Positions 1 to 64,000 of a stretch of 64,000 nt of DNA are shown here, one piece after another. Below the pieces are notes generated by a model. That model ran no database searches, was not told the DNA's origin, and saw only the letters and a program-made list of their open reading frames with translations. Source of the DNA: Falsiroseomonas tokyonensis (GTDB lineage: Bacteria; Pseudomonadota; Alphaproteobacteria; Acetobacterales; Acetobacteraceae); the NCBI RefSeq assembly GCF_019024325.1, contig NZ_JAFNJS010000001.1, positions 248,001 to 312,000 of the forward strand, read 5' to 3'. A program made the translations under genes and the position numbers. Every line of letters starts with the position of its first letter. Positions within the stretch are counted from its first letter, which is position 1.

Positions 1-406
1 CATGGCGCTGCACGGATTCCAGCACGCGGGCGATGTGCTTCAGCGCGGTGGTCTTGTAGGCCAGGCTGTCGCCGGACACCGCGGCCAGCGTCGCCGTCGC
101 ATGCGCCCAATGGCTGATCGCGGGCTCCGTCGCGCCCAGCCTTTCATAGACCACGCCGAGATTGATGAAGGGCGGCAGGAAGGTGGCGTTGCGCTTGATC
201 GCTTCGCCAAAGGCCGCCGCGGCGCCGGCGAGATCGTCGAGGCCCGAGAGCAGCACGCCGTAGTTGAAATAGACCGCATGGCCCAGCGGGTCCGAAGGGT
301 GGCGGGCCAGCCAGTCCCGGTACAGCGCCGCGGCCTGCGGCGCCTGGCCCGCGCTGGCCATCTGCTGCGCCGTGCCGAAGAGGTCGGCAACGTTCTCGAT
401 CTGCAT
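1..406 (-). CDS. TPR-domain protein, N-terminal part (possibly SPINDLY/OGT-like); runs off the left edge
   Basis: The gene reads leftward and continues beyond base 1, so only about 135 N-terminal residues are visible. It starts MQIENVADLFGTAQQMASAG at the ATG on 404-406, with an AGGATGGA ribosome site just upstream. Two tetratricopeptide-like helix pairs can be read: one around LYRDWLARHPSDPLGHAVYF and one around FLPPFINLGVVYERLGATEP, followed by KHIARVLESVQRH. This N-terminal arrangement (an '-LYRxWLxxxP-' helix, then 'FNxGVLLS', then 'NLGxVYERLG') is, from memory, typical of bacterial SPINDLY-family O-GlcNAc-transferase-like proteins, but no catalytic domain lies in the window. It is transcribed divergently from the giant repeat gene. 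A plain TPR protein of other function is equally possible on this evidence. Confidence 0.75.
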   Translation of the reverse strand, partial: MQIENVADLFGTAQQMASAGQAPQAAALYRDWLARHPSDPLGHAVYFNYGVLLSGLDDLAGAAAAFGEAIKRNATFLPPFINLGVVYERLGATEPAISHWAHATATLAAVSGDSLAYKTTALKHIARVLESVQRH

Positions 407-645
407 GCTTCCATCCTGGCGCGCGTGCCGCGGGCGCGCAGCATGGCGGCGCTTGGTGAAGAAGCGGTGAACGCCCCGGGCGCAGGATTTCGGCTGGCCG
501 CATGGCTGCGATTCATCGGGCGTCAAGGGTTCCTCCCTAGTCTCGCCGCACGCCGGGACGACAGAATGTCCACCCCGCCCCTACTGCGCCGCCTGACTCG
601 GGATCGCTGGTTCCTGGCGCGGTTCATCATGCCCAGCCGGGAGAC

Positions 646-3600
646 ATGGCGATGGCGCTGTTCGATGCCCTGACGACGACCCAGATCGGCCAGCTGACGA
701 CGACGACCATCGCCGCGCTGACCACCACCGAGGTCCGCTCGCTGGCGACGACTCAGATTGCCGCCCTGACCACGACACAGGTCACCGCCCTGGCCTCCAC
801 CCATCTCGGCGCGCTGCACAGCACGCAGGCGGCGGCGCTGGAGACGACGGATCTCGCGGTGCTCGGCACGGCGCAAATCCGCGGCCTGGTCTCCACGCAG
901 CTGACCGCGCTGAGCACGACGCAGCTGGGCGCCATCACCACGACGCAGATCGGCGCCCTCACCTCCACCCAGGCCAGCGTGCTGACCACCACCCAGGTGG
1001 CGGCGCTGACCACCACGCAGATCGGCGGGCTCGGCACCACCCAGGTGACGGGCCTGAGTTCGCAGCAGCTGGCGGCGCTGACCACCACCCAGGTGGGCGC
1101 GCTGACCTCGACCCAGCTGGGCGCTATCGGCGTCACCAAGATCCGCGGGCTGGAGACGACGGACCTCGCCGCGCTGACCACGACGCAGATCGCGGGCCTG
1201 ACGACGGCGCAGCTGGCGGGCCTCACCGCCACCCAGGCGGCGGCGCTGGAGACCACGGACCTGGTGGCGCTCACCACCACGCAGCTGCGCGGCCTGGCCA
1301 GCACCCAGCTCGCCGCGCTGACCACCACCCAGGCGGCGGCGCTCACCACCACGCAGCTCACCTCGCTGACCACCACCCAGATGGCGTCGCTGACCACGAC
1401 GCAGATGGCGGCGCTGACCACCACGCAGGTCGCGGCACTCGGCACCACGCAGGTGGGCGGGCTGACCTCGGCCCAGATCGGCGCGCTGAGCACGACGCAG
1501 GTGGGCGTGCTGACCTCCACCCAGATCGGCGCCATCGCCACCGGCCAGATCCGCGGCATCGAGACGACGGACCTGGCCGCGCTGACCACCACCCAGGTCG
1601 CGGGCCTGACGGCGACGCAGCTCGGCGCGCTGAGCGCGACGCAGATCGTGGCGCTGGAGACCACGGACCTGGCCGCGCTGACCACGACGCAGCTGCGCGG
1701 CCTGACCACCACGCAGATGGCGGCGCTGACCACGACGCAGGCCGCGGCGCTGACCACCACGCAGATCGGCGCGCTGGCCAATACGCAGGTGGCGGGGCTG
1801 AGCTCGCTGCAGCTGCCGGTGCTGACCACGACGCAGATCGGCGCCCTGACCTCGACCCAGATCGGCAGCATCAGCAGCATCGCGCTGCGCGGCATGGAGA
1901 CGACGGATCTCGCCGCGCTGACCACCACCCAGGTGGCGGGCCTGACGGCGACGCAGATCGGCGCGCTCACCACCACCCAGGCGGTGGCGCTGGAGACGAC
2001 GGACCTCGCCTCCCTCACCACGACGCAGCTGCGCGGCCTGACCTCGACGCAGCTGGCCGTGCTGACCACGACGCAGGCGGTGGCGCTGACCTCGACGCAG
2101 ATGGCGGCGCTGACGGGGACGCAATTCGCCGCGCTGAACTCCACCCAGGCGGCCGCGCTGACCACCACCCAGATCGGCGCCCTCGGCACCACCCAGGTGG
2201 CCGGGCTGACCAGCGCGCAGCTGGCCGCGCTGACCACCACGCAGATCGGCGTGCTCACCTCCACCCAGATCGGCGCCATCAGCAGCACGGCGCTGCGCGG
2301 GCTGGAGACGACGGATCTCGCGGCGCTGACCACGACGCAGATCGGGGGCCTGACGACGGCGCAGGTGGCGGCCCTGACCACCACCCAGGCGGCAGCGCTG
2401 GAGACCACGGATCTGGTGGCGCTGACCACCACCCAGCTCGGCGGCCTGACCTCCACCCAGATGGCGGCGCTGACCACCACCCAGGCCGCGGCGCTGACCA
2501 CCACCCAGATCGGCGCGCTCACCACCACCCAGGTGGGCGGCTTCACCACCACGCAGGTGGGCGCACTCACCACCACCCAGATCGGCGCCTTCGGCACCAC
2601 CCAGATCCAGGGCATCACCACCGGCCAGCTGGCCGCACTCACCACCACCCAGATCGGCGTTCTCACCTCCACCCAGATCGGCGCCATCCGCCGCAACTGG
2701 ATCACGGGGATGGAGACCACTGATCTTGCGGCGCTCACCACGACGCAGATCGGCGGGCTGATCTCCACCCAGATCAATGCGCTGACCACGACGCAGGTGG
2801 CCGCGCTGGAGACCACCGACCTCGCCGTGCTCACCACGACGCAGCTCACCGGCCTCAGCTCCACCCAGCTCGGCGCGCTCACCACCACCCAGGCCGCGGC
2901 GCTGACCACGACCCAGCTCGGCGCACTCGCCACCACCCAGCTCGGCGGCCTGAACAGCAGCCAGCTGGCGGCGCTGAGCACCACGCAGATCGGCGTGCTA
3001 ACTTCGACCCAGATCGCCAGCATCAGCTCCACCGCGCTGCGCGGCATGGAGACGACGGACCTCGCCGCGCTGACCACCACGCAGGTGGCGGGCCTGACGG
3101 CGGCGCAGATCGGCGCGCTGACCACCACCCAGGCCGCGGCGCTGGAAACCACCGACCTCGCCGCCTTCACCACCACCCAGCTGCGCGGCCTGACCACCAC
3201 GCAGATCGCGGCGCTCAGCACCACCCAGGCGGTCTCGCTGACCTCCACGCAGATGGCCGCGCTGGCTTCCAGCCAGTTCGCCGCGCTGACCTCCACCCAG
3301 GTGGGCGTGCTGACCACCACCCAGATCGGCGCGCTGGGCACCACCCAGGTGGCCGGGCTCACCTCCGCCCAGGTCGCGGCGCTGACCACCACGCAGATCG
3401 GCGTGCTGACCACGACGCAGATCGCGGCGATCGGCTCCACCCAGCTGCGTGGCATGGAGACCACCGACCTCGCGGCGCTGACCACGACGCAGATCGGCGG
3501 GTTGACCACCGCGCAGATCGCCTCGCTGACCACGACGCAGGCCGCGGCGATGGAGACGACCGACCTGGTGGCGCTGACGACCACCCAGCTCGGCGGCCTC

Positions 3601-6600
3601 ACCTCCACCCAGATGGCGGCGCTGACCACGACGCAGGCCGCGGCGCTGACCACCACGCAGATCGGCGCGCTCACCACCACCCAGGTCGGCGGCTTCACCA
3701 CCACCCAGGTGGGCGCACTCACCACCACCCAGATCGGCGCCTTCGGCACCACCCAGATCCAGGGCATCACCACCGGCCAGCTGGCCGCGCTGACCACCAC
3801 CCAGATCGGCGTCCTCACCTCCACCCAGATCGGCGCCATCCGCCGCAACTGGATCACCGGGATGGAGACGACCGACCTCGCGGCCCTCACCACCACGCAG
3901 ATCGGCGGGCTGATCTCCACCCAGATCAACGCGCTGACCACGACGCAAGTGGCGGCGCTGGAGACCACCGACCTCGCCGTGCTGACCACGACGCAGCTGG
4001 TGGGCCTCAGCTCCACCCAGCTCGGCGCGCTGACCACGACGCAGGCCGCAGCGCTCACCACGACGCAGCTCGGCGCGCTCGCCACCACCCAGCTTGGCGG
4101 CCTGAACAGCAGCCAGCTGGCGGCGCTCTCCACCACCCAGATCGGCGTGCTGACCTCCACCCAGATCGCCAGCATCAGCTCCACCGCGCTGCGCGGCATG
4201 GAGACCACCGACCTCGCCGCACTCACCACCACGCAGATCGGTGGCCTCACCACCGCCCAGATCGCGGCGCTGACCACCACCCAGGCCTCGGCGATGGAGA
4301 CGACGGACCTGGTGGCGCTGACCACCACGCAGCTGCGCGGCCTCAGCTCCACCCAGGTGGCGGCGCTGACCACGACGCAGGCGGCGGTGCTGACCACCAC
4401 CCAGGTGGCCGCGCTCACCACCACCCAGGTGGCGGCGCTCACCACCACCCAGGCCGGCATCCTCACCACCACCCAGCTCGGCGCCTTCGGCACCACCCAG
4501 GTCGCGGGCCTCACCTCCGCCCAGCTGGCGGCGCTGACCACGACGCAGGTGGGCGTGCTCACCTCCACCCAGATCGCCGCCATCACCAGCACCGCCCTGC
4601 GCGGGATGGAGACGACGGATCTCGCCGCACTGACCACCACCCAGGTGGCCGGCCTGACCACCGCGCAGATCGGCGCGCTGACCACCACCCAGGCCGCGGC
4701 GATGGAGACCACCGACCTGGTGGCGCTGACCACCACCCAGCTCGGCGGTCTCAGCTCCACCCAGCTCGGCGCGCTGACCACCACCCAGGCGGCCGCGCTG
4801 ACCACCACGCAGATCAGCAACCTGACCACGACCCAGGTGGGCGGCTTCACCACCACCCAGGTCGCCGCGCTTACCACCACCCAGATCGGCGCCTTCGGCA
4901 CCACCCAGATCCAGGGCATCACCACCGGCCAGCTGGCCGCGCTGACCACCACCCAGATCGGCGTCCTCACCTCCACCCAGATCGGCGCCATCCGCCGCAA
5001 CTGGATCCGGGGCATGGAGACCACCGACCTTGCGGCCCTGACCACGACGCAGGTCGGCGGCCTCACCTCCGACCAGGTGAACGGGCTGACCACCACCCAG
5101 GTGGCGGCGCTGGAAACCACCGACCTGGCGGTGCTGACCACCACCCAGCTCGGTGGCCTCACCTCCACCCAGCTTGGCGCGCTGACCACGACCCAGGCGG
5201 CCGCGCTGACCACGACCCAGCTCGGCGCCCTGGTGACCAGCCAGGTGGCGGGGCTCGCCTCCGGCCAGTTGGCGGCGCTGAGCACGACGCAGATCGGCGC
5301 GCTCAGCTCCACCCAGATCGCCAGCATCAGCTCCACCGCGCTGCGCGGCATGGAGACCACCGACCTCGCCGCGCTGACCACCACCCAGATCGGCGGCCTG
5401 ACCTCGGCGCAGATCGCGGCGCTGACCACCACCCAGGCCTCGGCGCTGGAAACCACCGACCTGGCCGTGCTCACCACCACCCAGCTGCGCGGCCTGACCA
5501 CCGCCCAGGTTGCGGCGCTGACCACGACGCAGGCGGCGGCGCTGACCACCACGCAGGTTGCCGCGCTCACCACCACCCAGGTGGCGGCGCTCACCACCAC
5601 CCAGGCCGGCATCCTCACCACCACCCAGATCGGCGCCTTCGGCACCACCCAGGTGGCGGGCCTGACCAGTGCGCAACTCGCCGCGCTGACCACGACGCAG
5701 ATCGGCGTGCTGACCTCCACCCAGATCGGCGCCCTCGTCACCACCGCCATCCGCGGCATGGAGACGACGGACCTCGCCGCGCTGACCACCACCCAGGTGG
5801 CCGGCCTGACCACGGCGCAGCTCACGGCCCTGACCTCGACCCAGGCCGCGGCGATGGAGACCACGGACCTGGTGGCGCTGACCACCACGCAGCTACGTGG
5901 CCTGGCCAGCACCCAGCTGGCGGCGCTGACCACCACCCAGGCGGCCGCGCTGACCACCACCCAGCTGGCGGCGATGACCACCACCCAGGTGGCCGCGCTG
6001 ACCACGACGCAGATGGCGGCGCTGACCACCACCCAGGTGGCGGGCCTCGGCACCACCCAGGTGGCCGGCATCACCTCCGGCCAGCTGGCGGCGCTGACCA
6101 CGACGCAGATCGGCGTGCTGACCTCGACCCAGATCGCCGCCCTCGTCACCACCGCCCTGCGCGGCATGGAGACGACGGACCTGGCCGCGCTCACCACCAC
6201 GCAGATCGGCGGCCTGACCACGGCGCAGGTCACCGCGCTGACCACCACCCAGGCGGCGGCGCTGGAGACGACGGACCTCGCGGTGCTGACCACCACCCAG
6301 CTCGGCGGCCTCACCTCCAGCCAGCTGGCGGCGCTGACCACCACCCAGGCGGTGGCGCTGACCACGACGCAGCTCGGCGCCCTGGCCACCAGCCAGATCG
6401 CCGGCCTGAACAGCGGCCAGCTGGCCGCGCTGACCACCACGCAGATCGGCGCGCTGAGCTCGACGCAGATCGGCGCCATCGTCACCACCGCCATCCGCGG
6501 CATGGAGACGACGGACCTGGCCGCCCTGACCACGACGCAGATCGCCGGCCTGACCACGGCGCAGATCACCGCTTTGACCTCCACCCAGGCGGCGGCGCTG

Positions 6601-7305
6601 GAGACCACGGACCTGGTGGCGCTCACCACCACCCAGCTGCGCGGCCTGGCCAGCACCCAGATCGCGGCGCTGACCACCACCCAGGCCACGGCGCTGACCA
6701 CGACGCAGCTCGCCTCGCTGACCACCGCCCAGACGGTGGAGCTGACCACCACCCAGGTGGCGGCGCTGACCACCACCCAGATCGGCGGCCTGGGCACCAC
6801 CCAGATCGGCGGCCTGGACAGCGCCCAGCTGGCCTCGCTGACCACCACCCAGGTGGGGGTGCTGACCTCCACCCAGATCGGCAGCATCAGCAGCGCGCAG
6901 ATCCGCGGGCTGGAGACGACGGATATCGCGGTGCTGACCACCACGCAGTTCGGCGGGCTGACCTCCACCCAGCTCGGCGCGCTGACCACCACCCAGGTCA
7001 CGGGCCTGACCACCACGGGGCTGGCGGCTATCACCACCACCCAGCTCACCGGCCTGACCGTGACCCAGATCGGCACGCTGACCACGACCCAGGTCGCGGC
7101 GCTGACCAGCACCTCCATCACCGCGCTGACGACGCGGCAGATGGAAGGGCTGACCACGACGCAGCTCGCCTCGCTCAGCACCACGCAGATCACGGCGCTG
7201 GAGGTGGCGGACATCACCGCGCTGACCGATACGCAGGTGGCGGGCTTCACCAGCACGCAGATCGGCGCGATGACCTCGAACCAGGTGAACGCGCTCTTCG
7301 CCTGA
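646..7305 (+). CDS. Giant octapeptide-repeat protein, about 277 units of ALTTTQIG type
   Basis: An uninterrupted frame of 2,219 codons. Essentially the whole protein is a tandem 8-residue repeat with consensus [AG]-L-[TSGE]-[TS]-T-[QD]-[ILVAM]-[AGR], encoded by 24-nt units. Units of the form LETTDL recur at fixed spacing, and an Arg-ending unit precedes every second one. There is no Cys, no signal peptide, no RTX nonapeptide, no beta-barrel and no LPXTG-like anchor; the first repeat begins within 10 residues of the start and the chain ends in a degenerate repeat (NQVNALFA). ATG 652 has a better-placed GGGAG site (639-643) than ATG 646 and may be the real start. The pattern L-[ST]-x-x-Q-[ILV] could form a short-helix or beta solenoid; the fold is not known to me. 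Function unrecognised: surface filament, adhesin or structural protein are guesses. Near-identical blocks differ mostly at synonymous sites, which supports real translation. Confidence 0.85.
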   Translation: MAMALFDALTTTQIGQLTTTTIAALTTTEVRSLATTQIAALTTTQVTALASTHLGALHSTQAAALETTDLAVLGTAQIRGLVSTQLTALSTTQLGAITTTQIGALTSTQASVLTTTQVAALTTTQIGGLGTTQVTGLSSQQLAALTTTQVGALTSTQLGAIGVTKIRGLETTDLAALTTTQIAGLTTAQLAGLTATQAAALETTDLVALTTTQLRGLASTQLAALTTTQAAALTTTQLTSLTTTQMASLTTTQMAALTTTQVAALGTTQVGGLTSAQIGALSTTQVGVLTSTQIGAIATGQIRGIETTDLAALTTTQVAGLTATQLGALSATQIVALETTDLAALTTTQLRGLTTTQMAALTTTQAAALTTTQIGALANTQVAGLSSLQLPVLTTTQIGALTSTQIGSISSIALRGMETTDLAALTTTQVAGLTATQIGALTTTQAVALETTDLASLTTTQLRGLTSTQLAVLTTTQAVALTSTQMAALTGTQFAALNSTQAAALTTTQIGALGTTQVAGLTSAQLAALTTTQIGVLTSTQIGAISSTALRGLETTDLAALTTTQIGGLTTAQVAALTTTQAAALETTDLVALTTTQLGGLTSTQMAALTTTQAAALTTTQIGALTTTQVGGFTTTQVGALTTTQIGAFGTTQIQGITTGQLAALTTTQIGVLTSTQIGAIRRNWITGMETTDLAALTTTQIGGLISTQINALTTTQVAALETTDLAVLTTTQLTGLSSTQLGALTTTQAAALTTTQLGALATTQLGGLNSSQLAALSTTQIGVLTSTQIASISSTALRGMETTDLAALTTTQVAGLTAAQIGALTTTQAAALETTDLAAFTTTQLRGLTTTQIAALSTTQAVSLTSTQMAALASSQFAALTSTQVGVLTTTQIGALGTTQVAGLTSAQVAALTTTQIGVLTTTQIAAIGSTQLRGMETTDLAALTTTQIGGLTTAQIASLTTTQAAAMETTDLVALTTTQLGGLTSTQMAALTTTQAAALTTTQIGALTTTQVGGFTTTQVGALTTTQIGAFGTTQIQGITTGQLAALTTTQIGVLTSTQIGAIRRNWITGMETTDLAALTTTQIGGLISTQINALTTTQVAALETTDLAVLTTTQLVGLSSTQLGALTTTQAAALTTTQLGALATTQLGGLNSSQLAALSTTQIGVLTSTQIASISSTALRGMETTDLAALTTTQIGGLTTAQIAALTTTQASAMETTDLVALTTTQLRGLSSTQVAALTTTQAAVLTTTQVAALTTTQVAALTTTQAGILTTTQLGAFGTTQVAGLTSAQLAALTTTQVGVLTSTQIAAITSTALRGMETTDLAALTTTQVAGLTTAQIGALTTTQAAAMETTDLVALTTTQLGGLSSTQLGALTTTQAAALTTTQISNLTTTQVGGFTTTQVAALTTTQIGAFGTTQIQGITTGQLAALTTTQIGVLTSTQIGAIRRNWIRGMETTDLAALTTTQVGGLTSDQVNGLTTTQVAALETTDLAVLTTTQLGGLTSTQLGALTTTQAAALTTTQLGALVTSQVAGLASGQLAALSTTQIGALSSTQIASISSTALRGMETTDLAALTTTQIGGLTSAQIAALTTTQASALETTDLAVLTTTQLRGLTTAQVAALTTTQAAALTTTQVAALTTTQVAALTTTQAGILTTTQIGAFGTTQVAGLTSAQLAALTTTQIGVLTSTQIGALVTTAIRGMETTDLAALTTTQVAGLTTAQLTALTSTQAAAMETTDLVALTTTQLRGLASTQLAALTTTQAAALTTTQLAAMTTTQVAALTTTQMAALTTTQVAGLGTTQVAGITSGQLAALTTTQIGVLTSTQIAALVTTALRGMETTDLAALTTTQIGGLTTAQVTALTTTQAAALETTDLAVLTTTQLGGLTSSQLAALTTTQAVALTTTQLGALATSQIAGLNSGQLAALTTTQIGALSSTQIGAIVTTAIRGMETTDLAALTTTQIAGLTTAQITALTSTQAAALETTDLVALTTTQLRGLASTQIAALTTTQATALTTTQLASLTTAQTVELTTTQVAALTTTQIGGLGTTQIGGLDSAQLASLTTTQVGVLTSTQIGSISSAQIRGLETTDIAVLTTTQFGGLTSTQLGALTTTQVTGLTTTGLAAITTTQLTGLTVTQIGTLTTTQVAALTSTSITALTTRQMEGLTTTQLASLSTTQITALEVADITALTDTQVAGFTSTQIGAMTSNQVNALFA
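646..7305 (+). repeat. Hierarchical tandem repeat: 24-nt unit, 408/336-nt modules, 1,152-nt blocks
   Basis: Three levels are visible. Level 1 is a 24-nt unit coding 8 residues. Level 2 is marked by GAGACSACSGA (Glu-Thr-Thr-Asp) units: their positions 841, 1153, 1249, 1561, 1657, 1897, 1993, 2305, 2401, 2713 and 2809 give spacings of 312 and 96 nt (13 + 4 units, 408-nt module) with an occasional 240 + 96 (10 + 4 units, 336-nt module). Level 3 is marked by an Arg-Arg-Asn-Trp unit at 2689, 3841 and 4993, spaced exactly 1,152 nt (48 units = 17 + 17 + 14). Confidence 0.9.
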
Positions 7306-7313
7306 CCCGGTAC

Positions 7314-7333
7314 GGAGGGGGTCCGCCCCCTCC
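7314..7333. terminator. Hairpin terminator between convergent genes
   Basis: GGAGGGGG (7314-7321), loop TCCG, CCCCCTCC (7326-7333): a perfect 8-bp stem lying between the stop of the giant repeat gene and the stop of the MFS gene, and touching the latter. No T-run follows, so it may act as a bidirectional stem or with Rho. Confidence 0.55.
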
Positions 7334-8739
7334 TACCCCTGGTGCCCGGAAACCCGCGCAGCGGCGTCCCGCTTCAGCCGCAGCGCGCCGGGCAGCATCG
7401 CCAGCATCACCAGGCCGGCCACCACGAAGCCGGCCTGGAACTCCGCGAGGCCGGGCGCCGCCGTGCCCCGCCATTCCATCCCCGCCGCCAGCGTCAGCGA
7501 CCCCAGCACCACCCCCAGCGCCACCGAGAATTGCTGGATGGTGCCGGTCATCGCCGTGGCGGCGGCCAGCTTGTTCTGCGGCACATCGGCAAAGGCCATG
7601 GTCGCCATCGAGGTGAATTGCAGCGAGCGCGACAGCCCGCCCGCCGCCAGCACCGCGAAGATGGCGATCGGTGGCCAGGCCGGGTTGAACAGGGCGCAGA
7701 CGGCGACGCCGGCCGCCGCCAGCACCGAATTCACCACCAGCACGCGCCGGAAGCCGAAGCGCTGCAGCAGCGGGCGGATCAGCGGCTTCATCACCAGCGC
7801 GCCCAACGCCGTGGCGAAGGTTACCAGCCCGCTGCCCGAGGCCGAGAGCCCGAAGACCAGCTGCAGCGTCAGCGGCAGCAGGAAGGGCAGTGCCCCGGCG
7901 CCGACGCGGAACAGCGTGCCGCTCAGCATCGGCATGCCGAAGGTGGGAATCGCCAGCAGCGAGAGGTCCACCGCCGGCCGCACCACCTGGCGCGAATGCA
8001 GCACCGCCGCGACGGTCGCCAGCAGGCCGAGGCCCAGCGCCACCACCGTTACCCAGCCCGGCAGCAGGCTGCGGCCGATCGTCTCCAGCCCCGAGACCAG
8101 CAGCGCCAGCGCCAGGCCCCAGAGGATCAGCCCGCGCGTGTCCAGCGGCCCGGGATCCTGCTTCTCCATCTCCGGGATGAAGCGCCAGACCAGCAGCAGG
8201 CCGAGCGCGCCGACGGGGATATTGATCCAGAAGACCGCGCGCCAGGACACGGCATCGGTGAGCAAGCCGCCGATCGGCGGGCCGAGGACCGGGCCGAGCA
8301 GCGCCGGCATGGTCAGCCAGGTCATCGCCGTCAGCAGTTCTTCCTTGCTGACGCGGCGCAGCAGCAGCAGGCGGCCGACCGGCACCATCATGGCCCCGCC
8401 GAGTCCCTGCAGCACCCGGGCGCCGACCAGCGTGCCCAGCCCCTGGGCCAGCCCCACCAGGGCGGAGGCGCCCGTGAAAACCAGGATCGCCCACATGAAG
8501 ACCCGCCGCGGGCCGAAGCGGTCCGCGATCCAGCCGGAGACCGGGATGAAGACGCAGAGCGCCACCAGGTAGGAGGTGATGGCGACCGAGAGATGCACCG
8601 GGTCCTGCCCCAGGTCCCGCGCCATGGAGGGCAGCGCGGTGGCCACCACGCTGCTGTCCAGGTTCTGCATGAACAAGGCGCTGGCGACGATCGCCGCGAC
8701 GATTCTCGGGTCACGCAATTTGGAGGAAGTGCCACTCAC
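7333..8739 (-). CDS. MFS drug-resistance-type exporter (DHA2/EmrB-QacA-like)
   Basis: 468 residues, strongly hydrophobic, about 12-14 membrane segments. Family landmarks: the first-helix motif LDSSVVATALPSMARDLG (motif D1 of 14-TMS drug:H+ antiporters), motif A GWIADRFGPRRVF between helices 2 and 3, and the antiporter motif C region LGPVLGPPIGG. The start is a GTG at 8737-8739 that overlaps the TGA of the upstream acyl-CoA synthetase-like gene (GTGA), so the two are very probably translationally coupled and co-transcribed. Known members export lipophilic drugs or biosynthetic products using the proton gradient; the substrate here is unknown. Coupling to an adenylate-forming enzyme suggests export of an acyl or aromatic acid-derived compound, which is inference. 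Confidence 0.9.
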   Translation of the reverse strand: MSGTSSKLRDPRIVAAIVASALFMQNLDSSVVATALPSMARDLGQDPVHLSVAITSYLVALCVFIPVSGWIADRFGPRRVFMWAILVFTGASALVGLAQGLGTLVGARVLQGLGGAMMVPVGRLLLLRRVSKEELLTAMTWLTMPALLGPVLGPPIGGLLTDAVSWRAVFWINIPVGALGLLLVWRFIPEMEKQDPGPLDTRGLILWGLALALLVSGLETIGRSLLPGWVTVVALGLGLLATVAAVLHSRQVVRPAVDLSLLAIPTFGMPMLSGTLFRVGAGALPFLLPLTLQLVFGLSASGSGLVTFATALGALVMKPLIRPLLQRFGFRRVLVVNSVLAAAGVAVCALFNPAWPPIAIFAVLAAGGLSRSLQFTSMATMAFADVPQNKLAAATAMTGTIQQFSVALGVVLGSLTLAAGMEWRGTAAPGLAEFQAGFVVAGLVMLAMLPGALRLKRDAAARVSGHQG

Positions 8740-10220
8740 GCGGACGCCATCTCCCGCAGCTTCGCCCGCTGGATCTTTGGGCCGTTCGGGCCGTCCACCA
8801 CGGGGAAGGCCGCCAGCGCCACGATCCGCGCCGGCACCTTGAAGCGCGCGAGGCTGTTCCGGCAGGCGGCCATCAGCGCCGCCTCGTCATAACTGGGGCC
8901 GGGGATGATGAAGGCGACCGGCTTGCCGCCCGCCTCCACCACCTGCGCGGCCGCGACGCCCGGCTGGGATTGCAGAAAACCCTCGATCTCCTCCGGCGAG
9001 ACCAGGAAGCCGCCGATCCGCAGCGCATCCCCGCGGCGGGTGCGGAAGCCGAAGCCGCCATCGGGCTGCGGCTCCGCCAGGTCGCCGCTGCGGAACCAGC
9101 CATCCTCGGTGCGCGCGGCGGCGGTGGCCTCCGGGTTGCCGAGGTAACGGTCGAACAGGGAGGGGCCGCGCAGCAGCAATTCGCCATCCTCCGCGATCCG
9201 CCAACCGGCCGCGGCGCTGACCGGGGCGCCGCCGCCCACCGCGCGATGCGGGCCGCCAGGATCCTGGCCGGCAAACAGCGCCTGCACTTCCGAACTGCCA
9301 TAGACGCCGCGCACCGCGAGGCCGAGCGCGTCGGATTCCGCCAGCACCCGCTCCGCCTGGCCATGAAAACTGGCGAAGCCGGTGAAGCGGAAGCCGGGGT
9401 AGGGTCGGCCGCCGGCGGCCTCGGCCAGCATCAGCAGCCATTCATCGCCGCCGACCATATGGGTGATGGACTCGGCGCGGATCAGCGCATCCGCCGCCTT
9501 CGCGTCCAGCTTCTCCAGGCAGACGATGCGCGCGCCACCCGCCACCGCCGCCAGCGCCGCGCTGAGCCCGAAGGTGCCGCAGAGCGGCACGGCGGCGAGC
9601 AGCGCGGCGCCCGGCGCATCGGTGCCGATGGCGACCGCCACATCCGCCGCATGGCCGGCGATCGAGGCCTGGTGGTGCAGCACCAGTTTTGGACCGGCCG
9701 TGGTGCCGCTGGTGGTGAAGGTGAGGCACTCGGCCCCGGGGGTGGCGGAATCGGGCGACTCCTCGGCCGCCAGCAGCGTCGCGCGGGTCAGCACCGGAAG
9801 GCCCGCGAGGGTGCCCTCCCCCAGCCCGTCCATCCCCAGCACCAGCCGCAGCGATCCCGGCGGGTCCGGCAGCACGGTGGCGGCATCGACGGCCGTGAAA
9901 TCCCGGGCGACGGCGATCGCCTTGGGCTGGGCGCGGGCCAGCAGGTTGCCGATCTCGAGCGTCCGGAAGCGGGTGTTCAACAGCACCGCGCAGGCGCCGC
10001 GCCGGGCCAGGGCGAAAAGCAGCAGCAGAAAATCCGGGCGGTTCGGCAGGAAGACCGCCACGCGGTCGCCCGGGCCGATCCCCGCCGCCGCCAGCCCCCC
10101 GGCCAGGCGGCCCACCTGCGCCGCCACCTCGCGCCAGCTCAGCCCGCCAAAGGCTGGCGCGGCGGGGTGGGCGGCGGCGGTGCGCGCCAGGAGGGCGGTG
10201 AGTGTGCTGGGGCGTTGCAT
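8736..10220 (-). CDS. AMP-dependent acyl-CoA synthetase/ligase family protein
   Basis: 494 residues from the ATG at 10218-10220 (MQRPSTLTALLARTAAAHP); the open frame extends further upstream but that part is Arg/Gly-rich and runs into the divergent hyuB promoter. ANL-superfamily motifs are in order: the P-loop-like TSGTTAGPK around residue 165, VYGSSEVQALF (A5), GWFRSGDLAE (A7), and GGFLVSPEEIE (A8), with a Lys in GPKIQRAKLREM where the adenylation Lys (A10) is expected. The A8 hinge reads RIGGFLVSP rather than the common K-x-x-G-E-N-I-S-P. Predicted to activate a carboxylic acid to an acyl-adenylate and CoA thioester in the cytoplasm; the substrate cannot be told. Its TGA overlaps the GTG of the MFS exporter gene, pointing to a two-gene unit. 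Confidence 0.87.
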   Translation of the reverse strand: MQRPSTLTALLARTAAAHPAAPAFGGLSWREVAAQVGRLAGGLAAAGIGPGDRVAVFLPNRPDFLLLLFALARRGACAVLLNTRFRTLEIGNLLARAQPKAIAVARDFTAVDAATVLPDPPGSLRLVLGMDGLGEGTLAGLPVLTRATLLAAEESPDSATPGAECLTFTTSGTTAGPKLVLHHQASIAGHAADVAVAIGTDAPGAALLAAVPLCGTFGLSAALAAVAGGARIVCLEKLDAKAADALIRAESITHMVGGDEWLLMLAEAAGGRPYPGFRFTGFASFHGQAERVLAESDALGLAVRGVYGSSEVQALFAGQDPGGPHRAVGGGAPVSAAAGWRIAEDGELLLRGPSLFDRYLGNPEATAAARTEDGWFRSGDLAEPQPDGGFGFRTRRGDALRIGGFLVSPEEIEGFLQSQPGVAAAQVVEAGGKPVAFIIPGPSYDEAALMAACRNSLARFKVPARIVALAAFPVVDGPNGPKIQRAKLREMASA

Positions 10221-10330
10221 TGTCCCGCATGATGCGACTGCCCGCCGCGCGCCGCCAGACCGCCGCCGCCCGCCTTGCGCAGGTCTGCCCCCGGCTTGAC
10301 GCGCCGCACCACCGGCGGGACGGTCGCAGC

Positions 10331-12025
10331 ATGCCAACGCTCGATCCCGTGACCCTCGCCGTCCTGGAAAACCGCTTCCGCGCCGTGGTGGAGGAGATGG
10401 GCGAGGCACTGCTGCGCACCGCCACCTCGCAGATCCTGAATTCCTCGCGCGACTTCTCCATTGCGCTGTGTGACGCGCAGGGCCGGCTGGTGGCCCAGGC
10501 GGATCACATCCCGGTGCATGTCGGCGCCATGCCCTTCGCGGCGGAGGCGGTGCTGCAGGCCTTTCCCGGCCAGATGCGCCCCGGAGACTGCTTTCTGCTG
10601 AACGATCCCTGGCATGGCGGCAGCCACCTGCCCGACCTGACGATTGTTCTGCCTGTCTTCGACAGGCCCCGGCCCGATTCAGATCCTCGGCCTGCGGCCT
10701 CGGATCATCGGGACGGGCGCTCGCTCGTCTTCCTCTGCGTCGTCCGCGCCCACCAGTCCGATATCGGCGGCGCGACCCATGGCGGCTACAACCCCTCCGC
10801 CACCGAGATCTGGCAGGAAGGCATCCGCATCCCGCCGATCCGCCTCGGCGAGAACGACACCCTGCGCGAGGACCTCGTGCAGATGCTGGCGCTCAACACC
10901 CGCATCGCCCGGGACTTTCGGGGCGACCTGATGGCCATGTGGGGCTCCGCCCGGCTCGGCGCGAAGCGGCTGGAGGCGCTGCTGGCCGGCCATGGCGCCG
11001 CGAAACTGAATGCCGCCACGGATGCCATCCTGGACCTGGCCGAGGCGCATGCCCGCCGCATCATCGCGGCCTGGGCCGACGGCACCTGGCAGGGCGAGGC
11101 GGTGCTGGATGATGACGGGCACGGCGCCCAGGACGTCACCATCCGCGCCACCGTCACCAAGCAGGGCGGCGCGCTGACCGTGGATCTGACGGCCAGCGAC
11201 CCGCAGACGCTCGGCTTCGTCAATTCCTCCTGGCCCAATACCGTCTCCGCCGTGCGGATGGCGCTGGCCTATCTGCTGGACCCCGAGGTGGCGAAGAATG
11301 ACGGCGCCTTCCGGCCGCTGACGGTGCTGGCGAAGGAGGGCACGGTGGTGCGCGCGGCGGAGGGCGCGGCGGTGACCCTCTGCACCAGCCACTGCTCGAA
11401 CGAGATCGTGGAGGCCGTGGTGAAGGCGCTGGCCAACGCCTGCCCCACCCGCGCCATGGGCGGCTGGGGCCGCCGTTTTCGCATTGCCATCCAGGGCACC
11501 GACCCGCGGCGAGCGGGCAAGAAATTCGTCTGGCACCTGTTCCATGCCCGCCCCGGCGGCGGCGGCCATGCGACCGGCGACGGCTGGTCCGGGGCCGGCG
11601 AATGGCACTCCGCCGGCGGGCTGAAATTCGGCAGCGTCGAGATGGCCGAGGCCCGCTTCCCCCTCTTCTTCCGCCGCCATGAATTTTTGCCGGGCTCGGC
11701 GGGCGACGGCCAGTATCGCGGCGGGCTGGGCGGGGAGCTGGAGCTGGTGGTGGAGACCGCCGGCCCGGCGCGGGCGAATACCGCCGGCGACGGCGCGCGC
11801 CATGGCGCGGCAGGCATGCTCGGCGGCCAGGACGGCGCGCCGCACCACTACCGGCTGATGCCCGCCCAGGGCACGCCGCGCGACCTGCGCACCAAAGAAA
11901 CCGGCGTGCCGCTCGCCCCCGGCGATGTGCTGCATGTGCGCTCCGGCGGCGGCGGCGGCTGGGGCGATCCGGCGAAGCGCGATCCCGCGGCGCGGGCGGC
12001 GGATGCGGCGGAAGGGCTGATCTGA
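10331..12025 (+). CDS. hyuB: Hydantoinase B/oxoprolinase family protein
   Basis: 564 residues from ATG 10331 (MPTLDPVTLAVLENRFRAV). The family signatures ILNSSRDFSIALCD near the N-terminus, LLNDPWHGGSHLPDLT, and HQSDIGG are clear, as is the C-terminal VRSGGGGGWGDP. HyuB pairs with HyuA to form ATP-dependent N-methylhydantoinase, 5-oxoprolinase or acetone-carboxylase-like enzymes; the exact substrate here is unknown. The stop overlaps the hyuA start (TGATG), so the subunits are made together. Oddity: after PVFD (about 10665) there is an extra stretch of about 16-20 residues (RPRPDSDPRPAASDHRDGR) before SLVFLCVVRAH, encoded by a near-perfect 40-bp palindrome (10673-10712) that keeps the frame. 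Confidence 0.92.
   Translation: MPTLDPVTLAVLENRFRAVVEEMGEALLRTATSQILNSSRDFSIALCDAQGRLVAQADHIPVHVGAMPFAAEAVLQAFPGQMRPGDCFLLNDPWHGGSHLPDLTIVLPVFDRPRPDSDPRPAASDHRDGRSLVFLCVVRAHQSDIGGATHGGYNPSATEIWQEGIRIPPIRLGENDTLREDLVQMLALNTRIARDFRGDLMAMWGSARLGAKRLEALLAGHGAAKLNAATDAILDLAEAHARRIIAAWADGTWQGEAVLDDDGHGAQDVTIRATVTKQGGALTVDLTASDPQTLGFVNSSWPNTVSAVRMALAYLLDPEVAKNDGAFRPLTVLAKEGTVVRAAEGAAVTLCTSHCSNEIVEAVVKALANACPTRAMGGWGRRFRIAIQGTDPRRAGKKFVWHLFHARPGGGGHATGDGWSGAGEWHSAGGLKFGSVEMAEARFPLFFRRHEFLPGSAGDGQYRGGLGGELELVVETAGPARANTAGDGARHGAAGMLGGQDGAPHHYRLMPAQGTPRDLRTKETGVPLAPGDVLHVRSGGGGGWGDPAKRDPAARAADAAEGLI
10673..10712. repeat. In-frame palindromic insertion inside hyuB
   Basis: CCCGAT (10673-10678) pairs with ATCGGG (10707-10712); inside it GATCC pairs with GGATC and GGCC with GGCC around a TGC loop, with only small bulges. 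The palindrome codes for the unusual Arg/Pro/Asp-rich insert of HyuB. This resembles the in-frame palindromic elements known from Rickettsia genes in kind, not in sequence. Confidence 0.6.
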
Positions 12026-14079
12026 TGCAAGCCCCCTACCGCATCGGCTGCGACGTCGGCGGCACCTTCACCGATGTCGTCTGCATCGGTGCCGATGGCA
12101 CCACCCTGCTCGCCAAGGCCGCGACCACGCCGGATGACCAGTCCCGCGGCGTGCTCGATGGCCTCGGCGTGCTCGCCGGCATGCTCGGCCTGGCCCTGCC
12201 GGACCTGCTCGCCCAGACCGAGCGCCTGGTGCACGGCACCACCGTCGCCACCAATGCCCTGCTGGAACGCCGCACCGCCCGCATCGGCCTGCTGACCACG
12301 GAGGGCCATCGCGACGTCATCGAGATGCGCGAAGGCCTGAAGCCCGAGCGCTACGACCTGCGCCTCTCGCCCCCCGCCCCGCTTGTCCCGCGCCGCCTGC
12401 GCCTGCCGGTGCGGGAGCGCATCCGCGCCGATGGCCAGGTGGAGCAGGCCCTGGACGAGGCCTCGCTCGCCACCGCCATCGAGACGCTCCGCGCCGAGCA
12501 GGTGGAGGCCGTCGCCATCTGCCTGTTCCATTCCTGGCGCGACCCCTCCCACGAACAGGCCGCCGGCGCCGCCGTGGCCGCCGCTTTGCCCGGCGCCTAT
12601 GTGACGCTCTCCTCCGACGTGCTGCCGCAGATCAAGGAATTCGAGCGCTTCTCCACCACCGTGGTGAATGCCGCGGTCGGCCCCATCGTCGCCACCTATC
12701 TCGGCCGACTGGAGCGCCGCCTGGCCGAGGCCGGGCTGCGCGCGCCGCTGTTTGTCATTCTCTCTCATGGCGGCGTGGCGCCGGTGGCGGAGGCCGCGCG
12801 CATCGCCGCCGGCACCGCGCTGTCCGGCCCGGCCGGCGGCGTCGCGGCGGGGCTGGCCCTGGCGCGGGCCGGGCTGGGGCAGGATCTGGTGACCTTCGAT
12901 GTCGGCGGCACCTCCACCGATGTCGCGCTGATCGAGGGCGGCGAGGCCGCCTTGGGCCGTGGCCGGGTGGTGGGCGGGGAGCGAATTGCGCTCGAAAGCC
13001 TGGATATCGTCACGCTCGGCGCCGGCGGCGGCTCCATCGCCCATGTCGGCGCCGGCGGCATGATGCGCGTCGGGCCCCGCAGCGCCGGCGCGGTGCCCGG
13101 CCCCGCCTGCTACGGCGCCGGCGGCACGGAGCCGGCGGTGACCGATGCCAACCTGGTGCTCGGCTATCTGGACGGCGCGCGCTTCCTTGGCGGCAGGCGC
13201 TCGCTGGACCTGACGGCAGCGCAGGGCGCGGTGGAGCGGCTGGGGACCAAGCTGGGCCTTGGCATGATGGACTGCGCGGCGGGCATCCATGCGCTGGCAA
13301 ACATCGCCATGGCGGATGGCATCCGCGTCGCCACCGTGCGCCGCGGCGTCGATCCGCGCGGTTTTTGCCTGCTGGCCTTCGGCGGCGCGGCGGGGCTGCA
13401 TGCCTCCGCGGTGGCGCGGGATCTCGGCATGGCCCGCGTGGCGGTGCCGCTGCTGGCGGCCGGGCTTTCGGCCTGGGGCATGCTGCAGACCGATTTGCGC
13501 TACGAGGTCTCGCGCAGCCTGATCGGCGCCACCGGCCTGCCCGACGAGCCCGCCATCCGCGCCCTGTTCGCCGAGCTGGAGACCGCGGCCCGCGCCCGCA
13601 TGGCCGAATGGATGGACGGCACGCCTGCCATCCGCCGCAGCGCCGACATGCGCTACGGCGAGCAGGTTTTTGAAGTTGGCGTCCCGCTCGATGCCGTGGA
13701 CTGGAACGCCCCCGGCCTGCCCGCGCAAATCGCGGAAAGTTTTCACAGGCGGCACGAGGCGCTGTTCACCTATGCCCTGCGCGGGGAGGAGGTGGTGCTG
13801 GTCACCGCCCGCGTCGCCGCCATCGGCCGCCTGCCCGCCTTGCCCGTGCGCGAACTGCCGCCCCGGCCGCCGGCTGCCCCGGTGGCCCAGCGCCGCGCCT
13901 ATGTGGCCGGCACGGTGCAGGACCTGCCGGTCTACAGCTTCACTGCCCTCGCCCCGGCCCAAAAGCTGGCCGGCCCCGCGATCGTGGAGAGCGACACCAC
14001 CACCGTGCTGCTACTGCCCGGCGACACAGCCTGGCTGGATGCGCGCGGCTGGCTGGAGGTGGCGGTGGGCGCGGGTTAG
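12025..14079 (+). CDS. hyuA: Hydantoinase A/oxoprolinase family protein
   Basis: 684 residues starting at the ATG that overlaps the hyuB stop by one base. The N-terminal nucleotide-binding motif IGCDVGGTFTDVVCIG, the VHGTTVATNALLER segment and the central FDVGGTSTDVALIEGG motif mark the actin-like ATPase fold of this family. It is the ATP-dependent subunit acting with HyuB on cyclic amides (hydantoins, 5-oxoproline) or a related substrate in the cytoplasm. Length is normal (about 680-690 residues). The gene is convergent with bcsD, and the two stop codons overlap (14076-14079). Neither neighbour tells the substrate; the divergent synthetase/exporter pair could belong to the same pathway but this is not shown. 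Confidence 0.93.
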   Translation: MQAPYRIGCDVGGTFTDVVCIGADGTTLLAKAATTPDDQSRGVLDGLGVLAGMLGLALPDLLAQTERLVHGTTVATNALLERRTARIGLLTTEGHRDVIEMREGLKPERYDLRLSPPAPLVPRRLRLPVRERIRADGQVEQALDEASLATAIETLRAEQVEAVAICLFHSWRDPSHEQAAGAAVAAALPGAYVTLSSDVLPQIKEFERFSTTVVNAAVGPIVATYLGRLERRLAEAGLRAPLFVILSHGGVAPVAEAARIAAGTALSGPAGGVAAGLALARAGLGQDLVTFDVGGTSTDVALIEGGEAALGRGRVVGGERIALESLDIVTLGAGGGSIAHVGAGGMMRVGPRSAGAVPGPACYGAGGTEPAVTDANLVLGYLDGARFLGGRRSLDLTAAQGAVERLGTKLGLGMMDCAAGIHALANIAMADGIRVATVRRGVDPRGFCLLAFGGAAGLHASAVARDLGMARVAVPLLAAGLSAWGMLQTDLRYEVSRSLIGATGLPDEPAIRALFAELETAARARMAEWMDGTPAIRRSADMRYGEQVFEVGVPLDAVDWNAPGLPAQIAESFHRRHEALFTYALRGEEVVLVTARVAAIGRLPALPVRELPPRPPAAPVAQRRAYVAGTVQDLPVYSFTALAPAQKLAGPAIVESDTTTVLLLPGDTAWLDARGWLEVAVGAG

Positions 14080-14573
14080 GCCGCGCGCCCGTAGCCCAGC
14101 TTCGCCTCGCCGGGCGCATAGACAAAAACGCTGGGCGCGAGATCGGCATCGGCGCCCGGCTGCTGCGACAGCCAGCCGCCATAAAGCCCTTCCAGCACCG
14201 CGCCGATCCAGCCGCCATCGGCATCCTCGCCCGCGCCGATCGCCGGCGCCGCCGCATGCGTCACCAGCAGCCGGCGCGCCTCGACATCGACGGCCAGCTG
14301 GCAATAGCCCCATTCGGCGGCGCCCAGCGCGTCGTTGATGTGGGACTCCAGCGCCTTCAGCGTGTCGCAATGCGGCAGCGGCATCGCATCCGCCATGCGC
14401 CGCCCGATGGCGCGCAGCAACGCGGCGCGGCCGGCGCTGTCCAGGTGCTCGTCCAGTGTCTCCACCAGGCCGCGCACGAACAGCCGCCATTGCGGCGCCA
14501 CGCCGCGCCGGGCGAGGTAGGCGGCGGTCAGCGGTTCCGCCTGATGGGGTTCCGCCGCGTGAGCTTCCGTCAT
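14076..14573 (-). CDS. bcsD: Cellulose synthase subunit BcsD (AcsD)
   Basis: 165 residues from ATG 14571-14573, 13 bases after the bcsC stop, last gene of the cellulose operon. It resembles Komagataeibacter AcsD over most of its length: RRMADAMPLPHCDTLKALES, then DALGAAEWGYCQLAVD, then WIGAVLEGLYGGWLSQQPGA, and a C-terminal VFVYAPGEAKLGYG. AcsD forms an octameric periplasmic ring through which glucan chains pass and is needed for efficient crystalline cellulose assembly. Its presence marks a bcs operon of the Acetobacteraceae type. The open frame extends 13 codons further upstream, but that extension reaches into the bcsC stop region and is less likely. Confidence 0.9.
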   Translation of the reverse strand: MTEAHAAEPHQAEPLTAAYLARRGVAPQWRLFVRGLVETLDEHLDSAGRAALLRAIGRRMADAMPLPHCDTLKALESHINDALGAAEWGYCQLAVDVEARRLLVTHAAAPAIGAGEDADGGWIGAVLEGLYGGWLSQQPGADADLAPSVFVYAPGEAKLGYGRAA

Positions 14574-14586
14574 GCCCTTGCCCCCG

Positions 14587-17500
14587 TCAGCGATCGAAGC
14601 GGTAGCGGGCATAGACGAGGCCGCGCGTCTCGCTCCAATCCGCTGCCTGGTCGAAGCGCAGCGCGCCGCCGATGCGCAGCTGCGGCGTGATCATGTATTC
14701 GATGTCGCCGCGCAGCCCGCCTGTCAGCCCGGTCTTGGACTGGCCGGCATAGAAGGCATCGACGCCGGATTCGCTGGCCGCCCGGGCCTCCAGCGCGCTT
14801 TGCAGCCCGGTGTCGTTCGGGAAGACGGCGGTGCGGTCCTCGGTGAAGCTGGCCACGCCGATGCTGGCGCCGACGCGGTAGAACAGGTTGTTCGACCGGC
14901 CGCGATAGTCGATCGGGACATTCGCCGCGATGAAGCTCTGCGGGCTGTAGTAGCCGCCATGGCCCAGCGTGAAGAAGCGCAGGTTCTTGTCATAGGCGAA
15001 GTAGACCAGGTCCAGGCCCGTCACCAGCTCCTCGGTGGCCGAGCGCCAGATCGGCGTCTGGAAGCCTGCGCCCGCCTCGATGCGGCTGTTCTCGGCCACG
15101 CCCTCGCCGCTCATGCTGTAGTAGCCGCCAGCGATGTAGAAATTGGTCTCGCCGCTGGAGAATTCGATCTGCGCCCGGCCGCCGGTGCGCACCACGCCGC
15201 CCCAGGTGCTGCCCAGCGCCGGGTCGCGTGCCCCGCCCCAGGCCAGCAGGCTGTCCGTCATGGCGCGACGTTCCGCCGTCAGGCGCAGGCGCACGCCATC
15301 GCCGATCTCGGGCGCGATCTCGATGCCGCCGACCATGTTCTCCCGCAGGAAGCCCAGCGGGGTGGTGCCGATATCCACCGAGAAATTGCCGAGGCTGTAG
15401 GCGGCGCCCAGGGCCACGCCGCTCTGACTGGTCTCGGCATTGCGGGTGGTGGCGGCCTGGGCCTGGGTCAGCGTGCCGTTGTTGCCGGCGAGCACGGCCG
15501 GATAGCCGCCGAAGCGCCGCATCGAGGACAGGGTCTGCGCCAGGTCGCCCGAATCCAGGCTGACCGCGCTGGCGCGCGCCGTCAGGCGGCCGCCGATTCC
15601 GGGCACGGCGATGCTGCCTTCCGCCCCCGCATGGGTCTCGGTCAGCGAATCGATGCCGTCATCGCCCGAGCGCACCCGCATGCCGATGGCCGGCGTGATG
15701 CGCGGCGCGGCTTCGCGCCGCACCTCGCCGAGTTGCCGGTTGATCTCGCTGAGCAGCGGATCGGCCGGGGGCGCCGCGACGGCCAGCCCCTGCGGCGCAT
15801 AGCCCTGCCCGCCAAAGCCCTGCGCCTGGGCGAATTGCTGGCCCTGCATCCGGCCCTGCGCTGGCGCCTGCCCGAAATCCTGGCCGGAGAGCGGGACGCG
15901 GCGGAAGGGGTTCTCGTAGCCCGGCTGCGGCGCCGGCTGGCCCGGCAGGGTGGCCTGCGGCACCATGCTGCCGCCGAGCAGGCCCGGCTGGTCGGTCAGG
16001 CCGATCTGCTGGCGGCGCATCTCCGCCGCCGCTTCCAGCGCATTGCGGGCGCGGCGCTGGTCGCCCCAGGCCCGCGCCAGCCGCGCTTCCAGCAGCGGGA
16101 TGCGCGGATCGTTCGGCATCAGCGCGCGGCCTTCGGAGAGCAGCGCCTCCGCCTTGCCCCAGTCGCGATTGGCGATGGCGGCGTCCATGGCGGCCTGCCG
16201 CGCATCCGTGTCGCGCGGATTGCGCGACAGCACGGCTTCCGCGATCCGCCCGGCCTGCTCCGGGTCCCGCGCGCCCTGGTACAGGCGGGCCAGCGCCAGG
16301 TTGGCGGCCGGGTTTTCCGGATTCTGCCGCAGCGTCGGGGCCAGCACGTCGAAGGCCGCCGCCTGCTGGCCACGCTGGTTCAGCTGGTCCGCCGCGCGGA
16401 TCGACAGGCCGGCCGAGAGGTCATTGGCCTGCCGCCGCTGTTCCGAGGTCAGCCGCCGCGGATCGATCGCCACGGCGGCCTGCGCCGCATCGGCGTTCAG
16501 CCCGGCCTCCGCCAGGGCGGCGGCCGCGGCCAGCTGCGCCGCCGGCGGCTGCCCGCGCGCCGCGATGGCATAGGCCCGCGCCGCCTCCTGCGCGCCGCGC
16601 GGGTCGTTGATGGCATTCAGCGCGCGCACCGCCGCCGGCCCCGCCTCCCCGGTCGGATCGCGGCGGGAGGCGATGGCCACCAGCCGCGTGCGGGCTTCCT
16701 GGCGCCGGCCGATGCGGGCCAGCGCGGCGGCGGACTGCACTTCCGCCTGCACCCGGGCGGAGGCCAGCAGCTGGTTCTGCGGCGCGCTGCGCGCCCGCGC
16801 CGGGACGCGTTCCAGCAGGCGCAGCGCCTCATCCGGCCGGCCCTGCTCGAAGTTGAAGATGGCGGCGGCGTGCAGCGTATCCGGCGTTGCCGGGCTGGCG
16901 ACCATGGCCGCGACCATCTGGTTCGCGGCGGCGCCTTCGCCCGACCGCGCCATCAGCCGCGCCAGTTCCAGCCGCGGCCAGGGGGTCGATGGATCGTTCT
17001 GGATGGCGGCGCGCAGCAGCGCGGCGGCGGCCTGCGGGTCATCCGTGCGCTGCGCCTCGGCGCGCAGCGCCTCGGCCCGCACCTGGGGCGCATTGGTGCC
17101 GCCGATGCGGCGATACACCTCCTCGGCCTCGGCGAACTTGCCCTGTTCCTGCAGCGCATTGGCCAGGCCCGACATGGCCGCGCCGAAATTGCTGCGCCGC
17201 GCCAGCGCCGCGCGATAGCGTTCCTCGGCCAGCGCCGGATTGCCCTGGCGCAGCGCGATATCGCCCTGCAGCGCCTCGGCATCCGGCCGGTCGCCGCCGC
17301 CGCGCGCCACGATGCGTGCCAGGATCGGCTCCGCCTGGCTGTAGTTGCCGGCTGCGAAGAGGTTGCGCGCCGCCTGGATATCCGGGCCCGGCGCGCCGCC
17401 GCCCCCGCCGCCACCACCCGTCGCCGCGCCGCGTCCGCCACCGGCGGGGCCGCGCGCGACCGTGGTGGCGCCGCGCAGCGCCTCCTCCCAATTCGCACGG

Positions 17501-18540
17501 CGGGAGGGATCGGCATCGATCGCCGCCTGCAGCAGCCGCGCCGCTTCCGCGCGCCGGCCCTGCCGCAGCCGCACCAGGCCGAGGCCGCCCAGGCCATCGG
17601 CATCGTTCGGATTGATGGCGAGCACCGCGTTGAAGCGTTCCTCCGCGGCGCGGATCTGGCCCTGGCCGAAGGCTTCCCAGCCATCCATGCGCAGATTGCC
17701 GGTGGGATCGACCGGCTGCACCTGGGCGCGGGCTTCCTCCAGCCGCCGCTGGATCTCGGCGTCGTTCGGGAATTGCTGCAGATAGCCTTCCAGCGGCTGC
17801 ACCGCCTCCGGCCCCTGGCCCAGCCAGGTCAGCGCCTGGCGCCAGGCGGCGCTGGCGCTCTGCTGGCTGCCGGGCTGGCCGGAGAGGCGGCGCAGCGCCT
17901 CGATGCCCTGGGCGCGGGTTTCCTCGCGGTAGGTCAGCACCTGGGCATTGGCCAGCTGCACGGCGGTATTGGTCGGGTTGCGCTGGGCCAGGCGGCCGAG
18001 CCCGTCACGCGCCTCCCGCCAGCCGGCCTCGGTGCCGGCAAGGGCCTGATAATACTCCAGTGCGAAACTGTCGGGCACCGGGGCGCCGCCGAACAGGGCG
18101 CGGTAGCGTTCCACGGCTTCGGCATTGCGGCCGGCCTGGGCCAGCTGCCGCGCCTGGGCCAGCTGGCCGGCATCGACGGTGGAGGTGCGCACGGCGACAT
18201 CCGCCTGCACGGTGCGCGGATCCGCCGGGGCCGTGGCACGCAGCTGGCCGAGTGCCTGCTGCGCCTGCGCGACATTGCCCAGCTGGGCCTGCGCTTCCGC
18301 CAGCCCGGCCAGGGCATCGGCATTGCGCGGATCCACCTGCAGCACGCGTTCCAGGGTACGCACCACCTGGTCCGGCCGGTTCTGCAGCTTCCAGTAGTTC
18401 GCCTGGTCCAGCAGCGCGGCCACGCCGCGGTCCTGCGCAAGGGCCGCTGGAAACAAAGCGGGCGCGGCGATCAGCGCCGTGCAGAGCAGGCTGGCCCGGA
18501 AGGCGCTGCCGGAGAGGCGTGGCAAGCGAAAGTTCGTCAT
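14587..18540 (-). CDS. bcsC: Cellulose synthase outer-membrane exporter BcsC
   Basis: 1,317 residues. A signal peptide (LLCTALIAAPALFPAALAQ, about residues 18-36) is followed by a long array of tetratricopeptide repeats to about residue 890, broken by a Gly-rich patch near residues 370-390, and a C-terminal beta-barrel domain (BCSC_C) from about residue 945 with typical stretches such as GVALGAAYSLGNFSVDIGTT and ending in YARYRFDR with a terminal aromatic-Arg motif. BcsC links the periplasmic scaffold to the outer-membrane pore that releases cellulose. The ATG overlaps the bcsAB stop (ATGA), which supports coupling. The frame is open 16 codons further upstream, inside bcsAB; the overlapping ATG with signal peptide immediately after it is preferred. 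Confidence 0.93.
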   Translation of the reverse strand: MTNFRLPRLSGSAFRASLLCTALIAAPALFPAALAQDRGVAALLDQANYWKLQNRPDQVVRTLERVLQVDPRNADALAGLAEAQAQLGNVAQAQQALGQLRATAPADPRTVQADVAVRTSTVDAGQLAQARQLAQAGRNAEAVERYRALFGGAPVPDSFALEYYQALAGTEAGWREARDGLGRLAQRNPTNTAVQLANAQVLTYREETRAQGIEALRRLSGQPGSQQSASAAWRQALTWLGQGPEAVQPLEGYLQQFPNDAEIQRRLEEARAQVQPVDPTGNLRMDGWEAFGQGQIRAAEERFNAVLAINPNDADGLGGLGLVRLRQGRRAEAARLLQAAIDADPSRRANWEEALRGATTVARGPAGGGRGAATGGGGGGGGAPGPDIQAARNLFAAGNYSQAEPILARIVARGGGDRPDAEALQGDIALRQGNPALAEERYRAALARRSNFGAAMSGLANALQEQGKFAEAEEVYRRIGGTNAPQVRAEALRAEAQRTDDPQAAAALLRAAIQNDPSTPWPRLELARLMARSGEGAAANQMVAAMVASPATPDTLHAAAIFNFEQGRPDEALRLLERVPARARSAPQNQLLASARVQAEVQSAAALARIGRRQEARTRLVAIASRRDPTGEAGPAAVRALNAINDPRGAQEAARAYAIAARGQPPAAQLAAAAALAEAGLNADAAQAAVAIDPRRLTSEQRRQANDLSAGLSIRAADQLNQRGQQAAAFDVLAPTLRQNPENPAANLALARLYQGARDPEQAGRIAEAVLSRNPRDTDARQAAMDAAIANRDWGKAEALLSEGRALMPNDPRIPLLEARLARAWGDQRRARNALEAAAEMRRQQIGLTDQPGLLGGSMVPQATLPGQPAPQPGYENPFRRVPLSGQDFGQAPAQGRMQGQQFAQAQGFGGQGYAPQGLAVAAPPADPLLSEINRQLGEVRREAAPRITPAIGMRVRSGDDGIDSLTETHAGAEGSIAVPGIGGRLTARASAVSLDSGDLAQTLSSMRRFGGYPAVLAGNNGTLTQAQAATTRNAETSQSGVALGAAYSLGNFSVDIGTTPLGFLRENMVGGIEIAPEIGDGVRLRLTAERRAMTDSLLAWGGARDPALGSTWGGVVRTGGRAQIEFSSGETNFYIAGGYYSMSGEGVAENSRIEAGAGFQTPIWRSATEELVTGLDLVYFAYDKNLRFFTLGHGGYYSPQSFIAANVPIDYRGRSNNLFYRVGASIGVASFTEDRTAVFPNDTGLQSALEARAASESGVDAFYAGQSKTGLTGGLRGDIEYMITPQLRIGGALRFDQAADWSETRGLVYARYRFDR

Positions 18541-21500
18541 GTGGTCCTCGTCCGGAGACGGATGGCCGCGCGACGGCGCAGCGCCCAATAGGCGGGAACG
18601 GCAACGATGGCGCAGGCGATGGCCAGCAGCAGCAGCAGCAGGTCCGGCCGCGTCTGCAGGAAGTATTGCGGCCAGATGTAGGGCGGCAGCGTGCCGACCG
18701 TGTACTGGTTGCCCAGCGAGAAGCCGGTGATTCGCCCGGCGGAAAGGATGGCCAGGTCGCCCTGCACGCGCGGCGCCTGTTCCGGATCGCGCAGCGCGGC
18801 CAACATCTGCTCCAGCCCCTGCGGCGTTGTGCCGGTCAGCGCCACCACGGACTTGCCCGAGCGCAGCGGGCTTTCGAAGCCCATCAGGATGCCCAGGCCC
18901 TCACCCGGGGAGGCGAGCAGCGCCTGCGCCTGTTCACGCGCCACGCGCGGCTCGTCGCCCAGGAACAGGTTGCGGAAGCCTTCCAGCGCATCCGGCAGCG
19001 CGACGGACAGGCGATTGCCCTCCAGCGTCACCGGCCCGTCGCGCAGCAGCCGCTCCAGCGCCGGCTGGCGGCCGAGCGTGCCGATCACCAGCAGGTCGCG
19101 CCCGGCCACGCTGTCCAGCGCCGCGGCGCGCACCACGCGGATGCCCGTGCTGGCATGGCCGACATGCGCCGCAAGGCGGCCCATCAGCGTCAGGAAGGAG
19201 GTCAGTTCGACCTCATTCGGCCGATCCGGCAGCACCGCCGCGGTGTCGGAGAAATCCGCCATGCGGGTGAAGGGGAAGCCGGAGCCGGAGAAGAAGGCGA
19301 GGTTCGGCAGGGTGGTGAAGCGATGCGCATCGGACAGGTCGATGGTGCTGTCCGGGTCGATGCCCGCGCGCACATCGGCCGGCACCGCGATGCAGTCGCC
19401 GCGATGCAGCGGCCGCATGTCGAAGCGCATCTGCAGCTCGTTCATGCCGAAGATCAGGTAGGGCGGCAGGCCGAAGCGGCCGGTCATCCGTTCCGACTGG
19501 CCGAACTGCCGGCTGAGGATCGACAGCGGCCAGGGCGCCTCCGGATCCCGCAGCGGCAGGCTGCGCAGGTAGATGTCGTTCAGCGCGATATCGAGGCGGG
19601 AGACCGCGACATCCATGATCGGCCCGGGCGGGGAGCGGTAGTTCAGCTCCACCGGCAGCGGCCGGCCGCGCCAGGTATAGAGGTCCGGCGCCGTGCGGAA
19701 GGGCACGGAGATCGGGCCGGGCGCATAGCCGAAGGCCTGCAGCTCGGAGGGGTCGACCAGCTCGCCCAGGCGCACCGGGCGGTCGCTGCGCACCCAGCGC
19801 GGCGCGTCATAGGGCTGGCGCGGCGGCACGCTGACGGGCTGCACCACCGCGATCTCGCCGGCCAGCGCTTCCTTGCTGCCGGCCAGCACCACGGCGGCCT
19901 GCGCCGCTTCCTCCCCATTCCGGCCGCCGACCACCAGGATCAGGCCGAAGCGGTCGGTCGGGTTCGGCACCAGGGCGAGCGTCGGGCCGTCGAAGCGCGG
20001 CAGGGCCAGGCCGGGGATGGTCTCCGCCCCGCCCGCGATCACCACGGCATTGCCGCGCTGGGGCAGGGTGAAGGAGACCGGGAAGCTGGCGCCGCGGTAG
20101 TCCGCCTGCACCGCGAACCAGGAGGCGACGGTGGCCGCCGCCTGCAGGCTCTCGTTGCTCACCGCCTCCGGCACCACCACCGGCAGCAGCAGCGGCTCGC
20201 GCAGCAGGCGCGGGTCGAAGAAGGGCTCCGGCAGGCGGGCCAGGTCGCGCTGCAGCGGCAGGCGCTCCAGCGTCAGCTGCAGGGTCGAGAGGTCCGAGAT
20301 ATTGGCCCAGAGCAGGCCGGAGAGCGGGTCGTTGCACTCCAGCGTGTAGCGGCCGGTGAAGCGGAAGTTCATCCGGTTCAGGTCGGCGAAGAAGACCGGG
20401 TTGATCGGGAATTCCAGCGGGCCGAAGGCGGGGCGGTTGCGATCGGGGTTGATCACGCCGACGAACTGCTCGTTCAGCGCCATGGAGATCTGGCTGTATT
20501 CCGGGATCAGCGCCGGGCTGGTGGCGCCCTGCAGCACCAGCCGCGCGCCGGTCACCACCTCGTCGCCGCGGACGCCGAACAGCACGCCCTGCAGGTCCGA
20601 GGTGCCGCGCATCTGCATCGGCGCGCGCAGGCCGAGCTGGCGCAGCGTGCGGGTTTCGGTGCGGGTGGAGCCGATATCGCCGGTCGGCGCGCCGAAGCTG
20701 CCGATCACCGGCCCACCCTGGAAGCCGGGCTGCGCGACGGGCAGCGGCGGCAGGCCTGTGGGCGGCGGATTGGCGGTGCCGATCGGGCCCTGCTGGCCCG
20801 GGAACTGGCCCGGCTGGCCGAAGGGCGAGGCACCGGATTGCGCCGGCGCCTGGCCGGGCTGCGCCGGCTGGCCGAAGGGCGTCAGGGGCACGCCCTGGGG
20901 AGCGCCCTGGAAGGCACCCTGGGGAGACCCCGGGAAGGCGCCCTGGGGTGCACCCGGCGTGACGCCCTGCGGCGGCTGCGCCGACGGCACCTGGTTGAAG
21001 GGCATGATCGGGTTGAGCGGGGCCGAGTTCTGCACCTGCAGCGGCACCGCGCCGGATTGCGTCGCCGGCGCGCCGAAGGTGCCGATGCCCGGGGATTGCG
21101 GCGTCAGCGTCAGCGGCAGGCCCTGCGGCCCCGGCTGCAGCGCGGTGGGCGGCGGCGGCGCGCCGCGCAGGTTCACCTGCGCCTGCGCCAGGCCAGGGGC
21201 ACCGAGGGCGAGCGCGAGCGCGATGGCCGCGGCGCGGCGCACGGTGGTCTCGCCGCGCGGGCGGCGCCCGCCGGGCGCGGCGGGGGTGGGCTCGGCCGGG
21301 GCATCGGTCGCGGTATCGGCCTGGGCCTCCGCTGCCACGGCGTCCACCGCCGCCGGCTCCGTGCGCATCACCACCTTGTTGCGGCGCTGGCGGCGCGTGA
21401 AGAAGGAGAACTGGCTGTCGCCGCGGAACAGGCCGCCGATCGAGCGCGCGACCTCGCCCAGGGAGCGCAGCGGCTTGTCCTCGCGCACATCGTCCCAGTC

Positions 21501-23513
21501 CACCCAGGCATCGGCGCGGCCGAGCACGGCGCGCACGATATTGCCCTCGTCATGCAGGGTCTGCGCGGCGAAGCGCACCTGCATGCGGCTGTCCTGCCAG
21601 CGCAGCACCTCGGCCGGGATCGCCACCCATTCGGGGCCGACATCCAGCTCCAGCGTGATGGCCGCATTGTCCGGGACATCGCCCGGTCGTTCGATCGCGA
21701 CGGCAGCGCCGCCCAGCGACAGGTCCATGGTCTCGCCTTCGATCACCCGGCCATCGGCCAGCACCACATTCGCCGCGATCACCGCGCCCACGCGGGCGCG
21801 TTCGCGCACCTGGCGTCGTTCGCGGCCCACGGCCAGGCCTGCGAGCACCACCACGAACGACAGGGCGGCCCACAGGAAGTTCAAGGCATAGGCCTGGAAG
21901 TCCAGGCTGTCGTAGTTGTTCGTCGTCATGCCGTAGATGCCGGACAGCAGCCCCGCGATGAGGGCGAGCGCCAGCACCATGTTCGGCCCCACGGCGCGCA
22001 GGTCGAAGAAGCCTTCCTGCAGCGTGCCGCCCTTGTCCGTGACGTTGAACTTTCCCTTCTTGGGATCGAGCAGCGTCGCGAGCATGACGGGGATGAGATA
22101 CAGCGCCAGCACCGTCTCATAGATCTCGGACCAGAAGCTGTGCCGGACATGGCCGGACAGGCGGCTGGTGGCGCCGACGGAATGCAGGATATGCGGCCCC
22201 GCATAGGCGACGATGGCCAGCGGGCTGGCTGCGATGATGCTTTCGCCGAACAGCAGGAAGGCCAGCGGCGCGGTCAGGAAGACGAAGCGCGGCAGCGGGA
22301 ACAGGAAGTGGAACTGCGACATGAAGTAGCAGCAGCGCTGGTAGAGCTTGAGCCCCGCGCCAAGCATCGGATTCTCGATGCGGAGAATCTGGATCATGCC
22401 GCGGCCCCAGCGCATGCGCTGGCCGATGTGCAGCATCAGGCGTTCCGTCGCCAGGCCGGCGGCCAGCGGCACGCGCAGATAAGCGGTGCGCCAGCCGCGC
22501 CGCTGCATCTTCAGCGAGCAGTGGCAATCCTCGGTCACCGTCTCGGTCGGCACGCCGCCGACTTCCAGCAGCGCCTCGCGCCGGATCACCGCGCAGCTGC
22601 CGCAGAAGAAGGCCGCGTTCCACAGGTCGTTGCCCTGCTGCACCAGGCCGTAGAACAGCAGGCCTTCGTTCGGCACGCGCTGGCCGGAAGCGAGGTTCCG
22701 CTCGAAGGGGTCGGGCGAATAGAAGTGGTGCGGCGTCTGCACCATGGCGAGGTCGCGGTCGCGCAGCAGCCAGCCCACCGTCAGCTGCAGGAAGGCGCGC
22801 GTCGCCACGTGGTCGCAGTCGAAGATGCAGATGAACTCGCCGTTGGTGACCTTCAGCGCGGCGTTGATGTTGCCGGCCTTGGCGCCCTTGTTGTCGGCGC
22901 GGATCAGGTAGTTGCAGCCCACCTGTTCGCAGAAGCGGCGGAATTCGTCGCGCCTGCCGTCATCCAGCAGGTAGACGTTCATCTTGTCGCGCGGCCAGTC
23001 GATGGCCAGCGCGCCGTAGATGGCGGGCTTCACGATCTCCAGCGGCTCGTTGTAGCTCGGGATGAAGACGTCGATGGTCGGCCACTGGTCCGGATCCTCG
23101 GGCAGCGGCACCGGCTTGCGGTCCAGCGGCCAGATCGCCTGGAAATAGGCCAGCAGCATGGTGGAGACGGCGTAGATCTCGGCCAGCAGCAGGCCAGTGC
23201 CGAGGAAGGTCTGCATGAAGCTGGTGAATTCCAGCGTATCGACCATCCGCCAGTAGATGTAGCGCATGGAGACCAGGCAGGACATGAAGACGATGAAGAT
23301 CGTCATCGCCCGGCCCGGGATGCGATTGGCCACCAGGAACAGCAGGAAGCCGGCCACCGCCAGCCAGGCCTGCTGTTCCGCCTGCAGCGGCGCAACCATG
23401 AAGGTCAGGCCGATGACCAGGCTCAGCGCCATCAAGGGCCAGGCAACCCAGCGCCGCGCCCAGGGTCCGCCCCTGAACGCGCGGCGGTGGCGCAGCGACT
23501 GGGCAAAGCTCAT
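18537..23513 (-). CDS. bcsAB: Fused cellulose synthase catalytic subunit and periplasmic subunit (BcsA-BcsB)
   Basis: 1,658 residues. The BcsA part (about 1-740) has multiple membrane helices and the GT2 motifs: DVFIPSYNEP near 144, FDCDH (DxD) near 228, TED near 324 and QRMRW (QxxRW) near 366, then a PilZ c-di-GMP-binding domain near 565-660 (RERRQVRERAR ... DLSLGGAAV). The BcsB part follows a linker and ends in a membrane anchor. Between them lies a signal-peptide-like segment, AAAIALALALGAPGLAQAQV, near 755-778, then a Pro/Gln/Gly-rich linker. The AcsAB fusion of Komagataeibacter has the same organisation. Activity is UDP-glucose to beta-1,4-glucan, switched on by c-di-GMP. I chose ATG 23511-23513 because it overlaps the bcsQ stop (ATGA); another ATG lies at 23525. 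Confidence 0.95.
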   Translation of the reverse strand: MSFAQSLRHRRAFRGGPWARRWVAWPLMALSLVIGLTFMVAPLQAEQQAWLAVAGFLLFLVANRIPGRAMTIFIVFMSCLVSMRYIYWRMVDTLEFTSFMQTFLGTGLLLAEIYAVSTMLLAYFQAIWPLDRKPVPLPEDPDQWPTIDVFIPSYNEPLEIVKPAIYGALAIDWPRDKMNVYLLDDGRRDEFRRFCEQVGCNYLIRADNKGAKAGNINAALKVTNGEFICIFDCDHVATRAFLQLTVGWLLRDRDLAMVQTPHHFYSPDPFERNLASGQRVPNEGLLFYGLVQQGNDLWNAAFFCGSCAVIRREALLEVGGVPTETVTEDCHCSLKMQRRGWRTAYLRVPLAAGLATERLMLHIGQRMRWGRGMIQILRIENPMLGAGLKLYQRCCYFMSQFHFLFPLPRFVFLTAPLAFLLFGESIIAASPLAIVAYAGPHILHSVGATSRLSGHVRHSFWSEIYETVLALYLIPVMLATLLDPKKGKFNVTDKGGTLQEGFFDLRAVGPNMVLALALIAGLLSGIYGMTTNNYDSLDFQAYALNFLWAALSFVVVLAGLAVGRERRQVRERARVGAVIAANVVLADGRVIEGETMDLSLGGAAVAIERPGDVPDNAAITLELDVGPEWVAIPAEVLRWQDSRMQVRFAAQTLHDEGNIVRAVLGRADAWVDWDDVREDKPLRSLGEVARSIGGLFRGDSQFSFFTRRQRRNKVVMRTEPAAVDAVAAEAQADTATDAPAEPTPAAPGGRRPRGETTVRRAAAIALALALGAPGLAQAQVNLRGAPPPPTALQPGPQGLPLTLTPQSPGIGTFGAPATQSGAVPLQVQNSAPLNPIMPFNQVPSAQPPQGVTPGAPQGAFPGSPQGAFQGAPQGVPLTPFGQPAQPGQAPAQSGASPFGQPGQFPGQQGPIGTANPPPTGLPPLPVAQPGFQGGPVIGSFGAPTGDIGSTRTETRTLRQLGLRAPMQMRGTSDLQGVLFGVRGDEVVTGARLVLQGATSPALIPEYSQISMALNEQFVGVINPDRNRPAFGPLEFPINPVFFADLNRMNFRFTGRYTLECNDPLSGLLWANISDLSTLQLTLERLPLQRDLARLPEPFFDPRLLREPLLLPVVVPEAVSNESLQAAATVASWFAVQADYRGASFPVSFTLPQRGNAVVIAGGAETIPGLALPRFDGPTLALVPNPTDRFGLILVVGGRNGEEAAQAAVVLAGSKEALAGEIAVVQPVSVPPRQPYDAPRWVRSDRPVRLGELVDPSELQAFGYAPGPISVPFRTAPDLYTWRGRPLPVELNYRSPPGPIMDVAVSRLDIALNDIYLRSLPLRDPEAPWPLSILSRQFGQSERMTGRFGLPPYLIFGMNELQMRFDMRPLHRGDCIAVPADVRAGIDPDSTIDLSDAHRFTTLPNLAFFSGSGFPFTRMADFSDTAAVLPDRPNEVELTSFLTLMGRLAAHVGHASTGIRVVRAAALDSVAGRDLLVIGTLGRQPALERLLRDGPVTLEGNRLSVALPDALEGFRNLFLGDEPRVAREQAQALLASPGEGLGILMGFESPLRSGKSVVALTGTTPQGLEQMLAALRDPEQAPRVQGDLAILSAGRITGFSLGNQYTVGTLPPYIWPQYFLQTRPDLLLLLLAIACAIVAVPAYWALRRRAAIRLRTRTT

Positions 23514-24310
23514 CGCGCGCCCCATCCCATGGCAAAGCCTTCCGGCGCCGCCGGCAGCGCGGCCTCGACCGCCCGCGCGATGCCGCGGATATCCTCGGCG
23601 GCACGGCTGTCCGGCGCGATTTCCTGCACCAGCTTCTGCATGGCCAGCGCCTCGGCCATGGTCTCGTCGCGGCTGACGGCGCCCAGCAGGCGCGGGCCGA
23701 GGTGGCGCGCCACCGCATCCGCCGCGGCGCGGGACAGGCGGGAATTCAGGTCGACCTCATTCAGCACCACGCGCAGCCGCCCGGCGAACAGCGCCGCCAT
23801 GGTGCCCGAGCCGAGGAAGCGGCCGCTGTCGATATCCGGGATCAGCGCCGCGCTGATGGCTTCCGCCTGCAGCACCGCGATCACCATCGAGGCCATCGGC
23901 ACCAGCACCGCCAGCGCATGCGACGGGCCGGGGGAGGTATCGGCGATCACCGTCAGGCCGGGGTCGGACAGGATGGAGCGCATCGGCGCCGCCAGCAGCT
24001 CCGGATCCCGCTCCAGCGCCGCGGCCAGGCCGAGGGCGCCGCGCAGCTCCATGGCGCCATGCGGCAGGACCATCACGCCGGAGGCGGTCTCCCGCACGCA
24101 GGCGCGCCAGTCGGGGCGGCGCGGCAGGTCCGCCGTGAAGCCGCCCATATCCGTCAGCGGCACGCCGAAATGCAGGCGCAGGGTGTTCTGCGGGTCGAAA
24201 TCGATCACCAGCACGCGGCGACCCTCGCGCTGCAGCGCGTCGGCGAGGTTGGCGGTGAGCGTCGTCTTGCCGACACCGCCCTTGGGGGAGGCGAAACAGA
24301 TTAGCGGCAT
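23510..24310 (-). CDS. bcsQ: ParA/MinD-family ATPase BcsQ (YhjQ) of the cellulose operon
   Basis: 266 residues. The deviant Walker A of ParA/MinD proteins is at the N-terminus (CFASPKGGVGKTTLTANLAD), followed by VLVIDFDPQNTLRLHFG and VIADTSPGPSHAL (Walker B region). BcsQ proteins support the assembly or polar positioning of the cellulose synthase complex at the inner membrane. It lies between the proline-rich bcsP-like gene (31-bp gap) and bcsAB (4-bp ATGA overlap). A chromosome- or plasmid-partition ParA is unlikely because no ParB or parS-like gene is next to it. Confidence 0.88.
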   Translation of the reverse strand: MPLICFASPKGGVGKTTLTANLADALQREGRRVLVIDFDPQNTLRLHFGVPLTDMGGFTADLPRRPDWRACVRETASGVMVLPHGAMELRGALGLAAALERDPELLAAPMRSILSDPGLTVIADTSPGPSHALAVLVPMASMVIAVLQAEAISAALIPDIDSGRFLGSGTMAALFAGRLRVVLNEVDLNSRLSRAAADAVARHLGPRLLGAVSRDETMAEALAMQKLVQEIAPDSRAAEDIRGIARAVEAALPAAPEGFAMGWGAR

Positions 24311-24341
24311 GGTCGGGGGAAACCTCCCGGCTTAAGGAACA

Positions 24342-25526
24342 TCAGGTGTCGAGGCGGTCTGCGCCTGGGTGTGACCCAAGGGGGCGGCGCAGGGCGAGGA
24401 AGCCATCGGCCGAATCGGCCGGGTCGGCAGCGAGCAGCCGCAGCAATTCGGCCAGCGGCAGATCGATCTCGGCGGCGGCGAGAAGCCGGGGCGGCGGCGG
24501 CGCGGCGGGCTCGGGCGCCGAGGAGGGGGCGGGCGCGTGGGCGCGCTCATCCGGCTCCCGCATCGCGGCGCGGCGGGCGCCGAGGCCGCCCGGCAGGTCC
24601 AACGCCTCGATCAGCGGGAAAAGCGCGAGCGGCGCCAGGTCCGGGCGGCCCGCCCGCGGCGCCGGCGGGGCGGAGGAGAGCTCCGCCAAGGTGGATAGCG
24701 GGGGGCGCGGCGGCGGCGGCGCGGCCACGGCGACATCGGCGGCGTGCAGCAGCGTCATGTCGGCCACGCCGAAGCGCGCCGGTGGCGCGGCCGGGGTCGG
24801 GGCCGGGGCCGGCGCAGCTTCCGGCTGAGGCGCCGGGGCCGCGGGCGGCGCGACCATCGCCGAGGCGGCCGGCGGTGCGACCGGGGCCGGCGCCGCGGCA
24901 GGCGCGGGGGCCGCGGGCGTCCAGCCGCTGGCGACGGGTGCCGGCGCGGGCACGGGAACCGGCTCGGTCCGCTCCGGCTCATGCCAGGCCTGCACGGGGG
25001 GCGGCGGGATCGGCGCGGGTGGCGGGGTGGGTTCGGGCAGCGGCGCGCGGGCGGCAGGTTCCGCCCAGGCGGGGGGCGCCGGCGGATCGGACCAGGCCAC
25101 GGGGGCGGGCGCGGCTTCGGGCGGCCTTGGCGGCGACTGCCAAGGCTGCGGCTCCGGCGGCGGCGCGGCGAACTGTGGCGCGGGGGCCACATAGGCCTCG
25201 GGCAGCGGAGCCACATGAACCTCGGGCGGCGGCGCGTAAGTCTCCCGCGGTGGCGCATAGGCTTGGGGCGGGGACGCCGCATAGAATTCGGGCGGCACGG
25301 CCGCGGGGGCCTCAGGCGGGGGCGCCTGCCAGGGCTCGGCCGGCGGCTGGCCCTGCTGCTGCCCGGCCTCGGCCGCCGCCGTCATGGCGGCGCCGAGCAG
25401 CGCATAGGGATCCGCCTCCGGACCCGGTGCAGGATTCCGGACCGGCTCGTTCCCAAAACTACGGTAACGGATAGCGGGGGTCCGCAACGCGGCGGCGACC
25501 CGGGCCACATCCGTATCTTGGCGCAT
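24342..25526 (-). CDS. Proline-rich cellulose operon protein (BcsP/CcpA-like)
   Basis: About 394 residues from ATG 25524-25526; another ATG exists at 25556. The N-terminus (DVARVAAALRTPAIRYRSFG) and a short C-terminal helix (LPLAELLRLLAADPADSADG) are ordered-looking; the roughly 300 residues between are Pro/Ala-rich and probably disordered. The position, between endoglucanase bcsZ and bcsQ, is that of ccpA in Komagataeibacter (cmc-ccp-bcsAB-bcsC-bcsD), whose N-terminus, as I remember it, also has an Arg-Ser-Phe-Gly-containing motif before a Pro-rich tail; BcsP/BcsO proteins of other bacteria are similarly built. Predicted to be a cytoplasmic accessory factor for the terminal complex. Assignment rests on position and composition more than on sequence identity. 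Confidence 0.72.
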   Translation of the reverse strand: MRQDTDVARVAAALRTPAIRYRSFGNEPVRNPAPGPEADPYALLGAAMTAAAEAGQQQGQPPAEPWQAPPPEAPAAVPPEFYAASPPQAYAPPRETYAPPPEVHVAPLPEAYVAPAPQFAAPPPEPQPWQSPPRPPEAAPAPVAWSDPPAPPAWAEPAARAPLPEPTPPPAPIPPPPVQAWHEPERTEPVPVPAPAPVASGWTPAAPAPAAAPAPVAPPAASAMVAPPAAPAPQPEAAPAPAPTPAAPPARFGVADMTLLHAADVAVAAPPPPRPPLSTLAELSSAPPAPRAGRPDLAPLALFPLIEALDLPGGLGARRAAMREPDERAHAPAPSSAPEPAAPPPPRLLAAAEIDLPLAELLRLLAADPADSADGFLALRRPLGSHPGADRLDT

Positions 25527-25607
25527 GCGAATTAACCCCCAATCGCGGCGCAACATGCCGTGACCGCGCCCGTTAGGGAATACCTAATCTCTGTCCCGGA
25601 GGCACAC

Positions 25608-26711
25608 TTATATCGAAGCTTGCAGCGAATCTCTCCAGGCGAGACGAGCGAGCAGCGTCAGCACGGCAGAATAGTAATCCTTGGCTTCACCAGAGAAGGG
25701 CCAGGACGGCATCGGCGATACTTCCGCGTGCTTCGCAATCGCCAATTGAGCAACGGCTACAATTCCGGACGGCGCCGCATAGGGTGAGATCGCGTCGGAA
25801 CCGAAATCGGTCCAGGCGGGCATCCGACGATGATTCGGATCGGACCAGAAGCGCGCGGCGCCCGCCGCAGCCGGCTCCCGCCCCAGCCCGGCCCAGGCCA
25901 GGTAGAGCGGTACGCGGACCGCGTCGTAGGAGAATCGGGCGGGCCATCCCGGGGCGGGCGAGGGTCGCCCCCCCGTGCGCGGCAGCGCCACCCAATCGGC
26001 CGGCAGACCCCAGCGGCCGAATCGCGCCCGGCGCAGCAGCGAAAGCCCATCCGAGGCGAGCCGCAGCCAGATCGGGTCCGGTACCGCCTGGGCCAGCGCC
26101 CGGAAGGCCGGGAAGGCGTAGTAGGAGGGATTGATCACCACATGGTCGCGCTGCTCGAAGCCCGCGGCGCCCGGCAGCAGCACCATCTCGTCCCCCACCT
26201 GGCGGACCAGCAGGCGCAGCACGTCGCGCGCCACCGCCACACCCTCCGCCGTATAGTCGGCGGACCGCCAGCGCCGCCCGGCGCGCAGCAGCGCCCAGGC
26301 ATACATCAGGTCGCCATCGGTCGCATTGTTCGGATCGTCCACCTGCCCGCCATGGCCCGAGGCATCCGGCCGGAAACGCCAGGAGAGCAGCGCATCATGC
26401 GGCCGGCCGAGCACCCGCCGGGTCCAGCCCAGGATGCTGTCGAAGGCCTCCCGGTCCAGCGCCTGCTCGGCGCAGAGCAGCGCCCAGCCCTGGCCCTCGC
26501 TATGCGAGATGCCCTGGTTGGCCGTGTCCACCACCCGCCCATCGGGACGCAGGAAGCGGCTGGCGAAGGCCCGCCATTCTTCCGGGTCCAGCGCTGGCTC
26601 GCCGGGCCCGGCACGATCACCCGTTGCGCCAAGCCCAAGCGAGGGCGCCGCCAAGGATGGGGTGGCGGCGGCCAGCGCGAGAAAGGTGCGGCGACGAAGG
26701 GGGAAGGACAT
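25608..26711 (-). CDS. bcsZ: Periplasmic endo-beta-1,4-glucanase, GH8 (BcsZ/CMCax)
   Basis: 367 residues. The N-terminus has a twin-arginine-like signal (LRRRTFLALAAATPSLAAPS). Glycoside hydrolase family 8 motifs: SHSEGQGWALLCAEQALD, holding the catalytic Glu, and NNATDGDLMYAWALLRAG, holding the conserved Asp pair, then INPSYYAFPAFRALA and FSYDAVRVPLYLAWAG. It cuts beta-1,4-glucan and is needed for proper cellulose export and chain arrangement. It is first in the bcs gene order here, 81 bases before the bcsP-like start (25526), matching the cmc-first arrangement of Komagataeibacter. Confidence 0.93.
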   Translation of the reverse strand: MSFPLRRRTFLALAAATPSLAAPSLGLGATGDRAGPGEPALDPEEWRAFASRFLRPDGRVVDTANQGISHSEGQGWALLCAEQALDREAFDSILGWTRRVLGRPHDALLSWRFRPDASGHGGQVDDPNNATDGDLMYAWALLRAGRRWRSADYTAEGVAVARDVLRLLVRQVGDEMVLLPGAAGFEQRDHVVINPSYYAFPAFRALAQAVPDPIWLRLASDGLSLLRRARFGRWGLPADWVALPRTGGRPSPAPGWPARFSYDAVRVPLYLAWAGLGREPAAAGAARFWSDPNHRRMPAWTDFGSDAISPYAAPSGIVAVAQLAIAKHAEVSPMPSWPFSGEAKDYYSAVLTLLARLAWRDSLQASI

Positions 26712-26753
26712 GGGGGCCTAGGGTCGCAGAGGCGGGTGAAGCGGGCGTTTACG

Positions 26754-26782
26754 TTTACACTCAACAACCTTCTTCTGAACAA
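26754..26782 (-). promoter_or_regulatory. Predicted promoter of the bcs operon
   Basis: On the minus strand TTGTTC (26777-26782), a 17-bp spacer and TGTAAA (26754-26759) lie about 45 bases before the bcsZ start, in a locally AT-rich stretch. The direct repeat GTAAACGTAAACG overlaps the -10 region. Spacing is ideal but both hexamers are imperfect. Confidence 0.4.
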
Positions 26783-26895
26783 GTCCAGCAAACTACGCGC
26801 ATAGGTTGCGCCTTGGATCGTTCCGCACCCTTCGGCGCGAAGCAGGCAAATCTCACGCGTTTTTGATTGCGACACCAGAACCGTTGGCGTTCGGA

Positions 26896-28698
26896 TCAGA
26901 GCGGCGCGCAGGCGGCCCGCAGCCAGGATTCGGCCGCCTTGGGCAGCAGCGGGCCGATCCGCGCCAGGCAGGCGGCATGGTAGGCGTCGATCTGCGCCCG
27001 CTCCGCCGGCGCCAGCAGCGGCAGCGCGATCAGCCGCCGCTCATAGGGCGCCCAGGTCAGCGTCTCGAAGTCCAGGAAGGGTTTCGACTGTCCCGGGAGG
27101 CCGGCGGCCTGGCGGACCAGCAGCAGGTTCTCGATGCGGATGCCATAGGCGCCGGGCAGATAGAAGCCAGGCTCGTTGGACAGGATCATGCCCGGCCGCA
27201 GCGGCACCGGCTTCGCAGAGCGGCTGATGCCGGCCGGCCCCTCATGCACCGAGAGGAAGCTGCCGACCCCGTGGCCGGTGCCATGGTCGTAATCGAGCCC
27301 CGCCGCCCAGAGGCTGCGCCGCGCCAGCGAATCGAGATGCGGCCCGGCCACGCCTTCCGGAAAGCGCAGGGCGGAGAGCGCCAGATGGCCCTGCAGCACC
27401 ATGGTGTAGCGCTCGGCCAGCTCCGCCGGCGGATCGCCCGGGCCGGTCCAGAGGGTGCGGGTGACATCCGTGGTGCCGTCCCGGTACTGCGCGCCGCTGT
27501 CGATCAGGTAGCACTCGCCGGGGCGGATCGGCCGGTCGCTGGACGGCGTCGCACGGTAGTGGATGATCGCGCCATGTTCGCCGGCGCCGCTGATGGCGGG
27601 GAAGCTTTCCGCCACGAAATGCGCGCCCTCCGCCCGCAATGCCAGCAGTTTTGCTGCGGCGGAGAGCTCCGTCTCCGCGCCCGCGGGCGCGGCTTCCGCG
27701 AACCAGGCCAGGAAGCGGCACAGCGCCACCGCATCGCGCAGATGCGCGGCGCGGGCGCCTTCCTGCTCCACCGGATTCTTGCAGGCGCGCGGCAGGCGGC
27801 AGGGATCCTCGCCCGCCACCACCTCCGCCCCCGCAGCGCGCAGATGCTGGCCGAACCAGGCTGGCGTCACATCCGGATCCAGCCGCACCCGCTGCCCGGC
27901 CAGCCCTTCCAATACCGCCGGCAGCGCCTCGGGCGGGTGCAGCGCGACGGCATTGCCGAGATGCGCCCGCAGCGCCGCATCGGCGCGGGCCGGGTCCAGG
28001 AACAGGTCCAGCCGCGCATCGGCGCGCAGCAGCGCCATGGCCAGCACCAAGGGCGTATGGCCCAGATCCTGGCCGCGGATGTTCAGCAGCCAGGCCACCG
28101 AATGCGGATCCGCCAGCACCGCGGCCTGCGCCCCGTCCGCCCGCAGCCTGGCGGCCGCTTCCTCCCGCTTCGCAGCCCCTTCCACCCCGGCGAAGTCGAT
28201 CGGATGCGGCTGGGCGGGGGCGGAGGGCGGGGCGGGGCGATCGGTCCAGACGGCATCGACGGGGTTGGAGGGCTGCGGCACCAGCCGGGCGCCGGAGGCC
28301 TCGAGGCGCTCCACCGCCGCGGCCGGATGCAGCCAGGGGTCGTAGCCGATGCGCGCCCCGGCGCAGTCTGTGCGCAGGAACTCCGCCGGCGGCTGTTCCA
28401 GCAGGTGCCGCAGCTCCCAAAGCCCGGGCGCCACCTCCGCCGCCGCCTGGGTGGTGTAGCGGCCATCGACGAAAAGGATCGCGCGGTCCCGCAGAACCAG
28501 AGCGAGCCCGGCACTACCGGTGAAACCGCTGAGCCAGGCCAGGCGCTCGGCCGAGGGCGGCACGTATTCGCCGAGGAAGGCATCAGCCCGCGGCACCAGC
28601 AGGCCATCGAGGTCGCGGCGGGCCAGTTCGGCCCGCAGGTCGGCCAGACGCGTGGATGCGATACGCTTGGAGGCGATACGCTGGGCGGCTGCTGTCAT
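26896..28698 (-). CDS. M24-family aminopeptidase P (Xaa-Pro aminopeptidase)
   Basis: 600 residues, the length of the long, three-domain aminopeptidase P form. Two creatinase-like N-terminal domains (LRAELARRDLDGLLVPRADA ... AILFVDGRYTTQAAAEV) precede the pita-bread catalytic domain. Metal ligands can be placed: the two Asp in YLIDSGAQYRDGTTDVTRT, the His in HGTGHGVGSFLSVHEGP, and the Glu residues in NEPGFYLPGAYGIRIEN. It should remove N-terminal residues preceding proline in the cytoplasm, using Mn2+ or a similar metal. It is transcribed in the same direction as the bcs operon but 184 bases upstream, so a functional link is not implied. Confidence 0.93.
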   Translation of the reverse strand: MTAAAQRIASKRIASTRLADLRAELARRDLDGLLVPRADAFLGEYVPPSAERLAWLSGFTGSAGLALVLRDRAILFVDGRYTTQAAAEVAPGLWELRHLLEQPPAEFLRTDCAGARIGYDPWLHPAAAVERLEASGARLVPQPSNPVDAVWTDRPAPPSAPAQPHPIDFAGVEGAAKREEAAARLRADGAQAAVLADPHSVAWLLNIRGQDLGHTPLVLAMALLRADARLDLFLDPARADAALRAHLGNAVALHPPEALPAVLEGLAGQRVRLDPDVTPAWFGQHLRAAGAEVVAGEDPCRLPRACKNPVEQEGARAAHLRDAVALCRFLAWFAEAAPAGAETELSAAAKLLALRAEGAHFVAESFPAISGAGEHGAIIHYRATPSSDRPIRPGECYLIDSGAQYRDGTTDVTRTLWTGPGDPPAELAERYTMVLQGHLALSALRFPEGVAGPHLDSLARRSLWAAGLDYDHGTGHGVGSFLSVHEGPAGISRSAKPVPLRPGMILSNEPGFYLPGAYGIRIENLLLVRQAAGLPGQSKPFLDFETLTWAPYERRLIALPLLAPAERAQIDAYHAACLARIGPLLPKAAESWLRAACAPL

Positions 28699-28724
28699 GG
28701 CGATGTGTTACCCGAGCCCTAATA

Positions 28725-28751
28725 ATGAAACATGTGTCCACAGTGTTTCAT
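28725..28751. promoter_or_regulatory. Inverted repeat ATGAAACA-n11-TGTTTCAT between divergent genes
   Basis: ATGAAACA (28725-28732) and TGTTTCAT (28744-28751) form a perfect 8-bp inverted repeat with an 11-bp spacer in the intergenic region between the aminopeptidase gene (start 28698, minus) and the DUF1127 gene (start 28885, plus). Geometry fits a dimeric regulator site. Confidence 0.4.
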
Positions 28752-28884
28752 GCGTGGAGCGCATGGCTTGGCTGTGGCTTCGACGCATCACCTGTGGCGC
28801 CGATACGCCTATGTTGCAGCTGCGAAGCGCGGTGGCCCAGGCCAAGGACGGTCAGGCCACCTCGCAACCCCATCAGAGGTCATC

Positions 28885-29295
28885 ATGAACCCCCGCCACA
28901 GCCTGGAACAGGCCACCCTGTTCGCCATCGCCAACCCGGACCGCACGGCCCGCGAGATCGAAGTGCTGCGCCACGCAGCCATCCGCGCCCGCGACCAGGC
29001 GATCGCCGATGGCGTCGTGCGCTTCTTCTCCAGCCTCGGCCGCGGCCTGGCCTTCCTCGGCCGCACCATCGCCAGCTGGCCCGAGCGGCGCCGCACCTAC
29101 GAGAACCTGCGCAGCCTGACCGACCGCGAACTGGCCGATATCGGCCTGACCCGCGGCGAAATCGCCCGCGTCTTCGAGCCGGAGTTCCGCGTGCCGGCCC
29201 CGGCGCCGAAGCTCGCCACCACCAAGGTCCAGATCAAGACCCTGGCCCCGGCGAACGCGAATCTGCCGAACAAGGGAACCGCCGCCGCGGCCTGA
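28885..29295 (+). CDS. DUF1127 domain-containing small protein
   Basis: 136 residues from ATG 28885, which follows an AGAGGT ribosome site. The DUF1127 signature is near residues 70-92: RRTYENLRSLTDRELADIGL followed by TRGEIARVFEPEF. DUF1127 proteins are common in Alphaproteobacteria; short ones in Agrobacterium affect phosphate and carbon metabolism through RNA turnover. This one has a longer N-terminus (about 70 residues with FFSSLGRGLAFLGRTIASW, an amphipathic stretch) and a C-terminal tail. The frame is open further upstream but the upstream part is unlike coding sequence. Confidence 0.8.
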   Translation: MNPRHSLEQATLFAIANPDRTAREIEVLRHAAIRARDQAIADGVVRFFSSLGRGLAFLGRTIASWPERRRTYENLRSLTDRELADIGLTRGEIARVFEPEFRVPAPAPKLATTKVQIKTLAPANANLPNKGTAAAA

Positions 29296-29438
29296 CGTTT
29301 CCCCATCCGCACCGTCACCGAACTCCCCCCCAAGGTGACGGCGCGCATGGCGCGCCCCCAAGCCCCCCAAACCAAGGGCGCGCCCCAGTTACCCGCTGCA
29401 GACTAGTCCCGCACTCGCGGGGACCGTGGCGGAAGCGC

Positions 29439-29465
29439 GGGGCCGGCACCCAAAGTGCCGGCCCC
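29439..29465. terminator. Strong hairpin between convergent DUF1127 and prmA genes
   Basis: GGGGCCGGCAC (29439-29449), loop CCAAA, GTGCCGGCCCC (29455-29465): a perfect 11-bp stem just outside the prmA stop. It could end transcription from either side. Confidence 0.6.
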
Positions 29466-29482
29466 GTCGCATGTCCGGGCCC

Positions 29483-30406
29483 CTACCGCCGACGCAAGAC
29501 CAGCGTGGCCCAGGCGCCCTGCGGCAAACGCCGCTCCAGCACCATCCCGCGCCGCCGATGCGCCGCCAGCACCATCCGCACCTGCGTCCCGAGCAAACCC
29601 GCCAGGATCGCCGTGCCCCCCGGCGCCAAACCCACACTCAGATCCTTCGCCATCGAACACAGCGGCCGCGCCAAAATATTGGCAAACACCAGGTCATAAG
29701 GCCGCCCGGCCCGCACATGCCGGTCCCGCCAGCCATCCGCCAGCCGCGCCCGCACCAGCCGGCCCACCCCATTCATCCGGGCATTCTCCTCCGCCACCCG
29801 GACACTCCATGGCTCGATATCCGTGGCCAGAACCTTCCGCCGCAACCGCTTCGCCGCCGCCATCGCCAGGATCCCGGACCCCGTCCCCAGATCCAGCAAC
29901 CGCCGCAACCGCCGCGCCCGGCCATCCCGCGCCACCCGCTCAAACGCCACCAGACAGCCGCGCGTGGACCCATGCTCGCCCGAGCCGAAGGCGATCCCCG
30001 CATCCAGCTTCAACACCATGCGCCCATAGATCCGCCGCTCCGGCACATGCGTCGGCCGCACCAGCACCCCGGCGCCAATCTCCTGTTCCCCGAAGCTCGC
30101 CACCGTCCGGGCCAGCCACCCCTCCGCCTCGACCGGCTCCGCCCGCAACTCCGCCGTCACCCCGGTGACGAGCGCCGCCAAGGCCAAAGCCCCCGCCAAC
30201 TCCTCATCCCCCGCCCCGCGCGCCCGCACCCCCTCCACCCGCCAGGTGTCCGTCGCCTCATCCCGGAAAATCGCGACGGAGGGACACACCCGCAACAACG
30301 CCGCCTCAAACATCGGCACCGCCGCCTCGGGCAAATCATCGAACCAAACCGTCTCCAACGGCTCCGCCCGCCGCGCCTGACGCTGGGCATAAACATCACG
30401 CGACAT
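29483..30406 (-). CDS. prmA: Ribosomal protein L11 methyltransferase PrmA
   Basis: 307 residues. The PrmA-specific loop GIAFGSGEHGSTRGCL precedes SAM motif I (LLDLGTGSGILAMAAAKRL), the acidic motif II LATDIEPWSVRVAEEN and the motif DLVFANILARPL. It trimethylates ribosomal protein L11 in the cytoplasm using S-adenosylmethionine. The first 60 residues carry the usual N-terminal substrate-recognition domain, here starting MSRDVYAQRQARRAEPLETV. It lies downstream of the uvrD-like gene on the same strand, separated by the five-hairpin repeat element. Confidence 0.92.
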   Translation of the reverse strand: MSRDVYAQRQARRAEPLETVWFDDLPEAAVPMFEAALLRVCPSVAIFRDEATDTWRVEGVRARGAGDEELAGALALAALVTGVTAELRAEPVEAEGWLARTVASFGEQEIGAGVLVRPTHVPERRIYGRMVLKLDAGIAFGSGEHGSTRGCLVAFERVARDGRARRLRRLLDLGTGSGILAMAAAKRLRRKVLATDIEPWSVRVAEENARMNGVGRLVRARLADGWRDRHVRAGRPYDLVFANILARPLCSMAKDLSVGLAPGGTAILAGLLGTQVRMVLAAHRRRGMVLERRLPQGAWATLVLRRR

Positions 30407-30452
30407 GCAGGCTGAACCTTTTCATCCGGAAGGGGGGGCGAGGGTTGTGGGG

Positions 30453-30714
30453 GCTTTGGAGGGTGGCGCGGGGTGATTGCAAGGAGGGCTCCGCCCTCCC
30501 TGCACCCTCCCGCCAAGGGGCAGTGGCCCCTTGGAACCCTTGAATCATGTGCAGGAAGGGAGAGGGGCCGGAGCGACCGCATGTTCGGCGGTACCTCTGG
30601 GCCCCTCTCCCTTCCTGCACAAAGTCCTGTGGTCCAGGAGGCCACTGCCTCCTGGTGGGGGGTGCGGGGGGCAAAGCCCCCCGCGAACCACCCGCGACAA
30701 CCTCCAAGCCCCCC
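30453..30714. repeat. Five-hairpin palindromic element, copy 1 (uvrD-prmA spacer)
   Basis: This fills the 308-bp spacer. Stems in order: H1 GGAGGGC/GCCCTCC (30483-30499); H2 CCAAGGGGC/GCCCCTTGG (30513-30534); H3, a perfect 21-bp stem, 30549-30569 with 30600-30620, with a 30-nt loop holding an ACCGC/GCGGT sub-stem; H4 CCAGGAGGC/GCCTCCTGG (30634-30655); H5 GCGGGGGGC/GCCCCCCGC (30664-30684). The outer edges are also inversely related (GGGGGCTTTGGAGGG on the left against CCTCCAAGCCCCCC on the right). A second copy lies at 40030-40256. Confidence 0.85.
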
Positions 30715-32949
30715 CTACACCTCGCTCGCCTTCTGGACGAAGCGGTCCAGCACGCGTTTCGGGCCGGTGTGGTCGAAGGTGATGTCGAGGCGGTCTTCGT
30801 CGATGTCGGTGATCGTGCCGTAGCCGAATTTCTGGTGGAAGACGCGTTCGCCCTTGGTCAGGGAGGATTCGCGTGGGGGGCGTTCGCGGGTGTCCCAGGG
30901 GTTGGCGTCGGTGATGCGGGGGCGGCGGGCCATCAGGCCGGACTGGCCGAGGAAGACGGAGGGGGTGTCGGCCATGCGGTTGGCGCGGATGGTCGATTGG
31001 CCTTCGCGGATGATGGCGTCTTCGGGCAGTTCGTCGAGGAAGCGGGAGGGCAGTGAGGAGGTCCAGTTGCCGTAGATGCGGCGGTTGGCGGCGTGGCTGA
31101 TGGTGGCGGTGCGGCGGGCGCGGGTGATGCCGACATAGGCGAGGCGGCGTTCTTCCTCGAGCGATTTGTCGCCGCCTTCGTCGAGGGAGCGTTGCGAGGG
31201 AAACAGGCCTTCTTCCCAGCCGGGCAGGAAGACGGTGTCGAATTCCAGGCCCTTGGCGGCGTGGAGGGTCATGAGCTGGACGCGTTCGGCTTCGGCGTTC
31301 TCGTCGGTTTCCATCACCAGGGCGACGTGGTCGAGGAAGCCGGCGAGGGTCTGGTAGTCGCCGAGGGCGCGCAGCAGCTCCTTGAGGTTTTCGAGGCGGC
31401 CGGGCGCTTCGGGGCTGCGGTCCTGCTTCCACATTTCGGTGTAGCCAGATTCGTCGAGCAGGGTCGCGGCGGCGACGACGTGGCCTTCCTTCTCGTTGAT
31501 GCCGCGCCAGCGGACGAAGCCGCGCATGAGTTCGCGGAGTGCGGTGCGGGGTTTCGGCTTGAGGGTGTCGGTCTCGGCGATGCGTTCGGCGGCGAGGGCG
31601 AGGGGGATGTTCTCGGCGCGGGCGGCCTGGTGCAGGGCGCGCATCCCGCTGTCGCCGAGGCCGCGTTTCGGCGTGTTGACGATGCGTTCAAAGGCCAGGT
31701 CGTCCGCGGGTTGGTGCAGGAAGCGGAGATAGGCCATGGCGTCGCGGATTTCCGCGCGCTCGTAGAATTTCAGCCCGCCGACCACGCGGTAGGGCAGGCC
31801 GAGGGTGATGAGGCGTTCCTCGAAGCTGCGGGTCTGGAAGCCGGCGCGGACCAAAATGGCGAATTCGGAAAGCGGGTGGCCCTTGCGTTGTGCCTGTTCG
31901 ATGCGCTCGCCCACCATGCGGGCCTCTTCCTCGGAGTCCCAGAGCGAGACGACGCGCACCTTGTCGCCCTCGGCGTCCTGGCGGCCAGCGCGCAGTGTCT
32001 TGCCGAGGCGGCCTTCGTTGCGCGCGATCAGCCCGGCGGCGGCGGCAAGAATCGGCTTGGTGGAACGATAGTTCGACTCCAGCCGCACGATGCGCGCGCC
32101 CGGAAAGTCCTTTTCGAAGCGCAGGATGTTTTCGATCTCGGCGCCACGCCAGGAATAGATCGACTGGTCGTCGTCGCCGACGCAGCAGATGTTTCTGCGA
32201 GTCGGGTCCTCGTTCTGCGCCAGAAGCCTCAGCCACAGATATTGGACCAGGTTGGTGTCCTGGTACTCGTCCACCAGGATGTAGCGGAAGGTCCGGTGGT
32301 AGTCGGCCAGGATATCGGCGCGGGTGCGCAGGATTTCGGTGACGTGCAGCAGCAGGTCGCCGAAGTCCGCGGCGTTGAGTTCGATCAGGCGGCGCTGATA
32401 GGCGTCGTACAGCGCGCGGGCGCGGTTGTTGGCGTAGTCGGAATCCTCGGCCGGCGTGATGCGCGCCGGGGTCAGGCCGCGATCCTTCCAGCGCTGGATC
32501 ACCGCCATCAGCCCCTGCGCCGGCCAGCGCTTGGAATCGATGCCGCCGGCGGCCTCCATGATCTGCTTCAGGAGGCGCATCTGGTCGTCGGTGTCGAGGA
32601 TGGTGAAGTTGGACTTCAGCCCGACGATCTCGGCATGCCGCCGCAGCATCCGGGCACAGAGCGCGTGGAAGGTGCCGAGCCAGAGGCCCTCCGCCGGTTG
32701 GCCGAGGATGGTGGCGACGCGTTCCCGCATCTCCCGCGCCGCCTTGTTGGTGAAGGTCACGGCCAGCACCTGCCAGGGGCGGGCGCGGCCGGTCATCAGC
32801 AGATGGGCGAAGCGGGTGGTCAGCACGCTGGTCTTGCCGGTGCCGGCGCCGGCCAGCACCAGCAGCGGGCCGTCCAGCGTTTCCACCGCCAGGCGCTGTT
32901 CCGGGTTCAGCCGGGCCAGGTAGTCCTGCTGGGGTGCCGGAGCATTCAT
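30715..32949 (-). CDS. UvrD/PcrA-type superfamily 1 DNA helicase
   Basis: 744 residues from ATG 32947-32949 (MNAPAPQQDYLARLNPEQRL). Helicase motifs: Q-motif LNPEQRLAVE, motif I LAGAGTGKTSVLTTR, Ia VTFTNKAAREMRERV, II LVDEYQDTNLVQY, III VGDDDQSIYSWRGAEI, IV RLESNYRS, V LMTLHAAKGLEFD and VI YVGITRARR. The C-terminus (KGERVFHQKFGYGTITDIDE ... VLDRFVQKASEV) is the Tudor-like tail seen in PcrA/UvrD that contacts RNA polymerase. It unwinds DNA 3' to 5' in excision repair, mismatch repair and transcription-coupled repair. It is cotranscribed with the pentapeptide gene 10 bases upstream. Confidence 0.94.
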   Translation of the reverse strand: MNAPAPQQDYLARLNPEQRLAVETLDGPLLVLAGAGTGKTSVLTTRFAHLLMTGRARPWQVLAVTFTNKAAREMRERVATILGQPAEGLWLGTFHALCARMLRRHAEIVGLKSNFTILDTDDQMRLLKQIMEAAGGIDSKRWPAQGLMAVIQRWKDRGLTPARITPAEDSDYANNRARALYDAYQRRLIELNAADFGDLLLHVTEILRTRADILADYHRTFRYILVDEYQDTNLVQYLWLRLLAQNEDPTRRNICCVGDDDQSIYSWRGAEIENILRFEKDFPGARIVRLESNYRSTKPILAAAAGLIARNEGRLGKTLRAGRQDAEGDKVRVVSLWDSEEEARMVGERIEQAQRKGHPLSEFAILVRAGFQTRSFEERLITLGLPYRVVGGLKFYERAEIRDAMAYLRFLHQPADDLAFERIVNTPKRGLGDSGMRALHQAARAENIPLALAAERIAETDTLKPKPRTALRELMRGFVRWRGINEKEGHVVAAATLLDESGYTEMWKQDRSPEAPGRLENLKELLRALGDYQTLAGFLDHVALVMETDENAEAERVQLMTLHAAKGLEFDTVFLPGWEEGLFPSQRSLDEGGDKSLEEERRLAYVGITRARRTATISHAANRRIYGNWTSSLPSRFLDELPEDAIIREGQSTIRANRMADTPSVFLGQSGLMARRPRITDANPWDTRERPPRESSLTKGERVFHQKFGYGTITDIDEDRLDITFDHTGPKRVLDRFVQKASEV

Positions 32950-32959
32950 TGGGGAGCAC

Positions 32960-33493
32960 TCACTGGCAGGATCCCACGGAGCCGGCGGCACAGATGCGGG
33001 TGCCGTCGGTCCAGGTGGCGCCGGCCAGGTTGACGCCGGTGAAATCGGTGCCGCCCAGCATGGCGCCGGTCAGGTCAGCCTCCGTCAGGTCGGCGCGGTA
33101 CAGCCGGGCGCGGCGCAGATCGGTGCGCGCCAGCTTGGCGCCGCGCAGGGTGGCGCGGGTGAAATCGGCCTCCCGCAACGTGGCTCCCGTCAGGTCGGCG
33201 CCGTTCAGGTTGGAGGAGACGAAGCGCACATAGGTGCCTTCCACCCCCACCAGCCGCGCCTGCTCCAGGTTGGTGCGCTGGAGGGAGGCATCGCGCAACT
33301 GCATGCCGGACAGGTCGGCGCCGGCCAGGTCCCGGCCATCCAGGTTGCAGCGTCGCCAGTCCACCCCCGTGCCGGGCGGTTCCGTGCAGGCGGCCAGCGC
33401 GGGGCCGCCACCGAGGACCAGGGCCAGGAAAGCCAGCAGTGCCAGCAGGGGCAGGCGCCGGGCCCGATCGGTGGTGTGATGACGTCCGCGCAC
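32960..33493 (-). CDS. Secreted pentapeptide-repeat protein
   Basis: 177 residues from GTG 33491-33493 (VRGRHHTTDRARRLPLLALL). This start puts a clean signal peptide (LPLLALLAFLALVLGGGPAL, cut near ALA-A) at the N-terminus, and a good promoter sits immediately upstream; a longer frame with ATG at 33565 would bury that signal. The mature part has pentapeptide repeats of A(D/N)LxG type (GRDLAGADLSGMQLRDASL; NLNGADLTGATLREADF; LYRADLTEADLTGAMLGGTD), expected to form a quadrilateral beta-helix, ending TRICAAGSVGSCQ with two Cys. A Cys pair also occurs near the mature N-terminus. Function unknown; it precedes the helicase gene by 10 bases. Confidence 0.82.
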   Translation of the reverse strand: MRGRHHTTDRARRLPLLALLAFLALVLGGGPALAACTEPPGTGVDWRRCNLDGRDLAGADLSGMQLRDASLQRTNLEQARLVGVEGTYVRFVSSNLNGADLTGATLREADFTRATLRGAKLARTDLRRARLYRADLTEADLTGAMLGGTDFTGVNLAGATWTDGTRICAAGSVGSCQ

Positions 33494-33499
33494 CGCTTG

Positions 33500-33528
33500 G
33501 ATATAGAACACAGGTCGAACAACGCCAA
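33500..33528 (-). promoter_or_regulatory. Promoter of pentapeptide-helicase unit; possibly leaderless
   Basis: On the minus strand TTGGCG (33523-33528), 17-bp spacer, TATATC (33500-33505). The expected transcription start, 6-8 bases downstream, falls at the GTG start codon on 33491-33493. Confidence 0.5.
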
Positions 33529-33575
33529 CCTCACCCGCCTGTCCCGCTTCCCGTCCCTGAGCCATTGGGTTCCCC

Positions 33576-34514
33576 TTGGTCCGTCTTCTCGAATGGTCCG
33601 CCCGGCATGGCGGTGCCCTGCTGGGCTTTGGCGTCTTCCTCGGCGTGCTGCTGCCGCCGCTGGCCGCCGCGACACGGGATGTGGTGACGCCTGTTGTCGC
33701 CTGCCTGATGACATTGGTGTTGCTGCGGGTCGATTTCGTCCAGGTGCTGGGTTATCTGCGCCGGCCGCTGCTGGTGGCCGCGCTGCTGGCCTGGGTGCTG
33801 CTGGCCTGCCCGCTGATCGTCTTCGCCCTGGTGCGGCTGCTGGGGATGGAAGGGCCCCTGGCCGCGGCCGTGGTCATCATGGCGACCGGCTGCGCCGCCA
33901 CCTCCTCCCCGGCCTTCGCGCGGATGGTAGGGCTGGATGGCGAGATCTCCCTGGTTGTCGCGGTGCTGTCGACGCTGCTGATCCCCTTCACCGCGCCGCC
34001 GCTGGCGCTGGGGCTGATGGGCATTGATCTCGCGATCTCGCTCGGCGGGCTGATGGCGCGGCTGGCGCTGGTGGTGGGGCTGCCGCTGGCGGTCTCGCTG
34101 GTGATCCGCCGGCTGGCCGGGCCGCAGCGCCTGGCGACCTATGGCCGCAGCGTCGATGGCGCGATGGTGCTGCTGGTGGTCTTCTACGGCTTCGGCGTGA
34201 TGGATGGCGTGCAGGCCATGCTGCTGGCCGAGCCGCTCTGGGTGCTGGGCGGCGTGGCGCTGGCCTTCCTGGGCAATTTCGGGCTGAACCTGCTGACGGC
34301 GCTGGCCTTCCTGAAGCCGGCGGGGGCGCGCGTCGCGCTGTCCGCCGGGCTGCTCTCGGGCAACCGGAACATGGCGCTGTACCTGGCGGTGCTGCCGGCG
34401 GCCACCGATGCGCGCATCCTGATGTTCTTCGCGCTGTGCCAGTTCCCGCTGTTCCTGTCGCCGGTGCTGCTGCGCCCGGTCTATGACCGGCTGCGGGCGC
34501 GGCTTTTGACCTGA
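33576..34514 (+). CDS. Bile acid:sodium symporter (BASS)-like membrane transporter
   Basis: 312 residues, about 9-10 hydrophobic helices, no signal peptide. Start is a TTG (33576-33578); no good ribosome site is seen. Helices include LLGFGVFLGVLLPPLAA, LLVAALLAWVLLACPLIVFA and LSAGLLSGNRNMALYLAVLP; the short GNRNMAL segment in a late helix and the conserved small-residue stretch ATGCAATSSPAFARMVG resemble the crossing-helix region of BASS transporters. Predicted inner-membrane secondary transporter of an organic anion. Assignment is by overall pattern; the substrate is unknown. It is divergent from the pentapeptide gene. Confidence 0.65.
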   Translation: MVRLLEWSARHGGALLGFGVFLGVLLPPLAAATRDVVTPVVACLMTLVLLRVDFVQVLGYLRRPLLVAALLAWVLLACPLIVFALVRLLGMEGPLAAAVVIMATGCAATSSPAFARMVGLDGEISLVVAVLSTLLIPFTAPPLALGLMGIDLAISLGGLMARLALVVGLPLAVSLVIRRLAGPQRLATYGRSVDGAMVLLVVFYGFGVMDGVQAMLLAEPLWVLGGVALAFLGNFGLNLLTALAFLKPAGARVALSAGLLSGNRNMALYLAVLPAATDARILMFFALCQFPLFLSPVLLRPVYDRLRARLLT

Positions 34515-34581
34515 CGGAGCCTCTTGCCAGCGCCCGTTTCACGCCCTGCTATGGCGGCACGTCCCAAGAAGGAATGGCTGC

Positions 34582-35004
34582 ATGGCCTGGCCCGACCCCG
34601 CCCGCCCCGGCGAGCCCGCCGACGCAACCCGCCCCTGGCACTGGGTGGCGCGGGTGGAGGATCGCGCCCAGGCGCCACTGCCCATCGGCTGGAATGGCGC
34701 GCTGCGGCAATGGATGGTCTGGGACGGCAGCGCCGTGACGGCGGAGGAGGCGGCCCGCCGCTTCACCTATCTCGGCCCCTGCCTGACCCCGGCCGAGACG
34801 GCCCAGGCCCAGCTTCAGGCCCAGGCCAGCCCGGCCGTGCCGGAGGAACCACGCGGGCTGGCGGCACTCGCCGCCTCCGCCACCCCGCCGCCGCCGCCTG
34901 CCATGGTGTTCCGGCGCGACGCGGTCAGGAACCACCTGCTGATCTTCGCCGGCACGCTGTTCGGCACGCTGTTCCTGGCGGAGTGGATCCTGGGGGTGCG
35001 CTAG
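34582..35004 (+). CDS. Small hypothetical protein with a C-terminal membrane anchor
   Basis: 140 residues from ATG 34582, preceded by AAGGA at 34568-34572. The N-terminal half (WHWVARVEDRAQAPLPIGWN ... VWDGSAVTAEEAARRFTYLG) looks folded and Trp-rich; the middle is Ala/Pro-rich; the last 25 residues (LLIFAGTLFGTLFLAEWILG, then VR) are a single hydrophobic helix, giving a tail-anchored topology. I do not recognise the family. Its stop codon lies inside the left arm of the long hairpin at 35001-35044, which therefore probably ends its transcript. Confidence 0.7.
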   Translation: MAWPDPARPGEPADATRPWHWVARVEDRAQAPLPIGWNGALRQWMVWDGSAVTAEEAARRFTYLGPCLTPAETAQAQLQAQASPAVPEEPRGLAALAASATPPPPPAMVFRRDAVRNHLLIFAGTLFGTLFLAEWILGVR

Positions 35005-35107
35005 AGCCGTTTCACCGAAAGCGAAGACGGTGAAACGGCTCTAGCTCTTTGTTTTATCGCATTTTCCGAGTCGCCTTGCGAAGCCGCAAGGCTTGAAAAT
35101 GCTATAG
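35001..35107. repeat. RIME-like mosaic palindromic element with terminator-like hairpin
   Basis: Two hairpins in tandem. The first is a perfect 17-bp stem: 35001-35017 (CTAGAGCCGTTTCACCG) and 35028-35044 around AAAGCGAAGA, followed by CTCTTTGTTTT, which is a good Rho-independent terminator for the upstream gene. The second, 35059-35102, has GCATTTTC/GAAAATGC ends and a GCCTTGCG/CGCAAGGC core. The layout (long stem, CTTTGTTTT, GCATTTTC stem) resembles rhizobial RIME elements. A copy of the second half lies at 53116-53160. Confidence 0.75.
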
Positions 35108-36094
35108 CTACCCCGCATTCTGCGGCTGCACCCCCGCGGCGCGGGCGGCGGCGCCCCATTTCTCCATCTCGGCCTGGACGAAGCCGCGCGTCTCGTCGGG
35201 GTTGGAGGTCACCACCTCCGCCCCCAGCGCCCGGTGGCGCGCCACGATCTCGGGCCGCGTCACCGCCGCCGTGATCTCCCGGTGCAGCCGGTCCAGCACC
35301 GGGCGGGGCAGGTTGGCCGGGCCCATCACCATGCCCCAGGTGGAGGCCTCGAACCCCGCCACCGTCTCGCCCAGGGTCGGCACATCCGGCAGCTGCGGCG
35401 CCCGCACCGCGCCGGTGGTGGCCAGCGCCTTCAGCGTGCCGGCCTGGATATGCGGCAGGGCGGCCGGGACCGTGTCGAACATGATGTCGACGCGGCCGGC
35501 GATCAGGTCCGGATGCGCCTGGGTCGAGCCGCGATAGGGCACATAGGTCATCTCGATGCCGGTCCGCTGGCCGAACAGCACGGGCGCCAGCCGCACCACG
35601 CCGCCCGTCCCGGCGAAGGTCACCTGCCCGGCCGGGCGGGCCTTGGCATGCGCCACCAGCTCCGCCGGGGTGGAGGGGCCGAAGCCGCGTGCGGCACACA
35701 GCACCAGCGGCGTCTTCGTGGTCAGGCTGATGAAGGTGAAGTCCCGCATCGTGTCATAGGGCAGCCGGTAGAAGGCGGCATTCACCGGATGGCCGACCGA
35801 GACCAGGGCGAGCGTATGCCCGTCGGCCGGGGCGCGGGCCACCACCTCCGTCCCGATCACGCCATCCGCGCCGGCGCGGTTCTCCACCGGCACGGCGACG
35901 CCCATGGCGGCGGCCATCGGCTCCGCGATCAGCCGCGCGGTGATGTCGGAGACGCCGCCCGGCGTATAGGGCACCACGATGCGCACGGGGCGGGTGGGCC
36001 AGGCCCCGGTGCCTGATCCCTGGCTGCGCGCCAGGCGGCTGCCGAGCAGAAGGGTGGGCGCGGCCAGCAGGGCCGCGCGGCGGGTGGTCGTCAT
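35108..36094 (-). CDS. Bug-family tripartite tricarboxylate transporter substrate-binding protein
   Basis: 328 residues from ATG 36092-36094, with an ideal GGAGG ribosome site. The N-terminus has a signal with paired Arg (MTTTRRAALLAAPTLLLGSR ... ARSQ). Bug hallmarks: WPTRPVRIVVPYTPGGVSD (first ligand-binding loop), VENRAGADGVIGTEVVARAP, YVPYRGSTQAHPDLIAGRVD and LPDVPTLGETVAGFE. It should bind a carboxylate or amide ligand in the periplasm. No TctA/TctB membrane genes are adjacent, as usual for the many orphan Bug proteins of this group. Its 3' end abuts the RIME-like element. Confidence 0.9.
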   Translation of the reverse strand: MTTTRRAALLAAPTLLLGSRLARSQGSGTGAWPTRPVRIVVPYTPGGVSDITARLIAEPMAAAMGVAVPVENRAGADGVIGTEVVARAPADGHTLALVSVGHPVNAAFYRLPYDTMRDFTFISLTTKTPLVLCAARGFGPSTPAELVAHAKARPAGQVTFAGTGGVVRLAPVLFGQRTGIEMTYVPYRGSTQAHPDLIAGRVDIMFDTVPAALPHIQAGTLKALATTGAVRAPQLPDVPTLGETVAGFEASTWGMVMGPANLPRPVLDRLHREITAAVTRPEIVARHRALGAEVVTSNPDETRGFVQAEMEKWGAAARAAGVQPQNAG

Positions 36095-36267
36095 GGGTTC
36101 CTCCACATCCGGTCTGACGCCGGCACCGGCATGCTGGACCCGGCTTGGGGTGGAGGGGAAGCTCGTTTCGGGCCCGCGGGGTCGGGTCTCGGGGCCGGGG
36201 GTGTCGGCATGCGGGCCGATGGCTGGGCGGGCGGCGCTCGGGCGCGTCACGCCCCCCTCACCCAACC

Positions 36268-36287
36268 GTTGAACGCATGCGTTCAAC
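36268..36287. terminator. 20-bp perfect palindrome downstream of metF
   Basis: GTTGAACGCATGCGTTCAAC is fully self-complementary, and the flanks CCCAACC and GGGT partly extend it. It lies between the metF stop (36326) and the Bug gene start (36094) on the minus strand. It could be a terminator stem without a T-run or a regulator site for the Bug gene. Confidence 0.4.
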
Positions 36288-36325
36288 CCCCCCATCGGGT
36301 GGAGAGGGCTTTTCAGGACGGCCGG

Positions 36326-37261
36326 CTACCCGGCCTTCTGCGGCCGGGCGCCCAGAAGATGGGCGATGGCATAGGTCAGGTCGGCGCGGTTCAGGGTGTA
36401 GAAGTGGAACTCGTCCACCCCATTGGCCTGCAGCAGCCGCACCTGCTCCGCCGCCACCACGGCCGCCACCATCCGGCGGCTGTCGGCATCCTCCTCCAGC
36501 CCCTCGAACAGCTTGCCCATCCAGGCGGGGACGGAGGCGCCGCACATGGCGCTGAACTTCTTCACCTGTCCGAAATTGGAAACCGGCAGGATGCCCGGGA
36601 CGATCGGCACGGTGATGCCGGCCGCCGCGCAGCGATCGATGAAGCGGAGATAGACATCGGTGTCGAAGAAGTACTGGGTGATGGCCCGGGTCGCGCCGGC
36701 ATCGATCTTGCGCTTGAGGAAATCGAGGTCCGCCGCGGCCGAGGCGGCAGCCGGATGAGTCTCCGGATAGGCGCCCACCGAGATGTCGAAATCGCCGATC
36801 CGGCGCAGCCCCCGCACCAGGTCCTCGGCCTGGGCATAGCCGCCGGGATGGGGCGTGTATTCGCTGGCGCCCGCCGGCGGGTCGCCGCGCAGCGCCACGA
36901 TGTGGCGGACGCCGGCGGCCATGTAGTCCCGCGCCACCTCATCCACCTCGTCCTGGGTGGCGCCGACGCAGGTCAGGTGCGCCGCGGGCGTCAGGGAGGT
37001 TTCCTTGGCCAGCCGCGCCACCGTCTCATGCGTCCGGCTGCGGGTGGTGCCGCCGGCGCCATAGGTGACGGAGACGAAGCGCGGCCCCAGCGGCTCCAGC
37101 CGCCGGATCGCGGCCCAGAGCGCGGCCTCCAGCGCCTCGTTCTTCGGCGGGAAGAATTCGAAGGACAGCTTCGGCGGCGGCATTTCGGTCGGCACGGGCA
37201 GGCTTGCGACGCGCGGGCCGGTCAACCAACGCTGCAGGGTTCCGGGAAGGGCCATGTCCAT
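36326..37261 (-). CDS. metF: Methylenetetrahydrofolate reductase MetF
   Basis: 311 residues from ATG 37259-37261; ATGs at 37255 and 37183 also fit. Family motifs are strong: LSFEFFPPKNEALEAALW near the N-terminus with the catalytic Glu, FVSVTYGAGGTTRSRTHE, AAHLTCVGATQDEVDEVARD, HIVALRGDPP, FDISVGAYPETHP, LKRKIDAGATRAITQYFFD and the C-terminal FHFYTLNRADLTYAIAHLLG. The FAD enzyme reduces 5,10-methylene-THF to 5-methyl-THF for methionine synthesis in the cytoplasm. It is divergent from mlaA with a 206-bp spacer. Confidence 0.95.
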   Translation of the reverse strand: MDMALPGTLQRWLTGPRVASLPVPTEMPPPKLSFEFFPPKNEALEAALWAAIRRLEPLGPRFVSVTYGAGGTTRSRTHETVARLAKETSLTPAAHLTCVGATQDEVDEVARDYMAAGVRHIVALRGDPPAGASEYTPHPGGYAQAEDLVRGLRRIGDFDISVGAYPETHPAAASAAADLDFLKRKIDAGATRAITQYFFDTDVYLRFIDRCAAAGITVPIVPGILPVSNFGQVKKFSAMCGASVPAWMGKLFEGLEEDADSRRMVAAVVAAEQVRLLQANGVDEFHFYTLNRADLTYAIAHLLGARPQKAG

Positions 37262-37467
37262 CGGGCGGGTTCTCTTGCGGATAGGCAGGGCGAGGCGCGG
37301 TGGCGGAAGCCCGCCTGGCCGCGGTGGGATGTCTCGTACCGTAACTTCATCGGCACCGCCGTTTCGCTGGTGCCGGGCTATGCATATAAGGGTGACAACG
37401 CGGCCCAGGAAGTCCTGGGTGGCGATGGCCGTCCCCTGGCCGGCTGCCTGCTTCCGGAGGTCACCCG

Positions 37468-38304
37468 TTGATCCGCTCCCGCCTCTCCAACGCCCCGGGC
37501 ACCCTTCGGGGCCGCGACCGGACCCGCAGCGCCCTTCCCTTCCTGGCCCTGTCGCTCGCCCTCGGCCTCGGCGCCTGCGCCACCCGCCCGGATCCCAGGG
37601 ATGCCGAGGCGGTGGCCGAATTCCGCGCCAACAACGACCCGCTGGAGCCACTGAACCGCGGCGCCTTCTTCGTGAACGAGGGCCTGGACACGCTGGTGCT
37701 GCGCCCGGCGGCGGAGATGTATCGCATCTTCCTGCCGCCCGAGGTCCGCACCGCCATCCGCAATGTCCTGGCCAATCTCCGCACCCCGGTGATCCTGGCC
37801 AACGACCTGCTGCAGGGCGAGACCCAGCGCGCCGCCACCACCACGGGCCGCTTCCTGGTGAATACCACCATCGGCATCGGCGGCATCTTCGACCGCGCCA
37901 AGGATTTCGGCCTGATCGGCCATACCGAGGATTTCGGCCAGACGCTGGCCGTCTGGGGCGCGCCGGAAGGTCCCTACCTGTTCATCCCGGTGCTCGGCCC
38001 CTCCAGCCCGCGGGACGTGGTGGGCTTCGCCGGCGACGTGGCGATGAACCCGCTGACCTATACCGGCAATGCCGAGACCTGGGAGGCGATCAATATCACC
38101 CGCACCACCACCACCGCGCTCGATGCGCGGGAAGGCCTGATTGAACCACTCGACCAGGTGCGCGCTACCTCCCTCGACCCCTATGCCACCATCCGCAGCG
38201 CCTATCGGCAGCGGCGGCTGGTGGAGATCCGCAATGCACCGACCGGGGCCGCGGCGACCTCCGATTCCGGCCTCGGCTCCGGCATCCAGGGCCTGCGGCG
38301 CTGA
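37468..38304 (+). CDS. mlaA: MlaA/VacJ-family outer-membrane lipoprotein
   Basis: 278 residues from a TTG start (37468-37470) behind a well-placed GGAGG (37456-37460). A lipoprotein signal ends at a lipobox (ALGLGACATRP), so the mature protein is lipidated at Cys. The conserved MlaA core is present: DPLEPLNRGAFFVNEGLD, RTAIRNVLANLRTPVILAND, GRFLVNTTIGIGGIFDRAKD and LFIPVLGPSSPRDVVG. MlaA removes misplaced phospholipids from the outer leaflet of the outer membrane and passes them to MlaC, whose gene follows 29 bases downstream. Confidence 0.93.
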   Translation: MIRSRLSNAPGTLRGRDRTRSALPFLALSLALGLGACATRPDPRDAEAVAEFRANNDPLEPLNRGAFFVNEGLDTLVLRPAAEMYRIFLPPEVRTAIRNVLANLRTPVILANDLLQGETQRAATTTGRFLVNTTIGIGGIFDRAKDFGLIGHTEDFGQTLAVWGAPEGPYLFIPVLGPSSPRDVVGFAGDVAMNPLTYTGNAETWEAINITRTTTTALDAREGLIEPLDQVRATSLDPYATIRSAYRQRRLVEIRNAPTGAAATSDSGLGSGIQGLRR

Positions 38305-38333
38305 GCGCGGCCCGAAAAGAACAGGATTAGCCC

Positions 38334-38999
38334 ATGACAGCGATTGACCGATCCCCGGCACGATCCACGGCACAATCCCTGGCGCGCCGCCCGCTCATCC
38401 TCGGCGCGATCGGCCTGCTCGGACTGACGCGCGGCGCGCAGGCGCAGCAGATGGACATCAACCGCGCCTCCGCCTTCATCCAGTCCACCGGGCAGGAACT
38501 GGTCGCCGCCATCAACATGGATGGCCCGGTGCCGGCCCGGCGTGACCGCGTCGGCGCCATCCTGCGCCGGGCGGTGGATGTGGAAGGCGTGGGCCGCTTC
38601 ATCCTCGGCCGCTGGTGGCGCACTGCCAATGCGCAGCAGCAGCAGGAATACCTGCGGCTGTTCGAGGAGGTTCTGATCCGCAACCTCTCCTCCCGCTTCG
38701 GCGAATACCAGGGCCTGACCTTCTCCCTCGGCCGCAGCCAGGCGCGGACGGAGGAGGACGTGCTGGTCTCCACCATCGTCGAGCGTGCCGGCACCCCAGC
38801 CTTTGGCCTGGACTGGCGGGTGGCGGAGATCGACGGCCAGCCGAAGATCGTCGACGTGATCGCGGAAGGCACCAGCCTGCGCCTGACCACGCGCAGCGAA
38901 TACAGCAGCGTGATCACCCGCAACGGCAACAACGTGCAGGCCCTGCTCGGCGCCATGCGCCAGCAGATCGGCCAGCTTGCCGCCCGCGAAGGGGCCTGA
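38334..38999 (+). CDS. mlaC: MlaC-type periplasmic phospholipid-binding protein
   Basis: 221 residues. A signal peptide with ARRPLILGAIGLLGLTRGAQ is followed by the Tol_Tol_Ttg2 domain: VPARRDRVGAILRRAVDVEG, VGRFILGRWWRTANAQQQQE and YLRLFEEVLIRNLSSRFGEY. It ferries phospholipid between MlaA and the inner-membrane MlaFEDB complex, which is not in the window. With mlaA it forms a compact pair; the hydrolase gene follows after 8 bases. Confidence 0.92.
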   Translation: MTAIDRSPARSTAQSLARRPLILGAIGLLGLTRGAQAQQMDINRASAFIQSTGQELVAAINMDGPVPARRDRVGAILRRAVDVEGVGRFILGRWWRTANAQQQQEYLRLFEEVLIRNLSSRFGEYQGLTFSLGRSQARTEEDVLVSTIVERAGTPAFGLDWRVAEIDGQPKIVDVIAEGTSLRLTTRSEYSSVITRNGNNVQALLGAMRQQIGQLAAREGA

Positions 39000-39007
39000 C
39001 GCTTTCC

Positions 39008-40018
39008 ATGGGTGACGCAGTGGAACCGACCGTGCTCCTCCGGCAGGAGGGCGCGGCCGGCACCCTGCTGCTGAACCGCCCCCGCGCGCTGAATGCGCTG
39101 GACGGCGAGATGATCGCCCGGCTGGACGCGGCCATCCGCCAGCTGCGGGACGACCCGGCTGTGAAACTGGTGATCCTGGAAGGCGCCGGCGGCCGCGCCT
39201 TCTGCGCCGGCGGCGATGTCCGCCGCATCCGGGAACTGGCCCTGGCGGGTGACAGCGCCGCCATCCACGCCTTCTTCGCCGGCGAATACGCGGTGAACGC
39301 CGCCATCGCGACATTCGAGAAGCCCTGGATCAGCCTGATCGACGGGGTCTGCATGGGCGGCGGCATCGGCGTTTCCGTCCATGGCAGCCACCGCATCGTC
39401 ACCGAGCACGCACTGCTCGCCATGCCGGAGACCGCCATCGCGCTCTTCCCGGATGTCGGCACCTCCTTCACCCTGCCGCGCCTGCCCTCCGCAACGCCGG
39501 GCGCGATGGGCCGCTTCCTGGCCCTGACCGGCGCCCGGCTGCGCGGCGCCGAAGCCGTGGAAGCCGGCCTCGCCACCCACTTCGTCCCGCGCGACCGCCT
39601 GCCCCCGCTGCGCAGCGCGCTGCTCGCCGGCGACCCCGGCGTGGTCGCGGACTTCGCCGAGCCCGTCCCGCCCGGCGCCCTCGCCGCCCAACGCCCCGCC
39701 ATCGACCGCTGCTTCGGCCCCACCACCCTGCCCGCCATCCAGGCCGCCCTCGCCACCGAAAACACCGACTGGGCCCAGACCCAATCCGCCATATTGGCGA
39801 AGATGTCGCCCACCAGCCTGGCCGTGACCCTGGAACTCCTCCACCGCGGCGCCACCCAGGACCTGGCCCGCTGCCTCGCCACCGAACTCGCCCTGACCGG
39901 CCCCGTCACCCAACACCCCGACTTCGCCGAAGGCGTCCGCGCCGTGCTGGTCGACAAGGACAACAGCCCCACCTGGGCGCCGGCCCCGGCGCGGCTCGAC
40001 GGATTCTTCGTGGGCTGA
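39008..40018 (+). CDS. Enoyl-CoA hydratase/isomerase family protein, 3-hydroxyisobutyryl-CoA hydrolase-like
   Basis: 336 residues from ATG 39008. Crotonase-fold motifs: LNRPRALNALDGEMIARLDA, the oxyanion-hole segments GRAFCAGGDVRRIRE and CMGGGIGVSVHGSHRIVTE, and MPETAIALFPDVGTSFTLPR, which carries the Glu and Asp typical of 3-hydroxyisobutyryl-CoA hydrolase rather than ordinary hydratases. The length and the C-terminal DFAEGVRAVLVDKDNSPTW also fit that subgroup. It would release 3-hydroxyisobutyrate in valine breakdown. It lies directly behind mlaC but has no evident functional tie to lipid transport. Confidence 0.85.
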   Translation: MGDAVEPTVLLRQEGAAGTLLLNRPRALNALDGEMIARLDAAIRQLRDDPAVKLVILEGAGGRAFCAGGDVRRIRELALAGDSAAIHAFFAGEYAVNAAIATFEKPWISLIDGVCMGGGIGVSVHGSHRIVTEHALLAMPETAIALFPDVGTSFTLPRLPSATPGAMGRFLALTGARLRGAEAVEAGLATHFVPRDRLPPLRSALLAGDPGVVADFAEPVPPGALAAQRPAIDRCFGPTTLPAIQAALATENTDWAQTQSAILAKMSPTSLAVTLELLHRGATQDLARCLATELALTGPVTQHPDFAEGVRAVLVDKDNSPTWAPAPARLDGFFVG

Positions 40019-40029
40019 GTGGGCGCTGG

Positions 40030-40256
40030 TGGTTTGCAAGGAGGGCTCCGCCCTCCCTGCACCCTCCCGCCAAGGGGCAGTGGCCCCTTGGAACCCTTGA
40101 ATCATGAGCAGAAATGGAGAGGGGGCCGGAGCGGCCGCATGATCTGCGGTACCGCTGGCCCCCTCTCCATTTCTGCTCAAAGGTCCTGAGGTCCAGGAGG
40201 CCACTGCCTCCTGGTGGGGGGTGCCGGGGGGCAAAGCCCCCTGGCAATCACCCGCG
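40030..40256. repeat. Five-hairpin palindromic element, copy 2
   Basis: Lies between the convergent hydrolase and GntR genes, in the same orientation as copy 1. The same order of stems is present; H3 is a perfect 22-bp stem (40106-40127 with 40157-40178), H4 is 40193-40214, and H5 is 40223-40245 with one wobble pair. Compared with copy 1, H3 differs at several places but each change is matched in the opposite arm (for example GTGC/GCAC against GAGC/GCTC). Confidence 0.87.
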
Positions 40257-40267
40257 CATCACCCCGC

Positions 40268-41068
40268 CTACCGAAGTTTCACGTCGATCCGCACGGTGTC
40301 GCCCCGGTAGCGGCCGTTGGCCACGAGGAGCAGGGTGCCGCGGGGGTCGAGGGCGACGCGGTGGACGTGGGCGATGGGGGCGTTGAGGGGCAGGTGGAGG
40401 GCGCTGGCGGTTTCGACGTCGGCGCTGCCGATGGTGAGGGTTTGGCGGGCGTTGGCGATGCGGATGCCGGGGATGCTGGCGACCAGGCGCAGGGCGGTCT
40501 TGGTGGTCAGGTCGTCGGGGGTAATTTTGGGGGAGAGGCTTTCGTCCAGCCAGACGTCGGCCAGCAGAAAGGGTTGGTTGTCGCGCCAGTGACGGCGGCG
40601 GAGGTGGCGGTAGAGGGGCGCGGGGTGGCCGATGGCGGGCGGCAGGGCTTGGCCGGGTTGGCCGGGTGTGTCGGACAGGATTTCGATATGCGCGCCTTCG
40701 CGGGAGCGCAGCAAGCCGGTCCAGTCGGTTTCGACGTCGCACCACAGGCGTTGGGGTGGGGTGGTGCTGACGAAGGTGCCCTTGGCGCGGAAGCGCTCGA
40801 TGAGGCCTTCCTCGGCGAGCTGGTCGAGGGCCTGGCGGATGGTGGCGCGCGCCACGCCGCATTCAGCGGCGAGTTCGTCCACGGTGGGGATCTGGCTGCC
40901 CGGCAGCCAGACGCCCTGTTCGACGCGGTGGCGGAACAGGGTGGCGAGCTGGAGGTAGCGGGCGACGGCGCTGCGGTTGAGGTCCGGCGCCAGCCCGGCG
41001 GGCTTGCGGAGGGATGGACCAGGCGGCGGGGGCAGGGGTTCGCCAGCCGGGCTGCGGCTTTGGGTCAT
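40268..41068 (-). CDS. GntR-family transcriptional regulator, HutC subfamily
   Basis: 266 residues. An N-terminal winged helix-turn-helix (LPGSQIPTVDELAAECGVAR, then ATIRQALDQLAEEGLIERFR) is followed by KGTFVS and a UTRA ligand domain (LLRSREGAHIEILSDTPG ... LYRHLRRRHWRDNQPFLLAD ... AHVHRVALDPRGTLLLVANG). HutC-type regulators bind a metabolite and release a palindromic operator. The first 30 residues are a Pro-rich extension. The target is not evident; it is monocistronic with no catabolic operon adjacent. Confidence 0.9.
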   Translation of the reverse strand: MTQSRSPAGEPLPPPPGPSLRKPAGLAPDLNRSAVARYLQLATLFRHRVEQGVWLPGSQIPTVDELAAECGVARATIRQALDQLAEEGLIERFRAKGTFVSTTPPQRLWCDVETDWTGLLRSREGAHIEILSDTPGQPGQALPPAIGHPAPLYRHLRRRHWRDNQPFLLADVWLDESLSPKITPDDLTTKTALRLVASIPGIRIANARQTLTIGSADVETASALHLPLNAPIAHVHRVALDPRGTLLLVANGRYRGDTVRIDVKLR

Positions 41069-41160
41069 GCGGTTTCCGGTGGGGTGGACCCGGTTGGGTT
41101 CACCGCCGGAAGCTACAGGAGGATGCCGGGCGATGGAATTGTCCGATCCGTGTGGCCGGA

Positions 41161-41574
41161 TCAGGCCCCGGCGCGCATGACCTTCGGGATTTCCTCGCGG
41201 AAGCGGAAGCGCAGCGCGGACCAGGTATCGTCCAGCGCCACCTGCGTGACCGGCAACAGGCCTTCGGTGGTCAGCGGGTCCCAGCCATGGTCGCGGTCGA
41301 GGTCGGAGCGGACCGGGCCGGTCTTCTTCGGATAGGCGAACCAGAGGCGCGCGCCGATGCCGTAGAGGTTGAGCGCACGCGGGGCGATGGCGCGAAGCGC
41401 CACCTTGTCCGCGGCGAAGGCGAGGATCAGGTCGGCGGCCGCGGTGGCCCCGTTCGGCAGGCCGAAGGTCATCCCCGGGGGGTTGCCCAGAACAGCACAG
41501 GCCATGCCCGGGCGATAGCCGAGCTTGCGTGCTACCTCCCCGATTACGACACCCATTCGAATAGTTTCCGTCAT
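41161..41574 (-). CDS. DUF3052 domain-containing protein
   Basis: 137 residues from ATG 41572-41574. Features recalled for DUF3052 proteins are present: KLGYRPGMACAVLGNPPG at the N-terminus, ADLILAFAADKVALRAIAPR, a LWFAYPKKTGPVRSDLDRDH stretch and the C-terminal VALDDTWSALRFRFR. The family is of unknown function, probably small cytoplasmic proteins. Upstream there are 178 bases without a gene; an ACTAGTATACT-like patch at about 41680-41690 is AT-rich but I cannot fit a good promoter to it. Confidence 0.82.
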   Translation of the reverse strand: MTETIRMGVVIGEVARKLGYRPGMACAVLGNPPGMTFGLPNGATAAADLILAFAADKVALRAIAPRALNLYGIGARLWFAYPKKTGPVRSDLDRDHGWDPLTTEGLLPVTQVALDDTWSALRFRFREEIPKVMRAGA

Positions 41575-41752
41575 GGAGTTGCCACCATTCAGGGGGTCTA
41601 GCGCATAAGCCGCCCCTGCGCAGCCATTCAATAGGCAGGGCCGCCCTGCGTTTTTTGGACGGCAGAACTTGAGGAAGAGTATACTAGTTGCGGCAGAATG
41701 GGGTTTTGGGTCAGTTCTGAACCTCTGCCCCCTCTGCCAGGTGCCGGATCGG

Positions 41753-42448
41753 TCACGGGCGCAGCACCGCCACCGCCTCCACCGTCGCGCGCACCACCGC
41801 ATCCTCGGCCACCGCCACCGGGGCGGCGGAGGAGGAGACGGAGGATCGGGCGGCCATGGCCATCGGCCGCGGGCCACGCTCCGGCGCGTCGATCCGCACT
41901 TCCCGCAGGCCGACGAGTTGCAGGTTGAGCTGCTGGGCGACGGCGGCGGCGCGGCGTTGCAGCGCCTCCAGCGCCAGGCGGGCGGCTTCCTCCCGCGCCG
42001 CGCGCTCCGTCTCCCGCCGCAAGGTCCAGTCCAGGGAGACCATGGCGAGGCCCTGGCCCTGCAGCGTGCCGGCCAGTTCCAGCAGCGCGGGGCCGTCGCC
42101 GCCGCGCAGTGTCACGGCCTGGCTGGCCTGCCAGTTGCGCTGCTCCTCCACCCGTCCGGTCCAGTAGCCGCCGGTCGAAACCTGGATGCCGGGGGTGGCT
42201 TGGGCGCGGGTGACGGCGGCGGCGATGGCGCGGTTCACCGCCTGCTGCGCCGCCGCGGCGGTCCCGGCGCGCGCTTCGGCGCGCAGCGTGGCCACCACCT
42301 CATCCGGCGCGCGGGTGACCTCCGCCGTCTCACCGAGATGCAGCAGCGTCTCCGTCAGGCCGGCGGGCTGCGCCAGGGCGGGGGGTGCCAACGCGGGCGG
42401 CGCCAACAGCAGCGTGGCCATGGTCAGGGCGCGGATCGGATGCAGCAT
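41753..42448 (-). CDS. SIMPL (DUF541) domain periplasmic protein
   Basis: 231 residues. A signal peptide (MATLLLAPPALAPPALAQPA) precedes the SIMPL domain: LGETAEVTRAPDEVVATLRA, VNRAIAAAVTRAQATPGIQV, STGGYWTGRVEEQRNWQASQ and a second half with ALEALQRRAAAVAQQLNLQL. SIMPL proteins are periplasmic or outer-membrane-associated proteins, tied in some bacteria to oxidative-stress protection. Divergent from the binding-protein gene at 42579, with a 130-bp spacer. Confidence 0.87.
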   Translation of the reverse strand: MLHPIRALTMATLLLAPPALAPPALAQPAGLTETLLHLGETAEVTRAPDEVVATLRAEARAGTAAAAQQAVNRAIAAAVTRAQATPGIQVSTGGYWTGRVEEQRNWQASQAVTLRGGDGPALLELAGTLQGQGLAMVSLDWTLRRETERAAREEAARLALEALQRRAAAVAQQLNLQLVGLREVRIDAPERGPRPMAMAARSSVSSSAAPVAVAEDAVVRATVEAVAVLRP

Positions 42449-42578
42449 ACGGTCTTTCCTCGATGCGGTGACAGGCCAGCAGATTCATGCGGCGGAATGG
42501 CGGCAGCCGTTCGGAAGGCGATTGACGGCTTCGCGATGCGGACAGACCCTGGCGGTATCCCAGCCGGAGATCCACGCC

Positions 42579-44147
42579 ATGCGCCTTGCCCTCGCCACCC
42601 TGCTCGCAGGCGCCTTCGCCGTGACAACGCCGCTGGCCGCGAAAAATTTCACCTGGGCGTACAACGCCGATGTGCTGACGCTGGATCCGCACTCCTCCAA
42701 CAACACCTTCACCAATACCTTCCTGGGCAATGTCTATGAGGCCCTGGTGCGGCACAACGACCGCATCGAGATCGAGCCTGCCCTGGCCGAGAGCTGGGAG
42801 CGCACCAGCCCGACCGTGTGGCGCTTCAACCTTCGCCGCAACGTGGTCTTCCACAATGGCGAGAGTTTTGACGCAGACGACGTGCTGTTCACCTGGTCGC
42901 GGGTGAACGGGCCGGGGTCGCTGGCGCGCGGGCTGCTGGGCGCGATCAAGGAAGTGCGGAAGGTCGACAGCCACACCATCGAGATCGAGACGCACCGCCC
43001 CTTCCCCATCCTGCTCGCCTCCATCACGCAGTTCTTCATGATGGATGAGGGCTGGTCGCGGGCGAACAATGCGGTGCAGGCGGCCAATCTCTCGGCGCAG
43101 ACCGAATCGGGCGCGACCCGCGTGGCCAATGGCACCGGGCCCTTCCGGATCACGGAGCGCCGGCCGGATGAGCGGACTGTCCTCGAGCCGCATGCGCGCT
43201 GGTGGGACACCCCCTTGCACAACCTGACTCGGGTAAACTTCCAGCCGATCCGCAGCGCGGCGACGCGCACGGCGAGCCTGCTCTCGGGCGCCATCGACGC
43301 GAATGTGGAGGTGCCGCTGCAGGACATTCCGCGCCTGCTGCAGGACCAGCGGGTGCAGATGGTCGAGGGGCCGGAGCTGCGCACCATCTATCTCGGCTTC
43401 GATTATGAGCGGGACGAGCTGCTGTACTCCGACGTGCGCGGCCAAAACCCCTTCCGCGACCGCCGGGTGCGGGAGGCGATCTACCGCGCCATCGACGTGA
43501 ACGCCCTGCGCCGGACGGTGATGCGGGAGAAGGCCTGGATCGCCGGCATGATGGTGAGCCCCTTCCTGACCGGCGCGCCCGCCGACCTGAACGACCGCCT
43601 GCCCTATGACCCGGAGGCGTCGAAGCGCCTGCTGGCGGAGGCGGGGTTCCCGAACGGCTTCTCGGTGGGCATCGTCTGCCCGAACGACCGCTATGTGAAT
43701 GACGAGCGCACCTGCCAGGCGGTGGCGGCGATGCTGTCCCGCGTCGGCATCCGGCTGCAGCTGCAGTCGGAACCCACCAATATCTGGTCCCGCCGCACGG
43801 CGACGCGCGATTTCTCGATGTACATGCTGGGCCATGCGGGCCTGCCGCTGGCGGATGCCTATTCGACGCTGAACGAGGTGCTGCGCACCAATACGCCGAC
43901 GACGGGCGGGCTGAACTACGGCCGCTGGTCGAATGCGGAATTCGATGCGCTGGTCTCCCGCGCTGCGGAAGCGCCGGACGAGACCAGCCGCCGCGCCCTG
44001 ATCCGCGAGGCGTTGCAGATCGAGCGCCGCGAGATCGCGCATATCCCGCTGTTCCAGCAGCCCATCGCCTGGGCGTCCCGCCGCGGCATCGACCTGCGCC
44101 AGGCACCGGACAACCGGCTGCGGCTTTGGCTTGTGAAGGTGGATTGA
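42579..44147 (+). CDS. ABC transporter substrate-binding protein, family 5 (oligopeptide type)
   Basis: 522 residues from ATG 42579, with GGAGA at 42565-42569. Signal peptide MRLALATLLAGAFAVTTPLA. Family 5 features: FTWAYNADVLTLDPHSSNN, NVYEALVRHNDRIEIEPALA, ESWERTSPTVWRFNLRRNVV, FHNGESFDADDVLFTWSRV and the lower-lobe RRVREAIYRAIDVNALRRTV. It binds a peptide-like or similar ligand in the periplasm. No permease or ATPase genes are near; the amidohydrolase gene downstream (87-bp gap) may process the ligand, which is inference. Confidence 0.92.
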   Translation: MRLALATLLAGAFAVTTPLAAKNFTWAYNADVLTLDPHSSNNTFTNTFLGNVYEALVRHNDRIEIEPALAESWERTSPTVWRFNLRRNVVFHNGESFDADDVLFTWSRVNGPGSLARGLLGAIKEVRKVDSHTIEIETHRPFPILLASITQFFMMDEGWSRANNAVQAANLSAQTESGATRVANGTGPFRITERRPDERTVLEPHARWWDTPLHNLTRVNFQPIRSAATRTASLLSGAIDANVEVPLQDIPRLLQDQRVQMVEGPELRTIYLGFDYERDELLYSDVRGQNPFRDRRVREAIYRAIDVNALRRTVMREKAWIAGMMVSPFLTGAPADLNDRLPYDPEASKRLLAEAGFPNGFSVGIVCPNDRYVNDERTCQAVAAMLSRVGIRLQLQSEPTNIWSRRTATRDFSMYMLGHAGLPLADAYSTLNEVLRTNTPTTGGLNYGRWSNAEFDALVSRAAEAPDETSRRALIREALQIERREIAHIPLFQQPIAWASRRGIDLRQAPDNRLRLWLVKVD

Positions 44148-44234
44148 GCCTGCCGTCCGCGCACTGCCGACCCGCGCTGCCCCCCCTGCCAAACGGGGCA
44201 GCGCTGACTTTTCTTGACCTCATCGAGGACTAGC

Positions 44235-45650
44235 ATGACCGATCTTCTCATCCGCGGCGGCGTCGTCATCACCATGGACCCGGCGCGCCGTGTGCTGCCG
44301 GATGGCGCCGTTGCCATCAAGGATGGCCGCATCCAGGCCGTCGGCCCGACCGAGGAGGTGGAGGCCGCGCACGGCCAGGCGAAGCAGGTGATCGAGGCGC
44401 GCGGCCGCGCCATCCTGCCCGGCCTGATCGACGGCCATGCCCATGCCGGCCACGGGCTGGTGAAGACCATGGGCAACAATGACAGCGCCGGCTGGATGGA
44501 AGCCTGCCGCGTCATCTACACCCTCGCCTCCCCGCCCAGCTTCTGGCGCGCGGAGGCGAAGCTCGCGGCCTATGAGCGGCTGCGCTTCGGCGTCACCACC
44601 GGCGTCTCGCTGCTCGGCGGCGGCGACAGCATCGGTCGCGTGGACGACACGGCCTTCACCGATGCGCATGCGGAGGCGACGGAGGAAGTCGGCATCCGCA
44701 GCCTGCTGGTGCTCGGCCCGACCCGCCCGCCCTTCCCGCGCCCCTATGTCGGGCCGGATGGCGTGGAGCGGCCCGTCAGCTTCGAGCAGCAGCTCGATGT
44801 CATCACCGCCGGTGTCGAGAAGTGGCACAACAAGGGCCGCGTGAAGGTGGCGACGTTGATGCCCGTCTATCGTGAAGCCAAGCACGACGCCGCAAAAGTG
44901 AAGGAGATCGAGCGCCAGGGGCATCTGGTGCGCGAAGCGGGCCGGTCGCGCGGCGCGCCCTTCCACCAGGACGGCCATCGCCAGGGCAGCATCGAGCTGG
45001 CGGACCGCATGTTCGGCCTGCTCGGTCCCGATGCCTGGCTCAGCCACTGCACCGAGCTGACGGATGCGGATATCGACACGCTGGTGCGCACCGGCACGAG
45101 CGTGGTGCACAACCCCTCCGCCATCGCCGCGGTCCGCGGCTATTGCCCGGCGCCGAAGATGATCGAGGCGGGTGTGACCGTGATGATCGGCTCGGACGCC
45201 ACGGCGCCCGACCGCTCCGGCGACATGTTCCGCCACATGTTCCAGTGCATCCGCTACCACCAGCGCCATTTCCGCGACGAGACGATGATGCCGCCCGGCA
45301 AGGCGCTGGAGATGGTGACGATCGACGCCGCGCGCGGCCTCGGCATGGGGCATGAGCTGGGCAGCCTGGAGGTCGGCAAGAAGGCGGATGTCATCACCGT
45401 CGATCTCTCGGCGCCGCATATGGTGCCGGCGAATATGCCGGTGGCGCGCGTTGTCTACTTCGCCAATGGGCAGGACGTGCTGGACGTGGTGGTGGACGGC
45501 CAGGTGCTGATGCGCGACCGCGTCTGCCCGCATCTGGACGGCACCGAGATCGGTACTGCGGCGTGGCGGGAGACGGATGCGATGCTGGACCGCGCGAAGC
45601 TGCGGCACATGGTGGTGGAGAATCCGGGCTGGGGGCAGGTGCGGCGCTAA
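44235..45650 (+). CDS. Metal-dependent amidohydrolase (chlorohydrolase/deaminase-like)
   Basis: 471 residues from ATG 44235. The beta-sandwich plus TIM-barrel architecture is shown by LLIRGGVVITMDPARRVLPD at the N-terminus and IVDLSAPH-like strands at the C-terminus. Metal ligands: LPGLIDGHAHAGHGLVK (HxH), the His-rich GAPFHQDGHRQGSIELADRM, AWLSHCTELTD and MIGSDATAPDRSGDMFRHMF (Asp). The nearest functional groups are the ATZ/TRZ and SsnA-type hydrolases that deaminate or dehalogenate cyclic amides or heterocycles; the precise reaction cannot be told. It lies behind the family 5 binding protein. Confidence 0.87.
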   Translation: MTDLLIRGGVVITMDPARRVLPDGAVAIKDGRIQAVGPTEEVEAAHGQAKQVIEARGRAILPGLIDGHAHAGHGLVKTMGNNDSAGWMEACRVIYTLASPPSFWRAEAKLAAYERLRFGVTTGVSLLGGGDSIGRVDDTAFTDAHAEATEEVGIRSLLVLGPTRPPFPRPYVGPDGVERPVSFEQQLDVITAGVEKWHNKGRVKVATLMPVYREAKHDAAKVKEIERQGHLVREAGRSRGAPFHQDGHRQGSIELADRMFGLLGPDAWLSHCTELTDADIDTLVRTGTSVVHNPSAIAAVRGYCPAPKMIEAGVTVMIGSDATAPDRSGDMFRHMFQCIRYHQRHFRDETMMPPGKALEMVTIDAARGLGMGHELGSLEVGKKADVITVDLSAPHMVPANMPVARVVYFANGQDVLDVVVDGQVLMRDRVCPHLDGTEIGTAAWRETDAMLDRAKLRHMVVENPGWGQVRR

Positions 45651-45662
45651 GGGGGGCGCGAA

Positions 45663-45779
45663 GCCCCCACCCCGACCAGCCTTCGGCGTCGCGGCAGCGC
45701 CGCGACCCCCCGTAAAGCGGGGGAGGGAGGCGCCCTGACTCCCTCCCCCGTTCTCACGGGGGAGGGTTGGGGTGGGGGC
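45663..45779. repeat. 117-bp palindromic element with inverted ends, copy 1
   Basis: Ends: GCCCCCACCCC (45663-45673) and GGGGTGGGGGC (45769-45779). Internal stems: GTCGCGGC/GCCGCGAC (45688-45706), CCCCCG/CGGGGG (45707-45723) and CCCTCCCCCGT/ACGGGGGAGGG (45741-45766). It lies between the amidohydrolase gene and the Bug gene at 45866. Copy 2 is at 53513-53628. Confidence 0.8.
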
Positions 45780-45865
45780 AAGGCGCCACCTCCCCCACTC
45801 TGGCCCCGCCCCTTCCCCCGCGCCATGATGGCCGCCGGAGAAACGTCCCGGAGCACGGCCCCAAA

Positions 45866-46843
45866 ATGCCGCAACGTCGCACCCTGCTGGCCACGGCCCT
45901 GGCGGCCCTGGCCGCGCCTCGCCTGGCCCGCGCGCAAGCCTGGCCCAGCCGCCCCGTCCGCATCGTCGAACCCGGCGCGCCGGGCGGCGGCAACGACACC
46001 ACCATCCGCCTGTTTGCCCCACATCTGGAACGCGCCTTCGGCCAGTCCTTCGTGGTGGACAATCGTCCGGGCGCCGGCGGGCGCGTGGGCGTGGAGAACG
46101 CCTTCCGCGCGCCGCCCGACGGCTCCACGCTGCTGGTCGGCAATGCCGGCTCCAACGGCATCAATGCCGCGATCTACCCGGACCTTCCCTATGACCTGGA
46201 GAAAGACTTCACGCCGATCTCGCTGCTGGTCACCGGGCCCAATGCGCTGGTGGTGAATCCGCGCGTCTTCCCGGTGGACAACGTCGCCGGGCTGATCGCC
46301 GCCATCAAGGAAAAGCCCCAGAACCACTACAACTACGGCAGCGGCGGCGTCGGATCCTCCGCCCATCTTTCGGCCGAGCTCTTCTGCATGATGGCCGGCG
46401 TGCGGATGGAGCACATCCCCTATCGCGGCGCGGCGCAGATGGGCCAGGCGGTGATCACCGGCGACGCGCCCTTCCTGATCGCGAACATGGTGAACATCAT
46501 GCCCTTCGTCACGCGTGGCGAGGTGAAGCTGCTGGCGGTGACCAGCCTGGAACGCTGGCCGGATACGCCGCAGGTGCCGACCCTGGATGAATCCGGCCTC
46601 GCCGGCTTCGAGACCATCGCCTGGAACGCGCTCTTCGGCCCGCCGGGCCTGCCCTCCGCCGTGGTGGAGCGGCTGGTGCCCGAGCTGCAGCGCATCGGCC
46701 AGCTGCCGGAGGTGAAGGACCGGGTGAAGCTGATCGGCGGCCAAGTGGTGACCAGCACGCCGGATGTGCTGGCCGCGCGGGTCCGCAGCGACATCGCCAA
46801 ATGGAAGGACCTGGCCACCCGCGCGAATATCCGCGTCACATGA
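45866..46843 (+). CDS. Bug-family tripartite tricarboxylate transporter substrate-binding protein
   Basis: 325 residues from ATG 45866. Signal peptide MPQRRTLLATALAALAAPRL ending ARAQ. Bug motifs: WPSRPVRIVEPGAPGGGNDT, VVDNRPGAGGRVGVENAFRA, the central YGSGGVGSSAHLSAELF and IPYRGAAQMGQAVITGDAPF, and TPQVPTLDESGLAGFE. The stop overlaps the enolase-superfamily gene start (ATGA), so it heads a four-gene operon with that enzyme, a DMT exporter and a D-aminopeptidase. A sugar-acid or D-amino-acid-derived ligand is suggested by these neighbours only. Confidence 0.92.
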   Translation: MPQRRTLLATALAALAAPRLARAQAWPSRPVRIVEPGAPGGGNDTTIRLFAPHLERAFGQSFVVDNRPGAGGRVGVENAFRAPPDGSTLLVGNAGSNGINAAIYPDLPYDLEKDFTPISLLVTGPNALVVNPRVFPVDNVAGLIAAIKEKPQNHYNYGSGGVGSSAHLSAELFCMMAGVRMEHIPYRGAAQMGQAVITGDAPFLIANMVNIMPFVTRGEVKLLAVTSLERWPDTPQVPTLDESGLAGFETIAWNALFGPPGLPSAVVERLVPELQRIGQLPEVKDRVKLIGGQVVTSTPDVLAARVRSDIAKWKDLATRANIRVT

Positions 46844-47985
46844 AGATCACCGACATCCGCTTCCGCGGCTTCAACGTCACGCCCAAGACGAACTGGAGTT
46901 TCGTCGAGGTCACCACCGAGGACGGACGGACCGGCCTTGGCGAATGCACGCTGGCGAATCACGAGCCGCTGATGGCGGCCGAGCTTGCCCGCATCGCGGC
47001 GAACCTGCGGGGCGAGGATGCGCGCGACCGCAACCGCATCGCCCGCTACCTTCCGCATGCGCCGGGCGGGCTGGTGACGGCCACCGCCATCTCGGCGCTC
47101 GATCAGGCGCTGTGCGACCTGGCGGCGCAGCGCCACGGCGAGCCTATGCACCGGCTGCTCGGCGGCGCTTTTTCGGACAGCGTACGGCTCTATGCGAACA
47201 TCAACCGCGGCGCCAATCCGCGCACGCCGGCGGGTTTCGCGGCGGCCGCGACCCGCGCCGTGGCCGAGGGTTTCTCGGGTGTGAAACTCGCGCCCTTCGA
47301 GCCCATGGTCTGGGAGGATGGCCGCACCGCCGCCAACCGCGCCGCCTATGCGGAGGGCCTGGCCCGCATCGCCGCCGTGCGCGCCGCGATCGGGCCGGAC
47401 ATCGACCTGATGGTCGACGCGCATTGGCGCTTCTCCCCCGGCGGCGCCGCGCAACTGATCCGCGATGTCTCCTCCGAAAACCTGTTCTGGCTGGAATGTC
47501 CGGTGGCGGAGGCGAATCACGCCGAGATCGTCCGGCTGCGCGGCCTGGCCAATGCGCGAGGCATGCGGCTGGCGGGCGCCGAGAGCCTGTCGGGCCTGGC
47601 CGCCTATCGCCCGCTGGTGGAGGCCGGCTGCTACGACGTGCTGATGCCCGATGCGAAGCATGCCGGCGGGCTCGGCGAGATCCAGCGCATCGCCGCGCTG
47701 GCGCAGACCGCGGGGGTGGAGATCGCGCCGCACAACCCCACCGGCCCCGTCTGCCACGCCCATTCCGTGCATCTCTGCGCCGCCATCCCGAATTTCCTCG
47801 TGCTGGAAGTGCAGTACGGGGAGACCGAGGCCTTCTTCGACATCGTTGCGGGCGAGAGCCTGCGCTTCGTCAACGGCGCGGCGCGCCTGTCCCAGGCCCC
47901 CGGCCTCGGCATCACGCTGAACCCCGGCGCTTTTCCCGAATGGAAACGCATGGACCGGCCTTGGCTGGACCCGCGGCTGGGCTGA
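46840..47985 (+). CDS. Mandelate racemase/muconate lactonizing enzyme family protein (enolase superfamily)
   Basis: 381 residues from the ATG that overlaps the Bug gene stop. N-terminal capping domain starts MKITDIRFRGFNVTPKTNWS. In the barrel: GFSGVKLAPFEPMVW with a catalytic Lys, MVDAHWRFSPGG (metal Asp), WLECPVAEANHAE (metal Glu), RLAGAESLSGLAAY (metal Glu), PDAKHAGGLGEIQ and EIAPHNPTGPVCHAHSVHL, with a His in the position of the general base of galactonate-dehydratase-like members. It probably dehydrates or epimerises an acid sugar; the exact substrate is unknown. Encoded with a Bug receptor and an exporter. Confidence 0.9.
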   Translation: MKITDIRFRGFNVTPKTNWSFVEVTTEDGRTGLGECTLANHEPLMAAELARIAANLRGEDARDRNRIARYLPHAPGGLVTATAISALDQALCDLAAQRHGEPMHRLLGGAFSDSVRLYANINRGANPRTPAGFAAAATRAVAEGFSGVKLAPFEPMVWEDGRTAANRAAYAEGLARIAAVRAAIGPDIDLMVDAHWRFSPGGAAQLIRDVSSENLFWLECPVAEANHAEIVRLRGLANARGMRLAGAESLSGLAAYRPLVEAGCYDVLMPDAKHAGGLGEIQRIAALAQTAGVEIAPHNPTGPVCHAHSVHLCAAIPNFLVLEVQYGETEAFFDIVAGESLRFVNGAARLSQAPGLGITLNPGAFPEWKRMDRPWLDPRLG

Positions 47986-47995
47986 TAAACGCCGG

Positions 47996-48907
47996 ATGAT
48001 CTCCGGATGGATCGGCTTCACCCTCTCCGCCGCGCTGTTCCAGTGCTGGCGGACCGCCATGCAGCAGCGGCTGCGCGGGCAGCTTTCGGTGAATGCCGCG
48101 GGGGTGGTGCGCTACCTCTATGGCGTGCCGGTGGGGCTGGCGATCTTTGGCCTCTATGCGGCGGCCTTCGGGGGCACGCTGCCGGCGCTGTCCCTCACCG
48201 TGTTGGCGCTGTGTGCCGCCGGCGGCTTCGGGCAGATCCTCGGCACCAACCTGCTGATCATGGCCTTCGGCCATCGCAATTTCGCCGTCGGCACAGCCTA
48301 TGCGAAGACCGAGGCGATGCAGGCGGCCTTCGTCGCCACGCTGCTGCTGGGCGAGCATCTGTCGCTGCTCTCCTGGCTCGGCATCGCCATCGGCGTCGGC
48401 GGCGTGCTGTACCTCTCGCTGGCCGGGCGCGGCACCAGCCCGGGTGATCTGCTGCGCGGGCTGACGCAGCCGGCGGCGCTGTGCGGCATCGGCGCCGGAT
48501 TCTGCTTCGGCTTCACCGGCGTGCTGATCAAGGCGGCGAACCAGGCCATGCCGGGCAGCGATGTGGTCTTCAAGGCGCTGCTGCTGCTGGTCATCATCAA
48601 TACCATGCAGACGCTGATGCAGGGCGCCTGGCTGGCCTGGAAGGAGCCGGCGCAGTTCCGCGCCGTCTTCGCCACCTGGCGCGACAGCGGCCAGGTCGGC
48701 GCGCTGTCCGCGCTCGGCTCCGCCTGCTGGTTCTCCGCCTTCGCCCTGGCCCCGGTCGCGCTGGTGCGCGCGCTGGGCCAGGTGGAGATCCTCTTCACCC
48801 TGGCCTTCAGCCGCTTCTACCTGCGGGAGAAGGCGACGCGCGCCGATGTCATCGGTTCGCTGGTGGTGGTGGCCGGCGTCGTGCTCGTGCTCTGGGGAAG
48901 CCGCTGA
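47996..48907 (+). CDS. DMT-superfamily (EamA-like) membrane transporter
   Basis: 303 residues with about 10 hydrophobic helices and the two-fold internal similarity typical of EamA proteins. The first half ends with GTAYAKTEAMQAAFVATLLL and GEHLSLLSWLGIAIGVGGVL; the second with ALVRALGQVEILFTLAFSRF and REKATRADVIGSLVVVAGVV, the repeated 'E-x2-x-G-x2-L/I-I-x-G' theme. Predicted inner-membrane exporter of a small metabolite. Its stop overlaps the next gene start (TGATG). Start ATG 47996 follows the preceding stop by 10 bases with a weak ribosome site. Confidence 0.88.
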   Translation: MISGWIGFTLSAALFQCWRTAMQQRLRGQLSVNAAGVVRYLYGVPVGLAIFGLYAAAFGGTLPALSLTVLALCAAGGFGQILGTNLLIMAFGHRNFAVGTAYAKTEAMQAAFVATLLLGEHLSLLSWLGIAIGVGGVLYLSLAGRGTSPGDLLRGLTQPAALCGIGAGFCFGFTGVLIKAANQAMPGSDVVFKALLLLVIINTMQTLMQGAWLAWKEPAQFRAVFATWRDSGQVGALSALGSACWFSAFALAPVALVRALGQVEILFTLAFSRFYLREKATRADVIGSLVVVAGVVLVLWGSR

Positions 48908-50472
48908 TGTCCGATCTCTCTGCCCGCCTCGACCGCGTCCTGCGCGAATTGCCGCGCCGCTACCCCGGCCCGGGCGGCGCCATTGCGGTGCTGCGGCAGG
49001 GCGAGGTCATCGCCCGCCAAGCCTGGGGTTTCGCGAATGCGGAGCGCCGCATTCCCTTCACGCCGCGCACGCTGTTCCGCATGTGCTCCATCACCAAGCA
49101 ATTCACCTGCGGCGCCATGCTGCGCGCGGTCGGCCAGCTGGAGGCGCTGGATGCCGCGATCCGCGCGCGCCTGCCACGCCTCGGCGATGCCGCGCCGCCG
49201 ACGCGGCTGCTGGCGCATAACCAGTCCGGCCTGCGCGACTACTGGGCGGTGGCCATGCTGCATGGCGCGCCGGCCGAATCCGCCTTCGGCGATGTGGAGG
49301 CCGCGCGCGTCATTGCCGGCACCACCAGCCTGCATTTTGTTCCTGGCACCCGCTATTCCTATGTGAACCAGAATTTCCGGCTGATCTCCGACGCGCTGCA
49401 GGACGTCACCGGCCGCAGTTTTTCCGAATTGCTCCGGCGCCACATCTTCAGCCCCGTCGGGATGGAAAGCGCCTTCCTGGCGGCCGAGACCCGCGCCATG
49501 CCGGACGGCACCGAAGGCTATGAAGGCAGCCAGGCCGGCGGCTTCCGACCCGCGGTGAACAATGTGATCTGGACCGGCGATGCCGGGCTCGGCGCCAGCC
49601 TGGACGACATGATCGCCTGGGAACGTCATATCGACGCAACGCGCGACGACCCGGACAGCCTGCATGCCCGCCTGGCCGCGCCCGTCGCCTTCACCGATGG
49701 CAGCCCGGCGCCCTATGGCTTCGGCCTCGGCCGGGCCGAGGCTTTTGGCACGCCCATCCTGGGCCATGGCGGCGCGCTGCGCGGCTGGCGCAGCCATCGG
49801 CTCTATGCGCCGGCGGCGCGCATTTCCGTGGTCGTGATGTTCAATCACCTCTCGGATGCCAATGCCGCGGCGATGGAGGCGCTGGCCGCCCTGCTGGGGG
49901 CGGAGGCGCCGCAGCCCGATGCCAGCCTGCCCCCGCCGGACTGGCTCGGTGCCTATGTGGAGCCGGAGACGGGCCTTGCCGTGCGGCTGGACAGCGCGGC
50001 GCCCGGCGTGGTGCGGCTGCGCTTCGGCCATGGCGCGGAACGGCTGGAGTTGCGCCCCGATGGCAGCGCCGGCACGGGCCGAACCCGGCTGCGCCCGACG
50101 CCGGAGGGGCTGTGGATGGACCGGCCGCAGGAAAACCAGTCGAGCCTGCTGCGGCCCTGCCCGGGCGAAGCCGCCCCCGGCCTCGCCGGCCGCTACCGCT
50201 GCGCGGAGCTGGACGCCGAATTGCTGGTCACCGAGGCGGGCGGCGTCGCCTATGGCGGCTTTTCCGGTTTCCTCGGCCAGGGGCGGATGGAGCTGCTGGA
50301 GCCAATCGGGCCGGACCTCTGGGCCCTGCCCTGCTGGCGCGCACTGGACCATACGCCGCCGGGGGACTGGACGCTGGCCTTCCGGCGCGGGGCGGATGGA
50401 AGTGTGACGGGCGTGACGGTGGGCTGCTGGCTGGCACGCGGGCTGGAATACGCCCGCCTGGCGGCGGATTAG
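48907..50472 (+). CDS. dap: D-aminopeptidase (penicillin-recognising, family S12)
   Basis: 521 residues, close in length to the Ochrobactrum anthropi D-aminopeptidase. Catalytic residues: Ser and Lys in CSITKQFTCGAML, Tyr in YSYVNQNFRLIS, and the His-containing GHGGALRGWRS in place of the KTG motif of beta-lactamases. Around them PGPGGAIAVLRQGEVIARQA, NNQSGLRDYWAV-like (here HNQSGLRDYWAV), WTGDAGLGASLDDMIAWE and the C-terminal domains ending VGCWLARGLEYARL match what I recall of that enzyme. It hydrolyses N-terminal D-amino acids from peptides or amides; no signal peptide, so cytoplasmic. Last gene of the Bug-enolase-DMT-dap operon. Whether it uses D-Ala peptides from peptidoglycan is unknown. 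Confidence 0.9.
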   Translation: MSDLSARLDRVLRELPRRYPGPGGAIAVLRQGEVIARQAWGFANAERRIPFTPRTLFRMCSITKQFTCGAMLRAVGQLEALDAAIRARLPRLGDAAPPTRLLAHNQSGLRDYWAVAMLHGAPAESAFGDVEAARVIAGTTSLHFVPGTRYSYVNQNFRLISDALQDVTGRSFSELLRRHIFSPVGMESAFLAAETRAMPDGTEGYEGSQAGGFRPAVNNVIWTGDAGLGASLDDMIAWERHIDATRDDPDSLHARLAAPVAFTDGSPAPYGFGLGRAEAFGTPILGHGGALRGWRSHRLYAPAARISVVVMFNHLSDANAAAMEALAALLGAEAPQPDASLPPPDWLGAYVEPETGLAVRLDSAAPGVVRLRFGHGAERLELRPDGSAGTGRTRLRPTPEGLWMDRPQENQSSLLRPCPGEAAPGLAGRYRCAELDAELLVTEAGGVAYGGFSGFLGQGRMELLEPIGPDLWALPCWRALDHTPPGDWTLAFRRGADGSVTGVTVGCWLARGLEYARLAAD

Positions 50473-50499
50473 AGGCCCCGAAAACCCAAAAAACCCACT

Positions 50500-50515
50500 C
50501 CCCCCGGACGGGGGG
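50500..50515. terminator. Short GC hairpin after dap
   Basis: CCCCCC (50500-50505), loop GGAC, GGGGGG (50510-50515), followed by AAAGGG. It lies 28 bases past the dap stop and may end the operon; there is no T-run on the plus strand. Confidence 0.35.
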
Positions 50516-50521
50516 AAAGGG

Positions 50522-51595
50522 TTGGACGACAGGATCCGGGCGATCGCCTCAGCTGACCTGGCCCAGCGTTCGCAGCAGCTGCATCACCTCCCGCTGCGCC
50601 GCGCCGCGGTTGTTCATGGCGATCTGGGCGCGGGCGGCGGCAATGGGCTGGTGGTGGTGGCGGCCGACCTCGCCAATCGGCAGGCCGCCGCGCGCGGCCT
50701 AGCCGGCTGGCTGCTGATGGGCGGCACGCTGACGGCCGCGGCGGTGATCCTGGCCGGGCTGCTGCTGGCGCGCGGCGTGGAGCGCCGGCTCGTGCGGCGG
50801 TCCAGCGCGGCGCAGGCGGTGATGCAGGGCGACCTGGCGCAGCGCCTGCCGCTGACCGGCGGCGGCGACGCGCTGGACCGGCTGGCGGCCACCATGAACG
50901 CCATGCTGGCACGGATCGCGCAGTTGATGGCCGCGCTGCGCCAGGTGAGCAGCGACGTGGCGCATGACCTGCGCAGCCCCCTTTCACGCCTGCGGATGCG
51001 GCTGGAAGCGCGGCTGGCGGCGCCGCGTGACACGGCGGAGGACGAGGCGGCGCTGGAGGACGCGCTGGCGGAGCTGGATGCGGTGCTGTCCACCTTCGCC
51101 GCCCTGCTGCGCATCGCCCAGGCCGAGGGCGGCGGGCCCCCCGCCGGCTTTCGGGAGCTGGACCTCTCGGCGCTGGTCGCCAACCTGGCCGAGACCTATG
51201 CGCCCGTGGCGGAGGAGGCCGGCGCCACCCTCACAGCCGATATCGCGCCTGCGTAAACCCTTTCTGGCGATGCGGCGCTGCTGCGGCAGATGCTGGCCAA
51301 TCTGATCGAGAATGCGCTGACCCCTGGCCGCCCCGGCGGCGCCATCCGGATCACGCTGCGGCCTGGCCGGCTGGAGGTGGCGGATGACGGGCCGGGCGTG
51401 CCGGCGGCCGAGCGCGGCCGCGTGCTGGACCGCTTCTACCGACTGGACCGCAGCCGCCGCAGCCCGGGCACCGGCCTCGGCCTGGCGCTGGTCGCGGCGG
51501 TGGCGCGGCTGCATGGGGGCGCGGTGACGCTTGCCGATGCGCGGCCGGGCGCGGTGCCGCCGGGCCTCACCGTACGGGCCAGCCTGCGCCGCTGA
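50522..51595 (+). pseudogene. Decayed sensor histidine kinase (in-frame stop, truncated N-terminus)
   Basis: One reading frame carries a kinase in two pieces. The first piece, up to a TAA at 51254-51256, has a membrane helix (GWLLMGGTLTAAAVILAGLL), a HAMP-like region, and a DHp helix with the phospho-His (QVSSDVAHDLRSPLSRLRMR). In the same frame after the stop come GDAALLRQMLANLIENALTP (N box), LEVADDGPGVPAAERGRVLD (G1), FYRLDRSRRSPGTGLGLALV (F and G2). There is no first membrane helix or sensor domain; the coding-like signal begins near GNGLVVVAADLANRQ. No response-regulator gene is adjacent. Suppression of the TAA is possible but loss of function is simpler. Confidence 0.8.
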
Positions 51596-51598
51596 CCT

Positions 51599-52060
51599 TC
51601 AGACGGCAAAGATGCGGATCAGCACCGTGTCGGGGTGCCTTTCGCCGATTCCGACGAACAGGCTGCGGGTCAGCCAGGCGTGCGCGGGCGCCGGCGTCTC
51701 GAAGACCGGGGCGGTGCGGAAATAGACGCGCTCCGGCGGCACCGGGCGGCCGCGCAGCAGGCGGGCCATATCCTCGGGCGAAGCATGGCGCAGGCCGCGA
51801 TTGGTGACCTGCACCAGGGCGCCATCGGCCAGGCGCAGCGTGTAGCGCGCCTCGATCTCGGCCACGCGGTCGGGACGGATCAGCTGGAAATCGGCGCCGC
51901 CGGCCAGAACCTCACCCTGCATCCGCGGGCCGGTCACGGTGCCGCCGAGGATCGGCACGATCCGCCGCTCTCCCAGTGGCCCGGCGCCGAGCGAGAGGGG
52001 CGGGCCCACCGCCACCTCCACCAGCGCCACGAATTCGGAAGCCAGCGCCACGCTTTCCAT
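51599..52060 (-). CDS. DUF3237 domain-containing protein
   Basis: 153 residues from ATG 52058-52060, with a GAGGGCGGG-type ribosome site. DUF3237 features: LASEFVALVEVAVGPPLSLG, GERRIVPILGGTVTGPRMQG, GGADFQLIRPDRVAEIEARY and the C-terminal YFRTAPVFETPAPAHAWLTR plus SLFVGIGERHPDTVLIRIF. The family has a lipocalin-like small barrel of unknown function and is often encoded with catabolic genes. Divergent from the Bug gene at 52120 with a shared 59-bp promoter region carrying an operator-like palindrome. Confidence 0.87.
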   Translation of the reverse strand: MESVALASEFVALVEVAVGPPLSLGAGPLGERRIVPILGGTVTGPRMQGEVLAGGADFQLIRPDRVAEIEARYTLRLADGALVQVTNRGLRHASPEDMARLLRGRPVPPERVYFRTAPVFETPAPAHAWLTRSLFVGIGERHPDTVLIRIFAV

Positions 52061-52086
52061 TGCCCGCCCGCCCTCGCCCTTGCTTA

Positions 52087-52099
52087 TTATGTAGCATAA
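52087..52099. promoter_or_regulatory. Operator-like palindrome TTATG-TAG-CATAA
   Basis: TTATGTAGCATAA is a perfect 5-bp inverted repeat with 3-bp centre, in an AT-rich island (GCTTATTATGTAGCATAACA) within the 59 bp between divergent DUF3237 and Bug genes. Size and base content resemble sites of GntR/FadR-type regulators. Confidence 0.45.
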
Positions 52100-52119
52100 C
52101 AATCAAGGGAGTTCCGTCC

Positions 52120-53100
52120 ATGCGCCAATCGCATCCTGGCCGCCGTGCCCTGCTGGCCGGCGCCGCCCTGCTGCCCTTCGCCGCCCCGGGCGCCCGCGCG
52201 GCCCTGCCGGACCGACCGATCCGCCTGGTGCTGGGCTTCCCGCCCGGCAGCGGGCCGGATGTGGTGGGCCGGCTGCTGGCGGAGGCGCTGCGCGAAAGCT
52301 GGCCCGCGGGCGTGGTGGTGGACAACAAGCCCGGCGCGGCCGGCGCCATCGCGGCGCAGGAGGTGGCGCGCGCGGCGCCGGATGGCACGACGCTGCTCTT
52401 CGGCGAGGTCGGCCAGCTCGCCATGGCCCCCAGCACCTATGCCCGCCTGCCCTACGACCCCGCCCGGGATTTTTCCGCCGTCGCGGAGGTCGCGGCCATC
52501 GACTTCGCCTTCGTGCTGCCGGCCAGCCTGCCGGTGGCGGACCTCGACAGCTACGTCACCTGGGGCAAGGCTCGACCGCAGGTCTTCATGGGCACTTTTG
52601 GCGCCGGCACGCCCGGCCATTTCGGTGCGGCGATGCTGGCCGCCGAGGCCGGGCTGCGGGCGGAGGCGGTGCATTTCCGCGCCACCGGCGATGCGATGAC
52701 GGCGATCCTCGGCGGCGATGTGCAGGGCATGTTCGGCACCATCGCCCTGGTCGCGCCGCATGTGCAGGCGGGCCGGCTGAAGGCGCTGGCCGTCACCGGC
52801 CCGGCCCGCGCGCCGCTGCTGCCGCAGGTGCCGACCATGGCGGAGCTCGGCCGGCCGAGCCTCGGCTTCCATGCCTGGTTCGGCCTGGTGGCGCCCGCCG
52901 CGACGCCCGCGCCGGTGCTGGCCTCGCTGGAGGAAGGCGTGCTGCGGGTGCTGGCCGCGCCGCCGCTGCGCGCCCGCCTGGCGGAAACCGGCTTCCGGCC
53001 CGCCGGCAATGGCCGGGTGGATTTCGCGCGGATGATGCAGGCGGAGACGGCGCGCTGGGCGGAGGTGGTGCGCGCCACCGGCTTCCGCGCCATCGAGTAG
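52120..53100 (+). CDS. Bug-family tripartite tricarboxylate transporter substrate-binding protein
   Basis: 326 residues from ATG 52120 behind AAGGGAG (52105-52111). Signal peptide with HPGRRALLAGAALLPFAAPG and an ARA-A cut. Bug features: LPDRPIRLVLGFPPGSGPDV, VVVDNKPGAAGAIAAQEVAR, YARLPYDPARDFSAVAEVAA, GTFGAGTPGHFGAAMLAAEA and LLPQVPTMAELG. Periplasmic receptor of unknown ligand; no TctAB genes near. The stop is followed 15 bases later by a short copy of the RIME-like hairpin. Confidence 0.91.
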   Translation: MRQSHPGRRALLAGAALLPFAAPGARAALPDRPIRLVLGFPPGSGPDVVGRLLAEALRESWPAGVVVDNKPGAAGAIAAQEVARAAPDGTTLLFGEVGQLAMAPSTYARLPYDPARDFSAVAEVAAIDFAFVLPASLPVADLDSYVTWGKARPQVFMGTFGAGTPGHFGAAMLAAEAGLRAEAVHFRATGDAMTAILGGDVQGMFGTIALVAPHVQAGRLKALAVTGPARAPLLPQVPTMAELGRPSLGFHAWFGLVAPAATPAPVLASLEEGVLRVLAAPPLRARLAETGFRPAGNGRVDFARMMQAETARWAEVVRATGFRAIE

Positions 53101-53115
53101 AGGCGTTGTCCTGGC

Positions 53116-53160
53116 GCATTTTCCGAGTCGCCTTGCGAAGCCGCAAGGCATTGAAAATGC
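53116..53160. repeat. Short copy of RIME-like hairpin
   Basis: Matches the second half of the element at 35059-35102: GCATTTTCCGAGTCGCCTTG start, GAAGCCGCAAGGC core, TTGAAAATGC end, with one extra A. It lies between the convergent ends of the Bug gene and the 105-residue gene. Confidence 0.8.
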
Positions 53161-53161
53161 T

Positions 53162-53479
53162 TCAGGCCAGCAGCGCGCCCGCCAGCAGGCCGAGGCCGAA
53201 GACGCCGGCAGCCATGGAGGTCAGGCCCCACCAGCGCTCGGGCGTAAATCCCCCGGCGAAGGCGAAGGCAGCGCCGAGCAGATAGGCGGCGGCGCCCAGC
53301 GCCACATCCAGCCGGGCCATGACCACCAGCGGCCCGATGGTGGCGAGCAACCCGGCCAGGGTGCCGAGGCCGCGCCAGATGCGGTCCGTGCGGGGTTCGG
53401 GGCGGAGCGCCGGTTCGCCGCGGGCGCGGTATTCGAGGGCGGCGCAGAGGGCGAGGAAGCCGAAGGCGAGGATCAGCAT
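53162..53479 (-). CDS. Small hypothetical membrane protein
   Basis: 105 residues: MLILAFGFLALCAALEYRAR, an Arg/Pro-rich loop (RGEPALRPEPRTDRIWRG), then three more hydrophobic segments ending GVFGLGLLAGALLA. Four predicted membrane helices, no recognised family. It is a single gene, bounded by the short RIME-like hairpin downstream and the 117-bp element upstream. Confidence 0.65.
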   Translation of the reverse strand: MLILAFGFLALCAALEYRARGEPALRPEPRTDRIWRGLGTLAGLLATIGPLVVMARLDVALGAAAYLLGAAFAFAGGFTPERWWGLTSMAAGVFGLGLLAGALLA

Positions 53480-53512
53480 GGGGGGCGCCTCGGCGGGGGG
53501 AGGTCGGCGCTT

Positions 53513-53628
53513 GCCCCCACCCCGGCCAGCCTTCGGCGTTGCGGCAGTGCCGCAACCCCCCGCTCCGCAGGTGAGGGAGAAGGACCGCTCCCTCCCCCGT
53601 GCTTACGGGGGAGGGTTGGGGTGGGGGC
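53513..53628. repeat. 117-bp palindromic element with inverted ends, copy 2
   Basis: Ends GCCCCCACCCC (53513-53523) and GGGGTGGGGGC (53618-53628). Stems GTTGCGGC/GCCGCAAC (53538-53556; copy 1 has a C-G pair where this has T-A) and CCCTCCCCCGT/ACGGGGGAGGG (53590-53615, loop GCTT against TCTC in copy 1). The middle stem is replaced by a different sequence. It lies just downstream of the sucB stop (53645). Confidence 0.8.
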
Positions 53629-53644
53629 CTTGGCTCTCGGACCC

Positions 53645-54883
53645 TTAGAGGTCCAGCATCAGCCGGCGCGGATCCTCGATGCTTTCCTTCACGCGGACCA
53701 GGAAGCTCACCGCCTCCTTCCCGTCGACGATCCGGTGGTCGTAGCTCAGCGCGATGTACATCATCGGCCGGATCTCGACCTTGCCGCCCACGGCCATCGG
53801 CCGCTCCTGGATCTTGTGCATCCCCAAAATGCCGGACTGCGGCGGGTTCAGGATCGGCGTGGACATCAGGCTGCCGTAGATGCCGCCATTGGTGATGGTG
53901 AAGCTGCCGCCGGTCAGCTCCTCCAGCTTCAGCGCGCCGTCGCGCGCCTTCTTGCCGTAGCTGCCGATGGTCTTCTCGATCTCGGCAAAGCCCATCTGGT
54001 CCGCATTGCGCACCACCGGCACCACCAGGCCGGAGGGGCCGCCGACGGCGATGCCCATATGGACGGCGTGCTTGTAGACGATCTCGTCGCCGTCGATCTC
54101 GGCGTTGACCGCCGGGAATTCCTTCAGCGCCGCGACGCAGGCCTTCACGAAGAAGGACATGAAGCCGAGCTTCACGCCGTGCTTCTTCTCGAAAGCGTCC
54201 TTGTATTCGGCGCGCAGCGCCATCGCCGCGCCCATATCCACCTCGTTGAAGGTGGTCAGCATGGCGGCGGTGTTCTGCGCTTCCTTCAGCCGGCGCGCGA
54301 TGGTCTGGCGCAGGCGGGTCATCTTCACCCGCTCCTCGCCCGCTTCCAGGGCGCGCGGCGCCTTGGCGGCGGCGGGTGCGGGGGCGGCGGCCGGCTTGGA
54401 CAGGAAGGCGAGCACATCGCCCTTGGTCACCCGGCCATCCTTGCCGGAGCGGGCGCCGACCTGCTCGGCCGTGATGCCGGCATCGGCCATCGCCTTGTTC
54501 GCGGCCGGGCCGTGCGAGGCGCCTTCCGCCGGGCGGGAGACCGGGCCGGGGGCCGGGGTTGGCGCTTCCGCCTTGGGCTGGGCCGGGGCGGCGGGGGCCG
54601 GGGTCGGCTTGCTCGGCGTGCCGGCGGCCGGCTTGGCGGCGGCGGCGGCGCCTTCCTTGATGACGCCGAGCACGGCGCCGGGGCCGACCTCGGCGCCTTC
54701 CTCGGCGGCGATGCTCTCGATCACGCCGGCGACGGCGGCATTGACCTCGACCGTGACCTTGTCGGTCTCCAGCTCCACCAGCGGCTCATCCAGCGCCACG
54801 GCTTCCCCGGCCTTCTTGAGCCACCGCGCGATGGTCGCGGAGGAGACGCTTTCCCCGAGGGGGGGCACCACGATATCGGTCAT
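53645..54883 (-). CDS. sucB: Dihydrolipoamide succinyltransferase, E2 of 2-oxoglutarate dehydrogenase
   Basis: 412 residues. The lipoyl domain ([20 protein letters not shown] ... [15 protein letters not shown] with the lipoylated Lys) is followed by an Ala/Pro linker, a peripheral-subunit-binding domain ([20 protein letters not shown] ... [13 protein letters not shown]) and the acyltransferase domain with the catalytic His-Asp motif [20 protein letters not shown]. The [20 protein letters not shown] and [20 protein letters not shown] stretches mark the succinyl-specific type. It transfers the succinyl group to CoA. Last gene of the mdh-sucCD-sucAB operon, 30 bases after sucA. Confidence 0.96.
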
Positions 54884-54913
54884 CTGTCCTGCCTTCTGCC
54901 TAGGACGCGGCGC

Positions 54914-57814
54914 TCACGAAAGGCCGAGCGCCTCGCGCACCAGGGTTTCCTGCTGCTGCTGGTGAACCTTGGCGAGGCCGGTGGCCGGGCTCGCCGCCTC
55001 GATGCGGCCGACATAGGTCGGGCGCTTCGCCTTGATCTCGATGCTGTTCAGCACGCCTTCGATCTTGCGGTCGATATAGGTCCAGGCGCCCATGTTCTCG
55101 GGCTCCTCCTGGCACCAGACCACATCGGCATTGCGATAGGGCGCGAGCAGCTTGGCCAGCGTCGTCTTGGCGAAGGGATAGAGCTGCTCGACGCGCAGGA
55201 TCGCCACGTCCTTCACGCCCTTCTCCCGCCGCTCCGCCAGCAGGTCGTAATAGACCTTGCCGGTGCAGAGCACGACGCGCTTGATCTGGTCCGGCGCCAC
55301 CAGGTCGTCGGTTTCCGGGATGATGTACTGGAAGCTGCTGCCCGGGCCGAAATCGGCCAGGGTGGAGACCGCCAGCTTGTGCCGCAGCAGCGACTTCGGC
55401 GTCATCAGCACCAGCGGCTTGCGGTAGTTCGCCTTCAGCTGGCGGCGCAGCGCGTGGAAGTAGTTGGCCGGCGTGGTCAGGTTGCCGACGCGCATGTTGC
55501 GCTCGGCGCAGAGCTGCAGGTAGCGCTCCAGCCGCGCGGAGGAATGCTCCGGCCCCTGGCCTTCGTAGCCATGCGGCAGCAGCATCACCAGGCCCGACAT
55601 GCGCAGCCACTTGGTCTCCGCGCTGGCGATGAACTGGTCGATGATCACCTGGGCGCCGTTCGCGAAATCGCCGAACTGCGCTTCCCACAGCACCAGGGTG
55701 CGCGGGTCCGCCAGGGTATAGCCGTATTCGAAGCCGAGCACGCCCATCTCGGAGAGCAGGCTGTTGAAGGCCTCGAACTTCGGCTGGCCGGCGCGGATAT
55801 TGTTCAGCGGGACGTATTCGGCCTGGGTCTTCTGGTCCACCAGGTGGACATGGCGCTGGCTGAAGGTGCCGCGCTGAACGTCCTCGCCGGACAGGCGAAC
55901 CCGGTGGCCTTCCAGCAGCAGGGTGCCGAAGGCCAGCGCCTCGCCGGTCGCCCAGTCGATGCCCTCGCCGGTCTCGATGGCGGTCTTCTTGGCTTCCAGC
56001 TGGCGCAGGATCTTGGGGTTCGCGCCGAAATCGGAGGGGACGCGGGCGAGTGCGGCGCCAACCTCGCGCAGCTCGTCCAGGCCGACCGCGGTCTCGTGCA
56101 GCCGCTCGACGTCCTCGCCCACCGTCACGGCCTTCAGGCCGGACCAATGGCCTTCCAGCCAATCCGCCTTGTTCGGCTTGAAGCTGGCCGCCGCCTGGAA
56201 GGCTTCCTCCAGCTGGGCGTTGAAGGCGTCCAGCACCGCCTTGGATTCCTCGGCCGGCACGCTGCCCTCCTTCGCCAGGCGCTCGGCGTAGAGGGTGCGG
56301 GTGGTCTTCATCTCGCGGATGCGGCCGTACATGATCGGCTGGGTGAAGGCCGGCTCGTCCGTCTCGTTATGGCCGTGGCGGCGATAGCAGACGATGTCGA
56401 GCACGAAGTCGGCGCCGAACTGCATGCGGAACTCGGCCGCCATGCGGGCGCAGAAGACCACGGCCTCCGCATCATCGCCGTTCACATGCAGGATCGGCAC
56501 CTGAATGCTCTTCGCCACGTCGGTGCAGTACAGGCCCGAATAGGCATGCGCCGGGACGGTGGTGAAGCCGATCTGGTTGTTGGTGACGATATGGATGGTG
56601 CCGCCGGTGCGGTAGCCGATCAGCTGGCTCATCGCCAGCGTCTCGTACACCAGGCCCTGGCCGGCGAAGGCGGCGTCGCCATGCAGCAGGATGCCCATGA
56701 CGGATTTGCGGCCCTTGGTGTCGCCGGCCATGTCCTGCCGCGCGCGCACCTTGCCCACCACCACCGGATCCACGGCTTCGAGGTGGGAGGGGTTCGGCTG
56801 CAGCGACAGGTGCACCATCCGCCCCGCCACCTCGATATCGGTCGAGGTGCCCAGGTGGTACTTCACGTCGCCGGAGCCCTGCACATCCTCGGGCGTCGCG
56901 GCATTGCCCTTGAACTCGGAGAAGACGGCCTGGAAGGGCTTCTTCACCACATTCACCAGCACGTTCAGCCGGCCACGATGGGCCATGCCGATCGAGATTT
57001 CGTTCACGCCCTGGCCGGCCGCGACCTCGATGACGGACTGGATGGCGGGGATGGTGCTCTCACCGCCCTCCAGGCCGAAGCGCTTGGTGGTGGCGTATTT
57101 CTTGGCGCAGAAGGCTTCGAAGCCCTCGGCCTCGGTCAGCTGGCGCAGGATCTGGCGCTTCGCTTCGGTATCGAAGGCCTTGACCCAGGGCGCGCCCTCG
57201 ATCCGCCGCTGGATCCAGCTTTTCTGCTCCGGATCCTGGATATGCATGAACTCGACGCCGATCGAGCCGCAATAGCTGGCGCGGCAGATCGCCAGGATTT
57301 CCCGGAGTGTCGCGTATTCCCGGCCCAGCACGAAATCCAGGAAGATCGGCCGGTCCAGGTCGGCCTCGGTGAAGCCGTAGGTCTTGGGGTCCAGCTCCGG
57401 ATGCGGCTTCGGCACCTGCAGGCCCAGCGGGTCCAGCTGCGCTTCCAGATGGCCGCGCACGCGGTAGCTGCGGATCAGCATCAGGGCGCGGATGGAATCC
57501 AGGACCGCGCGCTGCGCGGCCGCCTTGTCCACGGTATTGCCGGCGGCGGCCGCGGCCGGGGCGGTCTTGTCGCCCTTCTTCGGCGCCGGCGGCGCCTCGG
57601 GGTCCGGGCCGAAGGCGCCGCGGATGCGGGGCGCCCAGCTGGCGCCCGTCGCATCGGTCAGCACCGCACGCGCCTCGTCGTTCAGCGCCCCGAAGAGTTC
57701 GGCGAAGGAGGGATCGACGCTGTCCGGCTTCTCCGCCCATCGGGCATAGAGGTCGGCGAGGTAGGCGGCATTCGCGCCCGACATCGCACTCGCGAGGACA
57801 TCCACTCCGGCCAT
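54914..57814 (-). CDS. sucA: 2-oxoglutarate dehydrogenase E1 component
   Basis: 966 residues. N-terminus AAYLADLYARWAEKPDSVDP then SFAELF is the E2-binding motif of OGDH E1. Thiamine diphosphate region: ILLHGDAAFAGQGLVYETLA and VCYRRHGHNETDEPAFTQPI; EISIGMAHRGRLNVLVNVVK precedes it; the transketolase-like C-terminal part has LLPHGYEGQGPEHSSARLER. It decarboxylates 2-oxoglutarate and reductively succinylates E2. Separated from sucD upstream by 120 bases and from sucB by 30. Confidence 0.96.
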   Translation of the reverse strand: MAGVDVLASAMSGANAAYLADLYARWAEKPDSVDPSFAELFGALNDEARAVLTDATGASWAPRIRGAFGPDPEAPPAPKKGDKTAPAAAAAGNTVDKAAAQRAVLDSIRALMLIRSYRVRGHLEAQLDPLGLQVPKPHPELDPKTYGFTEADLDRPIFLDFVLGREYATLREILAICRASYCGSIGVEFMHIQDPEQKSWIQRRIEGAPWVKAFDTEAKRQILRQLTEAEGFEAFCAKKYATTKRFGLEGGESTIPAIQSVIEVAAGQGVNEISIGMAHRGRLNVLVNVVKKPFQAVFSEFKGNAATPEDVQGSGDVKYHLGTSTDIEVAGRMVHLSLQPNPSHLEAVDPVVVGKVRARQDMAGDTKGRKSVMGILLHGDAAFAGQGLVYETLAMSQLIGYRTGGTIHIVTNNQIGFTTVPAHAYSGLYCTDVAKSIQVPILHVNGDDAEAVVFCARMAAEFRMQFGADFVLDIVCYRRHGHNETDEPAFTQPIMYGRIREMKTTRTLYAERLAKEGSVPAEESKAVLDAFNAQLEEAFQAAASFKPNKADWLEGHWSGLKAVTVGEDVERLHETAVGLDELREVGAALARVPSDFGANPKILRQLEAKKTAIETGEGIDWATGEALAFGTLLLEGHRVRLSGEDVQRGTFSQRHVHLVDQKTQAEYVPLNNIRAGQPKFEAFNSLLSEMGVLGFEYGYTLADPRTLVLWEAQFGDFANGAQVIIDQFIASAETKWLRMSGLVMLLPHGYEGQGPEHSSARLERYLQLCAERNMRVGNLTTPANYFHALRRQLKANYRKPLVLMTPKSLLRHKLAVSTLADFGPGSSFQYIIPETDDLVAPDQIKRVVLCTGKVYYDLLAERREKGVKDVAILRVEQLYPFAKTTLAKLLAPYRNADVVWCQEEPENMGAWTYIDRKIEGVLNSIEIKAKRPTYVGRIEAASPATGLAKVHQQQQETLVREALGLS

Positions 57815-57934
57815 TTCCGTCTCCGTTGCGCGCGCCGCGGTTCTGGCGGCGCGCCGCGGCTATAGATAGGTCACCAGGACCGCGAGAGTGAGCCCCTGAG
57901 CCAGGAGCCTGGCGCGACCCTGATGACCGTTCGG

Positions 57935-58831
57935 TTACTTCCTGAGCGCCTTCACCATGGTGGAGCCGAGCGCGGAGGGGCTGTCGGCGACATGGATGCC
58001 GGCCTTGGCCATGGCTTCCATCTTCGCCGCGGCCGTGTCGTTGCCGCCCGAGATCACCGCGCCGGCATGGCCCATGCGGCGGCCCGGGGGGGCCGTGGCG
58101 CCGGCGATGAAGCCGACCACCGGCTTGTTCGGCTTGCCGGGTCCGAAATTGTGCTCGGCCAGGTACTGCGCGCCGATCACCTCGGACTGTCCGCCGATCT
58201 CGCCGATCATGATGATGGACTGGGTCTCGTCATCGGCCAGGAACAGCTTCAGGACATCGATGAAGTCCATGCCCTTCACCGGGTCGCCGCCGATGCCGAC
58301 GCAGGTGGACTGGCCGAGGCCGGCCGCCGTGGTCTGCGCCACCGCCTCATAGGTCAGGGTGCCGGAGCGGGACACGATACCGACCGAGCCGCGACGGTGG
58401 ATGTGCCCCGGCATGATGCCGATCTTGCAGGCATCCGGCGTGATCACGCCCGGGCAGTTCGGCCCGACCAGGATGGACTTGGAGCCGGACAGCGCGCGCT
58501 TCACCTTCACCATGTCGAGCACCGGAATGCCCTCCGTGATGCAGATGATCAGCGGCATCTCGGCATCGATGGCTTCCAGGATGGCATCCGCGGCGAAGGG
58601 GGCGGGCACGTAGATCACGGTCGCATTCGCGCCCGTCGCGTCCCGGCATTCCACCACGGTGTTGAAGACCGGCAGGTTCAGCTCCGGGTGCATGGTGCCG
58701 CCCTTGCCGGGGGTCGTGCCGCCGACATAGGTGCTGCCATAGGCAATGCCCTGCGAGGCATGGAAGGTGCCCTGGGCCCCCGTGAAACCCTGGGTCATGA
58801 CGCGGGTCTTGGCGTCGATCAGAACGGCCAT
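57935..58831 (-). CDS. sucD: Succinyl-CoA ligase (ADP/GDP-forming) alpha subunit
   Basis: 298 residues. CoA-binding Rossmann region with [20 protein letters not shown] and [20 protein letters not shown], then [40 protein letters not shown] and the phospho-His segment [20 protein letters not shown]. Catalyses succinyl-CoA to succinate with substrate-level phosphorylation. It follows sucC with a 3-base gap on the minus strand. Confidence 0.96.
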
Positions 58832-58834
58832 GGT

Positions 58835-60028
58835 TCAGGCGCCCTTCACAGCAGCGACGACCTTCTGGGCCGCGTCGGCCAGGTTGTCGGCGGGGATGAT
58901 AGCGAGGCCGGATTCAGCCAGGATTTTCTTGCCGAGGTCGACATTCGTGCCCTCGAGCCGCACCACCAGCGGCACGCTCAGGGACAGGTTCTTGGACGCC
59001 TCGACGATGCCATTGGCGATCATGTCGCACTTGGCGATGCCACCGAAGATATTGACCAGGATCGCCTTGACGTTGACGTCGGAGGTGATGATGCGAAACG
59101 CCTCCGTCACTCGCGCCGCATTCGCCGTGCCGCCGACGTCGAGGAAGTTGGCCGGGGAGGAACCGTACAGCTTGATGATGTCCATGGTCGCCATGGCCAG
59201 GCCCGCGCCATTCACCATGCAGCCGATCTCACCGTCGAGCGCCACATAGTTCAGGTCGTTCTTGACCGCGTCGAGCTCCTTCGGGTCCATCTCGCTGTCA
59301 TCGCGCAGGGCCTCGAGGTCCTTGTGGCGGAACAGCGCGCTCTCGTCGAAGGACACCTTGGCGTCCAGCGCCACGATGTCGCCCTTGCCGGTCACGACCA
59401 GCGGGTTGATCTCGACGATGGCGCAGTCGAGCTCCAGGAAGGCCCCGTACAGCGCGAGGACGAACTTCTGGAAGGCGCCGACCTGCTTGCCCTCGAGGCC
59501 GAGGCCGAAGGCCAGCTTGCGGGCATGGTAGGGGAAAATGCCGGAGGCGGGGTCGATGGCGACCTTCAGGATCTTCTCGGGGTGGTTGTGGGCCACCTCC
59601 TCGATCTCCATGCCGCCCTCGGTGGAGGCCATGATGGTCACGCGGCTGGTCTCGCGGTCCACCAGCAGGCCGAGATAGAGCTCGCGCTTGATGTCGCAGC
59701 CGTCTTCCACGAAGACGCGGGAGACGAGCTTGCCCTGCTCGCCGGTCTGCTTGGTGACCAGCACCTTGCCGATCATCGCCTCGGCCGCTTCGCGCACCGC
59801 CTCGATCGACTTCACGACGCGGACGCCGCCCTTGCCGTTCGGGTCATTGGCGAAGCGGCCGGCGCCGCGGCCGCCGGCATGGATCTGCGACTTCACGACA
59901 TAGACGGGGCCAGGCAGCTTCTTCGCCGCTTCCACGGCCTCATCCGCCGTCCAGGCCACATGGCCCTCGAGCACCGCCACGCCGTAGCGGCGCAGCAATT
60001 CCTTGGCCTGGTATTCGTGGATGTTCAT
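58835..60028 (-). CDS. sucC: Succinyl-CoA ligase beta subunit
   Basis: 397 residues with an ATP-grasp domain: [20 protein letters not shown] at the N-terminus, [20 protein letters not shown], the acidic [20 protein letters not shown], and the C-terminal flavodoxin-like domain with [20 protein letters not shown] and [20 protein letters not shown]. It binds nucleotide and, with SucD, forms succinyl-CoA ligase. It lies 79 bases after mdh on the minus strand. Confidence 0.96.
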
Positions 60029-60107
60029 CCGATGTCTCCGGCAAGCAGGGCGCCAAATGGGCCGGCGGCCAACACCTTGAAGGCATCGGCGCCGCCGGCG
60101 GGCGGTG

Positions 60108-61136
<1,029 letters not shown>

Positions 61137-61229
61137 CTACTCCCGCCCCGCAAGCCGGGCAAGGCGGTGGCTTGCGGCGCCTAAGCCGAACTGGGTCCAG
61201 ACCGAGTCCGGACCGGATCCGGCGCCGCT

Positions 61230-61601
61230 TCAGGCGTAGCGCCGCTGGGCCTCCCGCGGATGGCCGGAGGGCAGCGCCTCCAGCCCCGGATCGGCCGGCA
61301 GCTCCACCCCGAAATTGCGCTGCAGCACATCGGCGATGACCTCGTAGCAGGATCCGATGCGGACCACCTCCATGCTGCGGAAGTCGTCATCCAGCAGGTG
61401 CAGCTCGTCATGCAGGTCGAGGTTGCCGAGCATGGCATTGCGCTTGTGCGCGCCGCGCCCCTTGGCGTGGAAGAAGCGCATCAGCGCGTCCTGGCAGCTG
61501 CCGATGCCGGCATAGCCGACATCCATCGGGATCAGCGCCACCCCGCCTGCCTGCACCGCCTGCACCACCCGGGCGGCATCGCCGGGATTATCGAAGCGCG
61601 T
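61230..61601 (-). pseudogene. Remnant of a Sua5/YciO/YrdC-family gene
   Basis: About 124 residues resemble the two ends of a YrdC-domain protein. The beginning (TRFDNPGDAARVVQAVQAGG, VALIPMDVGYAGIGSCQDAL, FFHAKGRGAHKRNAMLGNL) is the RNA/ATP-binding N-terminus of the family. It jumps, at about HLLDDDFRSMEVVRIGSCYE, directly into what looks like the C-terminal tail (VIADVLQRNFGVELPADPGL). A family member of normal length (about 280-320 residues in related bacteria, from memory) would have about 120 more residues between. No good start codon is seen before TRFDNPG (an ACG or in-frame GTG would be needed). The frame itself is open, so a short functional product cannot be fully excluded. Confidence 0.6.
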
Positions 61602-61730
61602 CGCTGGGGGCGCTCGCCACCTTCGGCGCCCACCCCGGCCTGGCTCAGTCCTGGCCTTCCTCCGCCGCGCAGTCTCGTGCCGGCGGCGGCGCGGGGGAAA
61701 GGCATTCGTCCGGACAATTCGCAACCGGAC

Positions 61731-61756
61731 AAAGAAAAGGGCGCCGGATGGCGCCC
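61731..61756 (-). terminator. Rho-independent terminator of the Ala/Arg-rich repeat gene
   Basis: On the minus strand GGGCGCC, loop ATCC, GGCGCCC (61739-61756) followed by TTTTCTTT (61731-61738), 35 bases past the stop of the gene at 61792. Stem, loop and T-run are all canonical. Confidence 0.8.
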
Positions 61757-61791
61757 CCTTCGCTTGGTCTATTCCGGAAGCTGCGGCGCTG

Positions 61792-62370
61792 TCAGAGCGG
61801 CATGCAGCGGACGATGTCGTCATGCCCGCGGGCGAGGGTGGCGAAGGTGCCCACCGGGCAATCGCGCTGCGACATGGTCACGGCCGGCAGGCCGGCCTGC
61901 CAGCCGGCGATGCTGCTGCGGCGAGAGATGGTGGCCGCGGCCGCACCGCGCACCACCACGCCACCGCGCTGGGTGCGCACATCGCCGCGGCGCACGACCT
62001 GCTGGCGGGACGCCGCCGCCTGGCGCGTGCTGCTGCGTGCGGCACTGCGGCTGCTGGCGCGGGCGGTCGCCCGGGCGGCGGTACGCGGCGTGCTGCGGGC
62101 CGCGCTGCGGGTGCTGCTGCGGGCGGCGGTGCGTGCGGCGCTGCGCGGCGTGGCACGGCTGGCGCTGCGCGGCGTGCTGCGGCTGGCCGTGGCCGGGGTG
62201 GCGCGGCTGGCGGCCCGCGGCGTGGCGCGGGTGGAGGCCCGGCTGGCCGGGCTGGCGGCGAGATTCGTTCTGCTGACCGATGTGCCGCTTCGTTCATCCC
62301 GCCTAGCGGCATCAGCCGACTGGGGTGCAAGGACGAGCACGGACAACAGGGCGAGCAGGATTAGCCGCAT
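61792..62370 (-). CDS. Secreted Ala/Arg/Ser/Thr tetrapeptide-repeat protein
   Basis: 192 residues from ATG 62368-62370. Signal peptide MRLILLALLSVLVLAPQSAD, cut near ADA-A. The middle (about residues 38-120) is a basic low-complexity run in which Arg recurs nearly every fourth residue: RSAARTAARSSTRSAARSTP is a typical stretch. The C-terminus is ordered-looking, with a Cys pair: SIAGWQAGLPAVTMSQRDCP, VGTFATLARGHDDIVRCMPL. I do not recognise the family; the composition recalls histone-H1-like proteins but this one is exported. A good terminator follows. Polyanion binding at the cell surface is a guess. Confidence 0.78.
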   Translation of the reverse strand: MRLILLALLSVLVLAPQSADAARRDERSGTSVSRTNLAASPASRASTRATPRAASRATPATASRSTPRSASRATPRSAARTAARSSTRSAARSTPRTAARATARASSRSAARSSTRQAAASRQQVVRRGDVRTQRGGVVVRGAAAATISRRSSIAGWQAGLPAVTMSQRDCPVGTFATLARGHDDIVRCMPL

Positions 62371-62497
62371 GCGAAGAAAGTCCCCCAATTCACCACACCG
62401 GCCTGATGGCCCGGCGTGGTTCCCCCGAACCCCCAAGGGTTCCCCGAGGCCTACTAGACTGACGGCCCCGTGACCTGTCAACGCGCATTTCAGGATG

Positions 62498-63655
62498 TTA
62501 CGTGAGGTGCTGAAGTCCAAGCCAATCCTGGCTTTGCATCTCGTTCAGCCGGCTCGCAGTACGCGCGAACATGGCAGCATTATGGCCTTCTTCATGCAGC
62601 CGATCGGGGATCGCCTCCGCGCTGGCCAGCAGCTTCACGCGATGTTCGTAGAGCGTATCGACCAGCGTGATGAAGCGCCGGGCGCGGTCGAAATTCTCCG
62701 GATTGAGACGCGGGATGCCGTCCAGGATCAGTGTGTGGAAATGCGTCGCGATCGCCAGGTAGTCGGCCGGGCCCAGCGGCCGGCCGCAGAGCGACTCGAA
62801 ATCGAAGCGCGCCACCCCCTCCACCGCCTGCGGCACTTCCAGCGACCGGCCGAGCAGGGTCAGGCGCATGGGCTTGCCGTGCCGCTGGCCGGTCAACTCC
62901 TCGAAGGCCGCATCCAGCGCCCGCGTCGCCCGCTCATCCGCCGGCACATGCCAGGTGGGCAGCGCCCGGATCCGGTCGCGGCGATAATCCCGCGCCGCCT
63001 CCAGCGTCAGCACCTCCAGCCGGCGGGAGATCAGGCCGATGAAGGGCAGGAAGGCATCGCGGCCGGGGCGGCCCTTGAACAGATCCGCCGGCGCGGTGTT
63101 GGAGGTGGCGACCACCACCGTGCCGCGGGCGAACAGCGCCTGGAACAGCCGGCCGAGGATCATCGCATCGGCGATGTCATGCACCTGGAATTCGTCGAAG
63201 CAGAGCAGCGCGGCCTCCGACGTGATGGCATCGGCCAGCGGCGGGATCGGGTCCGCCGTATCGCCGTGCTGCTTCTTCCAGGCATGGATGCGCCGGTGCG
63301 CGTCCTGCATGAATTGGTGGAAGTGGATGCGCCGCTTGCGGGTCACCTCCGCCGTTTCGAAGAACAGGTCCATCAGCATGGATTTGCCGCGGCCGACCTC
63401 GCCCACCAGGTACAGGCCCATCGGCGTGCCCGCGGGGGCTTCCTCGGCGGCCACCGGCTTGCGGCGGGTGAAGCGGGCGAAGAAGCCGCCCTTCTCCGGC
63501 TCCTCCGGATGCGGGTCGTAGCCCCGGGTGCGGCGCCAGAGATCCTGCAGCACCTCCACCGCTCGCGCCTGGGCCGGGTCGGCGGCCAATACGCCTTCCG
63601 CGAGGCGGGCACGGTAGGTCACGAGCGGACCCCCGGGGGACGGGCGATCATTCAT
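62498..63655 (-). CDS. zapE: Cell division protein ZapE (AFG1-like ATPase)
   Basis: 385 residues from ATG 63653-63655. AFG1/ZapE signatures: GLYLVGEVGRGKSMLMDLFF (Walker A), RRIHFHQFMQDAHRRIHAWK, LLCFDEFQVHDIADAMILGR (Walker B and sensor region), VVVATSNTAPADLFKGRPGR and the C-terminal FITLVDTLYEHRVKLLASAE. In E. coli ZapE is an ATPase that affects FtsZ ring stability; the mitochondrial homologue is AFG1. In Alphaproteobacteria it often lies beside mdh-suc genes, as here (with two small genes between). Confidence 0.92.
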   Translation of the reverse strand: MNDRPSPGGPLVTYRARLAEGVLAADPAQARAVEVLQDLWRRTRGYDPHPEEPEKGGFFARFTRRKPVAAEEAPAGTPMGLYLVGEVGRGKSMLMDLFFETAEVTRKRRIHFHQFMQDAHRRIHAWKKQHGDTADPIPPLADAITSEAALLCFDEFQVHDIADAMILGRLFQALFARGTVVVATSNTAPADLFKGRPGRDAFLPFIGLISRRLEVLTLEAARDYRRDRIRALPTWHVPADERATRALDAAFEELTGQRHGKPMRLTLLGRSLEVPQAVEGVARFDFESLCGRPLGPADYLAIATHFHTLILDGIPRLNPENFDRARRFITLVDTLYEHRVKLLASAEAIPDRLHEEGHNAAMFARTASRLNEMQSQDWLGLQHLT

Positions 63656-63708
63656 GCGGCGCGCGATACCGCGATGTTGCGGGCGCGGCAATCTCGGGCG
63701 GACAGCAA

Positions 63709-63736
63709 GGACGGGGAGAAGGAATTCTCCCCGTCC
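63709..63736. promoter_or_regulatory. 12-bp perfect hairpin between divergent zapE and glycosyltransferase genes
   Basis: GGACGGGGAGAA (63709-63720), loop GGAA, TTCTCCCCGTCC (63725-63736), then CCCTCATCTATTTT on the plus strand. It resembles a terminator or attenuator but sits in the leader of the rightward gene (start 63775), with no rightward gene before it. Confidence 0.45.
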
Positions 63737-63774
63737 CCCTCATCTATTTTCGGCAATTGGGGCAAGGTGCCGGA

Positions 63775-64000
63775 ATGAAGGCTGCCGCTGCCCTGCTTTA
63801 TGCGCCTGATGGCTATGACACCTCCCGGCCCAGGCTGATGGGGCGGCATGCGGCAGGCGCCGGCTTCCTCGGGGGGCTGGTGCGGCATGCGGGCTTCGAC
63901 CGGCTGGTGGCGCTGACCCGCAGCGCCGACGATGCCGCCGCCTTCCGTGCGCAGCTCAAGGACCTCGGCGCCACAGTGCCGGCGGAGACGCTGGGCGATG
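63775..64000 (+). CDS. Glycosyltransferase-like protein, N-terminal part; runs off the right edge
   Basis: 75 codons are visible from ATG 63775, preceded by a weak GGTGCCGGA region. The sequence MKAAAALLYAPDGYDTSRPR, LMGRHAAGAGFLGGLVRHAG and FDRLVALTRSADDAAAFRAQ resembles, from memory, the N-terminus of alphaproteobacterial family 4-like glycosyltransferases, which often begin with 'DGY-T-x-GPRLMGR-xAG-GFL'. No catalytic motif is within the window, so the call is provisional. Confidence 0.55.
   Translation, partial: MKAAAALLYAPDGYDTSRPRLMGRHAAGAGFLGGLVRHAGFDRLVALTRSADDAAAFRAQLKDLGATVPAETLGD

Follow-up and report, generated by a model that had tools for sequence, protein, structure and literature searches.

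We infer that the giant protein encoded near the left end of the analysed DNA is, on balance, probably a threonine-O-glycosylated, type I-secreted α-screw rod for the cell surface, on which a dedicated module for glycosylation and export acts. A sugar-coated, screw-shaped surface rod is probable because the gene usually lies beside a gene for a GT41 glycosyltransferase, a type of enzyme that links sugars to threonine, and sometimes beside an export pump. More tentatively, a widespread system may exist in many Proteobacteria, whose OGT-family enzymes would have giant α-screw rods (one turn in about 3.43 octads, acidic on one side and basic on the opposite one) as dedicated substrates that are Thr-O-glycosylated, exported by type I systems and joined side by side into a fibre or coat; we consider this extension possible rather than probable. 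The repeat family itself is already catalogued (PF20080), while the GT41/export module, the period and the charged sides are added here. In the literature searched, which comprised few subscription papers and no preprints, we found no function for PF20080, no paper naming the repeat, no link between repeat and GT41, and no account of module, pitch or charged sides.

The octapeptide array and its family

The window, i.e. the whole stretch of 64,000 nucleotides from Falsiroseomonas tokyonensis that was analysed, contains the following features:

2–406, − strand: 5′ part of the nearer GT41 gene (TPR + Glyco_transf_41), the remainder of which lies left of the window (L047)
407–645, no strand: divergent intergenic region between GT41 and giant; the GT41 start is put at 406, where the conserved reading has its first Met
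652–7305, + strand: giant ALTTAQ-repeat gene; the ORF opens at 646, 652 being the likelier start
670–7293, + strand: 276 uninterrupted octads, counted in a single register
1150–2301, + strand: 48-octad unit, copy 1 (ETTD spacing, copy comparison); the copy modelled with AlphaFold2
2302–3453, + strand: 48-octad unit, copy 2 (ETTD spacing, copy comparison)
3454–4605, + strand: 48-octad unit, copy 3 (ETTD spacing, copy comparison)
4606–5757, + strand: 48-octad unit, copy 4 (ETTD spacing, copy comparison)
5758–6909, + strand: 48-octad unit, copy 5 (ETTD spacing, copy comparison)
7243–7302, + strand: conserved C-terminal 20 residues, common to the 13 closest loci compared (13/13)

According to the ORF list, the frame 646–7305 (+) spans 2219 codons without an internal stop. 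A GGGAGA at 639–644 is better spaced to ATG 652 than to ATG 646, and at the position corresponding to ATG 652 the G001 homologue has MALFD, so that the later start is the likelier one. Octads fill residues 9–2216 (n = 276) in one register with zero slips, and their consensus is L-T-T-T-Q-[ILV]-[AG]-[AG]. Position 0 was L, I, M or F in 276/276 octads, whereas Thr and Ser together numbered 0, 201, 262, 239, 2, 1, 20 and 15 at positions 0 to 7. The protein contains 626 Thr (28.2%), 114 Ser, one Lys, one Pro and no Cys. A sequence-only reading had described ORF 646–7305 (2219 aa) as a very long, near-pure, Thr-rich octapeptide array that begins within 10 residues of the start, runs to the stop and has neither a signal peptide nor a recognisable end domain. 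The ORF and the register count confirm this description, with octads at both ends and no other credible domain, and adjust its figures from about 277 to 276 units and from about a third Thr to 28.2%.

Octads reading ETTD recur at spacings of 13, 4, 13, 4, 10 and 4, which reveals a 48-octad unit (384 aa, 1152 bp) present in five copies. Copies 2–5 are 76–78% identical to copy 1, and ETTD also marks blocks of 17 and 14 octads below the level of this unit. Across all ten pairs of the five copies dN/dS was 0.15–0.46, and in five relatives (L050–L054) the giant frames had a third-position G+C of 0.88–0.97. Together with the frame being kept in homologues, these values identify the + strand as coding. 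Copies 1 and 5, the sole pair computed on the antisense strand as well, gave 0.46 (sense) and 0.60 (antisense). The antisense ORF 753–7256 (2167 aa) was thus ruled out as a gene by homology and dN/dS; it is a by-product of the repeat. Possibly the C-terminal 20 residues of the giant are a type I export signal or a cap.

The giant matched the Pfam family PF20080 (ALTTAQ_rpt, ALTTAQ repeat) in 69 stretches with 1546 bits (cut-off 26.4), while the NCBIfam profile search gave no match for it. The sequence-only reading, which had placed the protein in no family and had proposed a profile search, is thereby superseded on the first point; since no text giving a function for PF20080 was found, the family is not a well-described one with known function. 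Matches to LRR_EndoS (64.8 bits) and CAAP1 (38.4 bits), both above their cut-offs, and to Fibrinogen_BP and Gp5_trimer_C, below theirs, were taken as low-complexity matches, as were the LRR receptor chains among the solved-sequence matches. A phage origin was rejected as a search of a phage collection gave no match, and a role in anti-phage defence as no PADLOC family was found for the giant or either GT41.

PF20080 proteins are present in 19 of the 59 genomes searched, the window genome (G000) included, which encodes two besides the giant (1247 aa, C23; 429 aa, C58). The 1247-aa paralogue (L048:7319-11062) has other neighbours, and one of like kind occurs in G012 (L141:8261-11701). The 429-aa protein (L049:8891-10180) combines DUF1217 with ALTTAQ repeats and is encoded directly behind flagellin genes; genes resembling it lie at the flagellin clusters of G002, G009 and G014. 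A contig scan with one 384-aa unit yielded 130 relatives, of which the best 80 were kept, corresponding to 74 distinct loci; this sample therefore leans to close relatives, and it overlaps with the 59 genomes in at least three loci (L055, L057 and L058 with G001, G005 and G013). The taxon labels of the 74 loci comprise Alphaproteobacteria, Betaproteobacteria, a Pseudomonas MAG, Solidesulfovibrio and Magnetococcales as well as MAGs labelled Verrucomicrobiales, Opitutia and Marinimicrobia. Their stop-to-stop frames range from 593 to 5,610 aa, both extremes, like several others, being cut by contig ends. A great length without cap domains, which had been regarded as unusual, is hence ordinary for the family. 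In L072, L097 and L124 a second repeat frame of like kind stands in tandem with the giant. Some ALTTAQ proteins bear the misleading record names 'ICE nucleation protein' and 'heme utilization protein' (L129:7919-12604; L131:5145-8243).

Two further features of the window were recorded. An ORF at 61792–62520 (−) begins, judged by eye, like a signal peptide and continues as a low-complexity Ser/Ala/Arg/Thr/Pro stretch, with tandem repeats at 62015–62234 inside it. ARAGORN called a tRNA-Phe with anticodon AAA at 45677–45770 (+), which is likely spurious given its odd anticodon and length.

Glycosyltransferase and export genes beside the array

Two tandem GT41 (OGT/SPINDLY-type) genes are oriented divergently from the giant gene. 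The nearer one starts about 0.24 kb away, and the second lies further left, outside the window, as do type I ABC and HlyD genes. Each of the two GT41 genes encodes TPR and Glyco_transf_41 domains, and among solved proteins XcOGT and human OGT are most closely related to the nearer enzyme. Residues aligned to H218 and K388 of XcOGT (numbering counted on the alignment), which we take to be catalytic, were found in 66/66 GT41 neighbour ORFs; stricter motif patterns, judged too strict, recovered the His motif in 55/66 and the Lys motif in 22/66.

A GT41 ORF occurred in the flank of 52/74 loci and of 39/46 loci in which the giant frame is closed and each flank measures 2.5 kb or more. Among these 39, it was located downstream on the same strand in 33, upstream and divergent in three and upstream on the same strand in two, while at L095 the GT41 ORF overlaps the 3′ end of the giant gene and continues downstream. 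The background amounts to roughly one GT41 gene per 3.8 Mb (127 stretches at about two per gene in about 242 Mb of the 59 genomes, summed by hand). At least ten PF20080 matches were present in 14/59 genomes, and in 13 of these 14 a GT41 gene was seen by eye beside the array on the same contig; in the exception, G028, array and GT41 are both near contig starts. Some observations speak against the favoured reading: GT41 was absent at 7/46 complete loci (L062, L072, L080, L082, L104, L112 and L127), GT41 genes of like kind occur without the repeat in G034, G035, G036 and G056, and near the 1247-aa paralogue of the window genome we found a weak ABC match and no match to GT41 or HlyD. Of the loci lacking GT41, L104 shows ABC and HlyD matches and L127 has genes for HlyD, an outer membrane efflux protein (OEP) and a group 1 glycosyltransferase. 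At the flagellin clusters of G009 and G014 the short repeat protein is accompanied by a GT41 gene, and in G002 the short repeat protein is present and GT41 absent; these three were not counted as giant/GT41 modules.

The giant might instead be a type I-secreted adhesin or spacer with an unglycosylated Thr-rich surface, the GT41 enzyme modifying flagellin or another surface protein. This would account for the seven complete loci without GT41 and for the GT41 genes at the flagellin clusters of G009 and G014, and FlmG-type GT41 enzymes modify flagellin according to the published account (PMC7591256). However, GT41 adjoins the giant in 39/46 loci, mostly downstream in the same orientation (33 loci), across several bacterial classes, and in the partly annotated flanks flagellar genes were mostly not noted beside it. 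We therefore regard an unglycosylated adhesin as unlikely.

In the window genome, ABC exporter and HlyD genes end about 8.4 kb upstream of the giant gene, and the interval holds two methyltransferase genes and a GGDEF/EAL gene. HlyD scored above its NCBIfam type I cut-off; for the ABC protein the HlyB-type type I model was best, at 619 bits and thus below its cut-off of 725. An ABC–HlyD pair near the gene, as expected for a type I substrate, is hence present in this genome. Genes for type I secretion (T1SS) lie beside the repeat gene in Acetobacteraceae, Cereibacter, Pseudomonas and a Magnetococcales MAG, but an ABC protein with at least 70% identity to that of the window genome was found in 10/74 flanks, which counts against the favoured reading. 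A plasmid search matched 48 records, of which five were inspected. Plasmid pA of Cereibacter sphaeroides 2.4.1 carries HlyD, ABC and GT41 genes followed by a divergent 1561-aa giant, and the Pseudomonas plasmid pCC1524 (P. asturiensis) encodes two ALTTAQ proteins, GT41 and a TolC-HlyD-ABC set. In Rhizobium sp. ACO-34A, GT41 immediately precedes a 2303-aa giant, and T1SS genes were absent from the stretch inspected. Pseudoroseomonas cervicalis has genes for an O-linked GlcNAc transferase, HlyD and ABC by annotation only. The Niveispirillum (H1) record carries no annotation; in each of the other four plasmids a glycosyltransferase gene was nearby. The repeat region of P. cervicalis (L130:8275-13362) is annotated as several hypothetical genes and is perhaps broken or badly sequenced.

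The betaproteobacterial giant of L085 ends in a domain matching FrpC (PDB 6sjw, E 4e-40), and the C-terminal parts of L069 and L091 gave weak EF-hand matches. A non-repeat domain at the end was seen in these three and in other giants of Betaproteobacteria and Pseudomonas.

Alternatively, the giant could be a cytoplasmic scaffold or filament, such as an intracellular ruler or a cytoskeleton-like rod, that GT41 modifies for solubility and that is not exported. The giant indeed lacks a signal peptide, but type I substrates need no N-terminal signal. For 64/74 flanks no close T1SS ABC gene was found, yet T1SS genes adjoin the array in the four groups named above and one homologue ends in an FrpC-like domain. 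GT41 enzymes are cytoplasmic according to the published account (PMC7591256), which fits this view as well; overall we consider a cytoplasmic scaffold decidedly unlikely.

Predicted fold, period and charged sides

AlphaFold2 modelled copy 1 with a pLDDT of 95.4 and a pTM of 0.83 (374/384 residues at pLDDT ≥90), the alignment consisting of the four other internal copies and thus being shallow, which can flatter confidence. The model contains 47 helices of at least four residues for 48 octads, and since they start at octad position 2, positions 0 and 1 would form the turn. One short helix per octad, i.e. an α-screw, is thus predicted. Single-sequence AlphaFold2 on 30 octads of the Sphaerotilus homologue L113 gave a pLDDT of 56 and long continuous helices, and this run does not support the short-helix screw model. 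The fold, which had been called unclear when a prediction of consecutive units was proposed, is therefore clearer than supposed when internal copies are used, while for the distant homologue on its own the earlier caution stands. The closest solved sequence was HeliScrew4 (PDB 9zem, E 1e-14), which was not among the best 50 of 344 Foldseek matches. Within these best 50 of 344, five matches had E ≤0.001, all of them mesothelin; with TM scores of 0.21–0.36 against the PDB entries we do not believe that the folds are the same.

The array was searched for periods with one octad as one step, a band of 3.36–3.53 and 200 octad shuffles. There were 76 sources (the window, L048 and the 74 loci); those with fewer than 60 octads in register (L048, L094 and L121) were left out, so that 73 remained. 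The band rose above all 200 shuffles in 65/73 giants, with a median period of 3.431, and was the highest interior peak in 60/73. Eight of the 73 did not pass, and L084, L102 and L123 show nothing at the band, which argues against the favoured reading. In the window and 41 homologues picked for long frames, period 2.0 (the edge of the spectrum, left unranked) was strongest in a number of cases, and peaks appeared at 2.40 and 8.0, the aliased positions of the second and third harmonics of 3.43. Further periods were 3.41 in C. sphaeroides, 3.38 in L140 (468 aa) and 3.39 as second peak in L131 and L141; in the paralogue L048 the period was weakly seen, as a third peak at 3.47.

On a 24/7 lattice, 48 octads correspond to 14 turns. 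Placed on it, 64/72 acidic residues of the window array fall within one 90° arc and 28/32 basic residues within a roughly opposite 90° arc. For the charge test the period was chosen from uncharged residues only, and 51 giants had enough charges. The mean directions of acids and bases were 192° apart on average and in 49/51 within 90° of opposite; in the 38 giants where both were phased (p < 0.02) the mean was 189° (R 0.86). In five giants (L082, L091, L100, L102 and L103) the acid phase was unclear (p > 0.02). Mutual exclusion of charges inside one octad would separate acids and bases too, yet less sharply to 180°. Sequences that share ancestry do not count as independent cases, and shuffling disrupts tandem duplications; the stronger argument is the agreement among lineages with differing long-range repeats.

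Proposed role and comparison with known systems

In the glycosylated, exported rod that we favour, L and the I/L/V of each octad would pack in the core, the first Thr would cap the short helix, and the next two Thr/Ser (positions 2 and 3) would face outward. At about 3.43 octads per turn, as the period suggests, 276 octads would make about 80 turns and, assuming that turns pack 0.95–1 nm apart, a rod of very roughly 75–80 nm. The two adjacent GT41 enzymes would O-glycosylate surface Thr/Ser in the cytoplasm, as the neighbourhood and the conserved catalytic residues suggest. Gene neighbourhood likewise points to export by the HlyB/HlyD-type system without a signal peptide, perhaps via the conserved C-terminus. 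Once exported, rods may join up, acidic side to basic side, into a fibrous layer coated with sugars that would serve in adhesion, aggregation or shielding. In support we count the GT41 flanks (52/74 and 39/46 against the background of one per 3.8 Mb), the XcOGT-aligned His and Lys (66/66), HlyD above its cut-off, the plasmid modules, the pLDDT of 95.4, the period (65/73), the charged sides (49/51), the C-terminus (13/13), the FrpC-like domain of L085 and the FlmG precedent.

That the array is self-expanding repeat DNA of little function, open merely because the unit lacks stops, would suit the variable frames of congeners (from 1248 aa in a frame truncated at a contig end up to 2729 aa) and the lack of any match in 4/14 other genomes of the genus (G004, G006, G008 and G011), but is scarcely credible given dN/dS of 0.15–0.46 between copies, 2219 codons without stop or register slip, the conserved C-terminus, and neighbours and period kept across lineages.

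The substrates of many bacterial OGT/SPINDLY homologues are not known, and the giant offers a concrete, testable candidate: it has hundreds of potential sites, and a homologue exists in the laboratory strain C. sphaeroides 2.4.1. Should the glycosylated-rod reading be true, a giant, sugar-modified rod would join the known surface structures of Gram-negative bacteria, the misleading labels 'ICE nucleation protein' and 'heme utilization protein' would be corrected, and there would be a natural α-screw whose pitch can be read from its sequence.

Among known systems, ice nucleation proteins lend their name to the C. sphaeroides homologue and share a Thr-rich tandem repeat; this assignment was rejected because there was no ice-nucleation Pfam match and helices rather than a β-solenoid are predicted. 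RTX/FrpC proteins resemble the family in that L085 ends in an FrpC-matching domain and T1SS genes lie near some loci. The giant itself differs in having no FrpC-like end or other domain; no Pfam match to Gly/Asp-rich nonapeptide repeats was obtained, and its octads run to the end. The serine-rich repeat glycoproteins of Gram-positive bacteria are likewise Ser/Thr-rich repeat giants with dedicated cytoplasmic glycosyltransferases encoded adjacent. Their enzymes are of the GtfA/B type, and they rely on accessory Sec and carry a wall anchor, whereas the giant has GT41 and type I genes, no signal peptide and short-helix repeats; with 626 Thr against 114 Ser, octads to both ends and no anchor domain, it departs from the serine-rich repeat proteins in composition and in its ends. 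HeliScrew4 (PDB 9zem), a design judging from its name, shares octapeptide repeats (L-[TS]-x-[EQD]-x-[IVF]-A-x) with the giant but, compared by sequence alone, is a 120-residue chain with a loop rich in Pro, Glu, Lys and Asp. The closest precedent for the enzymes is FlmG of Caulobacter, a glycosyltransferase whose TPR domain, according to the published account, binds the flagellins that are exported (PMC7591256). FlmG resembles the GT41 neighbours in joining TPR and glycosyltransferase domains and, as proposed for them, acts in the cytoplasm on an exported protein at Thr (PMC7591256). The FlmG substrate is flagellin, whereas the candidate substrate of the GT41 neighbours is the repeat protein.
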